From: Stropharia rugosoannulata
Lineage: Eukaryota; Basidiomycota; Agaricomycetes; Agaricales; Strophariaceae
Assembly (NCBI GenBank): GCA_028532985.1
Contig: JANCIK010000008.1
Location: forward strand, 3,381,658-3,445,657
Length of the DNA stretch: 64,000 nt
Direction: 5' to 3'
In this document: in pieces, positions 1 through 64,000 of the stretch
Position numbering within the stretch: position 1 is the first letter of the stretch
Layout: each line of letters opens with the position of its first letter
Program-made: the position numbers and the translations under genes
The notes under the pieces: model-generated
Databases searched by the model: none
What the model saw: only the letters and a program-made list of their open reading frames with translations
Told to the model about the DNA's origin: nothing

Positions 1-1133
1 TGTACTTAGAAATAAAATTCCTACATGAATAAGTATGTTAAAGAAAGATTGATGCGCAAAACATCAGATCATACTATATTTCATTTATCATCCCAAGTAC
101 ATCTCTCTGGAGCTTGAATCTTCCCTGATAAATACTTTTACTTGGCCTTAAACGTTTCATACATTTTTATTGTAACCAGAGTGCCGAATAGAAACTCAAA
201 AAGTCATTTCATTGTTGACTGGGCTGCTGTCACGGCCCCGTCACACGGGGTTACAACCGCCATCTAAGGCAGACACTACTAGGTACGCACACAATATGTA
301 TTCAATATATGTACTGGCGGTACAAATTATCTTATTCAGGCAATTATGAACATATTCTCACTGATACTTGTCCAAGCGCACTCTGTGAGAGGCTGCGTGC
401 AAAGGTGCGCTTTAACACGTGACCACGTAAACTATTCATTTTCCATCGTTGATCCTCAATGTAAGTCGAATTAAGCAGTACAAGTTTGAGCTACGGACAT
501 CAAAATTTATGAAAAGCTTTACAAATAACACAGAAGGTCCTATGTACATGTACGGAGGATTTGGCTTAATGTAGACTGTGCTAGGAAGATGTTTTTATTC
601 AGGTCTGAATATAGCACATCAAAGCTTGTATAATAAATTCACTTGATAACACGAAGGTAATCAAAGTATACCAACACATGCTGTCTATGTATTTGTACAT
701 ACTACAACTTATTTGAAGCGATTTGGTGGAGAACTCGCGCCAAGCGTCGAGTGAGAGTAAACCCCCTCAAACGACGGACTCTGAAGCAAGCCCCTTGTCA
801 GGGCTTGCAGCATGCAACCAACCATAATTACATACAAATAAACACCGGCCGCTGACAAATGGGCTTGTTCCGAACCTACCGGAGTTCGGACATCCAAATT
901 TCCTCCCATATTAATTACGTAAAGTATATCTCACTGGTGTACAAGTACAGTTGGAGCTTATCGGCGTTGCGCACGGACAGCCACGACCAGTACACGGTAT
1001 GTTCCCTCATGAAAAGCACGTTTCGAAGCAGATGAATAGCCATTAATACAGCGGTCTGTGGCGCTGTCCTCACATGTATTGATTGTACGGGACCCATATA
1101 TCCAGTTTTATCAATAGCACGGCAATTGTCACA
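1..1133. other. AT-rich sequence without a recognisable gene
   Basis: Only short, unrelated open frames are present, with no family signature and no convincing chain of splice sites. The stretch ends at the target duplication of the hAT-derived element that follows. Confidence 0.5.
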
Positions 1134-1141
1134 CATGTGGT

Positions 1142-2327
1142 TAGTGTTGCCGCCGAGGCGGAGTAACTTCGAGGCGGACTTCGCTTCAGTTCGAAATCAG
1201 CGCAGTTCGTACCACTTCGTTGGCAACGAGTTGGCTCGAAGTCGGCTCGAGGTACCTCGATATTGGCAACATCAATCAACACGTGATGCGCACGCGCACG
1301 CATCTACAACGCGCCTCTGAGTGTCAACCGTGCGTCTGAGCACTGTACGCATCCTCCTTTGTCCCTCCGTCCGGTCATTGTATAGTATTACATTGCATAC
1401 AATGTAACAATTGACCCTGAATAGTAATTGTGACTTGGTGGAGCTAAAACACATTGTACAATGTTTTTTGGGAGGAACTTGCAATTCATTGTTCAAACAA
1501 CATATAAAACGCAAACCACAGGCAATGCAAGTGCATTCATTTCACTCTTATACACACCTAAACATAGGTTACTCTTTATATGGAGTCTCTTGGCTCGTTC
1601 TTTAACTTTATGGACAACTTCGGCCATGAAGACCCATCTCTTCAAGTATGGTGGATATTGTTGAATTCTGGTCGGTAACTTTTGTTTGGCTCAGACATTT
1701 ACTCACTGATTAATTTAGATGTATGAAAATCAATTCCCAATGCTATATCAAGTGGCAATAGACATACTGCCCGCTCAGGCATCTGCTGTTCCATGTGAAC
1801 AAGTATTTTGTTCAAGTAAAGAGACATGCGCTCTTCGTCGAAATCGGATCTCACGAAGACTTCTAGAGGCTCTTCAAGTACTCGGGTACTCATACAGATC
1901 TGAGCGGCTCTCCTTTATTGAAGATCTACTGTAACTGCTGGCCCCAAGCTGGCCCTATCACGGTAACTGTCATTGACGAACTCATGGCAGCTGGTAAGTA
2001 TGAGGAGCTAAATCAGTTAACTGAGAATGCCAATGAATCTCACTAAGTTTACCAATCCTGTAGCTTACTTCCTCTACTTGTTATGTAGACCAATTCCCGT
2101 ACTTCACTCATAATGTTCTGTACAATATAATTAGTTCATATCACATAATTCACATTCACGTCTAGTAATCTACGCTTCATCGATGCCATCTCATTGGACC
2201 GCTAAAATATCCGGGAATCGCCGACCTCGCGAGGTGGTTCGAGGGAACACTTCGACTCAGCTCGAAATTTCGAGTTGATGCGAAGTGTCCACTCCGCCTC
2301 GCTTCACTCGCCTCGACGGCAACACTA
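1142..2327. mobile_element. hAT-derived element with 8-bp target-site duplication
   Basis: The element begins TAGTGTTGCCGCCGAGGCG and ends CGCCTCGACGGCAACACTA, which are near-perfect terminal inverted repeats. It is flanked by an exact 8-bp direct repeat, CATGTGGT, at 1134-1141 and 2328-2335. Eight-base duplications are the hallmark of hAT transposons. The subterminal regions (1150-1265 and 2215-2310) are rich in CGAGG/TTCGA motifs in opposite orientation. At 1,186 bp it is too short for a full transposase and keeps only a C-terminal fragment, so it is non-autonomous. The intact duplication suggests a fairly recent insertion. Confidence 0.85.
1719..1934 (+). pseudogene. hAT transposase C-terminal dimerisation fragment
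   Basis: A 71-codon frame carries the hAT dimerisation signature. FPMLYQVAIDILPAQASAVP is followed by a CEQVF-SSKETC motif and then RRNRIS and LLEALQVLGYSY. In intact hAT transposases this block lies at the extreme C-terminus and is needed for multimerisation. No DDE or BED zinc-finger region is found in the 600 bases upstream, so this is a remnant inside the short hAT element. An acceptor-like TTTAG precedes it at about 1714, consistent with it having been a last exon. Confidence 0.75.
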
Positions 2328-2335
2328 CATGTGGT

Positions 2336-3400
2336 CAAAAAGCGTATGCATAGAAGCAGACTCTCTCTGTCAAATCAGTATGCGGTGAGTCCTGAAGACC
2401 GTTGAGAAAAATGGATGAACTTATGAATGAATCCTGAGGTAGTTTTATCTTGGTAAGTAGAAGTACCTAGGCGTAATCAGTCTGCATATCTATACCTGAT
2501 TGCCGGCGTACACGGAGCGCTATATAGATAACATAAAATGAGCGCTGAAACTGAACCGTTGGAGCATCAATGAGCTTGGAGAAGTTCTAAATGTCCCTTG
2601 GACCCCATAATACTTAGTAGAACCTGTGCCTATGTATGGATATACAAATACAAGAGACAGAAAGATTCGATGAGCCTCTGCCAACAGCATTACTTTTTTT
2701 TTTTGTCGGAGTTTATACTCTACTGTAGGAAACAATGTCCGCCCATCACTGAGCTTGACCTTGGCAAGTTATGGCTATCAGGCCGCGTTTATGGTTATCA
2801 GCTATTACCGTGCCTTGAAGCTTGAAGATTCAGCGAGATGTTAGGACTTCATGGACCATTACTTCTGTTATTTTTCTTGTATGTACACAGTTTTTTGTAC
2901 AGTGGTATTTGCTAATAAAAATTTCTTCTTAGTGTAGGTATTAAGCAAGGGTTGAATCGGTTTTGAATCGTTGTGAAGGGCGCGCACGCGTGGCTGTGCA
3001 AGCTTTCGTGGGAAAGCACTGCCGCAGACTGCCGCCACCCGCCTAGGCCCCAAGACGCTTCGGTGATGAATGCTGTGCTTAATCCAGCGCAAATGCGCAG
3101 TGATTCTATCGGCCAGGTAGAGCAAACCTTGGAGCAGCTTGGAGTTTAGACCTGCCATGACTATCATATATTGAGTTGATGTCAGGCTTGCTTCGGGCAG
3201 TGCTCGATACGATGGATCTGGCATGAGCGCTCACCTCCTGGTATATATAGTACGTCTCTCGACATCAGGTTGCCACTATACTACCTCTTCCTCGGTCCCA
3301 CATTTAAAGCCCGACCCATATCAGAGTTTGCACACGACCTTAAAACACCCAACACACACCCTGAAATCCCGTCACTTAAGTCTTTCACCACTATCAAATA
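2336..3400. other. No recognised gene; promoter region at its right end
   Basis: I see no supported coding sequence here. A TATATATAG box at about 3242-3250 sits about 170 bases before the start codon of the next gene and is a plausible core promoter. Confidence 0.4.
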
Positions 3401-3416
3401 CTGCCTAATCAGAAGG

Positions 3417-4081
3417 ATGCACATGCACAAACATCAATACCCCACTTCGCATTTGGCACCTTACCTCACACTCGTTGCCCTTCTTTTGGCGCAGTTTGCG
3501 CCCGCGGAAGCCAGAGTATGCGATGATGGCCCTTTCAACAACGACAGGGACTGCCACATGAGTTGGAATAGTCGGATACTGGCTGCGATCATTATCGGTA
3601 TGTACAGGCAACATACTAGCTAGCCCTCAGTGGATCAGTGACCCAAACTGACTCTCGCTTACGGTGGATAAGGAACTGCTGCCGTGACTGGGTTAGTCCT
3701 TCTGGCCGCGTGGCTCCGCCACAGGCGGATAGTACGAGCACGCGCTGCAACGAACGGCTTTGTTTCAGGCGCTGGCGGGGGGGTTGGTGATGCGCCTGCC
3801 TACCCACCGTACGTAGGAGCGGGAGAAACTGGATATCATGGAAATACTTACAATCATGGTGCTCTGTATAATGCCACCAGCCCGTGGCATCAGCCTCATG
3901 CATCAAATTACCCGTATGCCGTAGGGCAGACAACTCCGCAGCCCCCACCACCCGCATATGGAAAGGAGGGAAAGACCTACCAGCTAGTGAGTCCATCGTA
4001 TATAATTTTGTGGGAGGTGTGCTTACGGGTGTACGCAAGCCGTCCGACCCACCTCCGCATGTTCAGTTAGCTTCGCCCTAA
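3417..4081 (+). CDS. Small signal-peptide/single-membrane-span protein with PPxY tail, copy 1
   Basis: Three exons can be read: 3417-3597, 3673-3986 and 4040-4081, with introns 3598-3672 (GTATGT...AAG) and 3987-4039 (GTGAGT...AAG). Both keep the frame. The product starts with a hydrophobic signal sequence ending near APAEA, then a short Cys-containing outer segment (VCDDGPFNNDRDC), a membrane span (about residues 50-75), a basic RHRR stop-transfer segment, and a proline/tyrosine-rich tail with PPPPAYGKEG and a terminal PPPH. PPAY is a PPxY motif, the usual ligand of WW domains such as those of Rsp5/Nedd4 ubiquitin ligases. The architecture resembles fungal RCR-type adaptors, but I cannot assign it firmly. 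A paralogue lies 700 bases downstream. Confidence 0.65.
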
Positions 4082-4784
4082 GGATTATTTCTGCCACGCG
4101 GCCATCCAATTTCCCGTAGTATTGGACAAGTCTAAGCAGGAGTGGTTCAGTGCAAGATGATGGACGCCTAATGGATAACAAGTTCAATATGAATATAATC
4201 AATAGAAGACTAATGAACGGCCTGGGTTTCTATATATGTTAGCCGCACTGATTAATGTTATTACACTCACATACGCCTCGTGGTCTAAACCAATTGTTTA
4301 AAAGTATGTCTCCGCTTATTCAAATTTCGATATAGCAGTTGTAAAATACATTGTACTTTAATAATTCAAACAATCGACATTGTACGCAAGGAATGCTAAG
4401 ACTCACCCGCGTGTGAAACCTACTAATAGCTCATGTCAAAAAACGTGGCAGGAGTCTACGGCAGGTCCGATGGATTGCCACACAGTAGCAGCGTCTTGAA
4501 CTTACTGCTTGAGCCTAGACAAACTATGCCCGTGGACCATATTAGGAATACCAATGGAGTACAGTCACAAGTTATATTTACGTACCCTGCTTACCATGCA
4601 GCATCTATTATTAGCACAACCTGGCGTCGAGGCAGTGTCCCGCAGTCCGTCAATCCAATCTCAGCCTCGGTGTCGGTGAGTGTGGTATATATACTTCAAC
4701 AACCTACACACAACGTTGCCAATAGTACCCACACTCTCACCATCCCCAACACACCGTCGCACAGCCAGCAGCAGAGATAGCAGT
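4082..4784. other. Intergenic spacer between the PPxY paralogues
   Basis: No gene is supported here. A TATATATAC box at about 4686-4694 lies about 95 bases before the next start codon, mirroring the TATA box of copy 1. Confidence 0.4.
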
Positions 4785-5429
4785 ATGCATGCAAATCGGT
4801 ACCGATGTTGCCCTCCGCGCACGTTGCCACTGCCACTTCCCCTTACCCTCCTACTACTACTGATAACGCAATCTACACCCGCCTGTGCAAGGATATGTAA
4901 CAATGGGTTCAACAACGATGGGAGCTGTCGTCGGAATACGTTAAGTCGGGTAGTCGCAGGGATTGTTGTTGGTTAGTCCTTTTCTTGTTGTTTCGGTTAG
5001 ATACGGTTGGATAACCCGGTGTTGCGTCCAGCTGTCGCGGCCGCGTTAGTCCTTTTATGCGTTTTCCTCCGCCAGCGACGCATTGGGCGGGCACGGTCAG
5101 GTACACATAGTGTTTTCGTGGCGGCTGCACCCACCAGGGGTGCCACGGGAGCTGGAGGAGTACCGGCATACCCCCCGCACGAAGCATACAGTAATGGTAG
5201 TCCATGGCCACAACAATGGCAGAACCAGGAATCAGAGTACCCATATTCATATCCGGGAGGACAGACACAGCCCCCGCCACCGGCATATGGGAAAGAGGGG
5301 CAAAGTTACGAGTACCAGCCAGTGAGTGCATATTAGTTTCAGAAATTAGGGATGGAAACTTATCGCTAATATGCTACTCTTTGCTAGCCCCCTGGACCCC
5401 CGCCTGCTGCCCATATTGTTTCGCCTTAA
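4785..5429 (+). CDS. Small signal-peptide/single-membrane-span protein with PPxY tail, copy 2
   Basis: Three exons, 4785-4971, 5032-5321 and 5388-5429, are separated by introns 4972-5031 and 5322-5387. Both introns fall at the same places and phases as in copy 1. The protein has a leucine-rich signal peptide, a short ectodomain (ICNNGFNNDGSC), a membrane span, a basic RQRR stretch and a tail with PPPPAYGKEG followed by a proline-rich end of the form YQPPPGPPPAAH. Conservation of the cysteines, the PPxY motif and the terminal exon, against clear divergence elsewhere, indicates a functional paralogue produced by tandem duplication. Confidence 0.68.
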
Positions 5430-5584
5430 GCTTTGTTCGGAACACGAAGTCCATAGTCATATATGGTGTCGTTGATATTATGCTATCCTGATGAATATTC
5501 TATATCTTACTATTATATGTATTAAACACAATGTATCGTTTTACTGATAGAAGGAGGCGAGAGGGGCAGAGGGAAAAAGCAGTG

Positions 5585-5760
5585 AGGCGTGCGTGAGTGC
5601 GTGAGTGGTGCGTGAGCCACTTTCACGCATTTGCCACGCATCCTCACGCATTTGCACTGATCCATCACGCATTTTCACGCACTTTGCACAGCCTCACGCA
5701 CTTTCACACAGCCACACCACTGTTATGCATAATACCGGATACCTCACGCATTGTCACTTA
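5585..5760. repeat. CACGCA-rich minisatellite, part 1
   Basis: Irregular tandem copies of TCACGCA(T/C) units with TTT or CTT spacers are present. The apparent open frames are translations of the repeat and not genes. Confidence 0.7.
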
Positions 5761-6169
5761 CTTGTTCGTTTACTACAACAGACTAGTCAGTAGTGCTTTA
5801 AGTTCGAGTACAGTTATCTTATAAGAAGTAAATTATATTGAGTTAGTGTAATAATACATGAACAGATTGTATATAAGACAGAAATTCGGATAATACAAGA
5901 CTCACAGTCAACTGTTTCAGCTCAGTTTTGGATACCGAGTGATTTTTTCTTATGCTGATGCCTTTTATTTGTGAAGTTGAAAATTTAACCTAATCAAACA
6001 CCCATAAGGCTTTTAGACTTATATCATGTAGAATTACTATTTGTAACACATTGGAACTAATAGCATGAAAGATGTTAGGCTCGGAAACAAAAATCTTTGT
6101 TATGGTGACAATTGTATTGCCTTTAGTTCTACATCAAAGATTTCTGTGTGGATCATTTATCTCACTCAC

Positions 6170-6445
6170 GTACTCACTGACGCACCTACTCACTCTCACT
6201 CACTCATTCTCACTTCCACTCACGCACCTTCATGCACCCTCACGCACTTTCACGCACCACTCACGCACCTTCACGCACTCTCACGCACCTTCACGCACCC
6301 TCACGCACCTTCACGCATCCTCACGGACCACTCACGCACTTTCACGCATCGCTCACGCACTTTCACGCATCGCTCACGCACTTTCACGCATCGCTCACGC
6401 ACTTTCACGCACTCTCACGCACTCTCACGCACTCACGCACGGCTC
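6170..6445. repeat. CACGCA-rich minisatellite, part 2
   Basis: Dense tandem copies of a 7-12 bp unit (CTCACGCAC, TTCACGCAC) resolve at 6335-6400 into about three copies of a 21-bp higher-order unit, CGCTCACGCACTTTCACGCAT. All three forward frames stay open through it because the units contain no stop codons. Confidence 0.8.
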
Positions 6446-8600
6446 ACTGCTTTTTTCCTGTGCCCAGGCGAGAGTCAACCTTGTTGGGCAAAACATATTT
6501 TATAGAAGTTGGACCGTGCTTCCTACATGAAAGGAATCAGCTTACCGAAGGAGAACTATCGGAGAGGTCAAGTGCGCTCGTCAATATTTTAATCCTCAAG
6601 AAGATCGCACTCTCAACTGCGGCGCATTATACGCACGGTCCCATCATTATGGTGACCACATTCGTTATAAAATTGAGATAATTGAAATGAAACACACAAT
6701 AGTTGAAGCTTCTACACTATAGCAACATAATAATTATCCTCTTCCTTGAAGTCTTAATAGCCGGCTGTTTTGCTGGTAAATACATTTCTGATAGGTAGAT
6801 ATACTGAGGTCGTTGTTAGATCTCGTTTCGAGAGAACTTGCCCACCTAACTCCTGTCGCATCAAAGCTGTAAAACCTTCCACAAATGGATAACAAAAATC
6901 ACTAGGACTGCAAAATACCGAACTGAGGTAGTATTTCAAAAAGCTACATTGTCTGGAATGCGAGAGCAGATGCACTGCAGAGACAACGAATACTCTTACA
7001 ACTTGGTGTGGAATTTACGATTGGACAGACTTTTCTGCAATGATCAATGATGCTGATGCCAACAAGTCAGTGACTTTGCATTATATACACCACATATGGC
7101 TTACTGATAGCGCTGTTGTTATGGATAACCGCTTTGGGCATGAGTTTAAGTTCGTGCGATATGCGGTCGTTGTCTGCCTACGAATTAACATTGGCAGAGA
7201 AAGGTTTCCTGCTATAAATGAGTGTCTACCGAGGCGCTACAAGGAATTGCGACGTTATGGAACTTACCCACCCGATAGATGTGTTGTCTCCACTGATTAT
7301 CTTCTCCCGGTCGAACAAGTCCAATCGCCTTACTACTCTGTATGTGGTCTTTACATAAAATGGCTTATGCTGCCTTGGGCAATGTGGGGTATCTAGAACT
7401 ATATAATAGTGGGCTTTACTTATATCTAGCTATGACCCTTGTCGAACTTGTCAGAGTTTCTGACAGAGAGTAACTTTCAGGGCAGTTAGCTTTCGGTAAG
7501 TCATCATAACCGCCTACTGAGTACGTGATGGGAGGCTGAGGGACGTCCAGTCTCCCGTAGGCAGTCTACAAATGCTAATTATTATAAGTCAATACAACGT
7601 TAATGAATAAATATCGATCAACTTTATAAGCAACTTTATAAAAGATGTCAGACCTCTGAATGAGCGTGTCTTCGTCAAAGGTCGGGGCCTGTGTGACTCG
7701 TGCCATCAACCTCGTGTGGACCGTATATCAGCTGACGATGCATGATCTCACGTCGACGGCGGTCGGTATCACTGCTGACCTGTATACGGTGACCGAAAAC
7801 GCGTCTCCATATATATACCCCATGTTTTTGTGCTGAGATTTATGGTCTGCGAATGTATTACCAACGACTTCCGGCTCACCGTAAATCATGGCAACACCGA
7901 TGCCTATTTCCTTGTATTTCACTGTCAAATCTTCAAATTCAAAAAAAGACATACTTGATAGCCCTTTTTGGATACCAAACCTGGTCGACGCCAACAGCGT
8001 ATGTACTATGAGGATGGTCAATATGTACGGCATGCCACAAATTGAGTCATTGTGTTATGCAGGACAAGCGTCATCATTGATTTGCGATTCAGAGGAAAGG
8101 TACAGTCGAGGTATACTACTGTACGGTACATTTGAAGATGGAAGGTCCCTCAATGTATACACGACGTGGGTTTAATTTTAGACATTCTACCCCTCCCCGG
8201 CTACAGGCGCGGAGATATTGCAGGTAGAAATGGTTCCATTAGATCAAGACTCCGATTTTAGGTTTGAAGCGTGGGAATAATGAATCAACGCTCAACGTCA
8301 ACCAACGTTCACGTTCAATCACCGGGGGCAGTCACAGTGGTTGATTCAAATGTTTGAATCATAGAAACAGATTCAACTTAAAATGTCTGAATTGCCTCCG
8401 GATGACATTTTTGTGATCCATTGCTTATTTCTGGCCAGAAATCACGTTGTAGATCAAACCTTGGAGTAAAATTTGAATGGCCGACGTTGATATCTCTATG
8501 CCGAACAGGAAAGCTGTGTGGGAGCCGTGTTTATAAACAGAGTTCATCGACACCGATATGATATATATGCTTGGGGGATAGTGACTACTTTGTTCAATAC
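6446..8600. other. No recognised gene; diverged repeat segment
   Basis: Several frames of 70-120 codons (for example 7040-7396 on the plus strand) show no recognisable domain. The segment 7548-7660 is similar to 15395-15520 in inverted orientation, and 7760-7835 is similar to 15530-15590 in direct orientation, so part of this stretch is an old, rearranged repeat. Confidence 0.4.
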
Positions 8601-8616
8601 AAACGGCTGGTCCGCC

Positions 8617-9540
8617 ATGTTAGCATATGCACGAGCTGGTCTCATCGTTGCTATCCTGTGCTACGTCATTTCCACTATCGCCATTCCCTTACCACAGCCA
8701 AAGATAAACTCGCTTTCGCCTCCAGCCTTTAACCGTATTGGAATTGATACCGACGTCACAGGCGAAAATACGAAAACTTACGTTGTAGGGGAGCCACGGG
8801 AACGTCGGTGGATGGTGAGGGAAGAGGATGAAGTACTACTATTTCGTCGCAGGAAGAAGAAAGATACAGCAAGTGCGCCAGCAAAAGCTGCGCCGACAAA
8901 AGCACCTCCAACTTCACCTGCCAATGAACCACCGAAGAAAGTACATCACAGTATAGCGTGGAAAATAAGAGTGCGTCCCAAACAACACAAATTGGTGCTG
9001 CAGAGGTCTGACATACTTTCGAATGATGAAAGAACGGCTTTCATGTACGTAAAATCCAGTCCAATTGTTGTACATGAGTGGTGACTTATACTTTATGCAC
9101 TCAGAAACTTGGCCATGATATCAAACATGTAGCCGAGGTTCGTTAAACGCCTCGCATCTTTGATTTTTTCCCTGACTCCCTGTACAGAAAATAGGCCATG
9201 GCATAAAAACCGCCGCCCAGGTGTGTATACTCACTAGGGATAGTGCCAATAACAGATATACTTATGACTCAAGCAGAAAGTTGGCCATTTTGTGAAAACC
9301 ACTGGAGCAAAGATTGCCAAGGTCGGCTTAAAGATTTGGTCCACCGCTACAAAGCTCGCGTCGAAGGTCGTCGGAACTGTCCTACCTGGAGTGGGGAAGG
9401 TCATTGGCAAAGTCATGGACGGAGCAGCGGATGCGGCAAACGCGATATCTGACAAGATACATGCCCATATCGGTGGTAAACTGGGTAAGGCCATGAACGT
9501 GATGAGCAAGATACAGAAAGTTGCCAGCAAAGTGCCATAA
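8617..9540 (+). CDS. Putative secreted protein with lysine/glycine-rich C-terminus
   Basis: The first part (stop at 9084 if unspliced) is best started at the internal ATG giving MLAYARAGLIVAILCYVIST, a typical signal peptide. A basic, proline/alanine-rich region follows (RRRKKK, then APAKAAPTKAPP). A second open segment, about 9284-9540, follows a CAG acceptor and encodes a highly cationic, Gly/Ala/Val/Lys-rich sequence (VGTVLPGVGKVIGKVMDGAA) ending in KVASKVP. I join the two as one gene through an intron starting at the GTACGT near 9045. That join is inference, and they could be separate genes. The family is not recognised. Confidence 0.4.
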
Positions 9541-9845
9541 AACAACGAATAGGACTACCAAACGCTACATACTACGGTGGAGATGAAGTTTGCGAAGATC
9601 TCTGTCACTTCCTATTTGTTACAGCTTCAAACAAATCTGTTCCTTGAGACTGTTGCAGGTTGTAGATGAACTGAAGATGAACTTCTGATCGTGGCTCAAT
9701 TTTAAATCCTATGTCAAAGACCGCCTGATGAATAAGTTATTCTTGCTTATTTCGAAAGTCCTATTCTCACACTTCGATGTGATCCCACTGTTCGTCAGTG
9801 TGTTAACCTTAAATAAACTACGGCGCAAAAGATGGAGATAAGAAT

Positions 9846-10308
9846 TTGCTTCGAACCATTGATACTCTCGTGCGTGCTGTGGGCGTGGAAATCATAAGGA
9901 ATAAAGGCACACAAGACACACAAGGTGTAAGTAAGCGAGGTGGTTCCACACGGCTTCTAACCAAAGTTACCAAACCCCTAAACAACACAAAAAGTGAGCC
10001 GGAACGAGCTAAAAAACGAGACGGAATACTGAGTGTGTAAGCTGCTAGAACAGTTTCAAACCACTCTCGGACGCTGGACGCAGCGAGGATGGAACGGGGA
10101 CGCTAAAATGAAGGTGAATGAATGTGGGGGATCTATTTCTTCTTATCCTCTTCTCACTACAGCTTTTAAATACTCTATGCACCCTGTAATCCTACTGTAA
10201 CAGTTTATAAAATGCCTATTATTATTGTATTTCTACTTGCTTGCACAGAGCATATGGTGGTTGTATTAATTATGCAGCGCGCGTGCAACCTCGAGGCAGG
10301 TGCTCAAG
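9846..10308 (+). repeat. Dispersed repeat R2, copy 1 (3'-truncated)
   Basis: This shares blocks with 36054-36660 and, inverted, with 47449-48061: ACTCTCGGACGCTGGACGCA, GAATGTGGGGGATCTATT and a CTCGAGGC-GGCGCTTAA-like segment. It holds no coding sequence. It stops exactly where the long-TIR element begins at 10309. Confidence 0.7.
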
Positions 10309-11407
10309 TATGGCGGTCCATGTGTACTTTTATTCCGCGCAATTTTATGAGCCATATATTGCCCCGCAGAAATTTGAAGTGCCCCGCAGAAGTTGAAATT
10401 CCGCGCGCGCAGAAATGCAGTGTCTGAAATCTGCGCGGGGTGAGTTTTTCGAGTCAAATACACATTTTTTGTCCAAAAGCATGCATAGAAATGCCCGCGC
10501 GGAATTTTTACACTGCGCGCAGAAATTGAGAAATTGACTTGTACTCACATTTTTGACGTGCCGACGTGCCGTAGCTGGGATTTGATAATGTAAGTGATGC
10601 AGTCGGCATAACGGATCTCACACATCGGACTCTGAAAAAGTGTGGGAAATTGGCCCCCTAGCAGCGAGTGGAGAGCCTATTATACAATTGTCATCCCCTC
10701 CTTATAGCTTAAAGCGAGATAATGTATATGATTAATAAATTACTATGTACTTTCTCTGCAAAATGTGGTTTTTACGTTGGTTTAGTAAGAATAAAGATTG
10801 ACATCCTTAGGTGAATTATTGCATTGGAATATAACCCGAAAACAACCAATCAACGAGATGTTATACCTGACTTAGGTATATAATTCACACATTAAAGGAT
10901 CTGGTACATCTTTGAAGTAACTAGAATGATTACAAGATTTCCAATGGCAAGTAGACGGGCGCCATTAATGTTTACCTTACCCTTTCTTTGAAGTTTCCAC
11001 GGTATTTCAAAGTCCGAAAAGCCAGGCTCCGTGATGCCGACAGCATCACTTACATCATCAAAACCCAGCTCCGGCACGTCGGCACACCAAATTGGTGAGC
11101 ACAAGTCAATTTCTCAATTTCTGCGCGCGCAACACACACCTTGCATTAAATTTCTGCGCGCAGTGTAAAAATTCCGCGCGGGCATTTCTATGCATGCTTT
11201 TGGACAAAAAATGTGTATTTGACTCGAAAAACTCACCCCGCGCAGATTTCAGACACTGCATTTCTGCGCGCGCGGAATTTCAACTTCTGCGGGGCACTTC
11301 AAATTTCTGCGGGGCATTTAGAAATTCCGCGGGGCACTTAGATATTCTGCGGGGCAATATATGGTTTATAAAATTGCGCGGAATAAAAGTACACATGGAC
11401 CGCCATA
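10309..11407. mobile_element. 1.1-kb non-autonomous long-TIR element, copy A
   Basis: It starts TATGGCGGTCCATGTG and ends with the exact reverse complement CACATGGACCGCCATA. The inverted repeats extend about 240 bp inward (10309-10551 against about 11095-11407) and contain many GCGCGGAA/TTCCGCGC and GCCCCGCAGAA motifs. The unique centre (10560-11090) has no credible ORF. The same 16-bp termini are found on the 5.9-kb integrase transposon, so this is probably mobilised by it. The flanks do not match as a target duplication (CTCAAG against CCGCCA), and repeat R2 is found only on the left, suggesting post-insertion rearrangement. Confidence 0.85.
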
Positions 11408-11435
11408 CCGCCATATGCCTTTGAAGGTTAACACT

Positions 11436-11943
11436 ATGGGCTTCGTTGTCCTCTTCCGATCCTTGTACAGTCTTCTCAAGGTCAGCGCCAACCCGAAATT
11501 CATTGCAGTTGGCACGCACGGTGGGAGCACTTCCTTTGCCCCGCTGTTCCCCGTCGGGTACACCTCATATGGTATTTACATAGAATTAGCCTGGTCTGCT
11601 GATCTGATATCTGTAACTTTGTGGCAAATTGTTTTTGCACTAATCGCTCTGTCTGCACCAGTGCAGCCTGCTAGCTTCCCCATTGCGCCAGGCATGACTG
11701 ACATAGACATGGGTAAGCCGTTCTTAACAATATTCCAAGTTGACAATTAGCTGCATTGTTCTGTTCATTAGGGCGCTATGCAATGGAGACAGACAAGACA
11801 GGCGGAGTTGCAGTGTTGATGGAGGGGAACACTGTCTCCATCGACGTCGCCGCAAATCGCCTCGTTGATGTCGTCCTGAGAGCCACGCGTGGTACCCACG
11901 GCGGGGAGTTCCTCCTATACGATGGGAGCACACTGCCTTGGTA
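11436..11943 (+). CDS. Small two-exon hypothetical protein
   Basis: An open frame starting at MGFVVLFRS runs to a GTAAGC donor (about 11713). An acceptor TTAG at about 11772 leads into a second open segment ending LLYDGSTLPW-stop at 11943. A hydrophobic segment (LWQIVFALIALSAPV) could be a membrane span. The second exon is GC-rich and looks coding (GGVAVLMEGNTVSIDVAANR). I do not recognise the family. The gene lies directly beside the long-TIR element, so its 5' part may be missing. Confidence 0.35.
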
Positions 11944-12197
11944 GCCCTGTACTTCTCTACTCTCACTACCCTGCCACGCAGTTCGACAGAGTCGGCATGG
12001 GTACGTTGTTATGAAATAAATAAGTTTGACTATGTACATTAGCAAGGCACTACTTTCGTAAATTCAATTCATTATGTACTTGTGTAGAGTAACGTAAAAG
12101 GTTCATCAAGTCAAGATAGCAAAAATCCAAGGTATATCCATTTCCGCGAGCCCTTCTCATCTCCCCGGGACGAGCACCCGTCCTCTAACACGGCAGT

Positions 12198-14933
12198 CTA
12201 CATAATCACACATTCCTTGTCGTCCGCCTTGACACCATGGATACCCATGTCTGCGAACGTCTGCGGCTTTCGACCTCCCCCTGAGGCATGCACGTTGGGG
12301 TTCGGCGTTGCTGCTCCAGAAGTAGAATTCTGCACGGGCCGGGGCGTTGCCAGCGGCCCACCCGCGGTGGGGAGCGAAGAGACGGGCGGGTCGGTCAGCG
12401 AATACGATTTCATGTGCGCATGTGGCCCGGGAGCGCCCTGTGGGTGAGACGCGGACGCAGGCAGCGGTGGCGCGGAGTCGAGGTTGAGCCGCATCCGCTC
12501 GAGCCGTGTCAGCGTGGTCATCCCCGTGCTGCTGTCCGCGCCCGCGCCCATGCTGGATGCAGGCCCGGGACCAGCGCTGTTCGCGTGATGCGGCCTCCGG
12601 CCAGGGCTCGGTGGCCGCCCGCCCACCACACGCCCGGGGGAGGCCCGGCGTGGGCTGCCATTGCGCTGCGGGGAGGCCGTCCCGGATGTCGTGGCCGACA
12701 CCTGCCCCTGCGATCCGCCGCGATGCGGGCTCTGCTCGCGCAGACCAGGGAGCCGCGCCCCACCGGCGCCTGCTCCGGCGTACCCAGCCTGCGGAGGGCC
12801 GTTGCCAATCGGGAGCCCAGAGGCGGCGGCGTGGGCTTGCGCGAGTGAGTTCTTGCGGATCACGTCGATGCGCGGGTCTGCTGCCTGGTACTGCGCCTGC
12901 ACCTGGGGCGGTGGACCGCCGGACGGGCGGCGGTGTTGCGGTGGCGGGGCCTGGAAGGGCTGGTATTGCGACTGCGACGCGGAGGGGGGGAGCGCGGCCT
13001 GGCGCTCTGCGAGCTCGCGGTGTGTCGGAAAGGTGCTCCCCTCCCAGGGCGGGGACAGGGGCTGCGTCTCGGCGCGCTGGGCGGCCAGCGTGCGCCTCCT
13101 GACGAGTTTGGTTTGCGTGATGCTATCGTGCTCAGCGCGCGCGAGAGGTTGGGGTGCCGGCTGAGAGAGAGCGGCAATTCGTGGCTTTGCGTCTGCGTTG
13201 CCATGTGCTTGTGCCTGGACAGAAAATCAGTAAGGGTGCACAATGGGGAAAAGGAAGGCTGCGTACGCGCTGGTACCACTCCATCGCCTTATGGAGGTCT
13301 CGTGGCTGACCGACGCCCACCTCTGCATAGTACCCCATCGCAAACTCAGCGCTGGGAAGTCCCTTCCGTGCCGCTTTCTCCGCAAAGGTGAGCGCGAGTG
13401 CTTCGTCCTTCTCAAATCCACCGCCCCCTGCCGGCCCTCCCGCCGGTGCAGCAGCCGCACCACCACTGCCACACAAAAACCACTTGGAGAGCGCCATGTC
13501 TGCCTCGACCTCACCCTGCTGACTGGCCAGAGAGTAGTACTGCACGCTGAGTAGTGGATCGAAGACAAATGGCGGCTCCGCAAATTCGTATGCATGTCCG
13601 AGTTTATACTGCGCAGCACCGAAATGGAGATATGCTGCACGTTCGAGGTGCTTGCGTGCTTCGAGGGACGGGGACAAACCAGCCGGGATAAGAGGAACCA
13701 ATAGCGATGGTGGAACGGTTATCTGGGTAAATTCGGCGAGAAGCAGAAGGGCGTAGACGTATGCTGGCTGTGGGCAGGATAGTGACGCGAGTAGGGCGGC
13801 GCGTTGGAGTAGAGGGAGAGCAGCACTGGGATTGGCTGGGAGAGAAAGTTGGCCGAGCAGATGAGCCATTCCAAGACGCTGTAGAATAATCAAAAAAGAT
13901 GTCAAGTTGCATAAAATCAACGTACGTATAAACAGCTCTCGACGTTCTGCTTTGCTCCGCGTTCAAAACACTCCTTCGCATGTACGTGGTCGTTGAAGTT
14001 CTCGTAGTCCCTCCCGAGGCGGAACCACGCTGCACTATGGCCTCCCCGCGCGGCAGCCTCAAAGTCCCTAAACGCAGTACGCGGGTTGTGCTTTATGAGA
14101 TCAGGAAACGCGCCACTAGCCGCAAACGTGGCACGCATAGCTACGGCCTCTGCAACGTGTGGTGGCATCTTGCCCTTTTCAGGAGCATGGGAGGCAGCAA
14201 GCTGAAGCACGACAGGAATTGCAGTATGCGCAAGGCGGTCAAGGGTGGGGTCTGCGAGGTTTAGTGGGCCCACTGGCGGGTCGGTCGCGCCCAGAGCACC
14301 AGTGGCGCGGTCGACGAGGAGAAAGACGTCGCGACACCAGGCAATCTTGAGCGCTGGGTCGTGGCCCGGGCTGACGATATGTTGTGCAGCCTCCTGGAGC
14401 TGCGCAATGACCGGCAGGGACGCGGTAAGCGAGGGTATGGCGGATGTAGACGATGCTGCTGATGATGTGGCTTGCGGTGGTGGTGGAGGGGCTGACGTAT
14501 ACTGGATGGATGGCTGGGGGATGGAAGTCATGGAGAGGTTTGCGATGGCCCTTGCTACATCGTCGTCGGACGGCGGTGGCTGGTTCCACTGAGCCGCCCA
14601 GGCCGGGGCGGATGCTGGCGCAGGCCCGTACCCAATCTGGACCTGATCGTCAAGAGTACGCGCCATCTACGCATCGTCAGCACATCCTCCACCCAGACTG
14701 GATGCACGCACGTTGGCTGGGATCGATCTGTCTGGTTTGTGCGGCCGGGGTGCAATCAGGGGGTTCTCGAAATGAGGAGGGGATTCGAGCTCGTAGATGC
14801 TCGGGGTGTTGTATCGCTCTGTCTGCAGCCTGAGATCCTGGGGGAGAGGAGGTAGTGGAGGAGGAGGAGGGACGTCAGAGTCGTTTATGGGTGGACGCGG
14901 TGGCAGCGGAGGAGCAGACATTTGGGAAACCAT
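12198..14933 (-). CDS. Skt5/Chs4-like chitin synthase regulatory protein with Sel1 repeats and CaaX box
   Basis: Four exons are read on the minus strand: 14933-14712, 14666-13926, 13878-13267 and 13214-12198, with introns 14711-14667 (containing CTGAC branch sequence), 13925-13879 and 13266-13215. The start at 14933 or 14921 (MSAPPLPPRPP) gives a polyproline N-terminus. A central alpha-helical Sel1/TPR-like array follows (AAARGGHSAAWFRLGRDYEN, AAYLHFGAAQYKLGHAYEFA, AARKGLPSAEFAMGYYAEVG), then a long low-complexity Pro/Ser/Gly tail ending in CVIM. That ending is a CaaX prenylation site. Skt5/Chs4 proteins recruit and activate class IV-type chitin synthase at the septum and plasma membrane, and prenylated C-termini are known in the family. 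An apparent in-frame stop at 14667-14669 is intronic. The full domain set makes a working gene likely. Confidence 0.85.
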
Positions 14934-14996
14934 AACATCAACGCGCTTGCTACAAATCCTGCCATCGGCACAGCCACACCACAGCCCCGTTTCCAC

Positions 14997-16500
14997 AGCA
15001 TCTCAATTATGCCCGTACTTTCTTCTAGTCCTGTTCCTTGTCTCGAGATATAGTGCTTTGTATGAGTGTAGCAAGCAGCTAATAGCTCCACTATCAAGTA
15101 TGTACAAGTTAAATGCCTGACGCCTTTACAGCCAATTCACAGCACTCAGATTGATTATAACCGCTTTTTGGCGACGGGTGTATGACGTTTCAGCGTCGAT
15201 TACTGTCTCACCAAACCTAAGTTAGTCGCAACCACACAGCCAAGCTGCCTGCCGCCTGCCGCAACTCTGCGGCTTTACGCGTTGCACGGTGACGAGCCCG
15301 TCAGAAATATCGTCCACGGTACTACAATCATCTGTCCGATATGGCGCTATTCTTGTCACTTTACACTACCCTTACGGCACGGGATAAAGGAGAGATGTCG
15401 AATTTCGAGCATTCAGAGGTCTGACATCTCGTATAAATTTGCTTATAAAGTTGATCGATATCTGTTCATCAACTTTGTATCGACTTATCGTAGTTAGTAT
15501 TTGTAGACTGCCTACGATGATCAGCTGTCACTGCCGACGCCGACCTATTTTCGGTGACCAAAAAGGTGTCTCCATACATGTCATGTTTTCGGTGGCATCG
15601 TTTTGGTGGGCTTGAATGGTAGAGAAAAACTTGTCAGCACAATTATTTCACAGGCAGAAAATAGGCAGACGAAGACGGACCGCACTGCAATTGTGCCCAT
15701 TTGTGTATGCCGACCTAAACTGCTTTTAAAATCTTCATTATCTCATCCATTCTCCAAGAACCCGTACAGTCACGGGCTCTACCTAGCAAACAGAGGATCC
15801 CGTATGAGTGGTAACCCGATCCATTTGCTCTCGAGTCTCTTGTTTGTTGCTTCTCAGGCCTCAGGTTCTTTAACTCCTTTTCGGAAGCAAAGGGGGCATT
15901 GACACTTAGTCTTATCTTCTCATTGGGTTTTTACCAAAGTACATCGACTGTTCTGCGACCCTCATCAGCAATTTATTTCTTCATCTATTGAAATTTGTAC
16001 CTTTGATGAACCGAGTTTTACTGAAAGGATAATTTTGCGGCATATAACAGTGTCAGAATGTTATCCTTCGACATATATAGCCGCATTGATAAAACGGGCA
16101 CCTCTTGGAAAACATGAATGGTCAACTGAATTTATTCTTAAACATCATTCTACATCAAGTATTTTGACTAAACGTATGTGGTAACTTGATAAAATTCGAA
16201 TAACATGCCTCAATGGTGGAACACGAATAACGACAAAATGACGTGAAAACTTTCCTGAACTTGAAGAGCATATGAATTTGATGCCATTTCACATGTTCTA
16301 TTATCATCAGGCTAGATGCATCTTATGTTAGTGCCTGTTCAAACGTTCATCCCCCACCTCCCACTGAAGCCAACTCCCTTAGTCTCATGGGAGGCGCCGT
16401 GGGAACATCATGCATCATGTGACCCATCTGGTTTTCACACGGCTTCATGAACCTGTTTCAAGATTATGAGGTGTAGGTAGTGGCTAGTGGCAGGTACAAT
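14997..16500. other. No recognised gene; diverged repeat
   Basis: Short frames only. The segment 15395-15590 matches 7548-7835 in mixed orientation. The hAT transposase reading frame to the right fades out near 16500. Confidence 0.4.
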
Positions 16501-16524
16501 AACTTACTCGTTTTTCAATACCAT

Positions 16525-18330
16525 AGCTGGTCAGGGTCGACCATACAACGTCGGCCATATTGTCACCTGAGTGCTCGCCAACTAGCTCTTGAAAGTCAAT
16601 TAGAAGTTCTTCTAGATTGCTATATAAGCATGGCAATGTTGCATATGGATGAAGTACACTTACCTAGATCCCCATTCTTGGTTACATAGTGCGCAACAAT
16701 AGCAAGAAACGCATAGTTATTACTTGATGTCCACGCATCTAACGAAATGCTAATTTTGCTTGCAACATTACTCTGCATAAGTATTCTCGTGTTAGTATAT
16801 GAAGTATGAATAAAATATTCGAAGAACATGCCGCAAAGTACTCTTTAGTAGACTCAATAACATTGTCGCCCATTTTCAGGATACGGCGCCGGATAGAGTC
16901 TTTATGAGGAATTTTGAGCTCAGACGGGGCAGAATGATGAGTGTACATCATCATTTTCCGATACTCAGGTTTGTCGACTTCGTCAAATGGCTGGTCGCAT
17001 GATACAATCCATTCAGCAATGAGATCTTCGAAGTACCGTTGATCCCACGGTTCCTTGTATGGACTAATTAGAGACCGAAATGACATAAAGAGATGGAACG
17101 TACCTGGTTACGCATTGCTTGTTTTTCAAATGCTTCATGTAATGAACTCGCTGCTGCTTTTCCGAGCTCTTCAAAGTAGACTGCCTCCTCCACAGCAGTC
17201 AGTTTTACCCTACCAGCTGCAACCTCGGCTTCGTGTTCCGTGATAGGTTCCGTGATTTTACGAGCCTTTAAAACTAGATACAGGCGGTACATAGTAGGCG
17301 AGCACACTTTTAAATGGTTCACGAGATCTATAAAGCGCTTTAGACATATATGTATCTCGAGAGATAACTGACATACTAGTGAAATTGGATTTCATGCTTT
17401 TAGTAACTGTGAAAACCTTGCGGTTTCCATGATAGCACTTGTAGTGACTATCCCCTATACCACCAACCTCTCCGTTTCGACCATGCAGTACTTTCTCATA
17501 GAAGTAATGAATAGCATTCTTATGCACAGTTGGTAGGGCCTAGATGCATGTACATAACAGTTCAAACTTCAAAGAAAGGTACCAAAGACACTTACAGCCT
17601 TTGCTATTTTGTTGCTACCATTAGTCTTGTCGGCAGCAGTCATAGACTGGCTTATAATGGTGCCATGCGTTAAGGTGTCTGTATTACTCTTCTTTGCCTG
17701 GGATTTACGTTTACGCTTCCCTGATCCTCTTCCCGACTGCGGTAGAATTTTGGAAGGTAGAATATCGGCAAGCTTAGCACAAGTTCAGTATCACAATTTA
17801 CGACATATATATATGTGGAGTCTGCACACACCTCGCTGTTAGATATATCTCGTTCATCCACGGCGTTAAACCCGCCACTATCAGACACTCCATTCTCCGA
17901 TTCACTGCTGCTTTCCGATGCAGAAAAGTCATGATCCTCGACGTCCGACTGACTAGTTCCGAGGCGCCTTGATTGCGTCTTCCTACGTTTAGTAGCACGG
18001 CGTGTTGGAATACTACCAGATATCTTTTCTCCATCCGAGTCGCATTTTTCAGCGTCAAGAGCTTCAAGTAGACGGCTGCTGGATGTTCCAGAACGACGCA
18101 CATGGCCTGTAACATGAGGAGTAGTACCTATTGAATAGAAGCATTGAGAACATGTTAGGTTAACTGTTAGTAAAGATGTTACGTGCCTGTTTGTGCTGGT
18201 CCCCCATCTCCTGACTTTTTGGATCCGATCGGAAGAAGATCAGACTCGGATTCATAGAATACAAGCTCAGAAGCCTCCTTGAGGTTGTTATTTGCATCTA
18301 GCACAGGTGTATCTGCCATGCTGGAAAAGT
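16525..18330 (-). pseudogene. hAT-family transposase, 3'-truncated
   Basis: The minus strand carries, in order, an acidic/serine-rich N-terminal segment with basic patches (RRATKRRKTQ, GSGKRKRKSQ), a zinc-finger-like block around HYFYEKVLHGRNGEVGG and DSHYKCYHG, a helical block (LTAVEEAVYFEELGKAA), SCDQPFDEVDKPEYRKMM, and the RNase H-fold start KISISLDAWTSSNNYAFLAI. The last recognisable exon, ending near 16525, contains a GEHSGDNM segment. Exons are separated by short introns. The catalytic remainder and C-terminal dimerisation block, which should follow below 16500, are absent, so the gene is truncated and non-functional. Confidence 0.7.
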
Positions 18331-18739
18331 AACAAAGTAAGAACCACGTTCAGAAAAATTGCATGCAACATCATACCTTAATCATGCTCCATAGCTACTA
18401 GCCGCCACAAATTGTCCACTGATAAGCCAATCACACTTCATTATTGCGCAGATTTGACCGGATAGAATTACTGCTATCGACTACAAGCAACTATACTAAT
18501 GATATACTGCAAATGTTGAGCAGAAGAAAAGATGTAGTGTATATGCTGACTTACCACAATTGACCTTTCAACCGTAGCTTCAATCTCCTTGAACTCCATC
18601 CTTCTGTTGCTCCATACATGTCGGAATCTATACCCGAATGGCGGGCGCAGTGTGAGTCGATGCCAAGCAAGAATAAGACGCAATGAGATGATTGAGGAAA
18701 CAACGTTGCATGTGGCAAGCATGTGGGATTGTTGATGGT

Positions 18740-18935
18740 CCCGTGATATTTCAAGTCCCGCTAGACGGCCGTAATACGGCCGTCGCAGTGCCGTGGTATC
18801 TGAAATTGACGGGCTGTAACCGTCCTGTTACCGTTGCCGTGTGCAGACTTACAAAACGTAAGACGGCACGGCTACGGCAGCTGCAAACGGCCGTCCCGTC
18901 AACCGTCAAAACGGCTACGGTACGCAGCCCTAGCT
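18740..18935. repeat. Probable 5' terminal region of the truncated hAT element
   Basis: A dense array of ACGGCCGT, ACCGT and GACGG motifs ends at GGTACGCAGCCCTA (about 18932), whose complement TAGGGCTGCGTACC is of the kind found at hAT termini. No matching opposite end is found near 15.9-16.5 kb, in line with the truncation of the transposase there. Confidence 0.5.
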
Positions 18936-19665
18936 GCTCTCGAGTTTACATGAAGCGCGTCAGCAACAACGCCAAAGACACGGAGTGAAGTCGAGGTATG
19001 ATCATAGAGTATATCTCTAGATGTCCTTTTTTATTTCATGAGCCCACATAAAGTTCTGAAAAAATGTTTCCTCCCAGTTTGACATTCCTAGTGGTTGTAG
19101 CTCAGCCATCGGACTGAATTTGAATACATACTTTACGCTCAATGGAATGGTATGACATGGTATAAATATTTACATGCAGAGAAAAATTGCTCTGAATACT
19201 AATGAAAATGAGTATGAGAATCTTGGCAGGTCAAAGTTGACCTTCAAAACTTTCGCCTACGCTTCAAATGCCCCAAGTTTGTCTGGGGACACAAAATGTC
19301 CCAAAATACTCTCGCGGAATATTTTCTCGCATGGACTGCCGTAGGGCTTCCTTATCCACGTCAATATGCATATTGAAGTCATCGGTGGTTCCACACAACT
19401 ACCCCTTATATGGCAAATTGCTGACATACTGTCTAGATTGTGTTCTGCAGTGTATATAGAAACTATCAAAATTATGATAAACACAACCGGTGCAATATTG
19501 AGTTTGACAAGACTCTACTACGGGTATAGTGCGTAGGAATATGGCAATGAATTAACTATACAAATCTTTTGGGCCTCAAAGAAGCCTATAGAACATCACC
19601 TCCAAACACTTGTTTACTCAAGGCAACACAATTTATGTCTCGCAGGGTGGCACCAGCTCTCGAAT
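18936..19665. other. No recognised gene; left part of a segmental duplication
   Basis: The part 19490-19665 is similar to 28660-28840, which precedes a broken copy of the same neighbouring gene. Nothing else is recognised. Confidence 0.4.
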
Positions 19666-20784
19666 CTACTTCGTATCAGTCCACTCTGTCCCTGACAGTA
19701 GAAGTTCTGTGCCGTCGTTGATTCCAAGGAGTCTGGCGCTATGGGCCCTCCCATTAGCTACGTAAGTTAAACAAAATCATGTTAGTACATGATAAAAGGG
19801 ATGCGTGGAATCACTTGCGAATGAACTTGATTGGTGTATCAAGAGGATATCAGACCATGTCACCCAAATCACAAAATAGACAGAACGCACATAGCCTGTT
19901 ATAACGGGGCCATTGATGCCACTGAAGTAGAAAACAATGCGGTCATTAGTATAGCTGACATGGGTACCGTCGCCTATATGTTGTAAGCTGGAGTAGTAGA
20001 AGTTACCCTTGATGTCTGTATGATCCACGTCGTTGTTAGGCTAGCTTGTGAATAGACAAAATTTATAGGTGCATACTTGGAATACCAGCCGCTTTCAAAG
20101 TAGAGTCATCGGTGACCATAGTTCCTATCTTCTGAATATTTCGGGAGATATCTAGGGTCACAGAACGATTATTTTCATCTTTTTTGACGTAGGCCTCCAC
20201 GTGGCGCTCAGTAGAGGATGTCCTCCACTTGCCCAAGTGTTTGTACATAACCATTCCCGCTACGGAAACAATTTTAAACTACTCAAGACAAAATAAATAA
20301 GATGATGACAGTTTGAGATTTAATAAAGCGCTTACATAGTCATCGGCAAGAAACTGTTGATTCAATAGATGGGACGCTGTTACTGTGAATTTTCTCAGTA
20401 AGAAACAAGGTATCACACCTCAGCAAGAACTGTGTCGTCAAGATAAAATTTGACCCATGCGATAAGTTGCCCGTTTTTTGGATTTGTTGTGCCTCCTGAT
20501 ACATAGCCATTAGCAGTCTTGACTGTGACAAGGTCGTCGTAATAGAAGAAACCAGTTGCATCTTGACAAAATTCATGTAACAGATGAGCAGATATCCTGT
20601 CGCAGGTCGATGGAAACATACCTTGCCCAATAAATGAATGGTCGCAAAATTCCATCCTTAGTTCGGGGAGCACGACTCGCAAGCCATGTTTATATCCTAG
20701 TAAGGAGGAGTGAAAAAATAGCGCGCCCGCAGAGGTCTGATGCTTGTATTTTACGAGGTATTCTGCATATATGCTACGATTCAT
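19666..20784 (-). CDS. Beta/gamma-crystallin-like protein, family copy 1
   Basis: Five exons can be followed from the ATG at 20784 (MNRSIYAEYLVKYKHQ) to a stop at 19666. Conserved blocks are an N-terminal SAGALFFHSS, GLRVVLPELRMEFCDHSFIG, a middle exon with NGQLIAWVKFYLDDTVLAEV, an exon with a KWRTSSTERHVEAYVKK segment, an exon with YVSYTNDR-like GTHVSYTNDRIVFYFSGING, and a last exon beginning ANGR (ANGRAHSARLLGINDGTELL). The aromatic-x6-Gly pattern (F-CDHSFI-G, F-YFSGIN-G) is that of beta/gamma-crystallin Greek-key motifs. The assignment is by pattern only. No signal peptide is seen. The function is unknown, and the protein is possibly a cytosolic lectin-like or calcium-binding protein. Confidence 0.55.
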
Positions 20785-20996
20785 TGTATGAGGACGAATA
20801 GGGGGGATGTTTTTCTCACTTCATATCCCATATCTTTATAATTATGACACGCTTTTGTATGTAGGTGTTTGGCTGACGGAGTCGCGGCATGCAGACCTGG
20901 GTTTGAGCTGGTTATGGAGTGACAAAAGGAAGTGAAATGCAATGCAATGGTCTGATACCGCCAACCAAACCAATCACATATAGTACGCTATGTGTG
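20785..20996. promoter_or_regulatory. Upstream region of crystallin-like copy 1
   Basis: This spacer lies between the gene start and the long-TIR element copy B. Insertion of the element has left only about 210 bases of original upstream sequence. Confidence 0.3.
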
Positions 20997-22135
20997 TATG
21001 GCGGTCCATGTGTACTTTTATTCCGCGCAATTTTATGAGCCATATATTGCCCCGCAGAATATATAAGTGCCCCGCGGAATTTCTAGATGCCCCGCAGAAA
21101 TTTGAAGTGCCCCGCAGAAGTTGAAATTCCGCGCGCGCAGAAATGCAGTGTCTGAAATCTGCGCGGGGTGAGTTTTTCGAGTCAAATACATGTTTTTTGT
21201 CCAAAAGCATGCATAGAAATGCCTGCGCGGAATTTTTACACTGCGCGCAGAAATTGAGAAATTGACTTGTACTCACATTTTCGACGTGCCGACGTGCCGT
21301 GGCCAAGATTTGATGATGTAAGTGATGCGGTCGGCATAACGGATCTCACACATCGGACTCTGAAACATCGTGGGAAATTGGCCTCCTAGCAGGGAGTGGA
21401 GAGCCTATTATACAATTGTCAACCCCTCCTTATAGCTTAAAGCGAGCTAATGTATATGATTAATAAATTACTATGTACTTTCTCTGCAAAATGTGGTTTT
21501 TACCTTTGTTTAGTAAGAGTAAAGATTGACATCCTTAGGTGAATTATTGCATTGGAATATAACCCAAAAACAACCAATCAACCAGATGTTATACCTGACT
21601 TAGGTAGATAATTCACACGTCAAAGGATCTGGTACATCTTTGAAGTAACCAGAATGATTACAAGATTCTTAATGGCAAGTAGACGGGCGCCATTAATGTT
21701 TACCTTACCCTTGCTTTGAAGTTTCCACGGTATTTCAAAGTCCGAAAAGCCAGGCTCCGTGATGCCGACAGCATCACTTACATCATCAAAACCCAGCTCC
21801 GGCACGTCGGCACACCAAATTGGTGAGCACAAGTCAATTTCTCAATTTCTGCGCGCGCAACAGACACTTTGCATTAAATTTCTGCGCGCAGTGTAAAAAA
21901 TCCGCGCGGGCATTTCTATGCATACTTCTGGACAAAAAACGTGCATTTGACTCAAAAAACTCACCCCGCGCAGATTTCAGACACCGTATTTCTGCGCGCG
22001 CGGGATTTCAACTTCTGCGGGGCACTTCAAATTTCTGCGGGGCATTTAGAAATTCCGCGGGGCACTTATATATTCTGCGGGGCAATATATGGCTCATAAA
22101 ACTGCGCGGAATAAAAGTACACATGGACCGCCATA
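20997..22135. mobile_element. 1.1-kb non-autonomous long-TIR element, copy B
   Basis: It has the same structure as copy A: TATGGCGGTCCATGTG at the left, its exact complement at the right, long inverted repeats rich in GCGCGGAA, and a unique centre (21290-21830) that matches the centre of copy A with few differences. Small indels distinguish the copies; for example, two extra GCCCCGC-type units lie near 21050-21095. There is no target duplication (TGTGTG against AGCCGC). Confidence 0.85.
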
Positions 22136-22650
22136 AGCCGCAGCGTAGCGAGGCGGAACTTGTGCCTCTATATAAACAACGTACAAACATCTAAAAAGCG
22201 GCAAAATGATAGCATTTCCTATATCTTGATTGGCTCGATTCCCTGATCGGTCGCTTTTTCCGTTGTGGGAAGGGAAGACATTGCTAACATGGGTCTTACC
22301 CCACGGTAAGAAGTTCACAATTAGCCATGTGATCCCATGCACGACGATTGAAGCCATAAAACCTCCCAATAATGACCAATTCATGTCTATATCTTTACTT
22401 GATGATTACCACGCATCCCACGGTACACATTTTAATCCGAGGTTCTTTTAGGGTCCATGATTTAAATGGCCTTGACAGATGTTATCGCATTGTACATATA
22501 CCTGTCAGTTTATACTATTTCAACTGACAGTCAGAGAGCTGACGTTCGGAGATGAAAGTGCCACCAGGATCTTGATAATTTGCAGCCACATTAATAAGTG
22601 GCGTAAGTGGCGCTGTACGAAGGTATAGATAGGGAAGAATACATTACCTA
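22136..22650. other. Segment duplicated at 29.06-29.40 kb
   Basis: Blocks at 22405-22460 and 22545-22650 recur at 29058-29112 and 29268-29400, with the palindromic MITE lying between them in the second copy. No gene is supported. Confidence 0.5.
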
Positions 22651-22656
22651 CATACG

Positions 22657-23181
22657 TATGGCGGTCCATGTGAGGAAATATTCCGCGCGAATATTATCTA
22701 AGATCTGGACTGCGCGAGAGTTTTCACATGTCTGCGCGGAAATACTTGTCTTGCGCGAAAGTTTTGGGATGTGCGCGAAAGTTTTGAGATGTGCGCGAAA
22801 GTTTTGAAACATGCGCGAAAGTTTTGAGATGTGCGCGGAAAATCTTAAAATGTGCGCAAATGAATTGTTAGGTATGATTACCTGCGCGGAATAAGTTATC
22901 TCACTGCGCGGAAACTTTTGCCACTTGCGCGAAAGTTTTGAGCATCTGCGCGGAAATGAAAAGAATGTGCTCCCACGGCCTTGCCGGGCAGCCGGGCATG
23001 CCAAGCATACATAGCCGTAGAGCCGTCGGAGGTTCAAAATAAAATCGGGACGCGGCATCACGCACGGCATCCGTGTGAACCACAGTTCACACGGGCCCCA
23101 ACCAAGGTGCTACAGCAATAAACGTCGAATTATATTGTTTTAAAGGAATGTAGGTTATTTAAACGAATGTATGAGGTATTA
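22657..23181. repeat. Left terminal inverted repeat of the integrase transposon
   Basis: This TIR contains at least five tandem copies of a roughly 20-bp unit of the form GTGCGCGAAAGTTTTGAGAT between 22740 and 22860. It continues through GCGCGGAA motifs and a unique segment (22960-23181) repeated inverted at 28096-28320. It is slightly longer than the right repeat because of extra sub-repeat units. Confidence 0.9.
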
Positions 23182-23196
23182 AAATGAAGCCCGTGA

Positions 23197-24264
23197 TTAC
23201 ACTAAAGCTGCACGAACGCTATGTAACAAAGTATTGACCATGTTGTGCTCTGTCCAGATATGCCCGCACTCATCACGAAGCCATTTAAGAATAAACTGCT
23301 TACATGATGGATTCATGCCTATATGATCGATTTTCTCCAACAGTCCGACAATTTGGCGTAAAGGTAGTGGTGATGTAGGATGATGGATCTTCCTTACGAC
23401 AACACGAAACCAGTGCTCTGTCCAAATATCCAAGCACTTCACATGCTGAGTCTCTTTGCAGTACTCGGCACCATCCCAGTTTCTCGGTATTGGAGGGTAG
23501 TTGGCAAGTTGCATACGCTGAGTACTTATTGCCTCCTTTCCCGCAGCAATAATAGCGAAGACACGGTACCCCATGTTCTCGAGATCTGCCTGGGAAAAAT
23601 CCTAAAATATGCATCAGCTCATGTTAGAGGCGAACCAAGGTCGATTTACTTACTTGTAAGCGCTGCAGAATAAGCTCCGATATGGCGGGAGAAATCCAGC
23701 TTTCCAAGTCGTAATGCTGAGCAAGGTAGAGGCGACGGGCAGCAGTAGGAGGCGGTTTGAGTTTCAAAAGCTCGTTGCTGGCAAAGGTTATTCCCGGAGA
23801 AATATCCCACATGTGACAGACATGAAGAATATCCAGGAGCTGCTGTTTGTGCTCAGTCTCCAACGGAGACCATGAGCTAAGCTTATTTTAGTAAATTATT
23901 TGTTTTAATATATTAGAACTTACTCATGATTAATCCATGCACAAAAATTTGCGAAAGCATCTGCGGTACAGCCTTGAATACGTATAGGATTTAATGCGGA
24001 TCCTTCACCATTGACTCCAAGTACTCCGTTAGTTCCAACAAGCATATCACGGAGAAATTTGGAGTGTCTGGTCAGGCGCATAGAGTCTATACGAAAAGCA
24101 CGCTTCCCGACCTGGACAAGACACACAGAATGCCAAGTGTGAGAATGTGAGAATAAAAATAAACAAAATTCACACACTCTAAAGGACACTATCGAAATGT
24201 CATTTTCGTGACCGGGGTCATAGACAAAGTCACCATCGGAGTTAGGCAACATGTCTTGGTCCAT
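23197..24264 (-). CDS. BTB/POZ-like domain protein of the transposon
   Basis: The reading starts at ATG 24264 (MDQDMLPNSDGDFVYD). Exons are joined by short introns near 24177-24118, 23926-23880 and 23640-23600. The first two exons read DISIVSF, then an intron, then FRIDSMRLTRHSKFLRDMLVG and a segment with IRIQGCTADAFANFCAWI. This is the arrangement of fungal BTB/POZ domains, in which a strand-turn-strand is followed by a helix with SxxFRDM. The C-terminal exons give an alpha-helical region (HKQQLLDILHVCHMWDIS, DLESWISPAISELILQRLQ) ending LLHSVRAALV. BTB domains mediate dimerisation and bind cullin-3 or chromatin partners. A role in transposon regulation is inference. It lies divergent from the integrase gene. 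Confidence 0.65.
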
Positions 24265-24543
24265 GAGATTAAGCAGTGAAGTCAAACAGTTATTGGAACA
24301 GTACAGTAGATAGAGGATGCCGGAGCAACTGCTCTGAGGATCGAACACAAGACAACCCCCTTTAAATATACACGGAAGAAGTGTGATTGCAGTATCTAAT
24401 AATAAACCAAGGTAGAGCATGCCCGGTGAGGTCGATGCTTCCAGTATTTCGGTACAGATTGCTTCTACTGTGCACCGAGTATCGACAGGGAAGAGAGATA
24501 GATATAAACATGTTTTTCATTTTCCTTCTTATTCCTTTCGATC

Positions 24544-26601
24544 ATGAACTTTTCATCATTGCCACAACGCACGGAGCCATGGTCAACATCTATAATCGAT
24601 TCCTACCAGCGCTTAAGCCAGATATATGACACCACTGTGTGGTACCTGAATGCAGGGAACTTTGAAGGTCATCGCTTACAACAATACGGAAATTCAATAA
24701 TCAAGGATGCATATCCGATACTCCTGCTTCTATCGGAAGCGTCACCAAGGGAGGGCTTACCAATGGAGTGGGTTGATAATGCTGCCGAAGAGTTCACGGG
24801 CCTGCTGGAGCTTGTTGATGATCATTGGATTGCACTGTCTAATGAGTACGTCATGACATTTTTTACATAGTGTATGTTGAATTTGTATGTGCACAACAGA
24901 ACATCCACTCGTGTTTCCTTTCTGCAGCCTGTTCACCAGAGAAGGACTGGAAAACGTGGGCGTCCTCGAAAGCAGATTGATTCGGAGATCCTTCACAATG
25001 CCTTTGAGAATGATCGGCGTATTCCTGTTAATGTTCTTGCTGGAATATTAGGGGTTGATCGCAAAACACTTCGTTCTAGAATAAATGAACTTGGAATCGA
25101 CACCGGCTACAGCTCTATTAGTGATGAAGAACTTGATCAATTAATTGAACAATATCGTCAGGAACATCCAAGCGGTGGCCGGTCATATATTATTGGACAG
25201 CTGCGTTCTTCACATTCATTAAAAATTCAAAGACAGAGAGTCATCGACTCAATGAATCGGTTAGACAGGCTTGGCCAAGCTTTGCACAAACGTGTAGGGA
25301 AGAAAAAGGAAAGGAAGCGCTATGAAGTGCCGCGTCCCAATGCGCTGTGGCATATTGACGGCCATCACAAGCTGATTACGTGGGGGATTGTCATACATGG
25401 CATTGCCGATGGCTACTCTCGTAAAGTATGTCTTGATATGCATGGCTTCAAGGATCTCTTATGTAAAGATATTGCGTACATTTTAGATTACTGGACTTCG
25501 AGCCAGTACGGACAACACCGCTGCAACAGTTCTTGATCTATTCATTGATGCCATCACTGATCACGGTGTGCCACTTCGTGTTAGAGGAGACAGAGGAGGA
25601 GAGAACAGAGATGTATCAATTTTAATGATCTTACTTCGTGGACTTAACAAGGCCAGTTTTCTATGGGGATCGTCAGTATTCAATACCCGTATTGAGCGGC
25701 TATGGGTAGAGGCTGGGAAGAGATTTGTACGTCAATGGAGGGCATTCTTTATTCGCTTAGAACAGCAACATCTGTTTGACCGTCACAATGCACATCACCG
25801 ATGGTTGCTTCAATACCTCTTCCTTGACAGTATTAATGAAGACTGCGAAGCATTCTCAAATGAATGGAACTCTCATCCGATCTCTGGCGTTGGTGGTGGA
25901 TATTCACCCAATGTGACGTATATCTGCTATTTATATTACATTTCATTAATTATTAATTAGGATCTCGTTTTTATGGGCGAATTAAAGCATGGAATATATG
26001 ATGATGAGTGCGATGGACTTTTAGAAGAGGAAGTCAACGCATTCTTTGGCTTTACACCAGATGGATTACCTTTGGATACACCCGACTTCGACCTGTCTGA
26101 CACCGACAGTGAAATTGATAACAATGAAATCAAAGCCGCTTCCTCATCACGAAATGATGACGAGAATGAGGTCACTAGCCCTTATTCAGATGTACAGCAA
26201 CATGACGACATTAATTTTAATTTTAATACTCAGGTAAGCATTGGGTATTTAATGCAGAAGTGGGATTAAACCTTTGTACATGTACTCAGGTTGTAGACAA
26301 AAATATTCGACATGATGCTGTACCCGTGCCACCTGGTTCGTCACCTTTTGATGCAGACACACTGTCCATTTTCGAGCAGGGTCTTTTGTTGCTTCTGGAT
26401 GATGATGAAGTGCCGCCAGGATATGGCGCAACCGAGGGAGAGTTAGGCAATGAGGGGTTCAATGAAACACAAGAAATTTCTATAGGCCTCAGACGGCATG
26501 GCCATCACATTGTTTTACCTACTTCGATTTGGAAGCCTAGGGTGGTCTTGTGGGCAAAGGGTCTGTGCACCATGTCGCATGTACTTGCAGCGCAAAGATA
26601 G
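24544..26601 (+). CDS. Retroviral-type DDE integrase/transposase
   Basis: The exons carry an N-terminal helical region, a helix-turn-helix-like segment (LAGILGVDRKTLRSRINELG), and an RNase H-fold integrase core with catalytic residues at WHIDG (Asp), VRGDRGGEN (Asp) and RIERLW (Glu). The second Asp and Glu are 34 residues apart, close to the DD35E spacing of retroviral integrases. A GT-AG intron inside the core (about 25426-25490) joins YSRK to ITGLRA in frame. A second (about 25910-25961) and a third (about 26233-26289) lead to an acidic C-terminal region. The join between the first open segment (to about 24840) and the core exon (from about 24928) is not in frame with the obvious splice sites, so the N-terminus is unresolved. 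Related single integrase-core genes are common in Agaricomycetes. Confidence 0.75.
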
Positions 26602-26689
26602 ATATATTTTTCGTATTTATTCTGGGTTTGGATAGAGAGGACGAGACATACATTTCCTTGCTTTCCGAAATTCATCTCTGGTGTTCTCA

Positions 26690-28006
26690 ATGGCTACTCA
26701 TTTCTCGAAAGGAAAGGGAAGACGACTTCGCAGTCCGTCAAGCTCTTCCGCATCAGAGGGATGTGGTGACAACTCTGACAACGAGCGACCATCCAAGCGT
26801 GCACGGCAGGAGTCACCCGAGCGGGTTCAGTCCGCAATGATGTCGAGGATGGCCACCCGGTCTGCATCCCGTGGATTGGCTGGCCTTAAATCACTTGTCA
26901 GTAGCTCCAGCTTATCCGCCGCTCGCTCAGAGACCGTCCGTGGGACACAGTCTGGGGCTGCTTCACGCTCTGCATCACGGCGTGTGGCCCCAAAGTACAC
27001 GGCTACAAAAAGCGTGAGCTTTCTTTTCATATACTTTAAATGACATACATTCTTATATTTATTTTGTTACAGGAAGAGCGCATTCTTGTTGGGACTATTG
27101 TCTTCTTAATAGTCGGTGTTACAGTTGTACGTCTGAGTCATTCTACAATAAATACTTACTCACAATTCTATTAGAATGACATGAACAACGCCAGCAGCTC
27201 AAAATCGAAATCTTTTGTCCCTATATACAAACTGTCGTCGAAAGTCGATATTTCTGTTCTTGGGCTCATGGGCCTGAAACAAGCCGGTTTGTGTGCTATG
27301 AGGAACACCGGCTTTGAGTTTCTTGAGAGCGATACATACACTACCCTTTCTGAAAAGCTTGCCGACATTTTTCCTAGGGTCTTCAACTGGTTTTCGGAGT
27401 CTGGCAGTGCCTCTGAAGCGGAGGGGTCATGGCTTGTGTGTTGCAAGCCTCCTCGCACTAAACTTGCCGTTTTCTCAGACCACACCTCATTACCGACGGG
27501 GTTTGACATTATGACTGCTTGTCAAATGGCGACCAGTAAGTCAGGGATAGCCAATAGAATATTGTATCTTGGTAAGTTACATAGCATTCTTTGAGATATG
27601 AATTACTTCTGACAAAGCTTGTAGTCTCTTGCACACCTGTTCCGGATAATGTTGTTGCGCAGTGGAAGCCGAGTCTTGCATCTCCTGTAACTGATTCCAA
27701 CCAAGAATTAGATACAAGTACACCAGCATCGAGTGTCGCCATTCCCACGGCCATGCAACAGGCACCTTATACGCAGCTATCTTATTCAATCCATGGTTCC
27801 AGCTCCGAAGTTGAACAGGATGTACTTAATGCATTGGGTGAGTCTAACCTACTTGTTTATTTATGCATCAGTTAACTGACTTTTGCGCAGATTCAGACAC
27901 TGAAGGACAGGCCAAGAAGCCCGATGTGACATTCAGCAGCATTGCACAGCGAGTTACTACCAAGGCTATGGCCCAATTCAGTGATGATGAAAACCCATGG
28001 GTTTAA
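26690..28006 (+). CDS. Transposon-borne membrane-anchored protein of unknown function
   Basis: The reading starts at ATG 26690 (MATHFSKGKGRRLRSPSSSS). The N-terminus is Ser/Arg-rich with an RPSKRARQ basic patch. After an intron (about 27014-27072) comes a single hydrophobic span, ILVGTIVFLIVGVTV. After a second intron comes a 140-residue domain starting near 27178 (FVPIYKLSSKVDISVLGLMG, GSWLVCCKPPRTKLAVFSDH). Two small final exons end AMAQFSDDENPWV-stop. No family is recognised. The position inside the TIRs, 89 bases after the integrase stop and on the same strand, argues that it is part of the mobile unit. Confidence 0.6.
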
Positions 28007-28095
28007 TACCTTCGTAGTTTCTCGCAGTTTGTGACCTCTTTTTCAGTCTGCTTACACAATACCGACCTCATAAGATACACTACACGCTCATTTAC

Positions 28096-28597
28096 TACCT
28101 CATACATTCGTTTAAATAACCTACATTCCTTTAAAACAATATAATTCGACGTTTATTGCTGTAGCACCTTGGTTGGGGCCCGTGTGAACTGTGGTTCACA
28201 CGGATGCCGTGCGTGATGCCGCGTCCCGATTTTATTTTGAACCTCCGACGGCTCTACGGCTATGTATGCTTGGCATGCCCGGCTGCCCGGCAAGGCCGTG
28301 GGAGCACATTCTTTTCATTTCCGCGCAGATGCTCAAAACTTTCGCGCAAGTGGCAAAAGTTTCCGCGCAGTGAGATAACTTATTCCGCGCAGGTAATCAT
28401 ACCTAACAATTTATCCGCGCACACCTTATGAATTTCCGCGCAGAGTTTAAAACTTCTGCGCACATCTCAAAACTTTCGCGCATGTTTCAAAACTTTCGCG
28501 CAAGACAAGTATTTCCGCGCAGACATGTGAAAACTCTCGCGCAGCCCAAATTTGGGATAATATTCGCGCGGAATATTTCCTCACATGGACCACCATA
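28096..28597. repeat. Right terminal inverted repeat of the integrase transposon
   Basis: This is the inverted copy of 22657-23181. The inner 220 bases are identical or nearly so to the left copy. The outer part has fewer GCGCGAAAGTTTTGA-type sub-repeats and one terminal mismatch. Confidence 0.9.
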
Positions 28598-28659
28598 CAT
28601 ACGCTTCGCCTGGATTATGTCCTGTAGCGTATGTAAAAATACTATGAACACATCCGGTG

Positions 28660-29060
28660 AAATAGTGTGTTTCACAAGACTCTACTACTAGGGACATAAT
28701 GTGTAGGAATATTGCAATAGATTAACGCTACAAATATTTTGGGCCACACACTGGAAGCCCGTAGAACATCATCTCGGAGTCAATACACTTGTTTACTAAA
28801 GGCAACACGAGTTATTCCTCGAAGAGTCGCGCAGCTCACAGATTTCTATCGTTAAGATTAAAGTGTCTGGCGCTATGATGATGGGCCTTCCCATTAGCTA
28901 CGTAAGTTGAACAAAAACATGTTCAGTATCTGAAAAAGGATGTGTCAAGTCACTTGCGAATAAGCTTGATTGGTGTATCAAGAGGATATCATACCAATAT
29001 CTGATGCTTGTATTTTGAGAGGTACTCTGCATATATCCTATGGTTCTGTTCTAGGATTAT
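28660..29060 (-). pseudogene. Crystallin-like family copy 2, internal deletion
   Basis: The block 28660-28990 aligns with the 3' flank and last exon of copy 1 (19490-19860). At about 28995 the sequence jumps straight to the first-exon region (TCTGATGCTTGTATTTT, matching 20737). About 880 bases, including the three middle exons, are missing. The last exon is also altered. Confidence 0.7.
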
Positions 29061-29120
29061 CACGCATCCCACGGTACATATTTTGATCCAAGGTTCTTTT
29101 AGGGTCCGTGACTTAACATT

Positions 29121-29268
29121 AACACCCCAGGAACCTGAGGTTTTCAAGTCACCTGAGATTGTAGGAGAAAACTTGATTTACGAGTTTCAGTCCACCTGAA
29201 AACGGCAATTTAATCAAAGTTTCTCCCACAATCTCAGGTGACCTGAAAACCTCAGGTTCCTGGGGTGA
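29121..29268. mobile_element. 148-bp palindromic MITE
   Basis: CACCCCAGGAACCTGAGGTT is followed about 110 bases later by its reverse complement, with arms of about 60 bp that stay complementary with few mismatches (TCACCTGAGATTGT against ACAATCTCAGGTGA). A diverged partial relative with the motif GACAATTTCAGGTAACATGA lies at about 39712-39790. The element separates two blocks that are duplicates of 22.4-22.65 kb. Confidence 0.75.
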
Positions 29269-29400
29269 AGTACCACCAGAATCTTGACAATTTGCAGTCT
29301 CATTAATGAGTGGCGTGTTGTATTCTGATTATCGACATCCTTCTCTTGGTAGACAGGTGACACTCTACGAAAGTATAAATACGGAAGAGTACATTATCTA

Positions 29401-31430
29401 AATTATTCTGAAATGGATGGCATCAGAGGAAATGAATACTACTGCGACAAAGCTCATACCCAGAAAAAGCACGTGACTAAGTTATATGTCGTGTACAACT
29501 TCTCCTATAACATGGTCGCACAATGGCTGAAAAGATCTGCTGGGATTGGTCTGGCTGTGGATCATGTACTACACGCTACACATGAATTGAGCAGGCGAGA
29601 AATTTACATCCCAGTGCTGTGCAAGCTCCCGTAATGCTACCAACATCGCCAAAAAGTAACTCACTAATTAAAAATGTGTTGCGCAGGCGTACTGCTGAAT
29701 AAGAAAATATGTAGGATTGATTAACGAACTGCATCCTATACCGGGCTTCCTGCTCTAACTTTAGGTGTGTTTGCGTCGGTCTTTGCAACACGTTCCGACT
29801 GATGTAAGTTCATGTTGCGTTGGCAGAAGCGTATGGAAGCTAACTCGCACCGAACGAGTGCACGTTGAACTCTATATTTGGGATATCATTACTGAGTATA
29901 GCCACCCAGGATAAAAATAATAATAAGATCAATCAGATTGAGGCAGGATTCTTAAAACTGAAGTGGAGGTACGTGGAGACATGGTGGTTCTATAATACAT
30001 GCCCTACAGTAATTGTCTACTCTTGGGTTTATTAAATGGTCATGTGGAGATGCAAATTTCATCCTCTTAAATGATATATTTAGAAGTTGTACATGTGTTG
30101 CTATACTATCCCTGTACTGGCCTTTATACTACTGTGGGTATTGCTAATCAAGGTATATCAGATCAGTAGAGATTGGTAGGATAACCACAACACAGAGAAG
30201 TGCTTCATTTCCGAGTAATCCGATATCTGTTAGAATTGCACGAACTACCGTACTCAAAGGTACCCCAAATACCACATTCCACGTAAATAAAAGCTCCACA
30301 GGACTATTGTATTTTCAGTGATGGGGTTACTAAATGAAGTCTCGATGTAAAGCTCCATCTTCGTTAGTCGCAACGACGCCCTCAAGTTTCAACGGCAACT
30401 CAATGGGCGTATGCGGCACACCACAGTGCCCAGTGCTCCGTGTAACCAGTTCGCTGCCCGCCCTGTTTATTTACTCTTTTTAAGCCGTTGCGTTGCGCCC
30501 GCCGTGACTCAGCCTCGGGTCTACTGCTCATCGCACGTGTTGCGCATCTCGGGATATGCCGGACAGCGGCTGTTCCACTCGGCGATTACCTTGCCTGTGA
30601 TGCGTGGCCACATACCCAGTTCATGATAGTTTTCTGTTTTCCATGAACTGCTCGGCCGCGCAGCCATTCTTGATATTCTGCGATGTACCATGACCCCAGC
30701 TCTTCAATCAGATCTGGCATCGTTTGCTTATTCTGTGCTTAACAGTCACTATCGCCGCCGGTCTTCGCTCCGCCACATCCACATATATGTCTTCGGCCTT
30801 ACGGACTTTACACATTTAGCGGCTATGGATTGATCAGGCGACGGACCACCGTTGTCCAAAGTTCATATCGCATTTTCCTAAAAGGGTTAGTACCAGTACG
30901 GTCAAGATAATAAAATCTCATGTGTAAATGAAATCATACAGCAGCATGCGTGTAATCCAGGCTCAGGAGTGAGCTAGAGGCTTTTCAGATTTGGATCCTA
31001 GACCAAATGGGTTGACACTGTGGCGCGTGGTCAGGTTGTGACACAACACAGCAGCTCATGAGAGTCATAGACTTGATCGGCCATCTTTTTAAACATAGAA
31101 TAATAGATATGCTTCCTTCCTGTGCATTCCAGTAGTCTGGATAGTCGGTGGTTTCAATTATGACAGCGTCTATACTGAGAAACCTGAAGAATGCATTACA
31201 ATTGGGAACGGCGTGGGCGATTATCAGCGCAGATAATGATCTCTCAAAATCTGGAAACATCATGGCAAATGGGCTTACACGAGGCTTTTTTCCACCGTCT
31301 GGGTACAATTACAAGCTCCTGAGCAAGGATATCACTTAATTGGCGTGAGCTTTCTATGTAACGAGAATGATGACTTCTCTTTATAAGACGGGGTGTATGA
31401 CCTTAATTAAATTCCTCTTACACCTCCACA
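29401..31430. other. No recognised gene
   Basis: Only short frames are found (for example 29413-29634). A GC-rich patch at 30360-30800 shares phrases such as TCTCGGGATATGCCGGACA with 41410-41450, so it is an old dispersed repeat. A TTATAAGA box at about 31380 lies 50 bases before the next gene. Confidence 0.4.
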
Positions 31431-32543
31431 ATGTCTCACAGCATATATGCAGCATACGCAGACGCATATACTCATCGGGCGTCGGCTGAAGCGTTGTTCT
31501 TCCACCTTTCTCAATCTCAGTTCGAAACCGTGAAGGGATTGCGAGTTGTACTTCCCGACAAGGTGCTAGAGTTCTCCGACGACTCATACATTGGAACCGG
31601 TGCGTGTCCATTAGCATATATTGATTTGATTGTTCACTGCTCCTGTGCTGTTTGAACGTTCTCAAGACCTTACCGGTCTCTTATTCTACAACAACCTAGA
31701 TTCAGTCAAGACGGCAAATAAATATACATCAGACAACACTATAAATCCAAAAGACAACCAACTTATTGCGTGGGTCAAGTTCTATTGCGACAATACGCTA
31801 GTCGCTGAGGTATGACAAGCTTTTCGTCAGCAGTATATTTGATATTGAGTCTTTTTTCGTCTGTAACCAGTTTATTGGCGACGATTTTGTAAGGGTGTTG
31901 TGATCTCGTCATTTATTGGCGTCTAATTTCTACCATTCCACACCTACTAGTATGACTCTGTAAGGACAGCTGGTATGCTCGGTTACACCAATACAGGACA
32001 GTGGCGAAGATCCTCCACCCCTAGCTATGCAGAAGCCTGCCTTAAAGTAAATGTGGATAGCGACCATATGATCCTCGATGTTTCGAAAGCTATTGGATTT
32101 TCAGCAACAATGAACACGAACAACCTTGCTTTGATATCCTCCGGCTCTACCAGTATGTGTCCTTAAAAATGGTCTGCAAAATGAACTCACCATGACTATA
32201 CAGACATCGAAGGAATCTTCTACTACAACAGCTTGGACGGGGTTCTCAATAGCAGCTATGCCAGCTATAACAACAATCACCTTGTTTTAAAAGAGAGTGA
32301 TAAAGCTGGGACAGAATTTACCGGATATGTGCGTTCTGTTTCCTTCATACAAGCTGTTAAAGCAATCTGATCTCTCCGCAATATTCCACCTAAGTTTACT
32401 CGTAAGCAATTTTGCTCTTTGATTTTAAAATACAATTGACATAGCCTTCGTCATACTTACATGACAGCCAATAGATATAAAGGTAGTCAGACGCTGCCTG
32501 ACATTGGTCGCACCGCGTCGCTTACTTCGTCAGGTATCAACTG
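31431..32543 (+). CDS. Beta/gamma-crystallin-like protein, family copy 3
   Basis: Five exons are supported by comparison with the paralogues: start MSHSIYAAYADAYTHRA at 31431; exon 1 ends after LEFSDDSYIG-T; exon 2 contains NQLIAWVKFYCDNTLVAEV; exon 3 contains TGQWRRSSTPSYAEACLK; exon 4 contains IEGIFYYNSLDGV and ends at FTGY before a GTGCGT donor; exon 5 begins after ACAG at about 32468 with ANRYKGSQTLPDIGRTASL. The F-SDDSYI-G segment fits the aromatic-x6-Gly crystallin motif. The last exon lacks the usual ANGR and diverges, so this copy may be decaying at its C-terminus. Confidence 0.5.
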
Positions 32544-33323
32544 AGCTTACAACTAAATAATATGAGATGCATGTAGCTAACATGGTCTTCTTTCTACTTA
32601 AACAGCTAATTTCGGGAGTCCGGATAGTCAGACTCACCTCGACAGCTATGGTAGCACGGCACTGAAATTTTCAGAGATTAAATGGGTTAATAGAATCTGA
32701 ATGGAAGATATATTCGAGGAAAACACATTCTCGCTGTTTGCACCGATATTTGTTGTAGTTGCCAATCACATTGTACACGTATCCTGATATTATATTGTCG
32801 CTACATATTTCCATTCGACTCAAGTCAGACAATGCCAATTTATACTTTGCTTTTAAGTGGGCAGTATGGCTACCGCGAGAGCTTCGATAAAAGGTTACGC
32901 GTGCTCAGAATTGATTTATTGAGAGGTATTTCGGTGTATCTTTTAGTCAGATAATCGGCAGACAACTGAGATCTCCTACCATCTAAATCATTTTGGGACT
33001 ATTGCGCATGACACGCTATGAGCCTGCCATTTCAGGTGACTTGATATTCTTGATAAAGCATATCTTTTTATAGTTTTAATACAAACCTTCCGTCTGTCAT
33101 TGCGCATGGTTTCAAGTGGTCACAGATTAGGATCGGGCCCAAGAGTATTCAACCATATGCTATAGGTACTACTTATATCACTTACATTTACGTGGCATTG
33201 AGAGAGAGGCAGAAGACAAGTTGTACAAGGAAGATGAAGAGGCGATCCGCATTATGGTACAGGAAAACTATTTTAAACATATATATAGGCGCAGTTGAGA
33301 CACAACAGTCGATAAAACCAACA

Positions 33324-35848
33324 ATGGCTCAAGCACAAGGTCCGTACTGAATCAACCATTTGTATATTTCACTGCCGTACCACTGACATTTACTCAGAAG
33401 TTAAAACACCAGAACAACTCATTGCGACCGTCCCGTTCAATATCATTTTCCGATCGGAAGACGGAACAGGGGTCAGGATTATTACTCTCTCGTCTGAGGA
33501 TTTGCCAAAGAAAGGCACCACTCCGCTCTCTGACTTGAGAAAGAACGGGAGCTTGTAAATTATTGATTCTTCACGTCATTTACCTTACTGCTGATTATTC
33601 ATATTTCCCCTTCATTTAGGTCGCTGAAATACTGTTTTTGCTTTCCAGGTGATAGCAACACTGTAGCGGAAAGTACAGAACTGGGAAGATATGTATTGTC
33701 AACACCCAAAGTATGTATATTCTATCATTGACTGAACGACAGATATTAATAGTTTCTGTCGCAGAACATAACCGCTCTCAAAGAAGCAGATGAAGCCAAA
33801 GCAGCCGCCTCACTCATCGTGACCTATCGGTCGATTGCGTTGTCCAAATCTGAACAACATGGCTTGCAAACGTGAGATTCATTTATGACATTCATTACAG
33901 CTGTATTAAACTGAAAAACACGGAAAAGGGAACCCGCAGACATGTCAGAGCATGACTGGAATGTTGTCATGTTAAATAATTCGTTGCTTCACGGAATGGT
34001 TTACGATCCCGAGAGTCATAGTCTACGGCCGGCAAGGGAACCTGGTAAGACGAATTTGGCATAGGGCTGAGTGATACAAAGAGTGCTAAGGGCCATTCAT
34101 TAACAGCATTTAAACTAAAAAGGTCTCACCCTGATCGATACGCGTCACAGGCAGGTTGTCATGGCCCTATTTGTTACGATGCTCCAGAGACCAAGGTGAC
34201 AAAAACAACCTTTCACTCGTAGAATATTGCCTAAATTTTACCAGAACAATTTTTTAGCCCCTGCGTTTGAGATTGCCGACGATTCATCGATCACATTTAC
34301 ATCAGTAAGGAACTCGTTTCATGAGTCAATGTTGCAGAACTCTTTTTCTTCTTGGAGCGTTGAAGCATCTGCGTGGGTTATAACACATCTCTCCCTCTAG
34401 ACATTGGTAACAATAATAATTTACAGGTCTGGAGGTTTTGGTGGATTTTCAGGAGGTGTGGAGGCCAAAGGAGGCCGTTCTTCCTCTGATATTAAAGAGG
34501 CCGCCAAAGCAAAGTCGATGGACAAAGTGCATGCGGCATACAAAGTGTGTTTTTTTTTCTTTCAAAGGGGATGGACACAGAGTTTACAACAAATTACTAC
34601 AGTTCCCGCGTGTAAAGATCTTTCTGGATGGCGATGACCTCGAGTTATCAGATGTTTGCAGAAAGTTCTGGGAGACTGAGGGAAGAGCATACGATGGGGT
34701 CGATAAGTTTTTCCGAAAATATGGTGAGCTCGCCAACTCACGGCATAGTAACTACTTCAAATATATGCATGCAGGTACACTATTTACTTGTACTACGTTA
34801 CTCGGAGCCCAGCTCCATAGCACCGTGGACACAAAATCGTGCATGAAGGTTACAGCGGAAACAACGAAAGAGGAAAAAATGGCTGCGGTGTCAGCCTCAT
34901 TTTCGTCTCCTTTTGGCTCTGCGTCTGCCGGAGCTTCATACACTGGTTCATCTGGTAATACGGCAACGGCTGGTTCGGAAGATAAATCTTCTCGTATGAA
35001 TTGGGAAGCGCGAGGTGGCGCAACCTTCCTAGCCGTTGAGTGAGTATGTCTTTAATGCCTCATACACGATCCTAAACAGAACAATTTGATGATTTACAGC
35101 CCGACAGCGTGGATCAATACGGTTGGTCAGTACCAGAATTGGAGAGTGATCGAGGTAAGTATGAGTTTCAAAATTTCTGGAGAATGGTAATCAATTTTCA
35201 AATGTGTAGCGCCATGATGTGTGCAATATCTTCAGTGTAGGCCCTAGAATGAAGCTGTTTGATGGCATGTTGGGCATAAAACTCTATATTGCTCCGAGAA
35301 GGGTTTACCTGATCTCCAGCGATGGTCGGCTGCTATATCGCTCGCCGGGTAATGACGTCGGACTTGTTGAACCTGACCTTGCTCAAGGCGGCAGCGCGAG
35401 AGTATGTAGTTTGTTAAGCTTCATAATGCGTGTTGCTGACACCGTTTAGTGGAACATCACCGTTGAGGATGCGCAGAGGGACAGAGACGTTACTATAACA
35501 AACACTGAAAGGACAAAGAACTTGTACCATGATGGGACTCACGTCATTACCCAAAATACGGATTTTAAGTGGAAACCCTGGCAGGCATCTGTGGGGTCTG
35601 ACATTTTCTTGTAGATATTGACTATTTCCTTCACATGTTTTATGGTACTGACGGTATATATGGTTTGCAGCATATCATGTCTCGACTCTGACAACTCTCA
35701 ACACCTTGCCCTAGGAATAGACAAAGATAATGTAGGTCATTGTATTTTAAACTACACATGGAGATCTCATAATATACGTGTCCAGGTTGTACTCACGAAG
35801 CTCAACATACAAGATGACAATCAAGTCTGGCGTCTTTTGGAAGTTTAG
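33324..35848 (+). CDS. MACPF (membrane attack complex/perforin)-like protein, about 13 exons
   Basis: A TATATATAGG box (about 33278) precedes the ATG at 33324. A chain of short exons with 50-60-base introns follows. The central region has the family arrangement: a Ser/Gly-rich SSWSVEASA...SGGFGGFSGGVEA segment, a helical DLELSDVCRKFWETEG segment, a VDKFFRKYG block, then a GTLFTCTTLLGAQLHST block that matches the conserved strand preceding the transmembrane hairpin, a Ser/Gly-rich hairpin-like region and a TAWINTVGQYQNWRVIE block. A C-terminal domain ending DNQVWRLLEV could be a beta-trefoil membrane-targeting unit. MACPF proteins form oligomeric membrane pores. Fungal members are linked to defence or predation, but the role here is unknown. 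No signal peptide is visible, and the exon chain appears intact. Confidence 0.6.
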
Positions 35849-36011
35849 AATTTTGAAATATGTTGGGTTCAACTGTTCTCGGTGCTTATTCGATGGAATT
35901 TTTTAGTGTTACGATTAGTTTGAGCTGTTGCGACCAAGCCGTGTCTATCTGTCCTCGGCGATCGGATACTGCCTGTAATAGTTCCCACATTCAAATGTTT
36001 GCCGGAATCAA

Positions 36012-36910
36012 GCCGGAATGTCTCTGATTCAGGATGTTCTAGACCAGCCCACACACATTCACCAATATGTTGATACGCTCGTACGTGCTATGGGCGCGGA
36101 AAACACACCACACACACAAACACACTCAAAGCGCAGAATGCGAGGGCGCTTCACACGGCTTCTAGCCAAACCCCAAAACAACTCACAAGTGCGAGCCGGA
36201 ACGAGCTAAAAGCGAGACAAAAACGCAAGAGTGTAAGCTGCTACTACAACTTCGAACCACTCTCGGACGCTGGACGCAGCGAGGACGCAACAGGGACGCT
36301 AAAACAAAGGTAAACGAATGTGGGGGATCTATTCTCTATCATGTCCTCTACTTATTACACTCTTTAAATACTGTAGTACACTTTAATTCTACTGTAACCA
36401 TTCCTATAAATCCCTACACTCATTGTTCCTGTAAATGCGTGGCACGGAGCGCTACGGTTCTGCGCAGCATGCGTGTTCCTCGAGGCGGGCGCTTAACGGG
36501 CGCTTAATCCGCAACATGCCGAAACGGCTGTTTCCGAGCGCAGCGCGGCGCGGTGCTTATCAATGTCCGTACCATTCGCGTAGCTACCCGCCACAGTCCC
36601 TGCCCTGGACCACTTCTGATGGGTGTCGCCCCCGCACTGTCCGCGCAGTGTCCGCATGCTCTAGCTCACTACCCATCAAAATAGTCTGTCGACGTCGTTT
36701 TGCACGACGCCAGTGCTCGTCCTTGCTTATGTTGTACACCGTGGTCCGCCTAAAATATCTGCTTTCTTATGCCATATGTTTTGTTGGCATGGGCACTGCC
36801 ATGGACAACATTGTTCACATCTTCTTTGCCGTGCAGAGGGAGGTGGAGAGACTAGCGCCACAAAGGCGTGCATGAAGAGATGTGGTGAGCACGGGTGCCG
36901 TGGAAAATGG
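36012..36910 (+). repeat. Dispersed repeat R2, copy 2 (longest)
   Basis: It shares long blocks with 9846-10308 and 47449-48061, including CTCTCGGACGCTGGACGCAG, GAATGTGGGGGATCTATT and CCTCGAGGCGGGCGCTTAAC. The first 600 bases are well matched. The right boundary is uncertain. It contains TATAAAT-type boxes but no gene, and could be a solo long terminal repeat. Confidence 0.6.
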
Positions 36911-37880
36911 ACTTCGATATGAACTTTTCCTATGCAAACGTGAACGAACAAAATTCCTGAACCGCGCAGCTCTCTAATGGCACTGCGGCACACAGCATAA
37001 TGAATGTGATGTGTTAGTCATCTGGCATGTATCCCAAGATTGCCTATCAGTGCTGGCGCCCATCAATTTATGTTGGGTAAAAATGGGATAAAATGTATTT
37101 TATCTTTCTCAGAAATACGTATTTCAGCTAGATTAACATAAGAAATTGCCTCGGGCTTGCCTAAAATAGGAAGCCCGATATCTTTTTCTCTAGTAAATGG
37201 CTGGTAAAAGGGATTCTTTTAAACATATTATACAACTTTTTACATTTTTCCCAACAAAGAAGTGGCTACTGCCAGCAGTGTATGCTGATGGTATAGTCTG
37301 GATATATCAACCCCATATATAGTATATCTTTAAAATTATGACACACTGTTGTATGTGGGTATTTGCCTGCCACTGGCCAGAATAACCGCATCCAGACCTG
37401 ACTGTTGACCATAGAGATTTTATGCATTAGCGGCCAGAGTACGAGTCCATGAACACCGCGCGCTGCATACGCAGAGCGGAGCGTCAACATAGCTTTCATG
37501 CGACTTTGACGTTGTATTTATAATCATCTTACAACAGATTGTAAAAGGGATGCTTGAATGGTTATTTAATTAGAGAACTATGTAGTAGCAATCGGAGTGG
37601 TGATTTTACCAAGGGAAATATTCTGTCTGTCAGGACCGGACTTCTGATCAATATCTCATGATAATTTGCTGATTCAGTGTGTGAAGGAGTTATAAATAAC
37701 TTCCATTGATCTCCCAATTGATACCGTCTGACTTACGATTTTGGATTCTAGCTCAATGGACATAGAATATTCGGAACATATGTCCAATGGTGTAATCGAA
37801 TCAAACAGAAATAGACAATTCTTTAATGGTACATATCAACATCATATACTGTTTGCATTACATTCATCCTTGCATTATAT
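36911..37880. other. No recognised gene
   Basis: AT-rich sequence with short frames only. It borders the last exon of crystallin-like copy 4. Confidence 0.4.
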
Positions 37881-39010
37881 TTAGTTGTTCTGCCACACAG
37901 TACCTTTCAACGTAAGTTCCGCGGTGCGACCGATGCCAAGGAGGGTTGGGCTATCTTCTCTCCCATTAGCTGTGCAAGTAGAAAGAAGACAACGTTAACT
38001 TCATTACAAAAATTAAGAAGTCAGATTGCTTACGAATAAACTTAGTAGTATATCATGAGCAAAAATCAGATTGCCTCTTCAACATGTAAAAGGAGACAGA
38101 ACGTACGTAGCCAGTAAACTCTCTGCCAGTCCAGTCATCTTCGTAGAAAACAAGGCGGTCATTGGTATAGCTGACATAGGTGCCTTTTGGAATATTGTTC
38201 AAGTCGTCGTAATGAAAGCGGCCTTCAATTTCTGTGCGTTCGTTATTATTGGGTGAGTACATTCATGCAAAATGAGTTTTAAAGACACGTACCCCAATTT
38301 CCAGAAGATTGTAAAGTAGAGTCGCCCGTACTCATTATTGCTGTCCGCCTAATGGCTCTGGAAATATCGAGGACCACTTGATTGCTGCCCGCATACTTTC
38401 TAAGGCAGGCTTGTACCAAGCTACCTGCGGATGAACGCCTCCAAAATCCTGCTTTGCTGAAGTTCAGCATGCCAGCTATCTTGACAACATCAAACTATTA
38501 GGTATGGAGTGTTACAAATTGAACGATAAAATTTGGCGAAATAAAAGAACCCTTACATAGTCATCGCCAATGAACTGATAATAGACGACAAAAAAAGGAT
38601 TATCAGTGCCCATTCCGTGATATATGTAAAGTGCGCCATACCTCGGCGACAAGTGTATCATTATAAAAAAACTTGATCAAGGCAATAAGTTGGCCGTCTC
38701 TTGGATTTCTAGTGTTGTCTGAGATATATTTATTTGCCGTTTTGGCAGTATCCAAGTCGTTGTAAAAGAAGGTGCCAGCCGGATCTTGACAATGTGAAAC
38801 AGTACAGCAGCAATGAGTAATAAAATGATTTCAGGCTTATTAACACGTACCAGTTCCAATGTATGATCGGTCGGTGAACTCCAATCCTAGTAGAGGAAGT
38901 AGCACTCGCAGCCCCTTCACGTGAGCCAATGTAGAGGAGTGGAAGAACAGCGCCTCCGCAGAGGTCTGCCTTCTGTATCTATCTGCGTATGTTGAATATA
39001 TGCTAGTCAT
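37881..39010 (-). CDS. Beta/gamma-crystallin-like protein, family copy 4
   Basis: The start is at 39010 (MTSIYSTYADRYRRQTSAEA) and the stop at 37881. Five exons match the other copies: GLEFTDRSYIGT; an exon with AKTANKYISDNT and GQLIALIKFFYNDTLVAE; AGMLNFSKAGFWRRSSAG; RFHYDDLNNIPKGTYVSYTN followed by DRLVFYEDDWTGREFTGY; and ANGREDSPTLLGIGRTAELT ending in VWQNN. The F-YEDDWT-G segment is the clearest Greek-key-like aromatic-x6-Gly motif of the set. All splice sites are canonical, and this is the best-preserved member of the family. Confidence 0.6.
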
Positions 39011-42000
39011 TGTGGACGTGTGAGGGGCACAATTTGGCTTCGCAATCGCGTCTTATATGAAACCACAGCGTGGTGACCTTCCACCCCAATGTATTCTTAT
39101 GAAATAATAGAGGGATATAAAGTAAGTATTATCCTAGCTTGTAACAGTACGAAAAAACTTGCACTAGCTCATAAAATCTAATTTTTAAAGCAGAACATCA
39201 CCTATAATAGCCTTTTCTGGAAAATTGACTGACAATATGAACGATTTGGCTCAGCCAATCTTGATCTGAGCTAACATTTGCGCATGGAAAAGACCCATGT
39301 ATTATATTAGTTATGTTCCCTGTTGTCAAACAAATAACCGTAGATGATTAATTTCGTAGAATATTTCAAGAGCATAACTTTTATACAATACACTTTTGGG
39401 ACTAGAAAATTTTGGTGTTAGTATCAACGACCCCATGGCAATCTCCCCGAGATATTCCCAAATTTGAATAAGTGAATAGAAAACTCTTTGACGCTTCCAA
39501 CTATAGATGCTTTAATAGATGCTGTCATGCTTTGGAAGTTCCGTTAGGAACGCTTCTTAAATTGAAATATGGGAAGATGAGAATTTTGGGGTGCTTGTGT
39601 ATATCTTAGACCCTGGAAGCTATTTTTACTTTTGCCAAACGGCTTGGCTGTCGCAGAAATGAGAATATGAGGTTTTTGGTCATCTGCACGACACTGGGAG
39701 AAACTTCAATTTGCCGTTTTCAGCTGAACTGAAACCCACAAATCAAAGCTTCCCCGACAATTTCAGGTAACATGAATGCCTCAGATTCAGCAGCCCAATC
39801 CCTATTTTTATATAGAACGCTCAAAAAGACTGACAAGAGAGGTGTCCCATATAGGCATAGAGTCAACAGGGATTGAATTACTTACTAAGGGGTACAGCCT
39901 GGGGTGCAGTATGACGCCTCAGATCTCCGTTAAAGGTTAGTTTGTTCGTCGGAATTTAATGGAGACTCCCCCGCAGTGCTAGGGCAGACACGCAGGCAGA
40001 CCTGTAAATATCTTCCTCGGCCTTGAAGAAGTGCAGATATGGTAATGTTCTTGGAGACGCCAACTGCACGCTTAAGTGTTGAATCGGCACAGATCTGCAC
40101 TTGGATGCGGGTGTCACTAGCCATCGTCACCGCTGCTGTTCCTCGCCATTCTCTCCTTGGTTCCGTTTCTCGTGTTCCCTCCTCTCTAGAGCCGGTGGCA
40201 CCGGCTCTGTCAGAGCTGGCACTGTTATCCAACATTATAGTCTGTCTGCGTCTCTGCCCATCCCAGGGTAATGCAGACGTGCAGTTATGTAAACCTCTCG
40301 CCAGCTCCACATGAGCCGTTCCTGCGCGGCGTCGTCTCACATAGCTCATTTTAACTTTCCGGGCACCCAACACGCTGCACCAAGCAGCTAATACTGCCAG
40401 TATGCGTCGGCCACTCCTACACCTAGTATCCAATGTCTTCAACAACTAAAGCATTATGGTCCAAACTGGCTATTCAGGTGTTATTCTTTTTATTTGCACA
40501 GCGTACATTTATACTGAGAGTAATAAAATAGCCGAAGTTCAGATATCACGAACGTTGCACTAATCGCCCAGAAAATCTGAGCCTACCGAAGCATTAGTTA
40601 GATACATTACGTTTTCTGCTGTGATCTATTTAGAATATTCCTATTCTGAGCGTTCCAGTAGTGTGGATGTACAGCTACTGGACGTAGAGATATATCACTA
40701 CTACCGGATAGCTCCGATGGGGTGTCATAAGTGTTAAGAACTTCTACTTTTAATAATTCTCGGGAAGATACGTTTCAATCGATAATCTGTGATTAGAGAA
40801 CCATCACGAAGAGTTATACAGATCAATGGCAATTGGTTAGATAACCGCAGAAGTCCCTTGGACATTGCAAAGGATTCCCTCTTTCCGTTCTTTCCGTGCA
40901 GTATGCAGAACCCCACCAATACCTTCCTCCGTGTATAATGCATCTGTGCGTAGCGTTATAGACAATATGTGTCCGCAATATCTGACACACGCGTTCGGTC
41001 TTGGCGGTGCAAGAAACGCTCACCTCGGCCGAGTCGGGAGTCTGGACTCGCGACGGCTGCGCGAAAAGTATTGAAACTTTAAATAAATTTAATAGCAGCT
41101 TCATTGTCGGTCCCGCTCCTGGCACCGTTGCTTCCCGCGTGCCCACACAGTATCCGCACCGCTATAGACAGCGCCCGCAAGCACTTGCTCACCGTCCATT
41201 GTAGTTCACGCAGTACTGTCTCCTTCCGGGAACTGCGTGCCGCGCTCCGGTGGTGCGCTCCTCCCATCACCAGCACCATTCCGCCATGCCGCGTCCGCCG
41301 GGACTAGTCCCTGTTGACACTGTCAATAACGGTGCCCACAGCTGTTATGCACAGTGCCCGCTGGCTGCTCAACAATGTCCGCAGTGCCCACACACCATTG
41401 TGATCTCGTCGGCGGGCTCTCGGAATATGCCGGACACGCGTCTCCGCTGTCCACATCGCCGTCCATGGTCCCCCCGCAGGCTAGCTCATTGCCCGCCCCC
41501 ACAAACTGGCTGCGGGAGCTGTTCCACCCAATGCCCGCATACATTGTACGTAACGCATGCAGCCCACCGCCCATCACTCTGCTTCTCACTTGTCTCCCCT
41601 TATCTTCATAGCACATTCCCACTGCCCTATCCTCAACATCTTTGCCCGCGCCCAACACGCGCCCTCACTGCATTGTGCATTGATCTACACACTGTCCGGG
41701 ACATCTCGTCCCTTCCCTTGTTTTCGCGAGGCTCGTCATCCCTCCTCCAGCTTCTACGTCCCGGGCGCAACCGCCACTTCCAAGTTCCTGCATTGTACCC
41801 ACGTCGCTTCCCCTCGCTACACCGTTCATTCGACTACGCCCACTTGTTCGACCACGCCCGCACCTTCGCCCCGTTGATCGCCCATCGATACTGATTCATC
41901 AGATTGGTCCGCGCCGCCCAGTACTATCCCATCCGAACCCACCTCATCTTGCTGCTCTTGGACCGCGTTCCTGCGTCGACGACAACACCTCTGGGTTTTT

Positions 42001-42897
42001 GTCCCCACCTCCCCTCGCGCCTCTGTACCTGATCGTTTCACGCCCGCCTCGAGGCAAGGCATTAGCTACCGCTTTGTGGCCGCTCTCCTCTGAGGCATCC
42101 GCCACTGCCATCAGTACAGTCCAGCCACACTCCTCTGGCTCAAGACCTCCTTCAAGCTTCATCCTCAGCCTGCAACTCCACCTCGTTTTACCGAGCCCGT
42201 ATGTCTTTTTGTAAACAGCGGGCGTCCTACCTCAATATGACAAGCTCTAACACACTATTCCTCTTTGTTCTAGCGTCTCGCCTCCCCTGCACATTGTCCG
42301 CTATCTTGGTTGGCTTTATCGACGACCGGCCCCTGTCATAATCACCTAGTGAAGACAAGATGACCGCTTTGTGTTTGTTATATTCCAGGGAAGGGTACCG
42401 ATGTTCCACGGCGCCGCTCATTCAATGATCTTTACGTCCAGCGGTGAATAACCGAGGGCACTTGATCTCATCTATGTAAGTCGTACACCTCTTATCCTTA
42501 ACTAGAGGCCACATGTCAGAATCTATGAGGGGATAGTCTCTGATCCTGGACTGAGCAGATGGTGTATAGTTGTACATCTACATAGACACCTAGTTTTACT
42601 GTATCACACATCATTTTATGCAGTTCACCTGCACCAGGCGCAGGTGAAAAATTTGTCTTGATAGATACCAATCTAGTATATGTATTTGCGCGTAGCGCAA
42701 ACCTATATTTATTATTTGCTTGTATAGTTTGTGTTTCAGTTGCACAAAAAAATGTAAGTGCGTTTCAAATTGGGTTTTGATGTCTTTGTGTGTACACAGG
42801 GTTGCAGGGAGGTTGCTTTTATTTCGGTACAGCTGACGTGAAGACATAACAGTATGATCAAAGCTAGTTTACCGCTATTCTTGCATGATTCCTCCAT
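39011..42897. other. No recognised gene; GC-rich repeat 41.1-42.4 kb
   Basis: 39011-40900 is AT-rich with a relic of the palindromic MITE (39712-39790). 41100-42400 is GC-rich with many overlapping open frames on both strands, none with a recognisable domain, and shares short phrases with 30360-30800. I treat it as an old repeat. Confidence 0.4.
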
Positions 42898-43680
42898 CTA
42901 GTTACGATCCCACTTGGTTCCCGACAATGTAAGTTCCGCTCCTCCGACTATGCCAAGAATCGTCTGACTATCAGGTCTTCCATTTGCTGTGTGCGTAGAA
43001 AGAACACTATGCTCTAGCGTCATGTTTAAATGGGCACTGAACTACTTACGATTGAACTTAATAGCGCATAATAGCTGGGTCGGAATAAAAGAATTATCGT
43101 CATAAGCGAGGAGGAACCTACAAAACCAGTGAGCTCAGAGGGACTCCCATTTTCTCTATAGAAAACAAGTCGGTCGTTGGTATAGCTGACGTAAACACCT
43201 TCCTTAATGTCTTCCACTTTGTCATAAAAGAAAAGGCCTATAATGTCTTTATGACCGATACAGATGATAAATTAATTCATGCTGAGAGTATGTAAAAATA
43301 TGTACCAGAAAGACCTGAAGCTTTGTCGCTTTCATATGATGGCTTCGGAAACATCGAGGATGATATATGTGCTGTTTGCATCTTTTTTTAGATGGGCCTC
43401 CGATTTACTACTAGCTGACGAAATTTTACATTTTCCTTTGGCCGAATATCCAACCATACCAGCTACTTGGACAACGTTAAAATGATCAAGAGCAAAATGC
43501 AAACTAAATGAGAAAATACAATTGGGATGAACAAAAATACTTACATAATCATCGTCAATAAACTATTAATTCCGCGAAGAAGATCCTTGTTTGATATACA
43601 ATGTGTTGTACCTCTGCTACAAGTGTATTTCCATGGTAAAACTATTTCTCTTTTTTTTTCTATGTTTTGGCCACCAAACA
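42898..43680 (-). pseudogene. Crystallin-like family copy 5, 5'-truncated
   Basis: Read on the minus strand, the end of exon 2 (NTLVAEV, about 43620), exon 3 relics, exon 4 (KVEDIKEGVYVSYTN, DRLVFYRENGSPSELTGF) and the last exon (ANGRPDSQTILGIVGGAELT) are recognisable. Exon 1 and most of exon 2 are absent upstream of about 43680. Exon 3 carries a stop. Confidence 0.65.
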
Positions 43681-44288
43681 TTATTCTGTGGCTTTATAGG
43701 TATTTGACGTGTGTGTTATAGTATCTCTGGGGTATAATTGGTAAATTTCCTGTTACTGACTTTAACTTATATTTCAGCCAGAAATGCCGGAGCAGAGCGA
43801 GGCAGATCTTGTTACTCTTTATGAATTCCAGTTGTTCTATAATTCCAAGTGGCTACAAGTGGCCATGATGTGGGTATTCGACATAACATCTGGTTTGTAC
43901 GTGTACTTGGCAGCTTACAATCAGTTGTTCTAGTTTTCATATGCAAGTGATTATTGAATAGAACTATTAGAGGAGTATTTCGTGTCGGATCGTGTCGGAC
44001 GTTGACGTAAGGTATTTTTTTTTCCGGATAATCTAGTTGTACTGGCAAAGAATAGGGAAGTGAGCCGTGCATGTTTGGGAGTGGTGCGTGAGGTGTATCA
44101 GTCGTGCGCGCATGGTGCGTTCGGAGGTACGTGGGTGGGTGGGTGGTAAGCCGTGTGAAGGTATGTGACTCCCTTTTGACAGTAAATAAATATATCTATT
44201 TATTCAATACCAAAGATTATCACTACTACGCATGCATCAGTATGTATTCAAACTTATATGCACTATATGATACATGAAATGTCGTTAC

Positions 44289-45403
44289 TTATAACTGGCG
44301 GTTTTTGACCAAAAATTTGGATATTTCGATGCCGTTACCATATGCCAATAACCATTCGCAATTCTGGCATGGATTCATCAATGCAGAGCTGGCTTTGTTG
44401 TAGGGCGTAATTGTCAGTGCGGGAGACTGATATAAGTATTTGGCCCTGATAGCCAAGCCCTCGGCAGTCTTCTGAATATTCGTGGCTTCTTGACCTAGGC
44501 CAAGCCTACATGGGGTATTTTGTGCGTCACAAAACTATGAAAATATATATTGTGAACGGTGCTTACGAGAAAAGGAACAACAATGGATAAGTTTCGGCGC
44601 AATGACCAAAGTCCTGAGCTTCCCCTCTCAACCGTTGCATAATCGACTGTCCATTGACATCCAGACCAAGTATATCGGTAGGTTGGTGAAGCAGATTTTT
44701 CCTAAAGTTCTTTGCGTTGTTCTTGGCATCCCTTCCGGGTGTATCGAGGTTCGCTCCAACCACTACCCGCTTGACTTCATGCTCACCCACCATCTGTCTG
44801 AACCAGATCGCCGACCACACCTCTGGAGGCCCTGGTGCGCCAGCTGCGTTTGTCTTGGGGAGGGGAATGAGCCTTCCAGAGAAAGCATAACCGATAAGCA
44901 TTAAAGGATAGTAGTAATTGTCTTTCCGCGCAGTTTGAGGTACGGGCCCGACAACGGATAAGATCCACCCAATGATATCGTACAATGTTCTTAGGTTAAA
45001 CAGGTTGCCTAGATAGGCGACTGGTAGAGAGCTTAGTTGTCCATTCTGGTCCACGATATAGCCAAGATTACGCGTTCGTCTTGTTCGGTTTTCGAAACTG
45101 AGGGTATGTTAATTCAGCAGAGTTCAAAGCAGTCATCTGTGTTCAAGGTACTGACATACTGCGTATGTTTGTAATTTGGTCGACAGCGGCTCTCATGTGG
45201 TCTTGAGCCTCATTTTGAACTTGGTATGCGACCAGGTTATTGGCTATGTCCTCAAACTTCTCTATTATCTGTTGGAAACTCAGCGCTCAGCTTTTACGCC
45301 CACCTATCTCCCCCAGTACTCAACTTACACGGGTCGCGTCCATATTCAACGCGTCCCTCAAGGTGACAGTGTTGTTAAGAAAATTTGCATAGACAACCGC
45401 CAT
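44289..45403 (-). CDS. Cytidine-deaminase-like fold protein (HCAE ... PCxxC)
   Basis: The start is at 45403 (MAVVYANFLNNTVTLRDALN) and the stop at 44289. Introns include 45328-45269 and 44566-44506. One junction near 45160-45100 is unresolved. The main exon (from 45054) contains a helical region, YYYPLMLIGYAFSGRLIPLP, a linker, and then FGHCAETYPL. The last exon ends with ALMNPCQNCEWLLAYGNG. HCAE plus a downstream PCxxC are the zinc-binding and proton-shuttle residues of the cytidine deaminase superfamily. The substrate cannot be predicted. The spacing of about 55 residues between the motifs is longer than in free-nucleoside deaminases, so nucleic-acid or other substrates are possible. Confidence 0.55.
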
Positions 45404-47448
45404 AGGGGGAAGAAAATCAGCGAATGACTTGGGAACAAACAACTACCTTGCAGAGGCTGAAACAGATACACATATATAACTTGGCATTGTTTGCAGCCTT
45501 GTTACAAGAACGGCATTTCGTTCAGGGATTCTTGTTGTTCATATGCCGTTAGTAGTCCTTGATGTTTGCAATTTTACTTAGATAATACGTGTTGATATCA
45601 CACTGGCAGAACAACATGGAAGCAATACTGATTTAGTTACATCCGCACCAAATGGGCACAACATCTATGCTTTATTTGGCATATAATTCTTACGTATTAT
45701 GCCCGTCTAAGTTGTATACAAAAAAATCAGCCGGATAGAGATTTATTGTACGGGGACTGAATTAGAAGAATACGGAGATGTCGCAGCTGGCTAATAGTAA
45801 ACTTGCTCTACAGTAAATGGGCCTGCTGATCTTGCTGATATCGAATAGATCCCACAGCTGTGACATGTGTCGTGCACCTTTTTCTCTATAGAAGACTATA
45901 GTTAGTTAGAAATCATGAAATGTCTAAAGATCATCAATCATCGGCAGTCGATGAAGTCGATAGCAAGGTTTTAAGAATGGAGAGTGGCGTAGGAGTGGTT
46001 CCATTGACACGTCTACAGCTGAGAAACGTGATTTCGGGGGGAAAGGCTCTCTGTTACTGCGGAGCACTGGGCACTGTGTCGAGGTTAGTCCCAAATAGTA
46101 ACTTCTCAGCCAGGCCTGTCAGTTTTGCGTACCGCGTTGCTTTACCCTTGAACGGATGGCGCATGAAGACTTTGTACTGCACGAGCTGGACCGCGCGACC
46201 ATCCTAATGGTCATCCACTCAACCATATTCTATAGAGGCCGTGGGTACTGTGCCAAATTACCCTTCATCAGCTGTCTCTGCCGCTTAATACCTATCCCTG
46301 GGAAAGAGACTGTATGCTGTTAGCGAACTTATATGTGTTAAGAGCTTATGAGAGCTTTGACGAAGGTTTGGGCCAAGTTTGGGCAAATTTGAGTTGGATC
46401 AAATTGGGTCCGAAAGTTCTCGGGCCGGACTCCCCTCCGAGAGGAGGGGTCAGACTCAAGTTAACTACGAGGGACTATGTACACGAGATAGTAAAAAAAA
46501 GAGAACTAGGAGAGAAGGGATAGTGGGTGGGGAAATAAAAGTACTACGAGGTAGTGACTTTGTAAGCCTGTAAGAAGTACTGCGAGCGCAGTGTGAGTCG
46601 ACGGATGAGTCTATCATTTGTGCTCGCAGGGTTTTTATATCTATAAAGGGTGCCACTAAATGGCAGAGTGGAAAGCCATAGGTTGGCGTAAAGCAAAGAG
46701 GCCTCTGGTACTGGCCAAAGGAATTTATATATCTATAGAGAAAAATGAACTACAGCTGCTTCACCTTCATCGAAGGAGGCCGGCTGCCACTTCCATATCG
46801 CTCCCTTGTTCTTGCGTGCGGGGGAAGCGTACATATTGGGCACATACCCTTGGAACCGCTAGCGTCTGGACACGCCAACGAGGATTTCAAATGGTGGCAT
46901 ACCCAACCACGGCTTAGGAGTGCCTTGGGGACTTCATGGCAGTGAGGGATAATAGCATGGCGAGAGGAGGTCGCGGCTAGGACGGGCGACAAGTATTTTT
47001 ATGCTGTACTTAGCTGCCCGAGTTGTGTCCCTTATTTACACTCCTTCTGATTTATTTTATTTATGTATACTCTACATAGCCGTGGAGACCTTTCTGGCCT
47101 TGCTGAGCAGACGGTAAGTCCAGATTTTTGTGTTCCGCCAGTGGTCACGCCAAACTAGAACAGTTGCGCAAAGCACAATTGAACATAGTGTGCAAAGTGT
47201 TACCGCTCACGCTCATGAAAGCTTACTGCTCACCAAAAACATGCACTATTCAAGCACGGGTACGAGGCTTATACCTAGTCCTCCAAGCCCGCAAAGTCTT
47301 GTTTTTTCCAGGGACTGAGTATGATGACAAAGAAACGGATGTCAAATTTGGAATCCTCGACCTCGAAGACCCCCATAACATGTCTTTTTTAATTTTATTT
47401 CGCAGCCGTTACCATGTTATACATACATATTAAGTATATTGATTTATT
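45404..47448. other. No recognised gene
   Basis: Open frames at 45920-46207 (MSKDHQSSAVDEVDSKVLRM) and 47128-47433 show no known domain and no supporting splice pattern. I list them as unproven rather than as genes. Confidence 0.35.
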
Positions 47449-48061
47449 CTAAAAATAACGTACGGGCGCCGCGGACCTGCCCGTATGCCCGCACATGGCA
47501 GGCCCGGCAGCCACGGTGCCCGTAGCATGCCTGCACTGCCCGCACCAACAACAATGGCCACCGTCCCGCACAGTGCGTGCATTGGGAAACGCCCGTTGAT
47601 GAGCACCGCGCCGCGCTGTGCTCGGAAACAGCCGTTTTGGCATGTTGCGGGTTAAGCGCCCGTTAAGCGCCCGCCTCGAGGAACACGCGTGCTGCGCAGA
47701 GCCGTAGCATTCCGTGCCACGCACTTACAGGAACAATAAGCATAGGAACGTTTAGGAACTACTACAGTCGAATTACAGGGTACATACGGTATTTAAAGCA
47801 AGTAATAAGTAGAGGACACAGACAGAATAGATCCCCCACATTCGTTTACCCTCGTTTTAGCGTCCCCGTTGCGTCCTCGCTGCGTCCAGTGTCCGAGAGT
47901 GGTTCAAAGCTGTCATAGCAGCTTACACTCTCGCGTTTTCGCCTCGCTTTTAGCTCGTTCCGGCTCGCATTTGTGAGTTGTTTTGGGGTTTGGCTAGAAG
48001 CCGTGTGAAGCGCCCTCGCATTCTGCGCATTGAGTGTGTGTGTGTGGTGTGGTTTCCGCGC
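47449..48061 (-). repeat. Dispersed repeat R2, copy 3
   Basis: This is the reverse complement of the R2 core: AATGTGGGGGATCTATTC, GCGAGGACGCAACGGGGACG and the CCTCGAGGCGGGCGCTTAAC segment are all present. It is cut at its 5' end by the MITE beginning at 48062. Confidence 0.7.
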
Positions 48062-48651
48062 TATGGTGTATGGTGAGTTATTTGCACATTTATTCCCACG
48101 TCCCCCCCCTCCTGATCGGAGTGCGCCCCCTCGCTCTCAAAAGACTTCAATCTCTAATTTAACTTCTAATGCCCTGTAATTCGTAGTGATATACAGGAAT
48201 TTTACTCTATGTAGTATAAACTGTATATTATATCCATCTCATGTACCAACGATGCAATCATTATATTGCTACTTTACAAAATCAACCTACTATGTTATTC
48301 TGAAGGTCTTGTTAATAGTAAAATACTCGTAAATAGCATATTCACCACTTGAAAGTAATATTTCTTTGGCTAATTTAGTGATCTGAGGTTTGACATCTTG
48401 AGTGGGAGGGGGGAACACTCAAGTGAGGGGGGGGGGAACAATCGTGGGAAATTGAAATGATGGCACTGAAATCAAGGAAATGTGATCGTTTCTAGTCCAT
48501 TTCTATGAGTATCACAGTTTGGGTATATCAGAAAGATGTATAATATTATGTTTAAATACTGTACATAAGTTATAATCATAATAAAATAAAATTTCATGTC
48601 GTTGTGAGAGGGGGGGGGATGTGGGAATAAATGTGCAAATAACTCACCATA
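48062..48651. mobile_element. 590-bp MITE with G-run terminal inverted repeats
   Basis: It begins TATGGTGAGTTATTTGCACA and ends with the complement, with inverted repeats of about 45 bp that run through TTTATTCCCAC into C8/G9 homopolymers. The ends TATGG...CCATA resemble the outermost bases of the integrase transposon, but the rest differs. The interior is AT-rich, with further runs of seven to ten G near 48410-48437. No ORF is present and no target duplication is evident. Confidence 0.75.
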
Positions 48652-51500
48652 GTTACAAAATGGCATAAGGAAGCGCACTTACTTTATTTACTGGCATAGG
48701 ACAGTACGCCACGGCAACAAACCACATGCAACCAAACCATAGGCATAGTTTCATACTGGCGCTGCCTCGTTTATCTAGCCAAGTGCACTGCTAGACGACT
48801 ATCCACATTGCACCAGTCGCACTGAACGCATTATGTTAATATCATTCACGCCCTGCACTCTCCAGACCGTGTATGCCGTACCTTGGCCAAGCTCTAACCG
48901 ACCGGACAGAGAGAGGAGGCGTAAATGTCTCTTGGACTTGCTAGCAGTTTCCGCGCTTGTAGAGACCGCGTAGTCAGCCCCAACTATGTTTACACCATAT
49001 GTTTAGCATTATTTACGGTCTTCACCTGTGGAAAAATGAGCGAATAAGTCATGCAAAGCACCTTTGTATTTGCTCGAACATAATTATTTCAAAGAAAAGA
49101 TGCCTTGATATTTGTCATATAGCAAGCGAGTACTACGGGGAACGCCGTGGAGCGTTCCGTTCCGGTGGCGCACGGTTCGGCTGCGTCAGCTTCTTGTCTT
49201 TCCCCGCCATCACCTATGTCTCGCTGAGAAACAGGCAGGCCTCACGTCCTTTGTCACGTTCAGATCAACACAAATATGCGGTAAAGCAAATTCGAGGAGC
49301 ACAGCCGGCGTATGGCGAGGGCAAGGCTTGCTGGGTATGTCTGTCTGTAAACACCGTCTCCGTGCTCTCCCCTCAACTTCATTCCTCCAGTCGTGCGCTC
49401 CCCTCCCTGCCCCTGATTCCGTTGCCGCGCAAATCAAACTCATCGCGCTCTGCCGCGTTTCTCCTCCGCGCTGCAACGGCCGTGCCCCTCGCACATCGGG
49501 CACCGAATACGTCGTCTACTGCAATCCATGAACCCTCCAGTCTTGCGCCAGATCGACCACCGCGCGCGCGCCCGACCACCGCACCGCCTCCGAGTACGTG
49601 CAAGCCAGTCGTGCACAACGACCGCGCTCTGCTGCACATGGAAGGCGTGAGGCGCGGCATCAAGCGCGTCTGCTTGTAGTCTAAATATGTGATCCCGCCC
49701 TCCGCGCAAATCAATCCAGCGCCCTCCTGCCAGTAACAACTCCCATCCCCCGCCACACCTCCCGCTCCCCACTGCTGTCACCTTTATCGACCGCCACACT
49801 ATCATGACCACCGCACTTCATGACGCATCCTCCAGTGTCCGTTCAGCAGTATGTCCGGTGTCTACGACCTAACGTGGTCATACTCGGATACGGTGCACGG
49901 AGGGCAGCCCAGTAACCTATACATACTCGTTATGTAGGCGCCGAGCCCATTGTGCGGTGCGCCATCCTCCAAGCAGCGAGTGGGAGGGGCGTTGTCAATG
50001 GGATCCCCGATATATGGACTGCGCGCCTGCTGGAGGAGAACGGCCAGGTCAACGTCAAAGTAGGAAGCCATCCGCAACCGGACCGCGCAGATCACGGCTA
50101 CTACTCACCTCCCACTGTCGGGACCAGCTCAGCCCACCCATTTCCAGCACTCTGGGAGCGTCCGAGACCGTCCACTACGGCCCTTGCCCAGATACGGCAA
50201 TATTCCCGAGCAATAATGGACGACACCGTAAGATGCGACAATCAAAGGTATATTCAATATGACTTACTGTACACTGTGTTCTCTGATTTCGTTTCTTCAA
50301 GAACATTTCTGCTGCCTGCGGGTCAAGTTTAGAAAGGACATGGTGCCTGTGGGAGGACACTGATGTCAGCAATAAGCACGAATCTAAATCTTAGGGGACC
50401 GCATACGTCGACCGTCACCGTGCACTTAGGTTTCACCGGGATGTACCTCGCAGACTCATGCGTAACGCATGTGGCGCCCCATCTGTATGATGCCCAAGGG
50501 CGAAAGTAGGCGATGAGTGACGTCCGCCAAATGATACTACAACGGCTACATACCTGGTGGGCCTTGTTCTCTGTTGTCTTCCATCCCTGCTAACATGTAC
50601 ATCTCCACACAGCGAGACGTGCCCGTGACCAACTTCACGTTTGTCCCATCACCATCGCAGTCTACACTGCCTGCTTCGCGGTACCCAATGCAGCGAGGTC
50701 GTCGTCGTCGCCTCCGTCGCCGCAGACTGCGAAGAGGCAGTGGGCTCTGCGCGTGCTTATGTTTACATTGTTCGATTAGCCCGCCGTCTCCGTCTCCGTC
50801 TCCCTCGCTGCCCCGCGTGTCCTGACAGCCTGTGCTACTCGGGCGCTAGTCTGCATATGACGTCCCCTCGATGACCCTCTCTGCACGGTCGCCCCAGTCA
50901 CATCCAACGTCCGGCCATCTCCGCGATGTACCCCGCCCTCCCGCGTCCCCTCCTTGACGTCGCAGAGACAACCGCCGTGGACGTATCCCCGCCCTTCTTG
51001 GGTGCACTCTGCCTGTTCAGGGTCCGGGTCTGGGTCCTACTCAACTACTCAGGCATACGGATGTACTTGCCTTCCCTTTGATACCCCCTGATGTGCATTG
51101 CCATCCCCGCAATGTAACTTCCACAACTGCACGTCGCGCTTTCAGGGACATCCAGCGTACATTACGCATCCTGCTTTACTCCCCTTTCATGTGATTACCC
51201 CATACACGCCTCGGCTTGTGTGCCACATACATCCCTCCCCGCCCGCGCGCTGTTCGTCCTTACGCTATCCAATGATGGTGAAGGGTGAGTGTCGTAGGGC
51301 GCGCGGTGGAGATGGGGCGTGATGTGCCAGCTTCGGGGGAAGGAAGGGTGATGGAGGGAAATTTAGCTCGCATATCTGGTCTCGCTCATGGGCACTCCAT
51401 GCGTCGGGGTCGATTTCCATAGAGTACGTGTCCCTCGGAACCCGCGGACCGCTCGACCCCTCTGCCATAGCTTTAGCGCATATATGCATGCGTAGTCTTT
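48652..51500. other. GC-rich sequence with no recognised gene
   Basis: Overlapping frames on both strands at 49000-49800 and 49940-50340 are translations of GC-rich sequence. No frame keeps a domain, and in-frame stops and frame changes are frequent. It may be eroded coding sequence. Confidence 0.35.
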
Positions 51501-51519
51501 AGTGGACATGTCTGACGGT

Positions 51520-54060
51520 GTACGTCGAATGTGCAGCGCGGAGAACGCTGTAAACGAACGCCTGGCGCATACACCCGAAATTTACCTCCTCGCCCTCGCC
51601 CAGTTCGCGATCACAGCGGATACGGAAGTGGTGAGTACCGATGTCGCTTCGGGCAGACGCGACGTGTGGGCGGGTGAATAGAGATGCTGACTTTCTGTCA
51701 TATCCCCGTATGACTTTCCCGTCGGTGCATGGTACCTCGCCTCCTTTGCTCCCTGGATCATCGGACTACCCCTTTGGCTGTAATGCACATAGATGTGATC
51801 TTTCTCTCTTGCCCTCTTACGACGGTTGCTATTCCGACCTGCACCATCTAATGCCCCAGCTCTTACCCAGTCGCCCAACGGCGGTCCCTCTGCCTCTGCT
51901 ATTCTCAGCGGTGCAGGCAGACTTACTCTCTTTGACCACCTCTCCAACCAAACGCTGAATTCTCTCGAGCGCTTACTGCTCTTCGCCCTTGCGCATGATC
52001 GTTCTCAGACCGTACGGAAAAAGGCCGTCGACACTGCAATAGATGTTACGGCCCAAGGCATGTCGCGGGGCCACGGCTGGCATGCTTTGCAGGCCCAGAC
52101 GTTTGCTACGGCGCATGCGGGGATAGATGGACATCCTGCAGCGGGCTCAGCTTCAGGGGATGTAGTTGGTGCAAGTAGACTTCTTCCCACTGCCCCGGCT
52201 GTTATGCAGAGGGAGACCGCGTTTCGCATTTTCTCCTGCTGCCCCAATTTTGTGATGGACTCACAGATTGACGCTTTACTGGGCGTATTCTGAAGGATGA
52301 GGAGAGCATCGAGGTATTATCCCCTCATACTTTTTGTTTATGTTTCCCTGCTAAATTCTGTTCGGTCCAGGTACGCCATGCTGCCCTTCTCGCGAGCACC
52401 TCATTTCTCTCCTGCGCAGACGCAACCCAGCTCGCTCAGTCAGTATCTCTTTTAAATCCCATGATTGAAACTCTCTATAATCTTTCTACCTCACTCTCGT
52501 CCCCACCACTCGGCACGCCCTCCGGCGCGCAACCCAAAACCCCCAACTATCACCATCTGTCTACCTTCCTCGGCACGCTCACTCCGCTCGCAGGCACCCA
52601 TTCCATTCTTTTCGCGCCTCACCTTCAAAGTTTATTGAAGTTCCTGCCCGCTCTCATACTCCCCCCTGCAGATTGTGGGCCTACCCAGACGGTGAATCGG
52701 CCATACCCAACGTCGACCGGGTCCTCCCTCGGAGCGGGAGGTATTAGTACTTTCGAATTCCTCCCGCCCGGATTTGCTGTCTATGGAATTGGAGGAAATG
52801 GTGCACGACGAGTAGACGAAGAAGAGGGTGCCGATGCATACGGGAACGACATGGAGGATGCGGACGGACGGTCTACATTGCGCCTCAACGCGCTCGAGTT
52901 TATGGTCGCGCTGTTCTAGGCGCACCCCAACATGGTGCGGAAGGTGCCCGGGTGGACGGAGGTCCTTGTTCGTGCATGTCTTGAGGGTATGGAGGAGCTG
53001 GACAAGGACGAGAGTGTGAGCGCGGGTCTCGGAGCATGGTTAAAGGAGGGTGTGAACACTTTCCCTTATTTCTTCTTTTCCTTCCCTCCGTTGTCGATTT
53101 ATCTTCGATATCAACTCCCCATTGTTCCCCGATACCCCACTCCACGATAATACCATTTCTATCATACTACACTTTTATAGTTGGAACACTGACACGTCTC
53201 CCCCTATCTTCACTTAACGCAATCCAAACCAGCCTTCAACTGCCTCCAATGCCTCCGAGACCGATGCTGCGCCCGCACTTTATGAACAGTCTGTCGATCG
53301 CCTAGCGTGTGCCCTTGGCGGTAAGAGTATTCTTCCTCCTGCATTCCGTGTACGTCCCCCATATTCATTACTCTACAGTACCTAATGCTTGATTCTGATT
53401 TGATGTCCCCCCTTTAACACATAGTAAATTCCATCAATGATGGTCTATTTTGACTGGCGTGTGCATCACGCCGGATTCACGACTATCGCTGCGATCGGTG
53501 AGGGAACTGCAAAGGTCATGCAGAAAGAGTTGCAGACAATCGTCGAGTGCGTTTTTGATGAGCAGTCAGAGGGTGCGCTGATATCGACCTGGTTCGTAGG
53601 ACACCCATCCACGCGTTCGCTACGCCGTGTGTCAGTGTGTGTAGCGGACAGTTGTGCACTGATCTCGAAGAAGTCATCCAGCAACGATTCCACCTCCAGC
53701 TTTTCTGTTCTGATACCTGCTTTGGAGGACCCAGAGCCTCGGTGAGCCCCCCACCCCTTCAATTTTTGTATTTCGAGATGACTGATACACCATTATTTTT
53801 GCTATGCCGTGCTCCTCCGACTACGTCATTAACTTTATGGAACCCGCCCTTTCTATACACATTCCAAGGAAATTTATATTCCGTATTGCACCTACTCAAA
53901 AAAGGCCCCGGGTGTATAAACGGAGCTCGGATTCGGATTTCCCGACCTCGAAAGCGTCGTATGTACCACTTAAAGACGAGGTTAGTACAGTACTTACACC
54001 AGAAAGTGTGCTCTAAGCGCAGAAAAAATGTAGGTTAGCTCACATTTCTCCACTGCCGCC
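51520..54060 (+). pseudogene. Importin-beta (Kap121/Pse1-type karyopherin) pseudogene
   Basis: Segments in changing frames spell out a karyopherin N-terminal half in the right order: AHTPEIYLLALAQFAITADT, DHLSNQTLNSLERLLLFALA, QTVRKKAVDTAIDVTAQGMS, AFRIFSCCPNFVMDSQIDAL, HLSTFLGTLTPLAGTHSILF, LQSLLKFLPALILPP, LNALEFMVALF, VRKVPGWTEVLVRACLEGME, FDWRVHHAGFTTIAAIGEGT, and SGQLCTDLEEVIQQRFHLQL. Stops interrupt it after MVALF (52917) and at other points. Frames shift between blocks, and the part after about 53,850 is unrecognisable. These HEAT-repeat transport receptors are normally about 1,050-1,100 residues and essential, so an intact copy should exist elsewhere. Confidence 0.7.
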
Positions 54061-57000
54061 CGTGGTCGAACTTGTAGGCCAGACACTCGCCCATTGAAAG
54101 CACGGATAAGTACGTTCTAATCGAGCTTCGAAGCAGCGCATGTCAGTGATATTATATGTTTAAATAAAATCTTATACTCCCCGTGAGACGCACAGTCCGC
54201 AAACCCGGATAAAAGTGCGCTGCGCGTGTTATCAAACGAGCTTGATCAAATGCAGGTTGGTGATTTCGGTTTATCGGGCTATGTTTCAATACTTACTCAC
54301 CGTGGACATGCAGGATCAATGATTCGTCGCTCAGCTACATGTCCCTGCCTCGAGTCGGACTGCTCAGGTCAGCGAGGATCTTTTATTAAATAAACAGTTG
54401 TACTCACCGTGGGACAGGTAGTCCCATGCAGTGCTTGTAGTGCTTGTAGTGGAAGCGCAAACGGATACATATACGCTGCGTGCAAGACTGCAAGCTGCAG
54501 CACCTCGCGACTCGTGAACAACAGTATATGCAAGGAAAGTAAGTGTAAGCCAGCCTTAATTCGTTTAAGACTTAACCATGCCAAGACACAAGTTGCTGAC
54601 TGTACTGAATTGCATGACAAGAGCGAGTAGTTCGAACTATGCGCAGTCATGTATGAATGTACGATGCGACATGCTGTCAGCACCGCAGCTGGCTCACCGT
54701 CGTTCCTGGTCACTCCACGGCAGGTTCTAACGCCGTGAACCGGCCGGGATGTACAGCAGAGCCCCGAGATAGCTGGGGGATGTACATGGCGCCGCCGCAA
54801 GTTGACCTGCGTACCAGCTCAGGTAGTAGGTGAATCCGAGGTACAATAGAATATAAATTAATATCCCCATTTTGACGCATTTTACGTCGCCTGGGGGCGT
54901 CGTGCAGTCCACCAGTGCACGAGAGAACATCCAGGTGGGTGTAATGGGACGTACTGCTACGTCGCTTGTTCTGTGCATTTACTTTACACTCTCTTTAACT
55001 TAGCTCACGCTGATGTTCCGGCACCGGGACCCCGGAGCGGACGTTTCTCCGTGACATTTCCTTTCCTTTCCTTCACCGTCACCATCATCACGCCCGCGCC
55101 TGCGACCCCTCACCCGCATTGGGCCTCCATCGTCACCTTCCTCAAGGCCCGTTGATGCTGACACTCAGCTCCCTCAAAACACCCTCGTCTCTCCGCCATC
55201 TTCTCTTGGTTCCGTCGCCCTCCATCTCGCCTTCGCCCTGCCCCTCCCCCTCGGGCATCAGCCTGTCCCTCGTATGCCTTCCCATCATCACAGCAATTAT
55301 CCACATCCATCCTGCCCAGTACGACGTGCTCCGCCCTTTCCCGCAGCAGATTGGTGCCAGCTGGCAGCAGCCCGCCTTTGACGATCCGCGCCAACACCGT
55401 GCCAATAATGGAATGAGAGACACCAGGGATTTCCGCGCGGAGCGCAGAGCAGCGGATTCGACTGCCCATGGACTGTCATGCCGGAATGACGCTCTAGTTG
55501 CGAGGGGACAAGGGACGTACGCCCAGAGAGGGAGAGCAGAGCTGCTGCAGACGGGCAATGTCAGAGGTCGTGCTTGGGACCATGCGGACAACGTCCGCGA
55601 CTCGCAGCAGGAAGTAATTGACGGTAAACAGGCCTGAACACTCTGCGATAGGTGAGAGTGCGCCCGCGTACTCGCAGCTGTTTACCCGCCCTCCAGATCA
55701 GCCAGCATATGCCGCCCTCTGGCCGCGCCTCCTGCCCTCCGCGCTCACCCTGCAGACTATCATCAGCTCTCTCGGCTGCATACCCTCCTCTGAACCAGCG
55801 CTCGATACAAAACCTTCAGTCCGCGCCTGTGTACGGAGCAAAGCAGCCGTTCTCCGCGACTTCGTAGGCGCGCTACGTTCCGGCAAGGATGACACACAGG
55901 TCTGACACTTCACCACCGCCCTCATCCTCCCCCGCGACTGGAATGAATGGCATGTACGTCTCTTTGTCGCCTCTCTCTGTGCGGACGACGACGCTCAGCG
56001 TACGTCTTCTGCTCCGCCCTTTACTGTATACTGACATACTCTTACAGCATCACGGGCATTTTTCGACGCCGTTCTATCCGTCTGGTCATTGCCGATGCAT
56101 ATAAAGCACTCCCCCGCCGAGCTAGCAGCCCACTGCGCCGTCCGTGACCTCGACTTTAAGGACTGGGACAGCGTCAGTGACGGTTGTGAATGGGCATGCG
56201 AGGTGGTACAGAATAACGTAGATGGGGCAGTCGAGGAGGAGGAAGAACTGCCGAAGATGGAGGCATTCACCGGTTCCGTTTCCGCCCCTTCCAGGGACTG
56301 CCCAGGGCACGGGCGGCCGTCATGATAAACCACCAGATCTCTGTCTCGTTTCATTACACGCCCTGATCTCACTGCCAAGTTGCCTTCAGACAAGCTACGG
56401 TGAGGAGAAAGTTATCTACCCCTTTGGGTACGTCTTCACCTTTGCGTATGCGCCGTGTTCGAGTCCGATTGAGTGCTCCATAGTACGGGGTAGCGGCATA
56501 ATTTACATAGCCTTCGCCCTATCTCTCTCTCTCCCGTGCTGCAGAATAAACATCCCCACAGATGTCTCCTACGAGGTCAACCACGGGACGCCATTCATGC
56601 CTCCCACCTCTGCGAGGGTTCGAGGTCGTTCGCATACTCGTTTCATACCTGGAACGCCTGCGTAACGGCCCCACTCTAGCTCATTCAACCTCTCTGGCTA
56701 GATTGCCCCATCTCGCGGCGTTTCATCGCGTTCTCTAACGAAATCCTCCATGCCATGCCGCATGTTTCGTATCGATCGCCTGTGTTCCGAACAACTCTGC
56801 TCGTGGCGCCTACGTACACTCCCCCCACCGTCTCTGCTCCCTCCCAGATTGCCTAAGTATAGCATAGGAAGAGCTCTTGCGATCCCGTTCAGCCGCTGAC
56901 GGTCCTCTGGTCGGCACCCCGCCCCTTTGCCAACTCCATAGCGCACGGCTCGTCTGGTTCGCGTTCGCCTCGATTACCCTCATGGCTATGCCAGAGCATC

Positions 57001-58268
57001 CCCTGATCCCCGAGGCCCAACCATTCGGCTTCTACCATCCTCACCCCTGCCTGACGCGACAGAACCGACCCTCCAACAGCAATTTCCACCCCATCGCAAT
57101 GTGCTTTGAGTACCTATCATCTCCTCACCGCCCATCACATGCCCTCGTTGTCCACACGGGCTGCACCCCCTCAAGTCGTAACAATATTCTTGCACCAGGA
57201 TAAGAGACAGAATGTCTTCCGCTTCGGGGCCATAGCAACAACGGGGGGCTTTGAACGACGCGTCAGCGCCGACCTTTGTGCTCTAGTTACGCCTTCCGCA
57301 GCCATGCCTCATCAGCAGCATGAACTCGGGCGGGCCTCGGGCGCCTTCTTCTGCGAGTACGATCATGCCTGCACACTGCGACCCGCCTCGGGCGACAGAA
57401 TCGCTGGCCTACCATCATCCTCGACTTCGACTGCCCTGAGAACTACGTCGTCAAAATTCAACCCACGCAACGCTTGGGATCGGGCGAATGAGAACGTGAG
57501 GGGACAGAGGGAGGCGAAGGCGAAGGTGCAGTCCGTCGCAAAGATCGGGGATAAAATGGGCGGGAGATGGGTGAGTAGCCAGAACATCCACACCCACGCC
57601 GCTCACCGTCTTCTAGGAAGTCTCCTGGCAGACTGCATTCTTCTTCTGTTTGAGTCCTTGATCCTATCATGTGTTTTTCAGCCCTCGGAGCCGACTAGCC
57701 CTTCTTGCTTGCCTACCCTCACCTCCACGGCAATGTATCCTCCACAACATCGCCCCCAACCACCCTGCTTGACGGCGCCACCACGGTAAAACACATATGC
57801 TGCAACCCTCGCTGTCCCTCGAAGCGGGACCAGTTTCGCCGGCTATCGTTCCGGGGCCTCGGGCGACGTGTCACCGCCTCTCTTTGCCCCATAACGCCTA
57901 CCTAACCCGACCAAGACTTACTCGCGCTCGCAGTCGAACTGCTGGCCAAACCCAAGCGGCCCTCCAACCTCTAGTGTGTTGATCACGGCGTTACTCGCCC
58001 CTTATTTCCCCATACACCTCCGCCATCGTTCAGACACATGTTTTCTGTGTTCCGGCAAATGTTGTAAATTTTGCCCTTGGTCCTAATGCAGCGGTATCAT
58101 CCCCAGTATATTCTGCTTCCTAAGTCTTGGATAGCAGTTCAGCTCAGCGGATCAAGGTTTCCGGAGCAGCGGACGGACGATGGACACAGACATACACTCA
58201 TTTACCTACAGTTCTATGGTATTAAATAAGACTACATGAAAGGGGATCACAAATTGACGAGATGGTAT
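54061..58268. other. GC-rich eroded coding sequence, source not identified
   Basis: Coding-like patches occur in shifting frames, for example VRACVRSKAAVLRDFVGALR (about 55830) and MHIKHSPAELAAHCAVRDLD (about 56092), with stops between them. I cannot assign a parent gene. The base composition matches the adjacent importin pseudogene, suggesting one decayed gene-rich block. Confidence 0.4.
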
Positions 58269-59170
58269 CTACGAAGTAGCCTTGGCTCGCTTTGCCGGCG
58301 GCTCCTGGTCCTCTACATTGACCTCCACTGTTGGTATAACATGAGGACGTTTGGTTCCAGATTGTGACAGTGTGTAGCCATTGAAGTACTTTGACTGCTG
58401 CCAGTTTGGTCGGCCTGGTGCAGGACGTGGTAAACTGTCTTGGATATTGTTGACCCAGTCGTCATCGCCTATGTCCTGCTTCAGAATATCATAGGCATCT
58501 CGCAGCTGAGTAATCAGCCAATCCGACTTTTTCACAGTTTCGTCCAATTGCGTAGCAACCCATGGATTTGAAGGTGTGTACCGATTATAGAAAGCAGCTG
58601 CCAGGGTCTTGATAAGCTTCGTCAGGGGTGAATCTACTAGCTGATTTGAAGGAAGAGAAATCTGGGGGAATATAATGGGACTATCACCCCCCAATGTCTG
58701 GAGGAGTGTGTTTTTGCCATCTCCGCCAGTAAAAGTGGCCAGTGCTTCATTCCATACATGCTGGTCAAATGCTTTGATCATCACATCAGTGGAATAAGAA
58801 AGTGAAGGAGCTGTGTGTTTAAGATGTCGAAGCGCAATCCACAGTAGAACATATACCGCAGATTCACGGTCGTCCACTTCAGTATGTGGTGCATCATGGT
58901 TTTGCAAAAGTTTGATGGACATAAACGGCCATGTTCCCTAGTATGTACGTTTATCAGAGCAATGCCTAAACGAGAACAGCAAAGGAAACTAACAGTTCTC
59001 CAAGTGCCTACGCTGGCTGGGGCAGGCGATAAGAAAACAGCATGATCCCAATCAATAAGTATCCCTCTCCACTTCTTTGTTGACTTATCAAGGGCGAGCA
59101 TTATGTTATGTGCACTAATATCCCGGTGAATGACGCCAGCCTTAAGGGCATCCTCGTAAGCTGGGAGTCG
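58269..59170 (-). pseudogene. FunK1-type fungal protein kinase, C-terminal half only
   Basis: From about 59166 downward the frame reads PAYEDALKAGVIHRDISAHN, then IMLALDKSTKKWRGILIDWD followed by HA. HRDIS-x-HN is the catalytic loop, and DWDHA stands where typical kinases have DFG. An intron 58993-58938 joins RT to GTWPFMSIKLL in frame. The C-terminal lobe continues to a stop at 58269, ending in a short basic tail (PPAKRAKATS). FunK1 kinases are usually 600-800 residues with the ATP-binding lobe upstream. Here the upstream sequence is unrelated (a tandem GTTCTTTTAAAC-like duplication at about 59205-59230), so the gene is 5'-truncated. Confidence 0.75.
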
Positions 59171-59646
59171 TATGTAATTACGAGTCCTATTTATAGGAAT
59201 CGTTCTTTTAAACCGTTCTTTTAAACTGTCCTTTCCCCGTGTGAAAAATAGTAATACCGCGCGAATTTCCCTTTTTGTCCATACCTGCTCGTGACGCGCG
59301 ACGGTTGACGTTGACGTTGAACTTGCGTTGAACGTTGACCTCTCGTGGCATAAATTTATACCAATCTTTGTCAACATTCTGCAGGCAACAGACTGCCAAA
59401 GCTCAGACAACGGTGGCTTGTGCCGCACCTAGTTCTTCCAATGTTCTGCACACGCCTTTGCTGCTGTTGTCGTCAACTTGAAGTTGTCGCCAAGTTGTTG
59501 CCCTATTTTGGTTCACTTTTGTTCGCGCATTTCTTTTGCTCCCAGGTGTCTTCCTGAATCCCGCGTCACATTGAAAGAAAAATGGACTTGTATTGCTGTG
59601 CAAAGCATCGGCCTGAAATTGCAAGTCAGAATATCGGTAAAAACAT
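59171..59646. other. Junction sequence between kinase fragment and interstitial telomere repeats
   Basis: No gene is supported. It contains a cluster of AACGTTGACGTTGA-like direct repeats (59300-59340). Confidence 0.35.
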
Positions 59647-59667
59647 TTTAGGGTTTAGGGTTTAGGG
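59647..59667. repeat. Interstitial telomere repeats, former chromosome end
   Basis: Three perfect TTTAGGG units lie in the same orientation as the terminal tract. They are followed at once by TGGGATCC and the hairpin at the 3' end of the retroelement sequence. This is interpreted as the telomeric primer on which the distal sequence was attached. Confidence 0.8.
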
Positions 59668-59673
59668 TGGGAT

Positions 59674-59700
59674 CCACCACTCACCTTCGGTGAGTGGTGG
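59674..59700 (-). other. 12-bp perfect hairpin at the element 3' end
   Basis: The RNA-sense (minus) strand reads CCACCACTCACC, a GAA loop, and GGTGAGTGGTGG. The hairpin lies seven bases from the telomere repeats and 36 bases downstream of the predicted ribozyme cleavage site, so it may mark the RNA 3' end recognised by the reverse transcriptase. Confidence 0.7.
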
Positions 59701-59727
59701 CGTTTACTTAGCTGTATGAGGTATCGA

Positions 59728-59802
59728 CCAGTTGCAAAGGACCCTACACCTAACGAAGGAGTAAAGGGCGCTTTCGGGATACCCCTCATCAGTGCAACCT
59801 GG
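59728..59802 (-). ncRNA. Hammerhead ribozyme
   Basis: The minus strand carries the invariant core CUGAUGA (59792-59786), then stem II of three G-C pairs with a GUAU loop, then GAAA (59775-59772). Stem I pairs CCAGGUUGCA (59802-59793) with UGCAACUGG (59736-59728): nine pairs with one bulged G. Stem III is a long hairpin between 59772 and 59738, starting with the A-U pair next to the core and interrupted by a few mismatches. The predicted cleavage follows the U at 59737, the H17 position. Stem I is open, so this is a type I form. Hammerheads are known in Penelope-like elements, and here it sits in the same orientation as the reverse transcriptase ORF upstream. Confidence 0.8.
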
Positions 59803-60750
59803 CCTGCTTTTATAGACGTCTGGCGACGGTCTGTGCGCATGAGAGGGTGCTAATGCGTTTACACGCTGTCTACCCCGAGGACCATTCCACACCGCATGAT
59901 CAGGTCACCAGGTCATCCGGGCACTTTGGCCCATCATAACCGATGCTTCTCATGCGCGGGCTACTCCAAGAATAGCTCAACGCTCCCAGCCATTGTTCTA
60001 CGAAGAAGTAGAACGTCTCATGCTGTCTAAATATAAAAATAAAGACAAAAATACACTGCCTCTGCGTGAGTGCAGCTATAAATAGTGACTATCTCCCACC
60101 GGCGACGTTTCGCGCCGGTGTAATTACGGGTTCACACCGCCCGCGGTCCCGATTAAGGGAACGCGGTCGTGGAAGCCTCTTTCGTTCTTAAAATAACAAT
60201 AACCCTTGCCGCGCCGTCGGTCCCCTTCGGCTGTGCCTAAGTTGGGTGACGACTATTAAGGTTTGGGTTACTACCTGTGCGTGTGACACCGCCGGTGATG
60301 TCTGCGCGCGCGCAGAAGTTACCGACGCGTACTAGGCGACCCGATGCCACATTGGGACTTATACGAGCCACATTTTCACGCCGTTCCCCCTACTGCAGGA
60401 CCGCTTTCACGCAGTTACGTCGCTTTAAGGCCTTGGCGTAACGCGCCTGGGCGCATACTCTGGGACCAGTGCAATCATGAAGCCTTTGGCGTAACGGTCC
60501 CAGGACCATACTCTCCAGACAACGCAATCGCTCGTCGTTTCCTTGTTACTTCAGGTCAGTTTTAAGAACTGAGAAGCCGAGCCTAAGGCCCTTTCATCCA
60601 GACATATATTTATAGAGCATCATAACAGTGACTGCCTTATTAGGGCATCGTATGATGATACGTATGTTAAGGCCAGGTGCGCCTGGCCAACCGTATACCT
60701 GGTGTAAACGACCAGCCCCGGTCACGTGCAATACGCAATCGGGTTTATTG
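59803..60750 (-). other. Non-coding body of the telomeric retroelement
   Basis: There is no ORF of note. GC-rich inverted segments (for example CACCGGCG-ACGTTTCG-CGCCGGTG at about 60096-60120, a good hairpin) suggest structured RNA. It is either the 3' untranslated part of the retroelement whose ORF ends at 60818, or a separate 5'-truncated insertion bounded by the two telomeric patches. Confidence 0.5.
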
Positions 60751-60783
60751 GTTTAGGTTAGGTTTAGGGTTAGGGGTTCGGGT
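60751..60783. repeat. Degenerate interstitial telomere repeats
   Basis: GTTTAGGTTAGGTTTAGGGT and the following TAGGGGTTCGGGTT are variants of the terminal repeat, 35 bases beyond the stop codon of the reverse transcriptase ORF. They may be a second junction between stacked insertions. Confidence 0.7.
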
Positions 60784-60817
60784 TGATCGAACCACAATAA
60801 CATACTACGAAATGTAT

Positions 60818-63800
60818 TTACAAATCATCGTTAATATTCATGGGGTCGTCGAAGACAAAGTCATCGTCGAGAGCCACGTCGTCAGGCATATAAATGTCTG
60901 AGTCGTCGTCATTAACAACAATTGGTTCCACGATATCGGGTTGTGAATCCAATATGTGTCGCTTTGCAATGGACAACAGATCACCGTAATTGCTATAGCG
61001 TTTACGTGATAGTAACCAGCGAGCAGTGGTCAGACCAATTTTACGAGCGTCAATAGCCTCGCGTACTTCCATCGAATGGGACGTGAACGACACGGGAACG
61101 AGATAGGTAAAACTAACATCATCCCAGGAGAGGTCCGTTGGTTCGGAAGGTTGAGCGTCCCCCCGGGGGGAGTCGAGCGTAGGTAAGGGTGTTGCAGCCG
61201 GCGACTGCTCCCCATCGGAGTCAACTATCTCATCGTCCGACGGGTTTACATCCCGCATAACCTGGTCTTCTCCCGCCTCCTCAACAGGATGCGGCATCAG
61301 CGGCCCAGCGCCAGCCAGGGGAATAGACCGTCTGAAGTCCCAACCGTGTTGTCTACCTAGTCGTAAAGCCTCATCGAAGTCCAGCCCATCGGTTTCAGTT
61401 CCGAGTGCCGAGAGGTACTTGTAAAGTCGGTGAACTCTATTGTCGCGTAAGCGAGCAATCTCTTCGAGCCACGAATCTGACACTACTTGTTGTAATGCAT
61501 GAATATCGAACGCGTCCCATACGGGATTAAATTGTGTCTTAAGCACGATGAGATCGAACAGGCGGTAATTCCCCTCGTCGCGAATTACTTCGCGCGAATT
61601 TTCCCTATCCGGCGTACTAAACCGGTTAGCCCATCTCTTCGTAGTGTTTGCTTTAAGCCACGCATTAACCAACTTCTCAGGGTAGCCACGATTTATATAG
61701 ATATTACGAAGATCCGCTAACGCGGCCTTGTAATTATCAGGTCTACTACATAAGACCGCTAGCCTGGTCATCTCTCCCATGAACGTGCCTTTCTTGACGT
61801 CACGGGGGTGGTGAGATGCGTATGGAATACGTTCCAAGTGGTTGCGTTGTTTGCGAAATGGTTGCCATTCAACACTATTTGTGCTGGGGTCAATGTAAAC
61901 CATCATGTCTAAAAACGGCAGGTTAAACTGCGACGCTTCCCACGTAAGTTCGAGTCCTTCAAAGTGCACGAATGTCTGACAATACTCTAAAGCATCCTCA
62001 CGAGATTCGGCATAGACAATCATGAAACCATCATCGATGTAACGGCGATAAAAGATCAACCGCTCCTTCAACTGATGGGGGACGAAGCCATCTTCATAAA
62101 TCGCGCCGTAAATGTTCGCAACGTCGGGTGAACAAGCTACACCCATGGCGAGACCGCGATTTTGAAGGTAATACTTCCCCTCGAACTGAAAGACTAACTC
62201 TTTGCACGCAAGCGGAAGCGAGAGGTTCATCATATGACGAACTTCAGTGTCCGGCTTTTCCAGCTTTTCCCAGTACTTGCGAACGGCGGTAAGCGCATGT
62301 TCTGTGGGAATGTTGGGATAGAACGCTACGACGTCAAATCCAACAAGAAATATCTTGCGTGCGTGATTGTAGTTAAGAGTGGTCAAAGCCTTTGATAAAT
62401 CCTTAGTGCCGCGAAGCATGTATGGGAGCTTATTAATCATAGGTTTGAACGCCTTGGAAACCCACTTAGCAGTCGGGTTCTGTATGGAAGAATGACAAGG
62501 TACTATTGGTCGCATCTTGACCGGTTCTTTATGTATCTTAGGGATACCGTAGAAGACCGGAAGCGCGGCTAGTACGTCGTCCATATCCGACAGGACAAAT
62601 TGTCGCAAAAAGTTACTAAGTTGAAGATCTTGCAGCTTGCTTAGCGCATAGCCAGCGAGAGTCTCAACGTTCGCACATGTTTTTCCAAGTATTTGAATCG
62701 CCTCGTCCTTTTCCAGCAGCGAATAATCGTTGCGGTCAGACAAGATGAGAGCAGTATGTTTGACAAACCAGTCCTGTGTTACTACACACGTGCCAAGGTT
62801 TTTATCGGTACTTAAAACTAGCAGGTCATTGCTAACTAAGTACTTAAGGACTGAACGCTCGTCCACCAGTTCGGGCCTGGGGTCGATTTTTCTAAGCTTA
62901 GGTACGACGTTCTGAATATAAGATTCAATGAACGCCCTTCCTTTCGCAAGTCCTCTTTCTATGTAATCATCGGCTTCACTCGCGGGCTTACGCGACCGAT
63001 TGCTTAATTGGTAGTCTGGGTCAAACTTTTTTATGTCGGCTAAACCTTTAGCTTGTTGCGCAAGCCAGTACAACTTCCACCTGAGTCTATCACACATGTC
63101 GTTGTACGAGCGCATCAAGAGTTTATTATATATGCCCGCTCGGGGCAAGTAACGCATACCAGCAGAAATGTGAACATGTATATAAGGAGGGAGATTAACT
63201 CCCGGGCCGACGTGTACGAATGAGCGAAACCTTGCCGCCTCCAACACATGAGGGGGCGCCGCGCGGTACAAATACATGCGAGCTAAGGGATATGGGATCA
63301 ATAAGATCTCATCAGGGTAAGATGCTGGATCTTCATACCTGAACGAGGAGAGGGCTACTACCTCCTCTGCTTCCCTTTGCCTTTCGAGGACGACGCGGCC
63401 ATCTTGGGCCGTTTGCCGGAGCCAGGATTTAAACGGACCTTCCCGGACCGAGTGCGTGGGGCGCTTTGTAAGCGCCGCTCCGACCTGACCAGCGTCTCGA
63501 CGAGCTTGGCTTTCTTCGCGTTGAGCCGGCTCGGGCCGGCTTCTCCACTTCCCTGCGTAAGGGTGGTAGCGAATTAGTGAGTCCGATAAGAGTGGGGACG
63601 GATTATCACATACCAATCGAAGACTTTTCATCTTCGTGGCGACGGCGGCGTCGACGGCCTTCTTCAAGCTGTCATTAGTAAGGGCGTCAATACCCATATC
63701 AACGTCGGCGGTCGCCTTAAGCTGTTCCTTCGCGGCCTTCTTCGACTTGTCGAGATAGTAACGGTTCTTCTCCAGCCGGAGTATGTTGATGACAACATAC

Positions 63801-63887
63801 GGTAGGTCCACAATGAAGTTATCAAACTCCTGCTTAAAAAGCGTAGAGTCAGTCCAGACGAATTCTTCTCCCGTCTTCTGCTCCGGG
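60818..63887 (-). CDS. Penelope-like reverse transcriptase lacking an endonuclease (Coprina/Athena-like), 5'-truncated by telomere
   Basis: The frame is open from the stop at 60818 to the telomere repeats. Counting from the non-standard GTG codon at 63811, about residue 335 has the STDKNLG motif typical of Penelope-like elements (PLEs). About 420-440 has FYGIPKIHKEPVKMRPIVPC (RT2), about 488 VGFDVVAFYPNIP (first catalytic Asp), about 550 the NRGLAMGVACSPDVANIYGA block (RT4), and about 589 YIDDGF (catalytic Asp pair). A thumb with YASHHPRDVKKGTF follows. No GIY-YIG domain exists, and the C-terminus is acidic (DDDFVFDDPMNINDDL). Endonuclease-lacking PLEs attach to telomeres. No ATG precedes the open frame, and the first in-frame ATG is at 63697. 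The 5' end was probably lost before the telomere was rebuilt. The catalytic residues are intact. Confidence 0.88.
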
Positions 63888-64000
63888 TTTAGGGTTTAGG
63901 GTTTAGGGTTAGGGTTAGGGGTTTAGGGTTTAGGGTTTAGGGTTTAGGGTTAGGGTTTAGGGTTTAGGGTTTAGGGTTTAGGGTTTAGGGTTTAGGGTTT
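63885..64000. repeat. Terminal telomere tract (TTTAGGG)n
   Basis: About 16 tandem units run in the G-rich orientation towards the right edge, mainly TTTAGGG with three TTAGGG/TTAGGGG variants near 63907-63921 and 63948-63954. The G-rich strand pointing outward and the abrupt start inside the retroelement ORF indicate a true chromosome end. Confidence 0.92.

What the first reader, a model, noticed from the sequence alone, without database searches (positions are those of the whole stretch)
22657..28597. New-looking transposon type: long TIRs, 6-bp duplication, DDE integrase plus BTB-like and membrane protein genes
Seen: exact CATACG duplication, about 500-bp TIRs, three spliced genes, catalytic D-D-34-E. 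Known: rve-type integrases with 6-bp duplications occur in Polintons, but those carry polymerase and capsid genes. I know of no described superfamily combining this integrase with BTB and single-span membrane proteins. The near-identical TIR interiors suggest recent activity.
Basis: partly seen in the sequence, partly recalled or inferred. Interest (0 to 1): 0.88.

Follow-up and report, generated by a model that had tools for sequence, protein, structure and literature searches.

The report
Three-gene IS3EU transposon of mushroom fungi
This 5.9-kb stretch fits the published description of the IS3EU group of DNA transposons, so it is likely not a new transposon type, but two extra genes beside its integrase gene are present in all five end-bounded, integrase-bearing copies found in this genome and are likely helpers of its movement.

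Summary
The element is real. It runs 22657-28597, flanked by exact CATACG copies, with 507-527-bp inverted repeats and three intron-containing gene models. One encodes a D-D-34-E integrase (Pfam rva_4, E 4e-60). Its type is probably not new: TATGG..CCATA ends, 6-bp duplications, long inverted repeats and an integrase nearest to bacterial IS481/IS3 fit the published description of fungal IS3EU. I could not place the integrase in a tree beside named IS3EU sequences. What looks undescribed is the gene set. All five integrase copies with paired ends found in this genome carry the same trio in the same order: a divergent gene A, the integrase B and a downstream gene C. They span three end types, with integrases 33-54% identical to this one over matched stretches. 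Gene C also follows the integrase in eight annotated gene models from other fungi (Agrocybe, Psilocybe, Lanmaoa and others). A is weakly BTB/POZ-like. C is not convincingly a membrane protein; its hydrophobic stretch is rarely kept, and it has a basic, nuclear-signal-like start. At least 38 short pairs share this copy's outermost 16-bp motif. Of 44 end pairs checked, 33 have 6-8-bp duplications. New variant of a known kind; the window copy's repeats differ by about 5%, so it is not especially young.

The parts
22651..22656 (.). target-site duplication, left copy (CATACG)
   Evidence: random control
28598..28603 (.). target-site duplication, right copy (CATACG)
22657..23183 (+). left terminal inverted repeat, begins TATGGCGGTCCATGTGAGG, with subterminal ~20-bp repeats of the type TGCGCGAAAGTTTTG
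28091..28597 (-). right terminal inverted repeat, ends ..CCTCACATGGACCACCATA
23197..24264 (-). gene A, 4 exons (24178-24264, 23924-24111, 23654-23876, 23197-23601), 300 aa; weakly BTB/POZ-like N-terminal half, predicted helical C-terminal half with conserved Cys/Trp
   Evidence: model; Pfam BTB E 0.027; profile to SKP1 E 0.011-0.03; conservation; helices predicted on relative P0123
24544..26601 (+). gene B, 5 exons (24544-24845, 24900-25425, 25487-25912, 25961-26233, 26290-26601), 612 aa; IS3EU-type DDE integrase/transposase with weak HTH and AT-hook-like matches and an acidic C-terminal extension
   Evidence: PF24764 E 3.9e-60; IS481 1.8e-13 and IS3 9.8e-13, both below cut-off
25357..25359 (+). 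codon of catalytic D254
   Evidence: conservation
25589..25591 (+). codon of catalytic D311
   Evidence: conservation
25694..25696 (+). codon of catalytic E346
   Evidence: conservation
26690..28006 (+). gene C, 5 exons (26690-27013, 27073-27126, 27175-27571, 27625-27837, 27891-28006), 367 aa; basic Ser/Arg-rich start, conserved ~100-aa core, NPW at the C-terminus
   Evidence: homologues
10309..11407 (.). short non-autonomous relative with the same outermost motif, no target duplication seen
20997..22135 (.). short non-autonomous relative with the same outermost motif, no target duplication seen; 521 bp from the element

Best explanation
The feature at 22657-28597 is a TIR-bounded DNA transposon that likely belongs to the IS3EU superfamily, to a probable mushroom lineage in which the integrase gene B is kept together with a divergent gene A and a downstream gene C, and it is predicted to move by integrase-catalysed cut and paste. 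Shown: the ends, duplications, gene order, catalytic triad, presence of the trio in five copies, and many short copies sharing the end motif. Inferred: B binds the long inverted repeats and their subterminal ~20-bp repeats, cuts at TATGG/CCATA, and joins the ends to target strands staggered by 6 (sometimes 7) bp. Inferred: B, or relatives of it, also moves the short copies. Inferred: A (BTB/POZ-like) and C (nuclear-signal-like) are helpers of transposition or of escape from host silencing, because genes of no use to an element would not be expected to stay in place across diverged copies. That the host is an Agaricomycete is inferred from the integrase's nearest named relatives.
For: Ends, duplication and TIRs. 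Integrase: PF24764 E 3.9e-60; nearest prokaryotic families IS481 1.8e-13 and IS3 9.8e-13, both below their cut-offs; no zinc HHCC-type match listed at E up to 1. 33 of 44 end pairs examined carry a 6-bp (20), 7-bp (12) or 8-bp (1) duplication. Whole-genome end patterns: 83 places for TAYGGCNGTCCATGTG (exact) and 137 for TATGGTGAGTTATTTGCAC (up to one mismatch), each 0 in the reversed control. The trio in the same order and orientation occurs in 5 of 5 TIR-bounded integrase copies, the window's included. A has 11 invariant columns in an alignment of five copies and the metagenome protein P0123. C is found downstream of the integrase in 8 of the 10 listed models of 840 aa or more; one of them (P0001) was in the first profile's seed, and the other seven were hit before they entered a seed. 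The window copy is the only integrase copy found with its end type, against 38 short pairs. Published parallel: Styx, linked to IS3EU by its authors, made new insertions with 6-bp duplications in a Zymoseptoria pedigree (PMC10853768, passages).
Against: No named IS3EU transposase could be fetched, so the tree placement is untested. Six of the eleven integrase places found have no end pair seen (one of the six was not fetched); of the five fetched, A was found in one and C in none. One of these (L048) is close to L046 in the integrase tree, so the trio can be lost or decay. A and C matches in the two most distant copies are modest (A 4e-4 and 3e-8; C 5e-7 and 1.4e-6), with E-values for a small sequence set. 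11 of 44 pairs have no duplication of 6 bp or more, L044 among them. No expression, excision or empty-site data.
Confidence: 0.85

Rival explanations
1. A and C are chance passengers: host genes captured once by an IS3EU element, with no role in transposition.
For: Other fungal IS3EU elements carry different extra genes (TET and alpha-kinase; GATA, CCHC and DUF3577), so cargo is exchangeable. The A profile is only weakly BTB-like, and the genome holds at least 14 other BTB places.
Against: The same two genes sit in the same places in three end types whose integrases are only 33-54% identical to this one over matched stretches, and C follows the integrase in gene models from several genera. Passengers without use would be expected to be lost.
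Confidence: 0.2
2. A new superfamily distinct from IS3EU.
For: No IS3EU reference transposase was available to compare; A and C were not reported for IS3EU in the papers found ('BTB' occurs 0 times in the three IS3EU papers searched for it).
Against: Ends, duplication length, TIR length, absence of an HHCC match, IS481/IS3 affinity and position of the first catalytic D (residue 254) all match the published description.
Confidence: 0.07
3. A Polinton/Maverick or Ginger relative.
Against: No polymerase or capsid match in the three proteins; 5.9 kb with three genes only; rve matches far below rva_4 (30 against 203 bits); Ginger makes 4- or 5-bp duplications.
Confidence: 0.02

Closest known systems
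TET-bearing IS3EU of rust fungi (PMC12730594)
   Same: 6-bp duplications, TIRs over 30 bp, TAYGG..CCRTA ends, transposase gene plus extra genes, one of them (alpha-kinase) in opposite orientation to the transposase
   Different: Those carry TET/JBP and alpha-kinase genes; the proteins here match neither in Pfam
Styx of Zymoseptoria (PMC10853768)
   Same: DDD/E integrase that its authors link to IS3EU, 6-bp duplications, several extra genes, mobile in a pedigree
   Different: 7,927 bp, 36-bp TIR, extra genes with GATA, CCHC and DUF3577 domains
IS3EU/GingerRoot superfamily in general (PMC10045372)
   Same: TA..TA ends, usually 6-bp duplications, no HHCC motif, first catalytic D 100-300 residues from the start
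   Different: The passages seen mention no A or C genes
Polinton/Maverick
   Same: rve-fold integrase, 6-bp duplication, long TIRs (TIRs recalled)
   Different: Polymerase and capsid genes absent here

Membership tests
IS3EU | 6-bp target-site duplication (usual) | tested here: met
   CATACG; of 44 pairs 20 have 6 bp, 12 have 7 bp, 1 has 8 bp, 11 less
IS3EU | ends TAYGG..CCRTA (fungal), TA..TA in general | tested here: met
   TATGG..CCATA; definition in PMC12730594 and PMC10045372
IS3EU | TIRs longer than 30 bp (fungal) | tested here: met
   507-527 bp
IS3EU | DDD/E transposase related to IS3/IS481, first D 100-300 residues from the start, no HHCC | tested here: met
   the IS481 and IS3 matches are significant but below their curated cut-offs
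IS3EU | transposase clusters with IS3EU/GingerRoot in a tree | not testable with these tools
   no named IS3EU sequence was available; the tree holds only database relatives and genome copies
TET-bearing IS3EU of rusts | TET/JBP and alpha-kinase genes | tested here: not met
   no such Pfam match in A, B or C at E up to 1
Polinton/Maverick | polymerase and capsid genes | tested here: not met
   no such Pfam match in the three proteins, whose genes span 23197-28006 of the interior 23184-28090
Ginger1/Ginger2 | 4-bp or 4- to 5-bp duplications | tested here: not met
   6-8 bp in 33 of 44 pairs, 0, 2 or 3 matching bases in the rest
BTB/POZ proteins (gene A) | BTB/POZ domain | tested here: inconclusive
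single-span membrane proteins (gene C) | conserved transmembrane segment | tested here: inconclusive
   hydrophobic stretch kept in P0121 but not in the four fused models examined (alignment)

The most novel reading that the evidence does not exclude
A mushroom lineage of IS3EU carries an obligatory three-part transposition kit in which a BTB/POZ-like adaptor and a new nuclear protein family (gene C) act with the integrase, for example by recruiting a host ubiquitin ligase or chromatin factor to defeat silencing, a strategy parallel to the TET genes of rust transposons.
Probability: 0.3. Interest if true: 0.7.

Novelty: new variant of a known kind. Interest (0 to 1): 0.42.

Why it matters
It turns a 'new superfamily' claim into IS3EU and gives the group a testable gene set in mushrooms. 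If A and C prove necessary, they would be a further case, after the TET/JBP genes of rust transposons, of fungal DNA transposons carrying dedicated helper or counter-silencing proteins. Gene C, for which neither Pfam nor AlphaFold gave an identity here, would gain a context. The fused integrase-C gene models in public fungal proteomes may be annotation artefacts or true fusions; this was not resolved.

Tried and rejected
Polinton, Ginger and a new superfamily were considered and set aside (see rivals). 'Membrane protein' for C was examined and not kept. AlphaFold of C through P0121 was poor (mean pLDDT 42.7), so no fold search was made with it. AlphaFold of A through P0123 gave a confident helical second half but an unreliable first 99 residues. 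Foldseek gave nothing at E 0.001 or better, and the VIA-align second look gave only weak BTB rows among unrelated ones. Pfam scans of the aligned relatives added nothing firm for A or for C (its matches are the integrase domain and weak helix-turn-helix-type and other hits in the rows scanned). phmmer of B against PDB sequences found nothing at E up to 1. A scan of viral contigs with B found no relative. Divergence between the two near-identical copies (83 substitutions, 72 of them transitions) was not worked into a test of selection. Paper searches: 'IS3EU' (35 papers, 20 listed), 'GingerRoot' with 'transposon', 'IS3EU' with 'BTB' (one paper, on buffalo mastitis), BTB domain with transposable element, Agaricomycetes and expansion (none), 'IS3EU' with 'Agaricomycetes' (three papers; passages of all three seen, none mentioning this trio), BTB with transposase, terminal inverted repeats and basidiomycete (listing only, three papers). 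So 'undescribed' means not found in these searches of an open-licence library; Repbase was not available.

Full report
Observation. The element lies at 22657-28597 between exact CATACG copies; random positions at the same spacing matched in 16 of 50,000 draws. Its inverted repeats are 527 and 507 bp, 91-92% identical over a 531-column match, with an inner 412 bp at 95%. In a global alignment they hold 27 substitutions in 511 gap-free columns and 40 gap columns. Three gene models read through GT-AG introns of 47-66 bp without internal stops: A (minus, 300 aa), B (plus, 612 aa), C (plus, 367 aa). A and B start 279 bp apart, divergently. The models are mine, made by eye from frames and splice signals; no transcript was seen.

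The integrase. B matches Pfam rva_4 (E 3.9e-60) and only weakly rve (6.6e-7, below cut-off), with faint helix-turn-helix and AT-hook matches ahead of the core and no zinc HHCC-type match listed. Among curated prokaryotic families the nearest are IS481 (1.8e-13) and IS3 (9.8e-13), both below their cut-offs. 316 database proteins match at E 0.001 or better (only the 7,994 candidates sharing most words were scored; 120 are listed). D, D and E are kept in 122 of 122, 118 of 120 and 115 of 118 sequences with a letter at that column, out of 127. In that tree (FastTree, no outgroup) the window integrase is nearest to P0048, P0055, P0058, P0008 (Psilocybe) and P0001 (Agrocybe), then to L043/L044; L045, L046 and L048 group near P0020, P0035 and P0028.

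Which family. Passages of PMC12730594 describe fungal IS3EU as making 6-bp duplications, with TIRs over 30 bp and TAYGG..CCRTA ends. Passages of PMC10045372 give TA..TA ends, usually 6-bp duplications, no HHCC motif, and a first catalytic D 100-300 residues from the start. The window element fits each (TATGG..CCATA; D at residue 254). IS3EU is reported from other mushroom genera: Ganoderma (PMC8955403, passage) and Phlebopus (PMC12411881, a table row). A tree beside named IS3EU transposases could not be made.

Copies in the genome. The assembly has 47.97 Mb in 20 contigs. Integrase matches fall in eleven places (the tool calls such counts lower bounds). Five are bounded by paired ends: the window; C2 (locus L043, 6,304 bp, 7-bp duplication AACCATG); C8 about 330 kb (L044, 6,362 bp, no duplication of 6 bp or more visible); C7 about 3.187 Mb (L045, 5,579 bp, CGGCGC); C7 about 1.636 Mb (L046, 5,456 bp, AGCATT). 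Of the other six, five were fetched as 9.9-kb stretches (L047-L051) and no end pair was found in them; C7:1743787 was not fetched.

The trio. tblastn and profile searches place A (divergent), B and C in the same order in all five bounded copies. A: strong in L043 and L044, E 3e-8 in L046 and 4e-4 in L045. C: strong in L043 and L044 (part of the second profile's seed came from L043), 5e-7 in L045 and 1.4e-6 in L046; in the first profile, without any genome copy but the window, C gave 3e-24 and 4e-24 in L043 and L044, 2e-4 in L045 and 2e-3 in L046. The E-values are for the open stretches of nine loci. Integrase identity to the window is about 53% in L043/L044, 38% in L045 and 33-50% by pieces in L046. 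In the five unbounded places fetched, A appears once (L051, beside an integrase fragment) and C not at all. Outside this genome, C follows the integrase inside eight annotated gene models: P0001 Agrocybe (first seed), P0008 Psilocybe, P0040 Coprinellus, P0044 Favolaschia, P0028, P0075 and P0080 Lanmaoa, and P0078 Marasmius. The first profile already found P0008 (3e-33), P0044 (3e-10), P0040 (9e-9), P0028 (1e-4), P0080 (3e-3) and P0075 (6e-3); the second, with P0008, P0040 and P0044 added to the seed, gave the three Lanmaoa models 4e-16 to 3e-12 and P0078 2e-9. Ten of the 120 listed models are 840 aa or longer; P0059 and P0088 showed no C. Free-standing C relatives were two: Phlegmacium and an unnamed one (988 candidates scored); one A relative came from a JGI record (495 candidates).

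Short relatives. The exact pattern TAYGGCNGTCCATGTG occurs at 83 places against 0 reversed, forming 38 pairs of 762-2,525 bp; the window element's own right end differs by one base and is not counted. No other integrase place lies inside such a pair. A second end type, TATGGTGAGTTATTTGCAC, shared with L045 and L046, occurs at 137 places with up to one mismatch, against 0 (only the first places were listed). I examined 44 pairs of three end types: those in the window, in L043-L046, and in the further stretches that could be fetched; L065, L067 and L069 were fetched but gave no pair and L070-L071 were left out as lying in the window. 20 have a 6-bp duplication, 12 a 7-bp, 1 an 8-bp, and 11 less. 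These support mobility of the ends in this genome. That B itself moved the short copies is inference.

Age. Two sister copies have repeats identical at all but one gap-free position (L043) or at every position (L044) and differ from each other at 83 sites. The window copy has about 5% substitutions between its repeats, so it is not a recent one, unless repeats are being homogenised in the sisters.

Mechanism. The most likely course is cut and paste by B on the long inverted repeats with 6- or 7-bp staggered joining, as inferred from the ends and from Styx, whose new insertions in a pedigree bear 6-bp duplications and which its authors think moves by a non-replicative mechanism (PMC10853768, passages). 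A and C as helpers or silencing escape factors rest on conservation alone.

Verdict. A real transposon, very likely of a known superfamily, with a conserved gene trio not found described in the searches made.

Noticed in passing
L044:794-9387: The C8 sister copy lies inside 1,116-bp flanks that are 100% inverted copies of each other and begin with another IS3EU-like end (TATGGGCGTCC); no 6-bp duplication at either boundary. It may be an inverted duplication or an assembly feature.
   Followed up: partly
window 48069-48651: A short element of the second end type (TATGGTGAGTTATTTGCAC), 583 bp, without a visible duplication.
   Followed up: partly
L043, L054, L055, L058, L061, L077, L078, L081, L082, L085, L088, L089: Twelve of 44 end pairs have a 7-bp rather than 6-bp duplication, so the stagger is not fixed.
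   Followed up: yes
window 29124-29266 (about): A short near-perfect inverted repeat (..CCTGAGGTTTTCAAGTCACCTGAG.. and its complement), read by eye, perhaps another small foldback element.
   Followed up: no
window 22404-22465 and 29055-29116: A 62-bp direct repeat at 90% on both sides of the element; DNA similar to the right flank recurs at 19468-19857 and 20736-20782, so the flanks are repeats themselves.
   Followed up: partly
L045:6984-7535: The open stretch ahead of the gene C match in this copy holds a cysteine cluster (CRGVTNGKPCDCEAF..CVECNHGPSKH) not seen in the window's C; a similar C..C.H stretch stands near the start of the C part of P0040.
   Followed up: no
G000:C11:1886003-1886581: A gene A relative (E 6.5e-23) with no integrase match listed nearby; an orphan or relic.
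   Followed up: no
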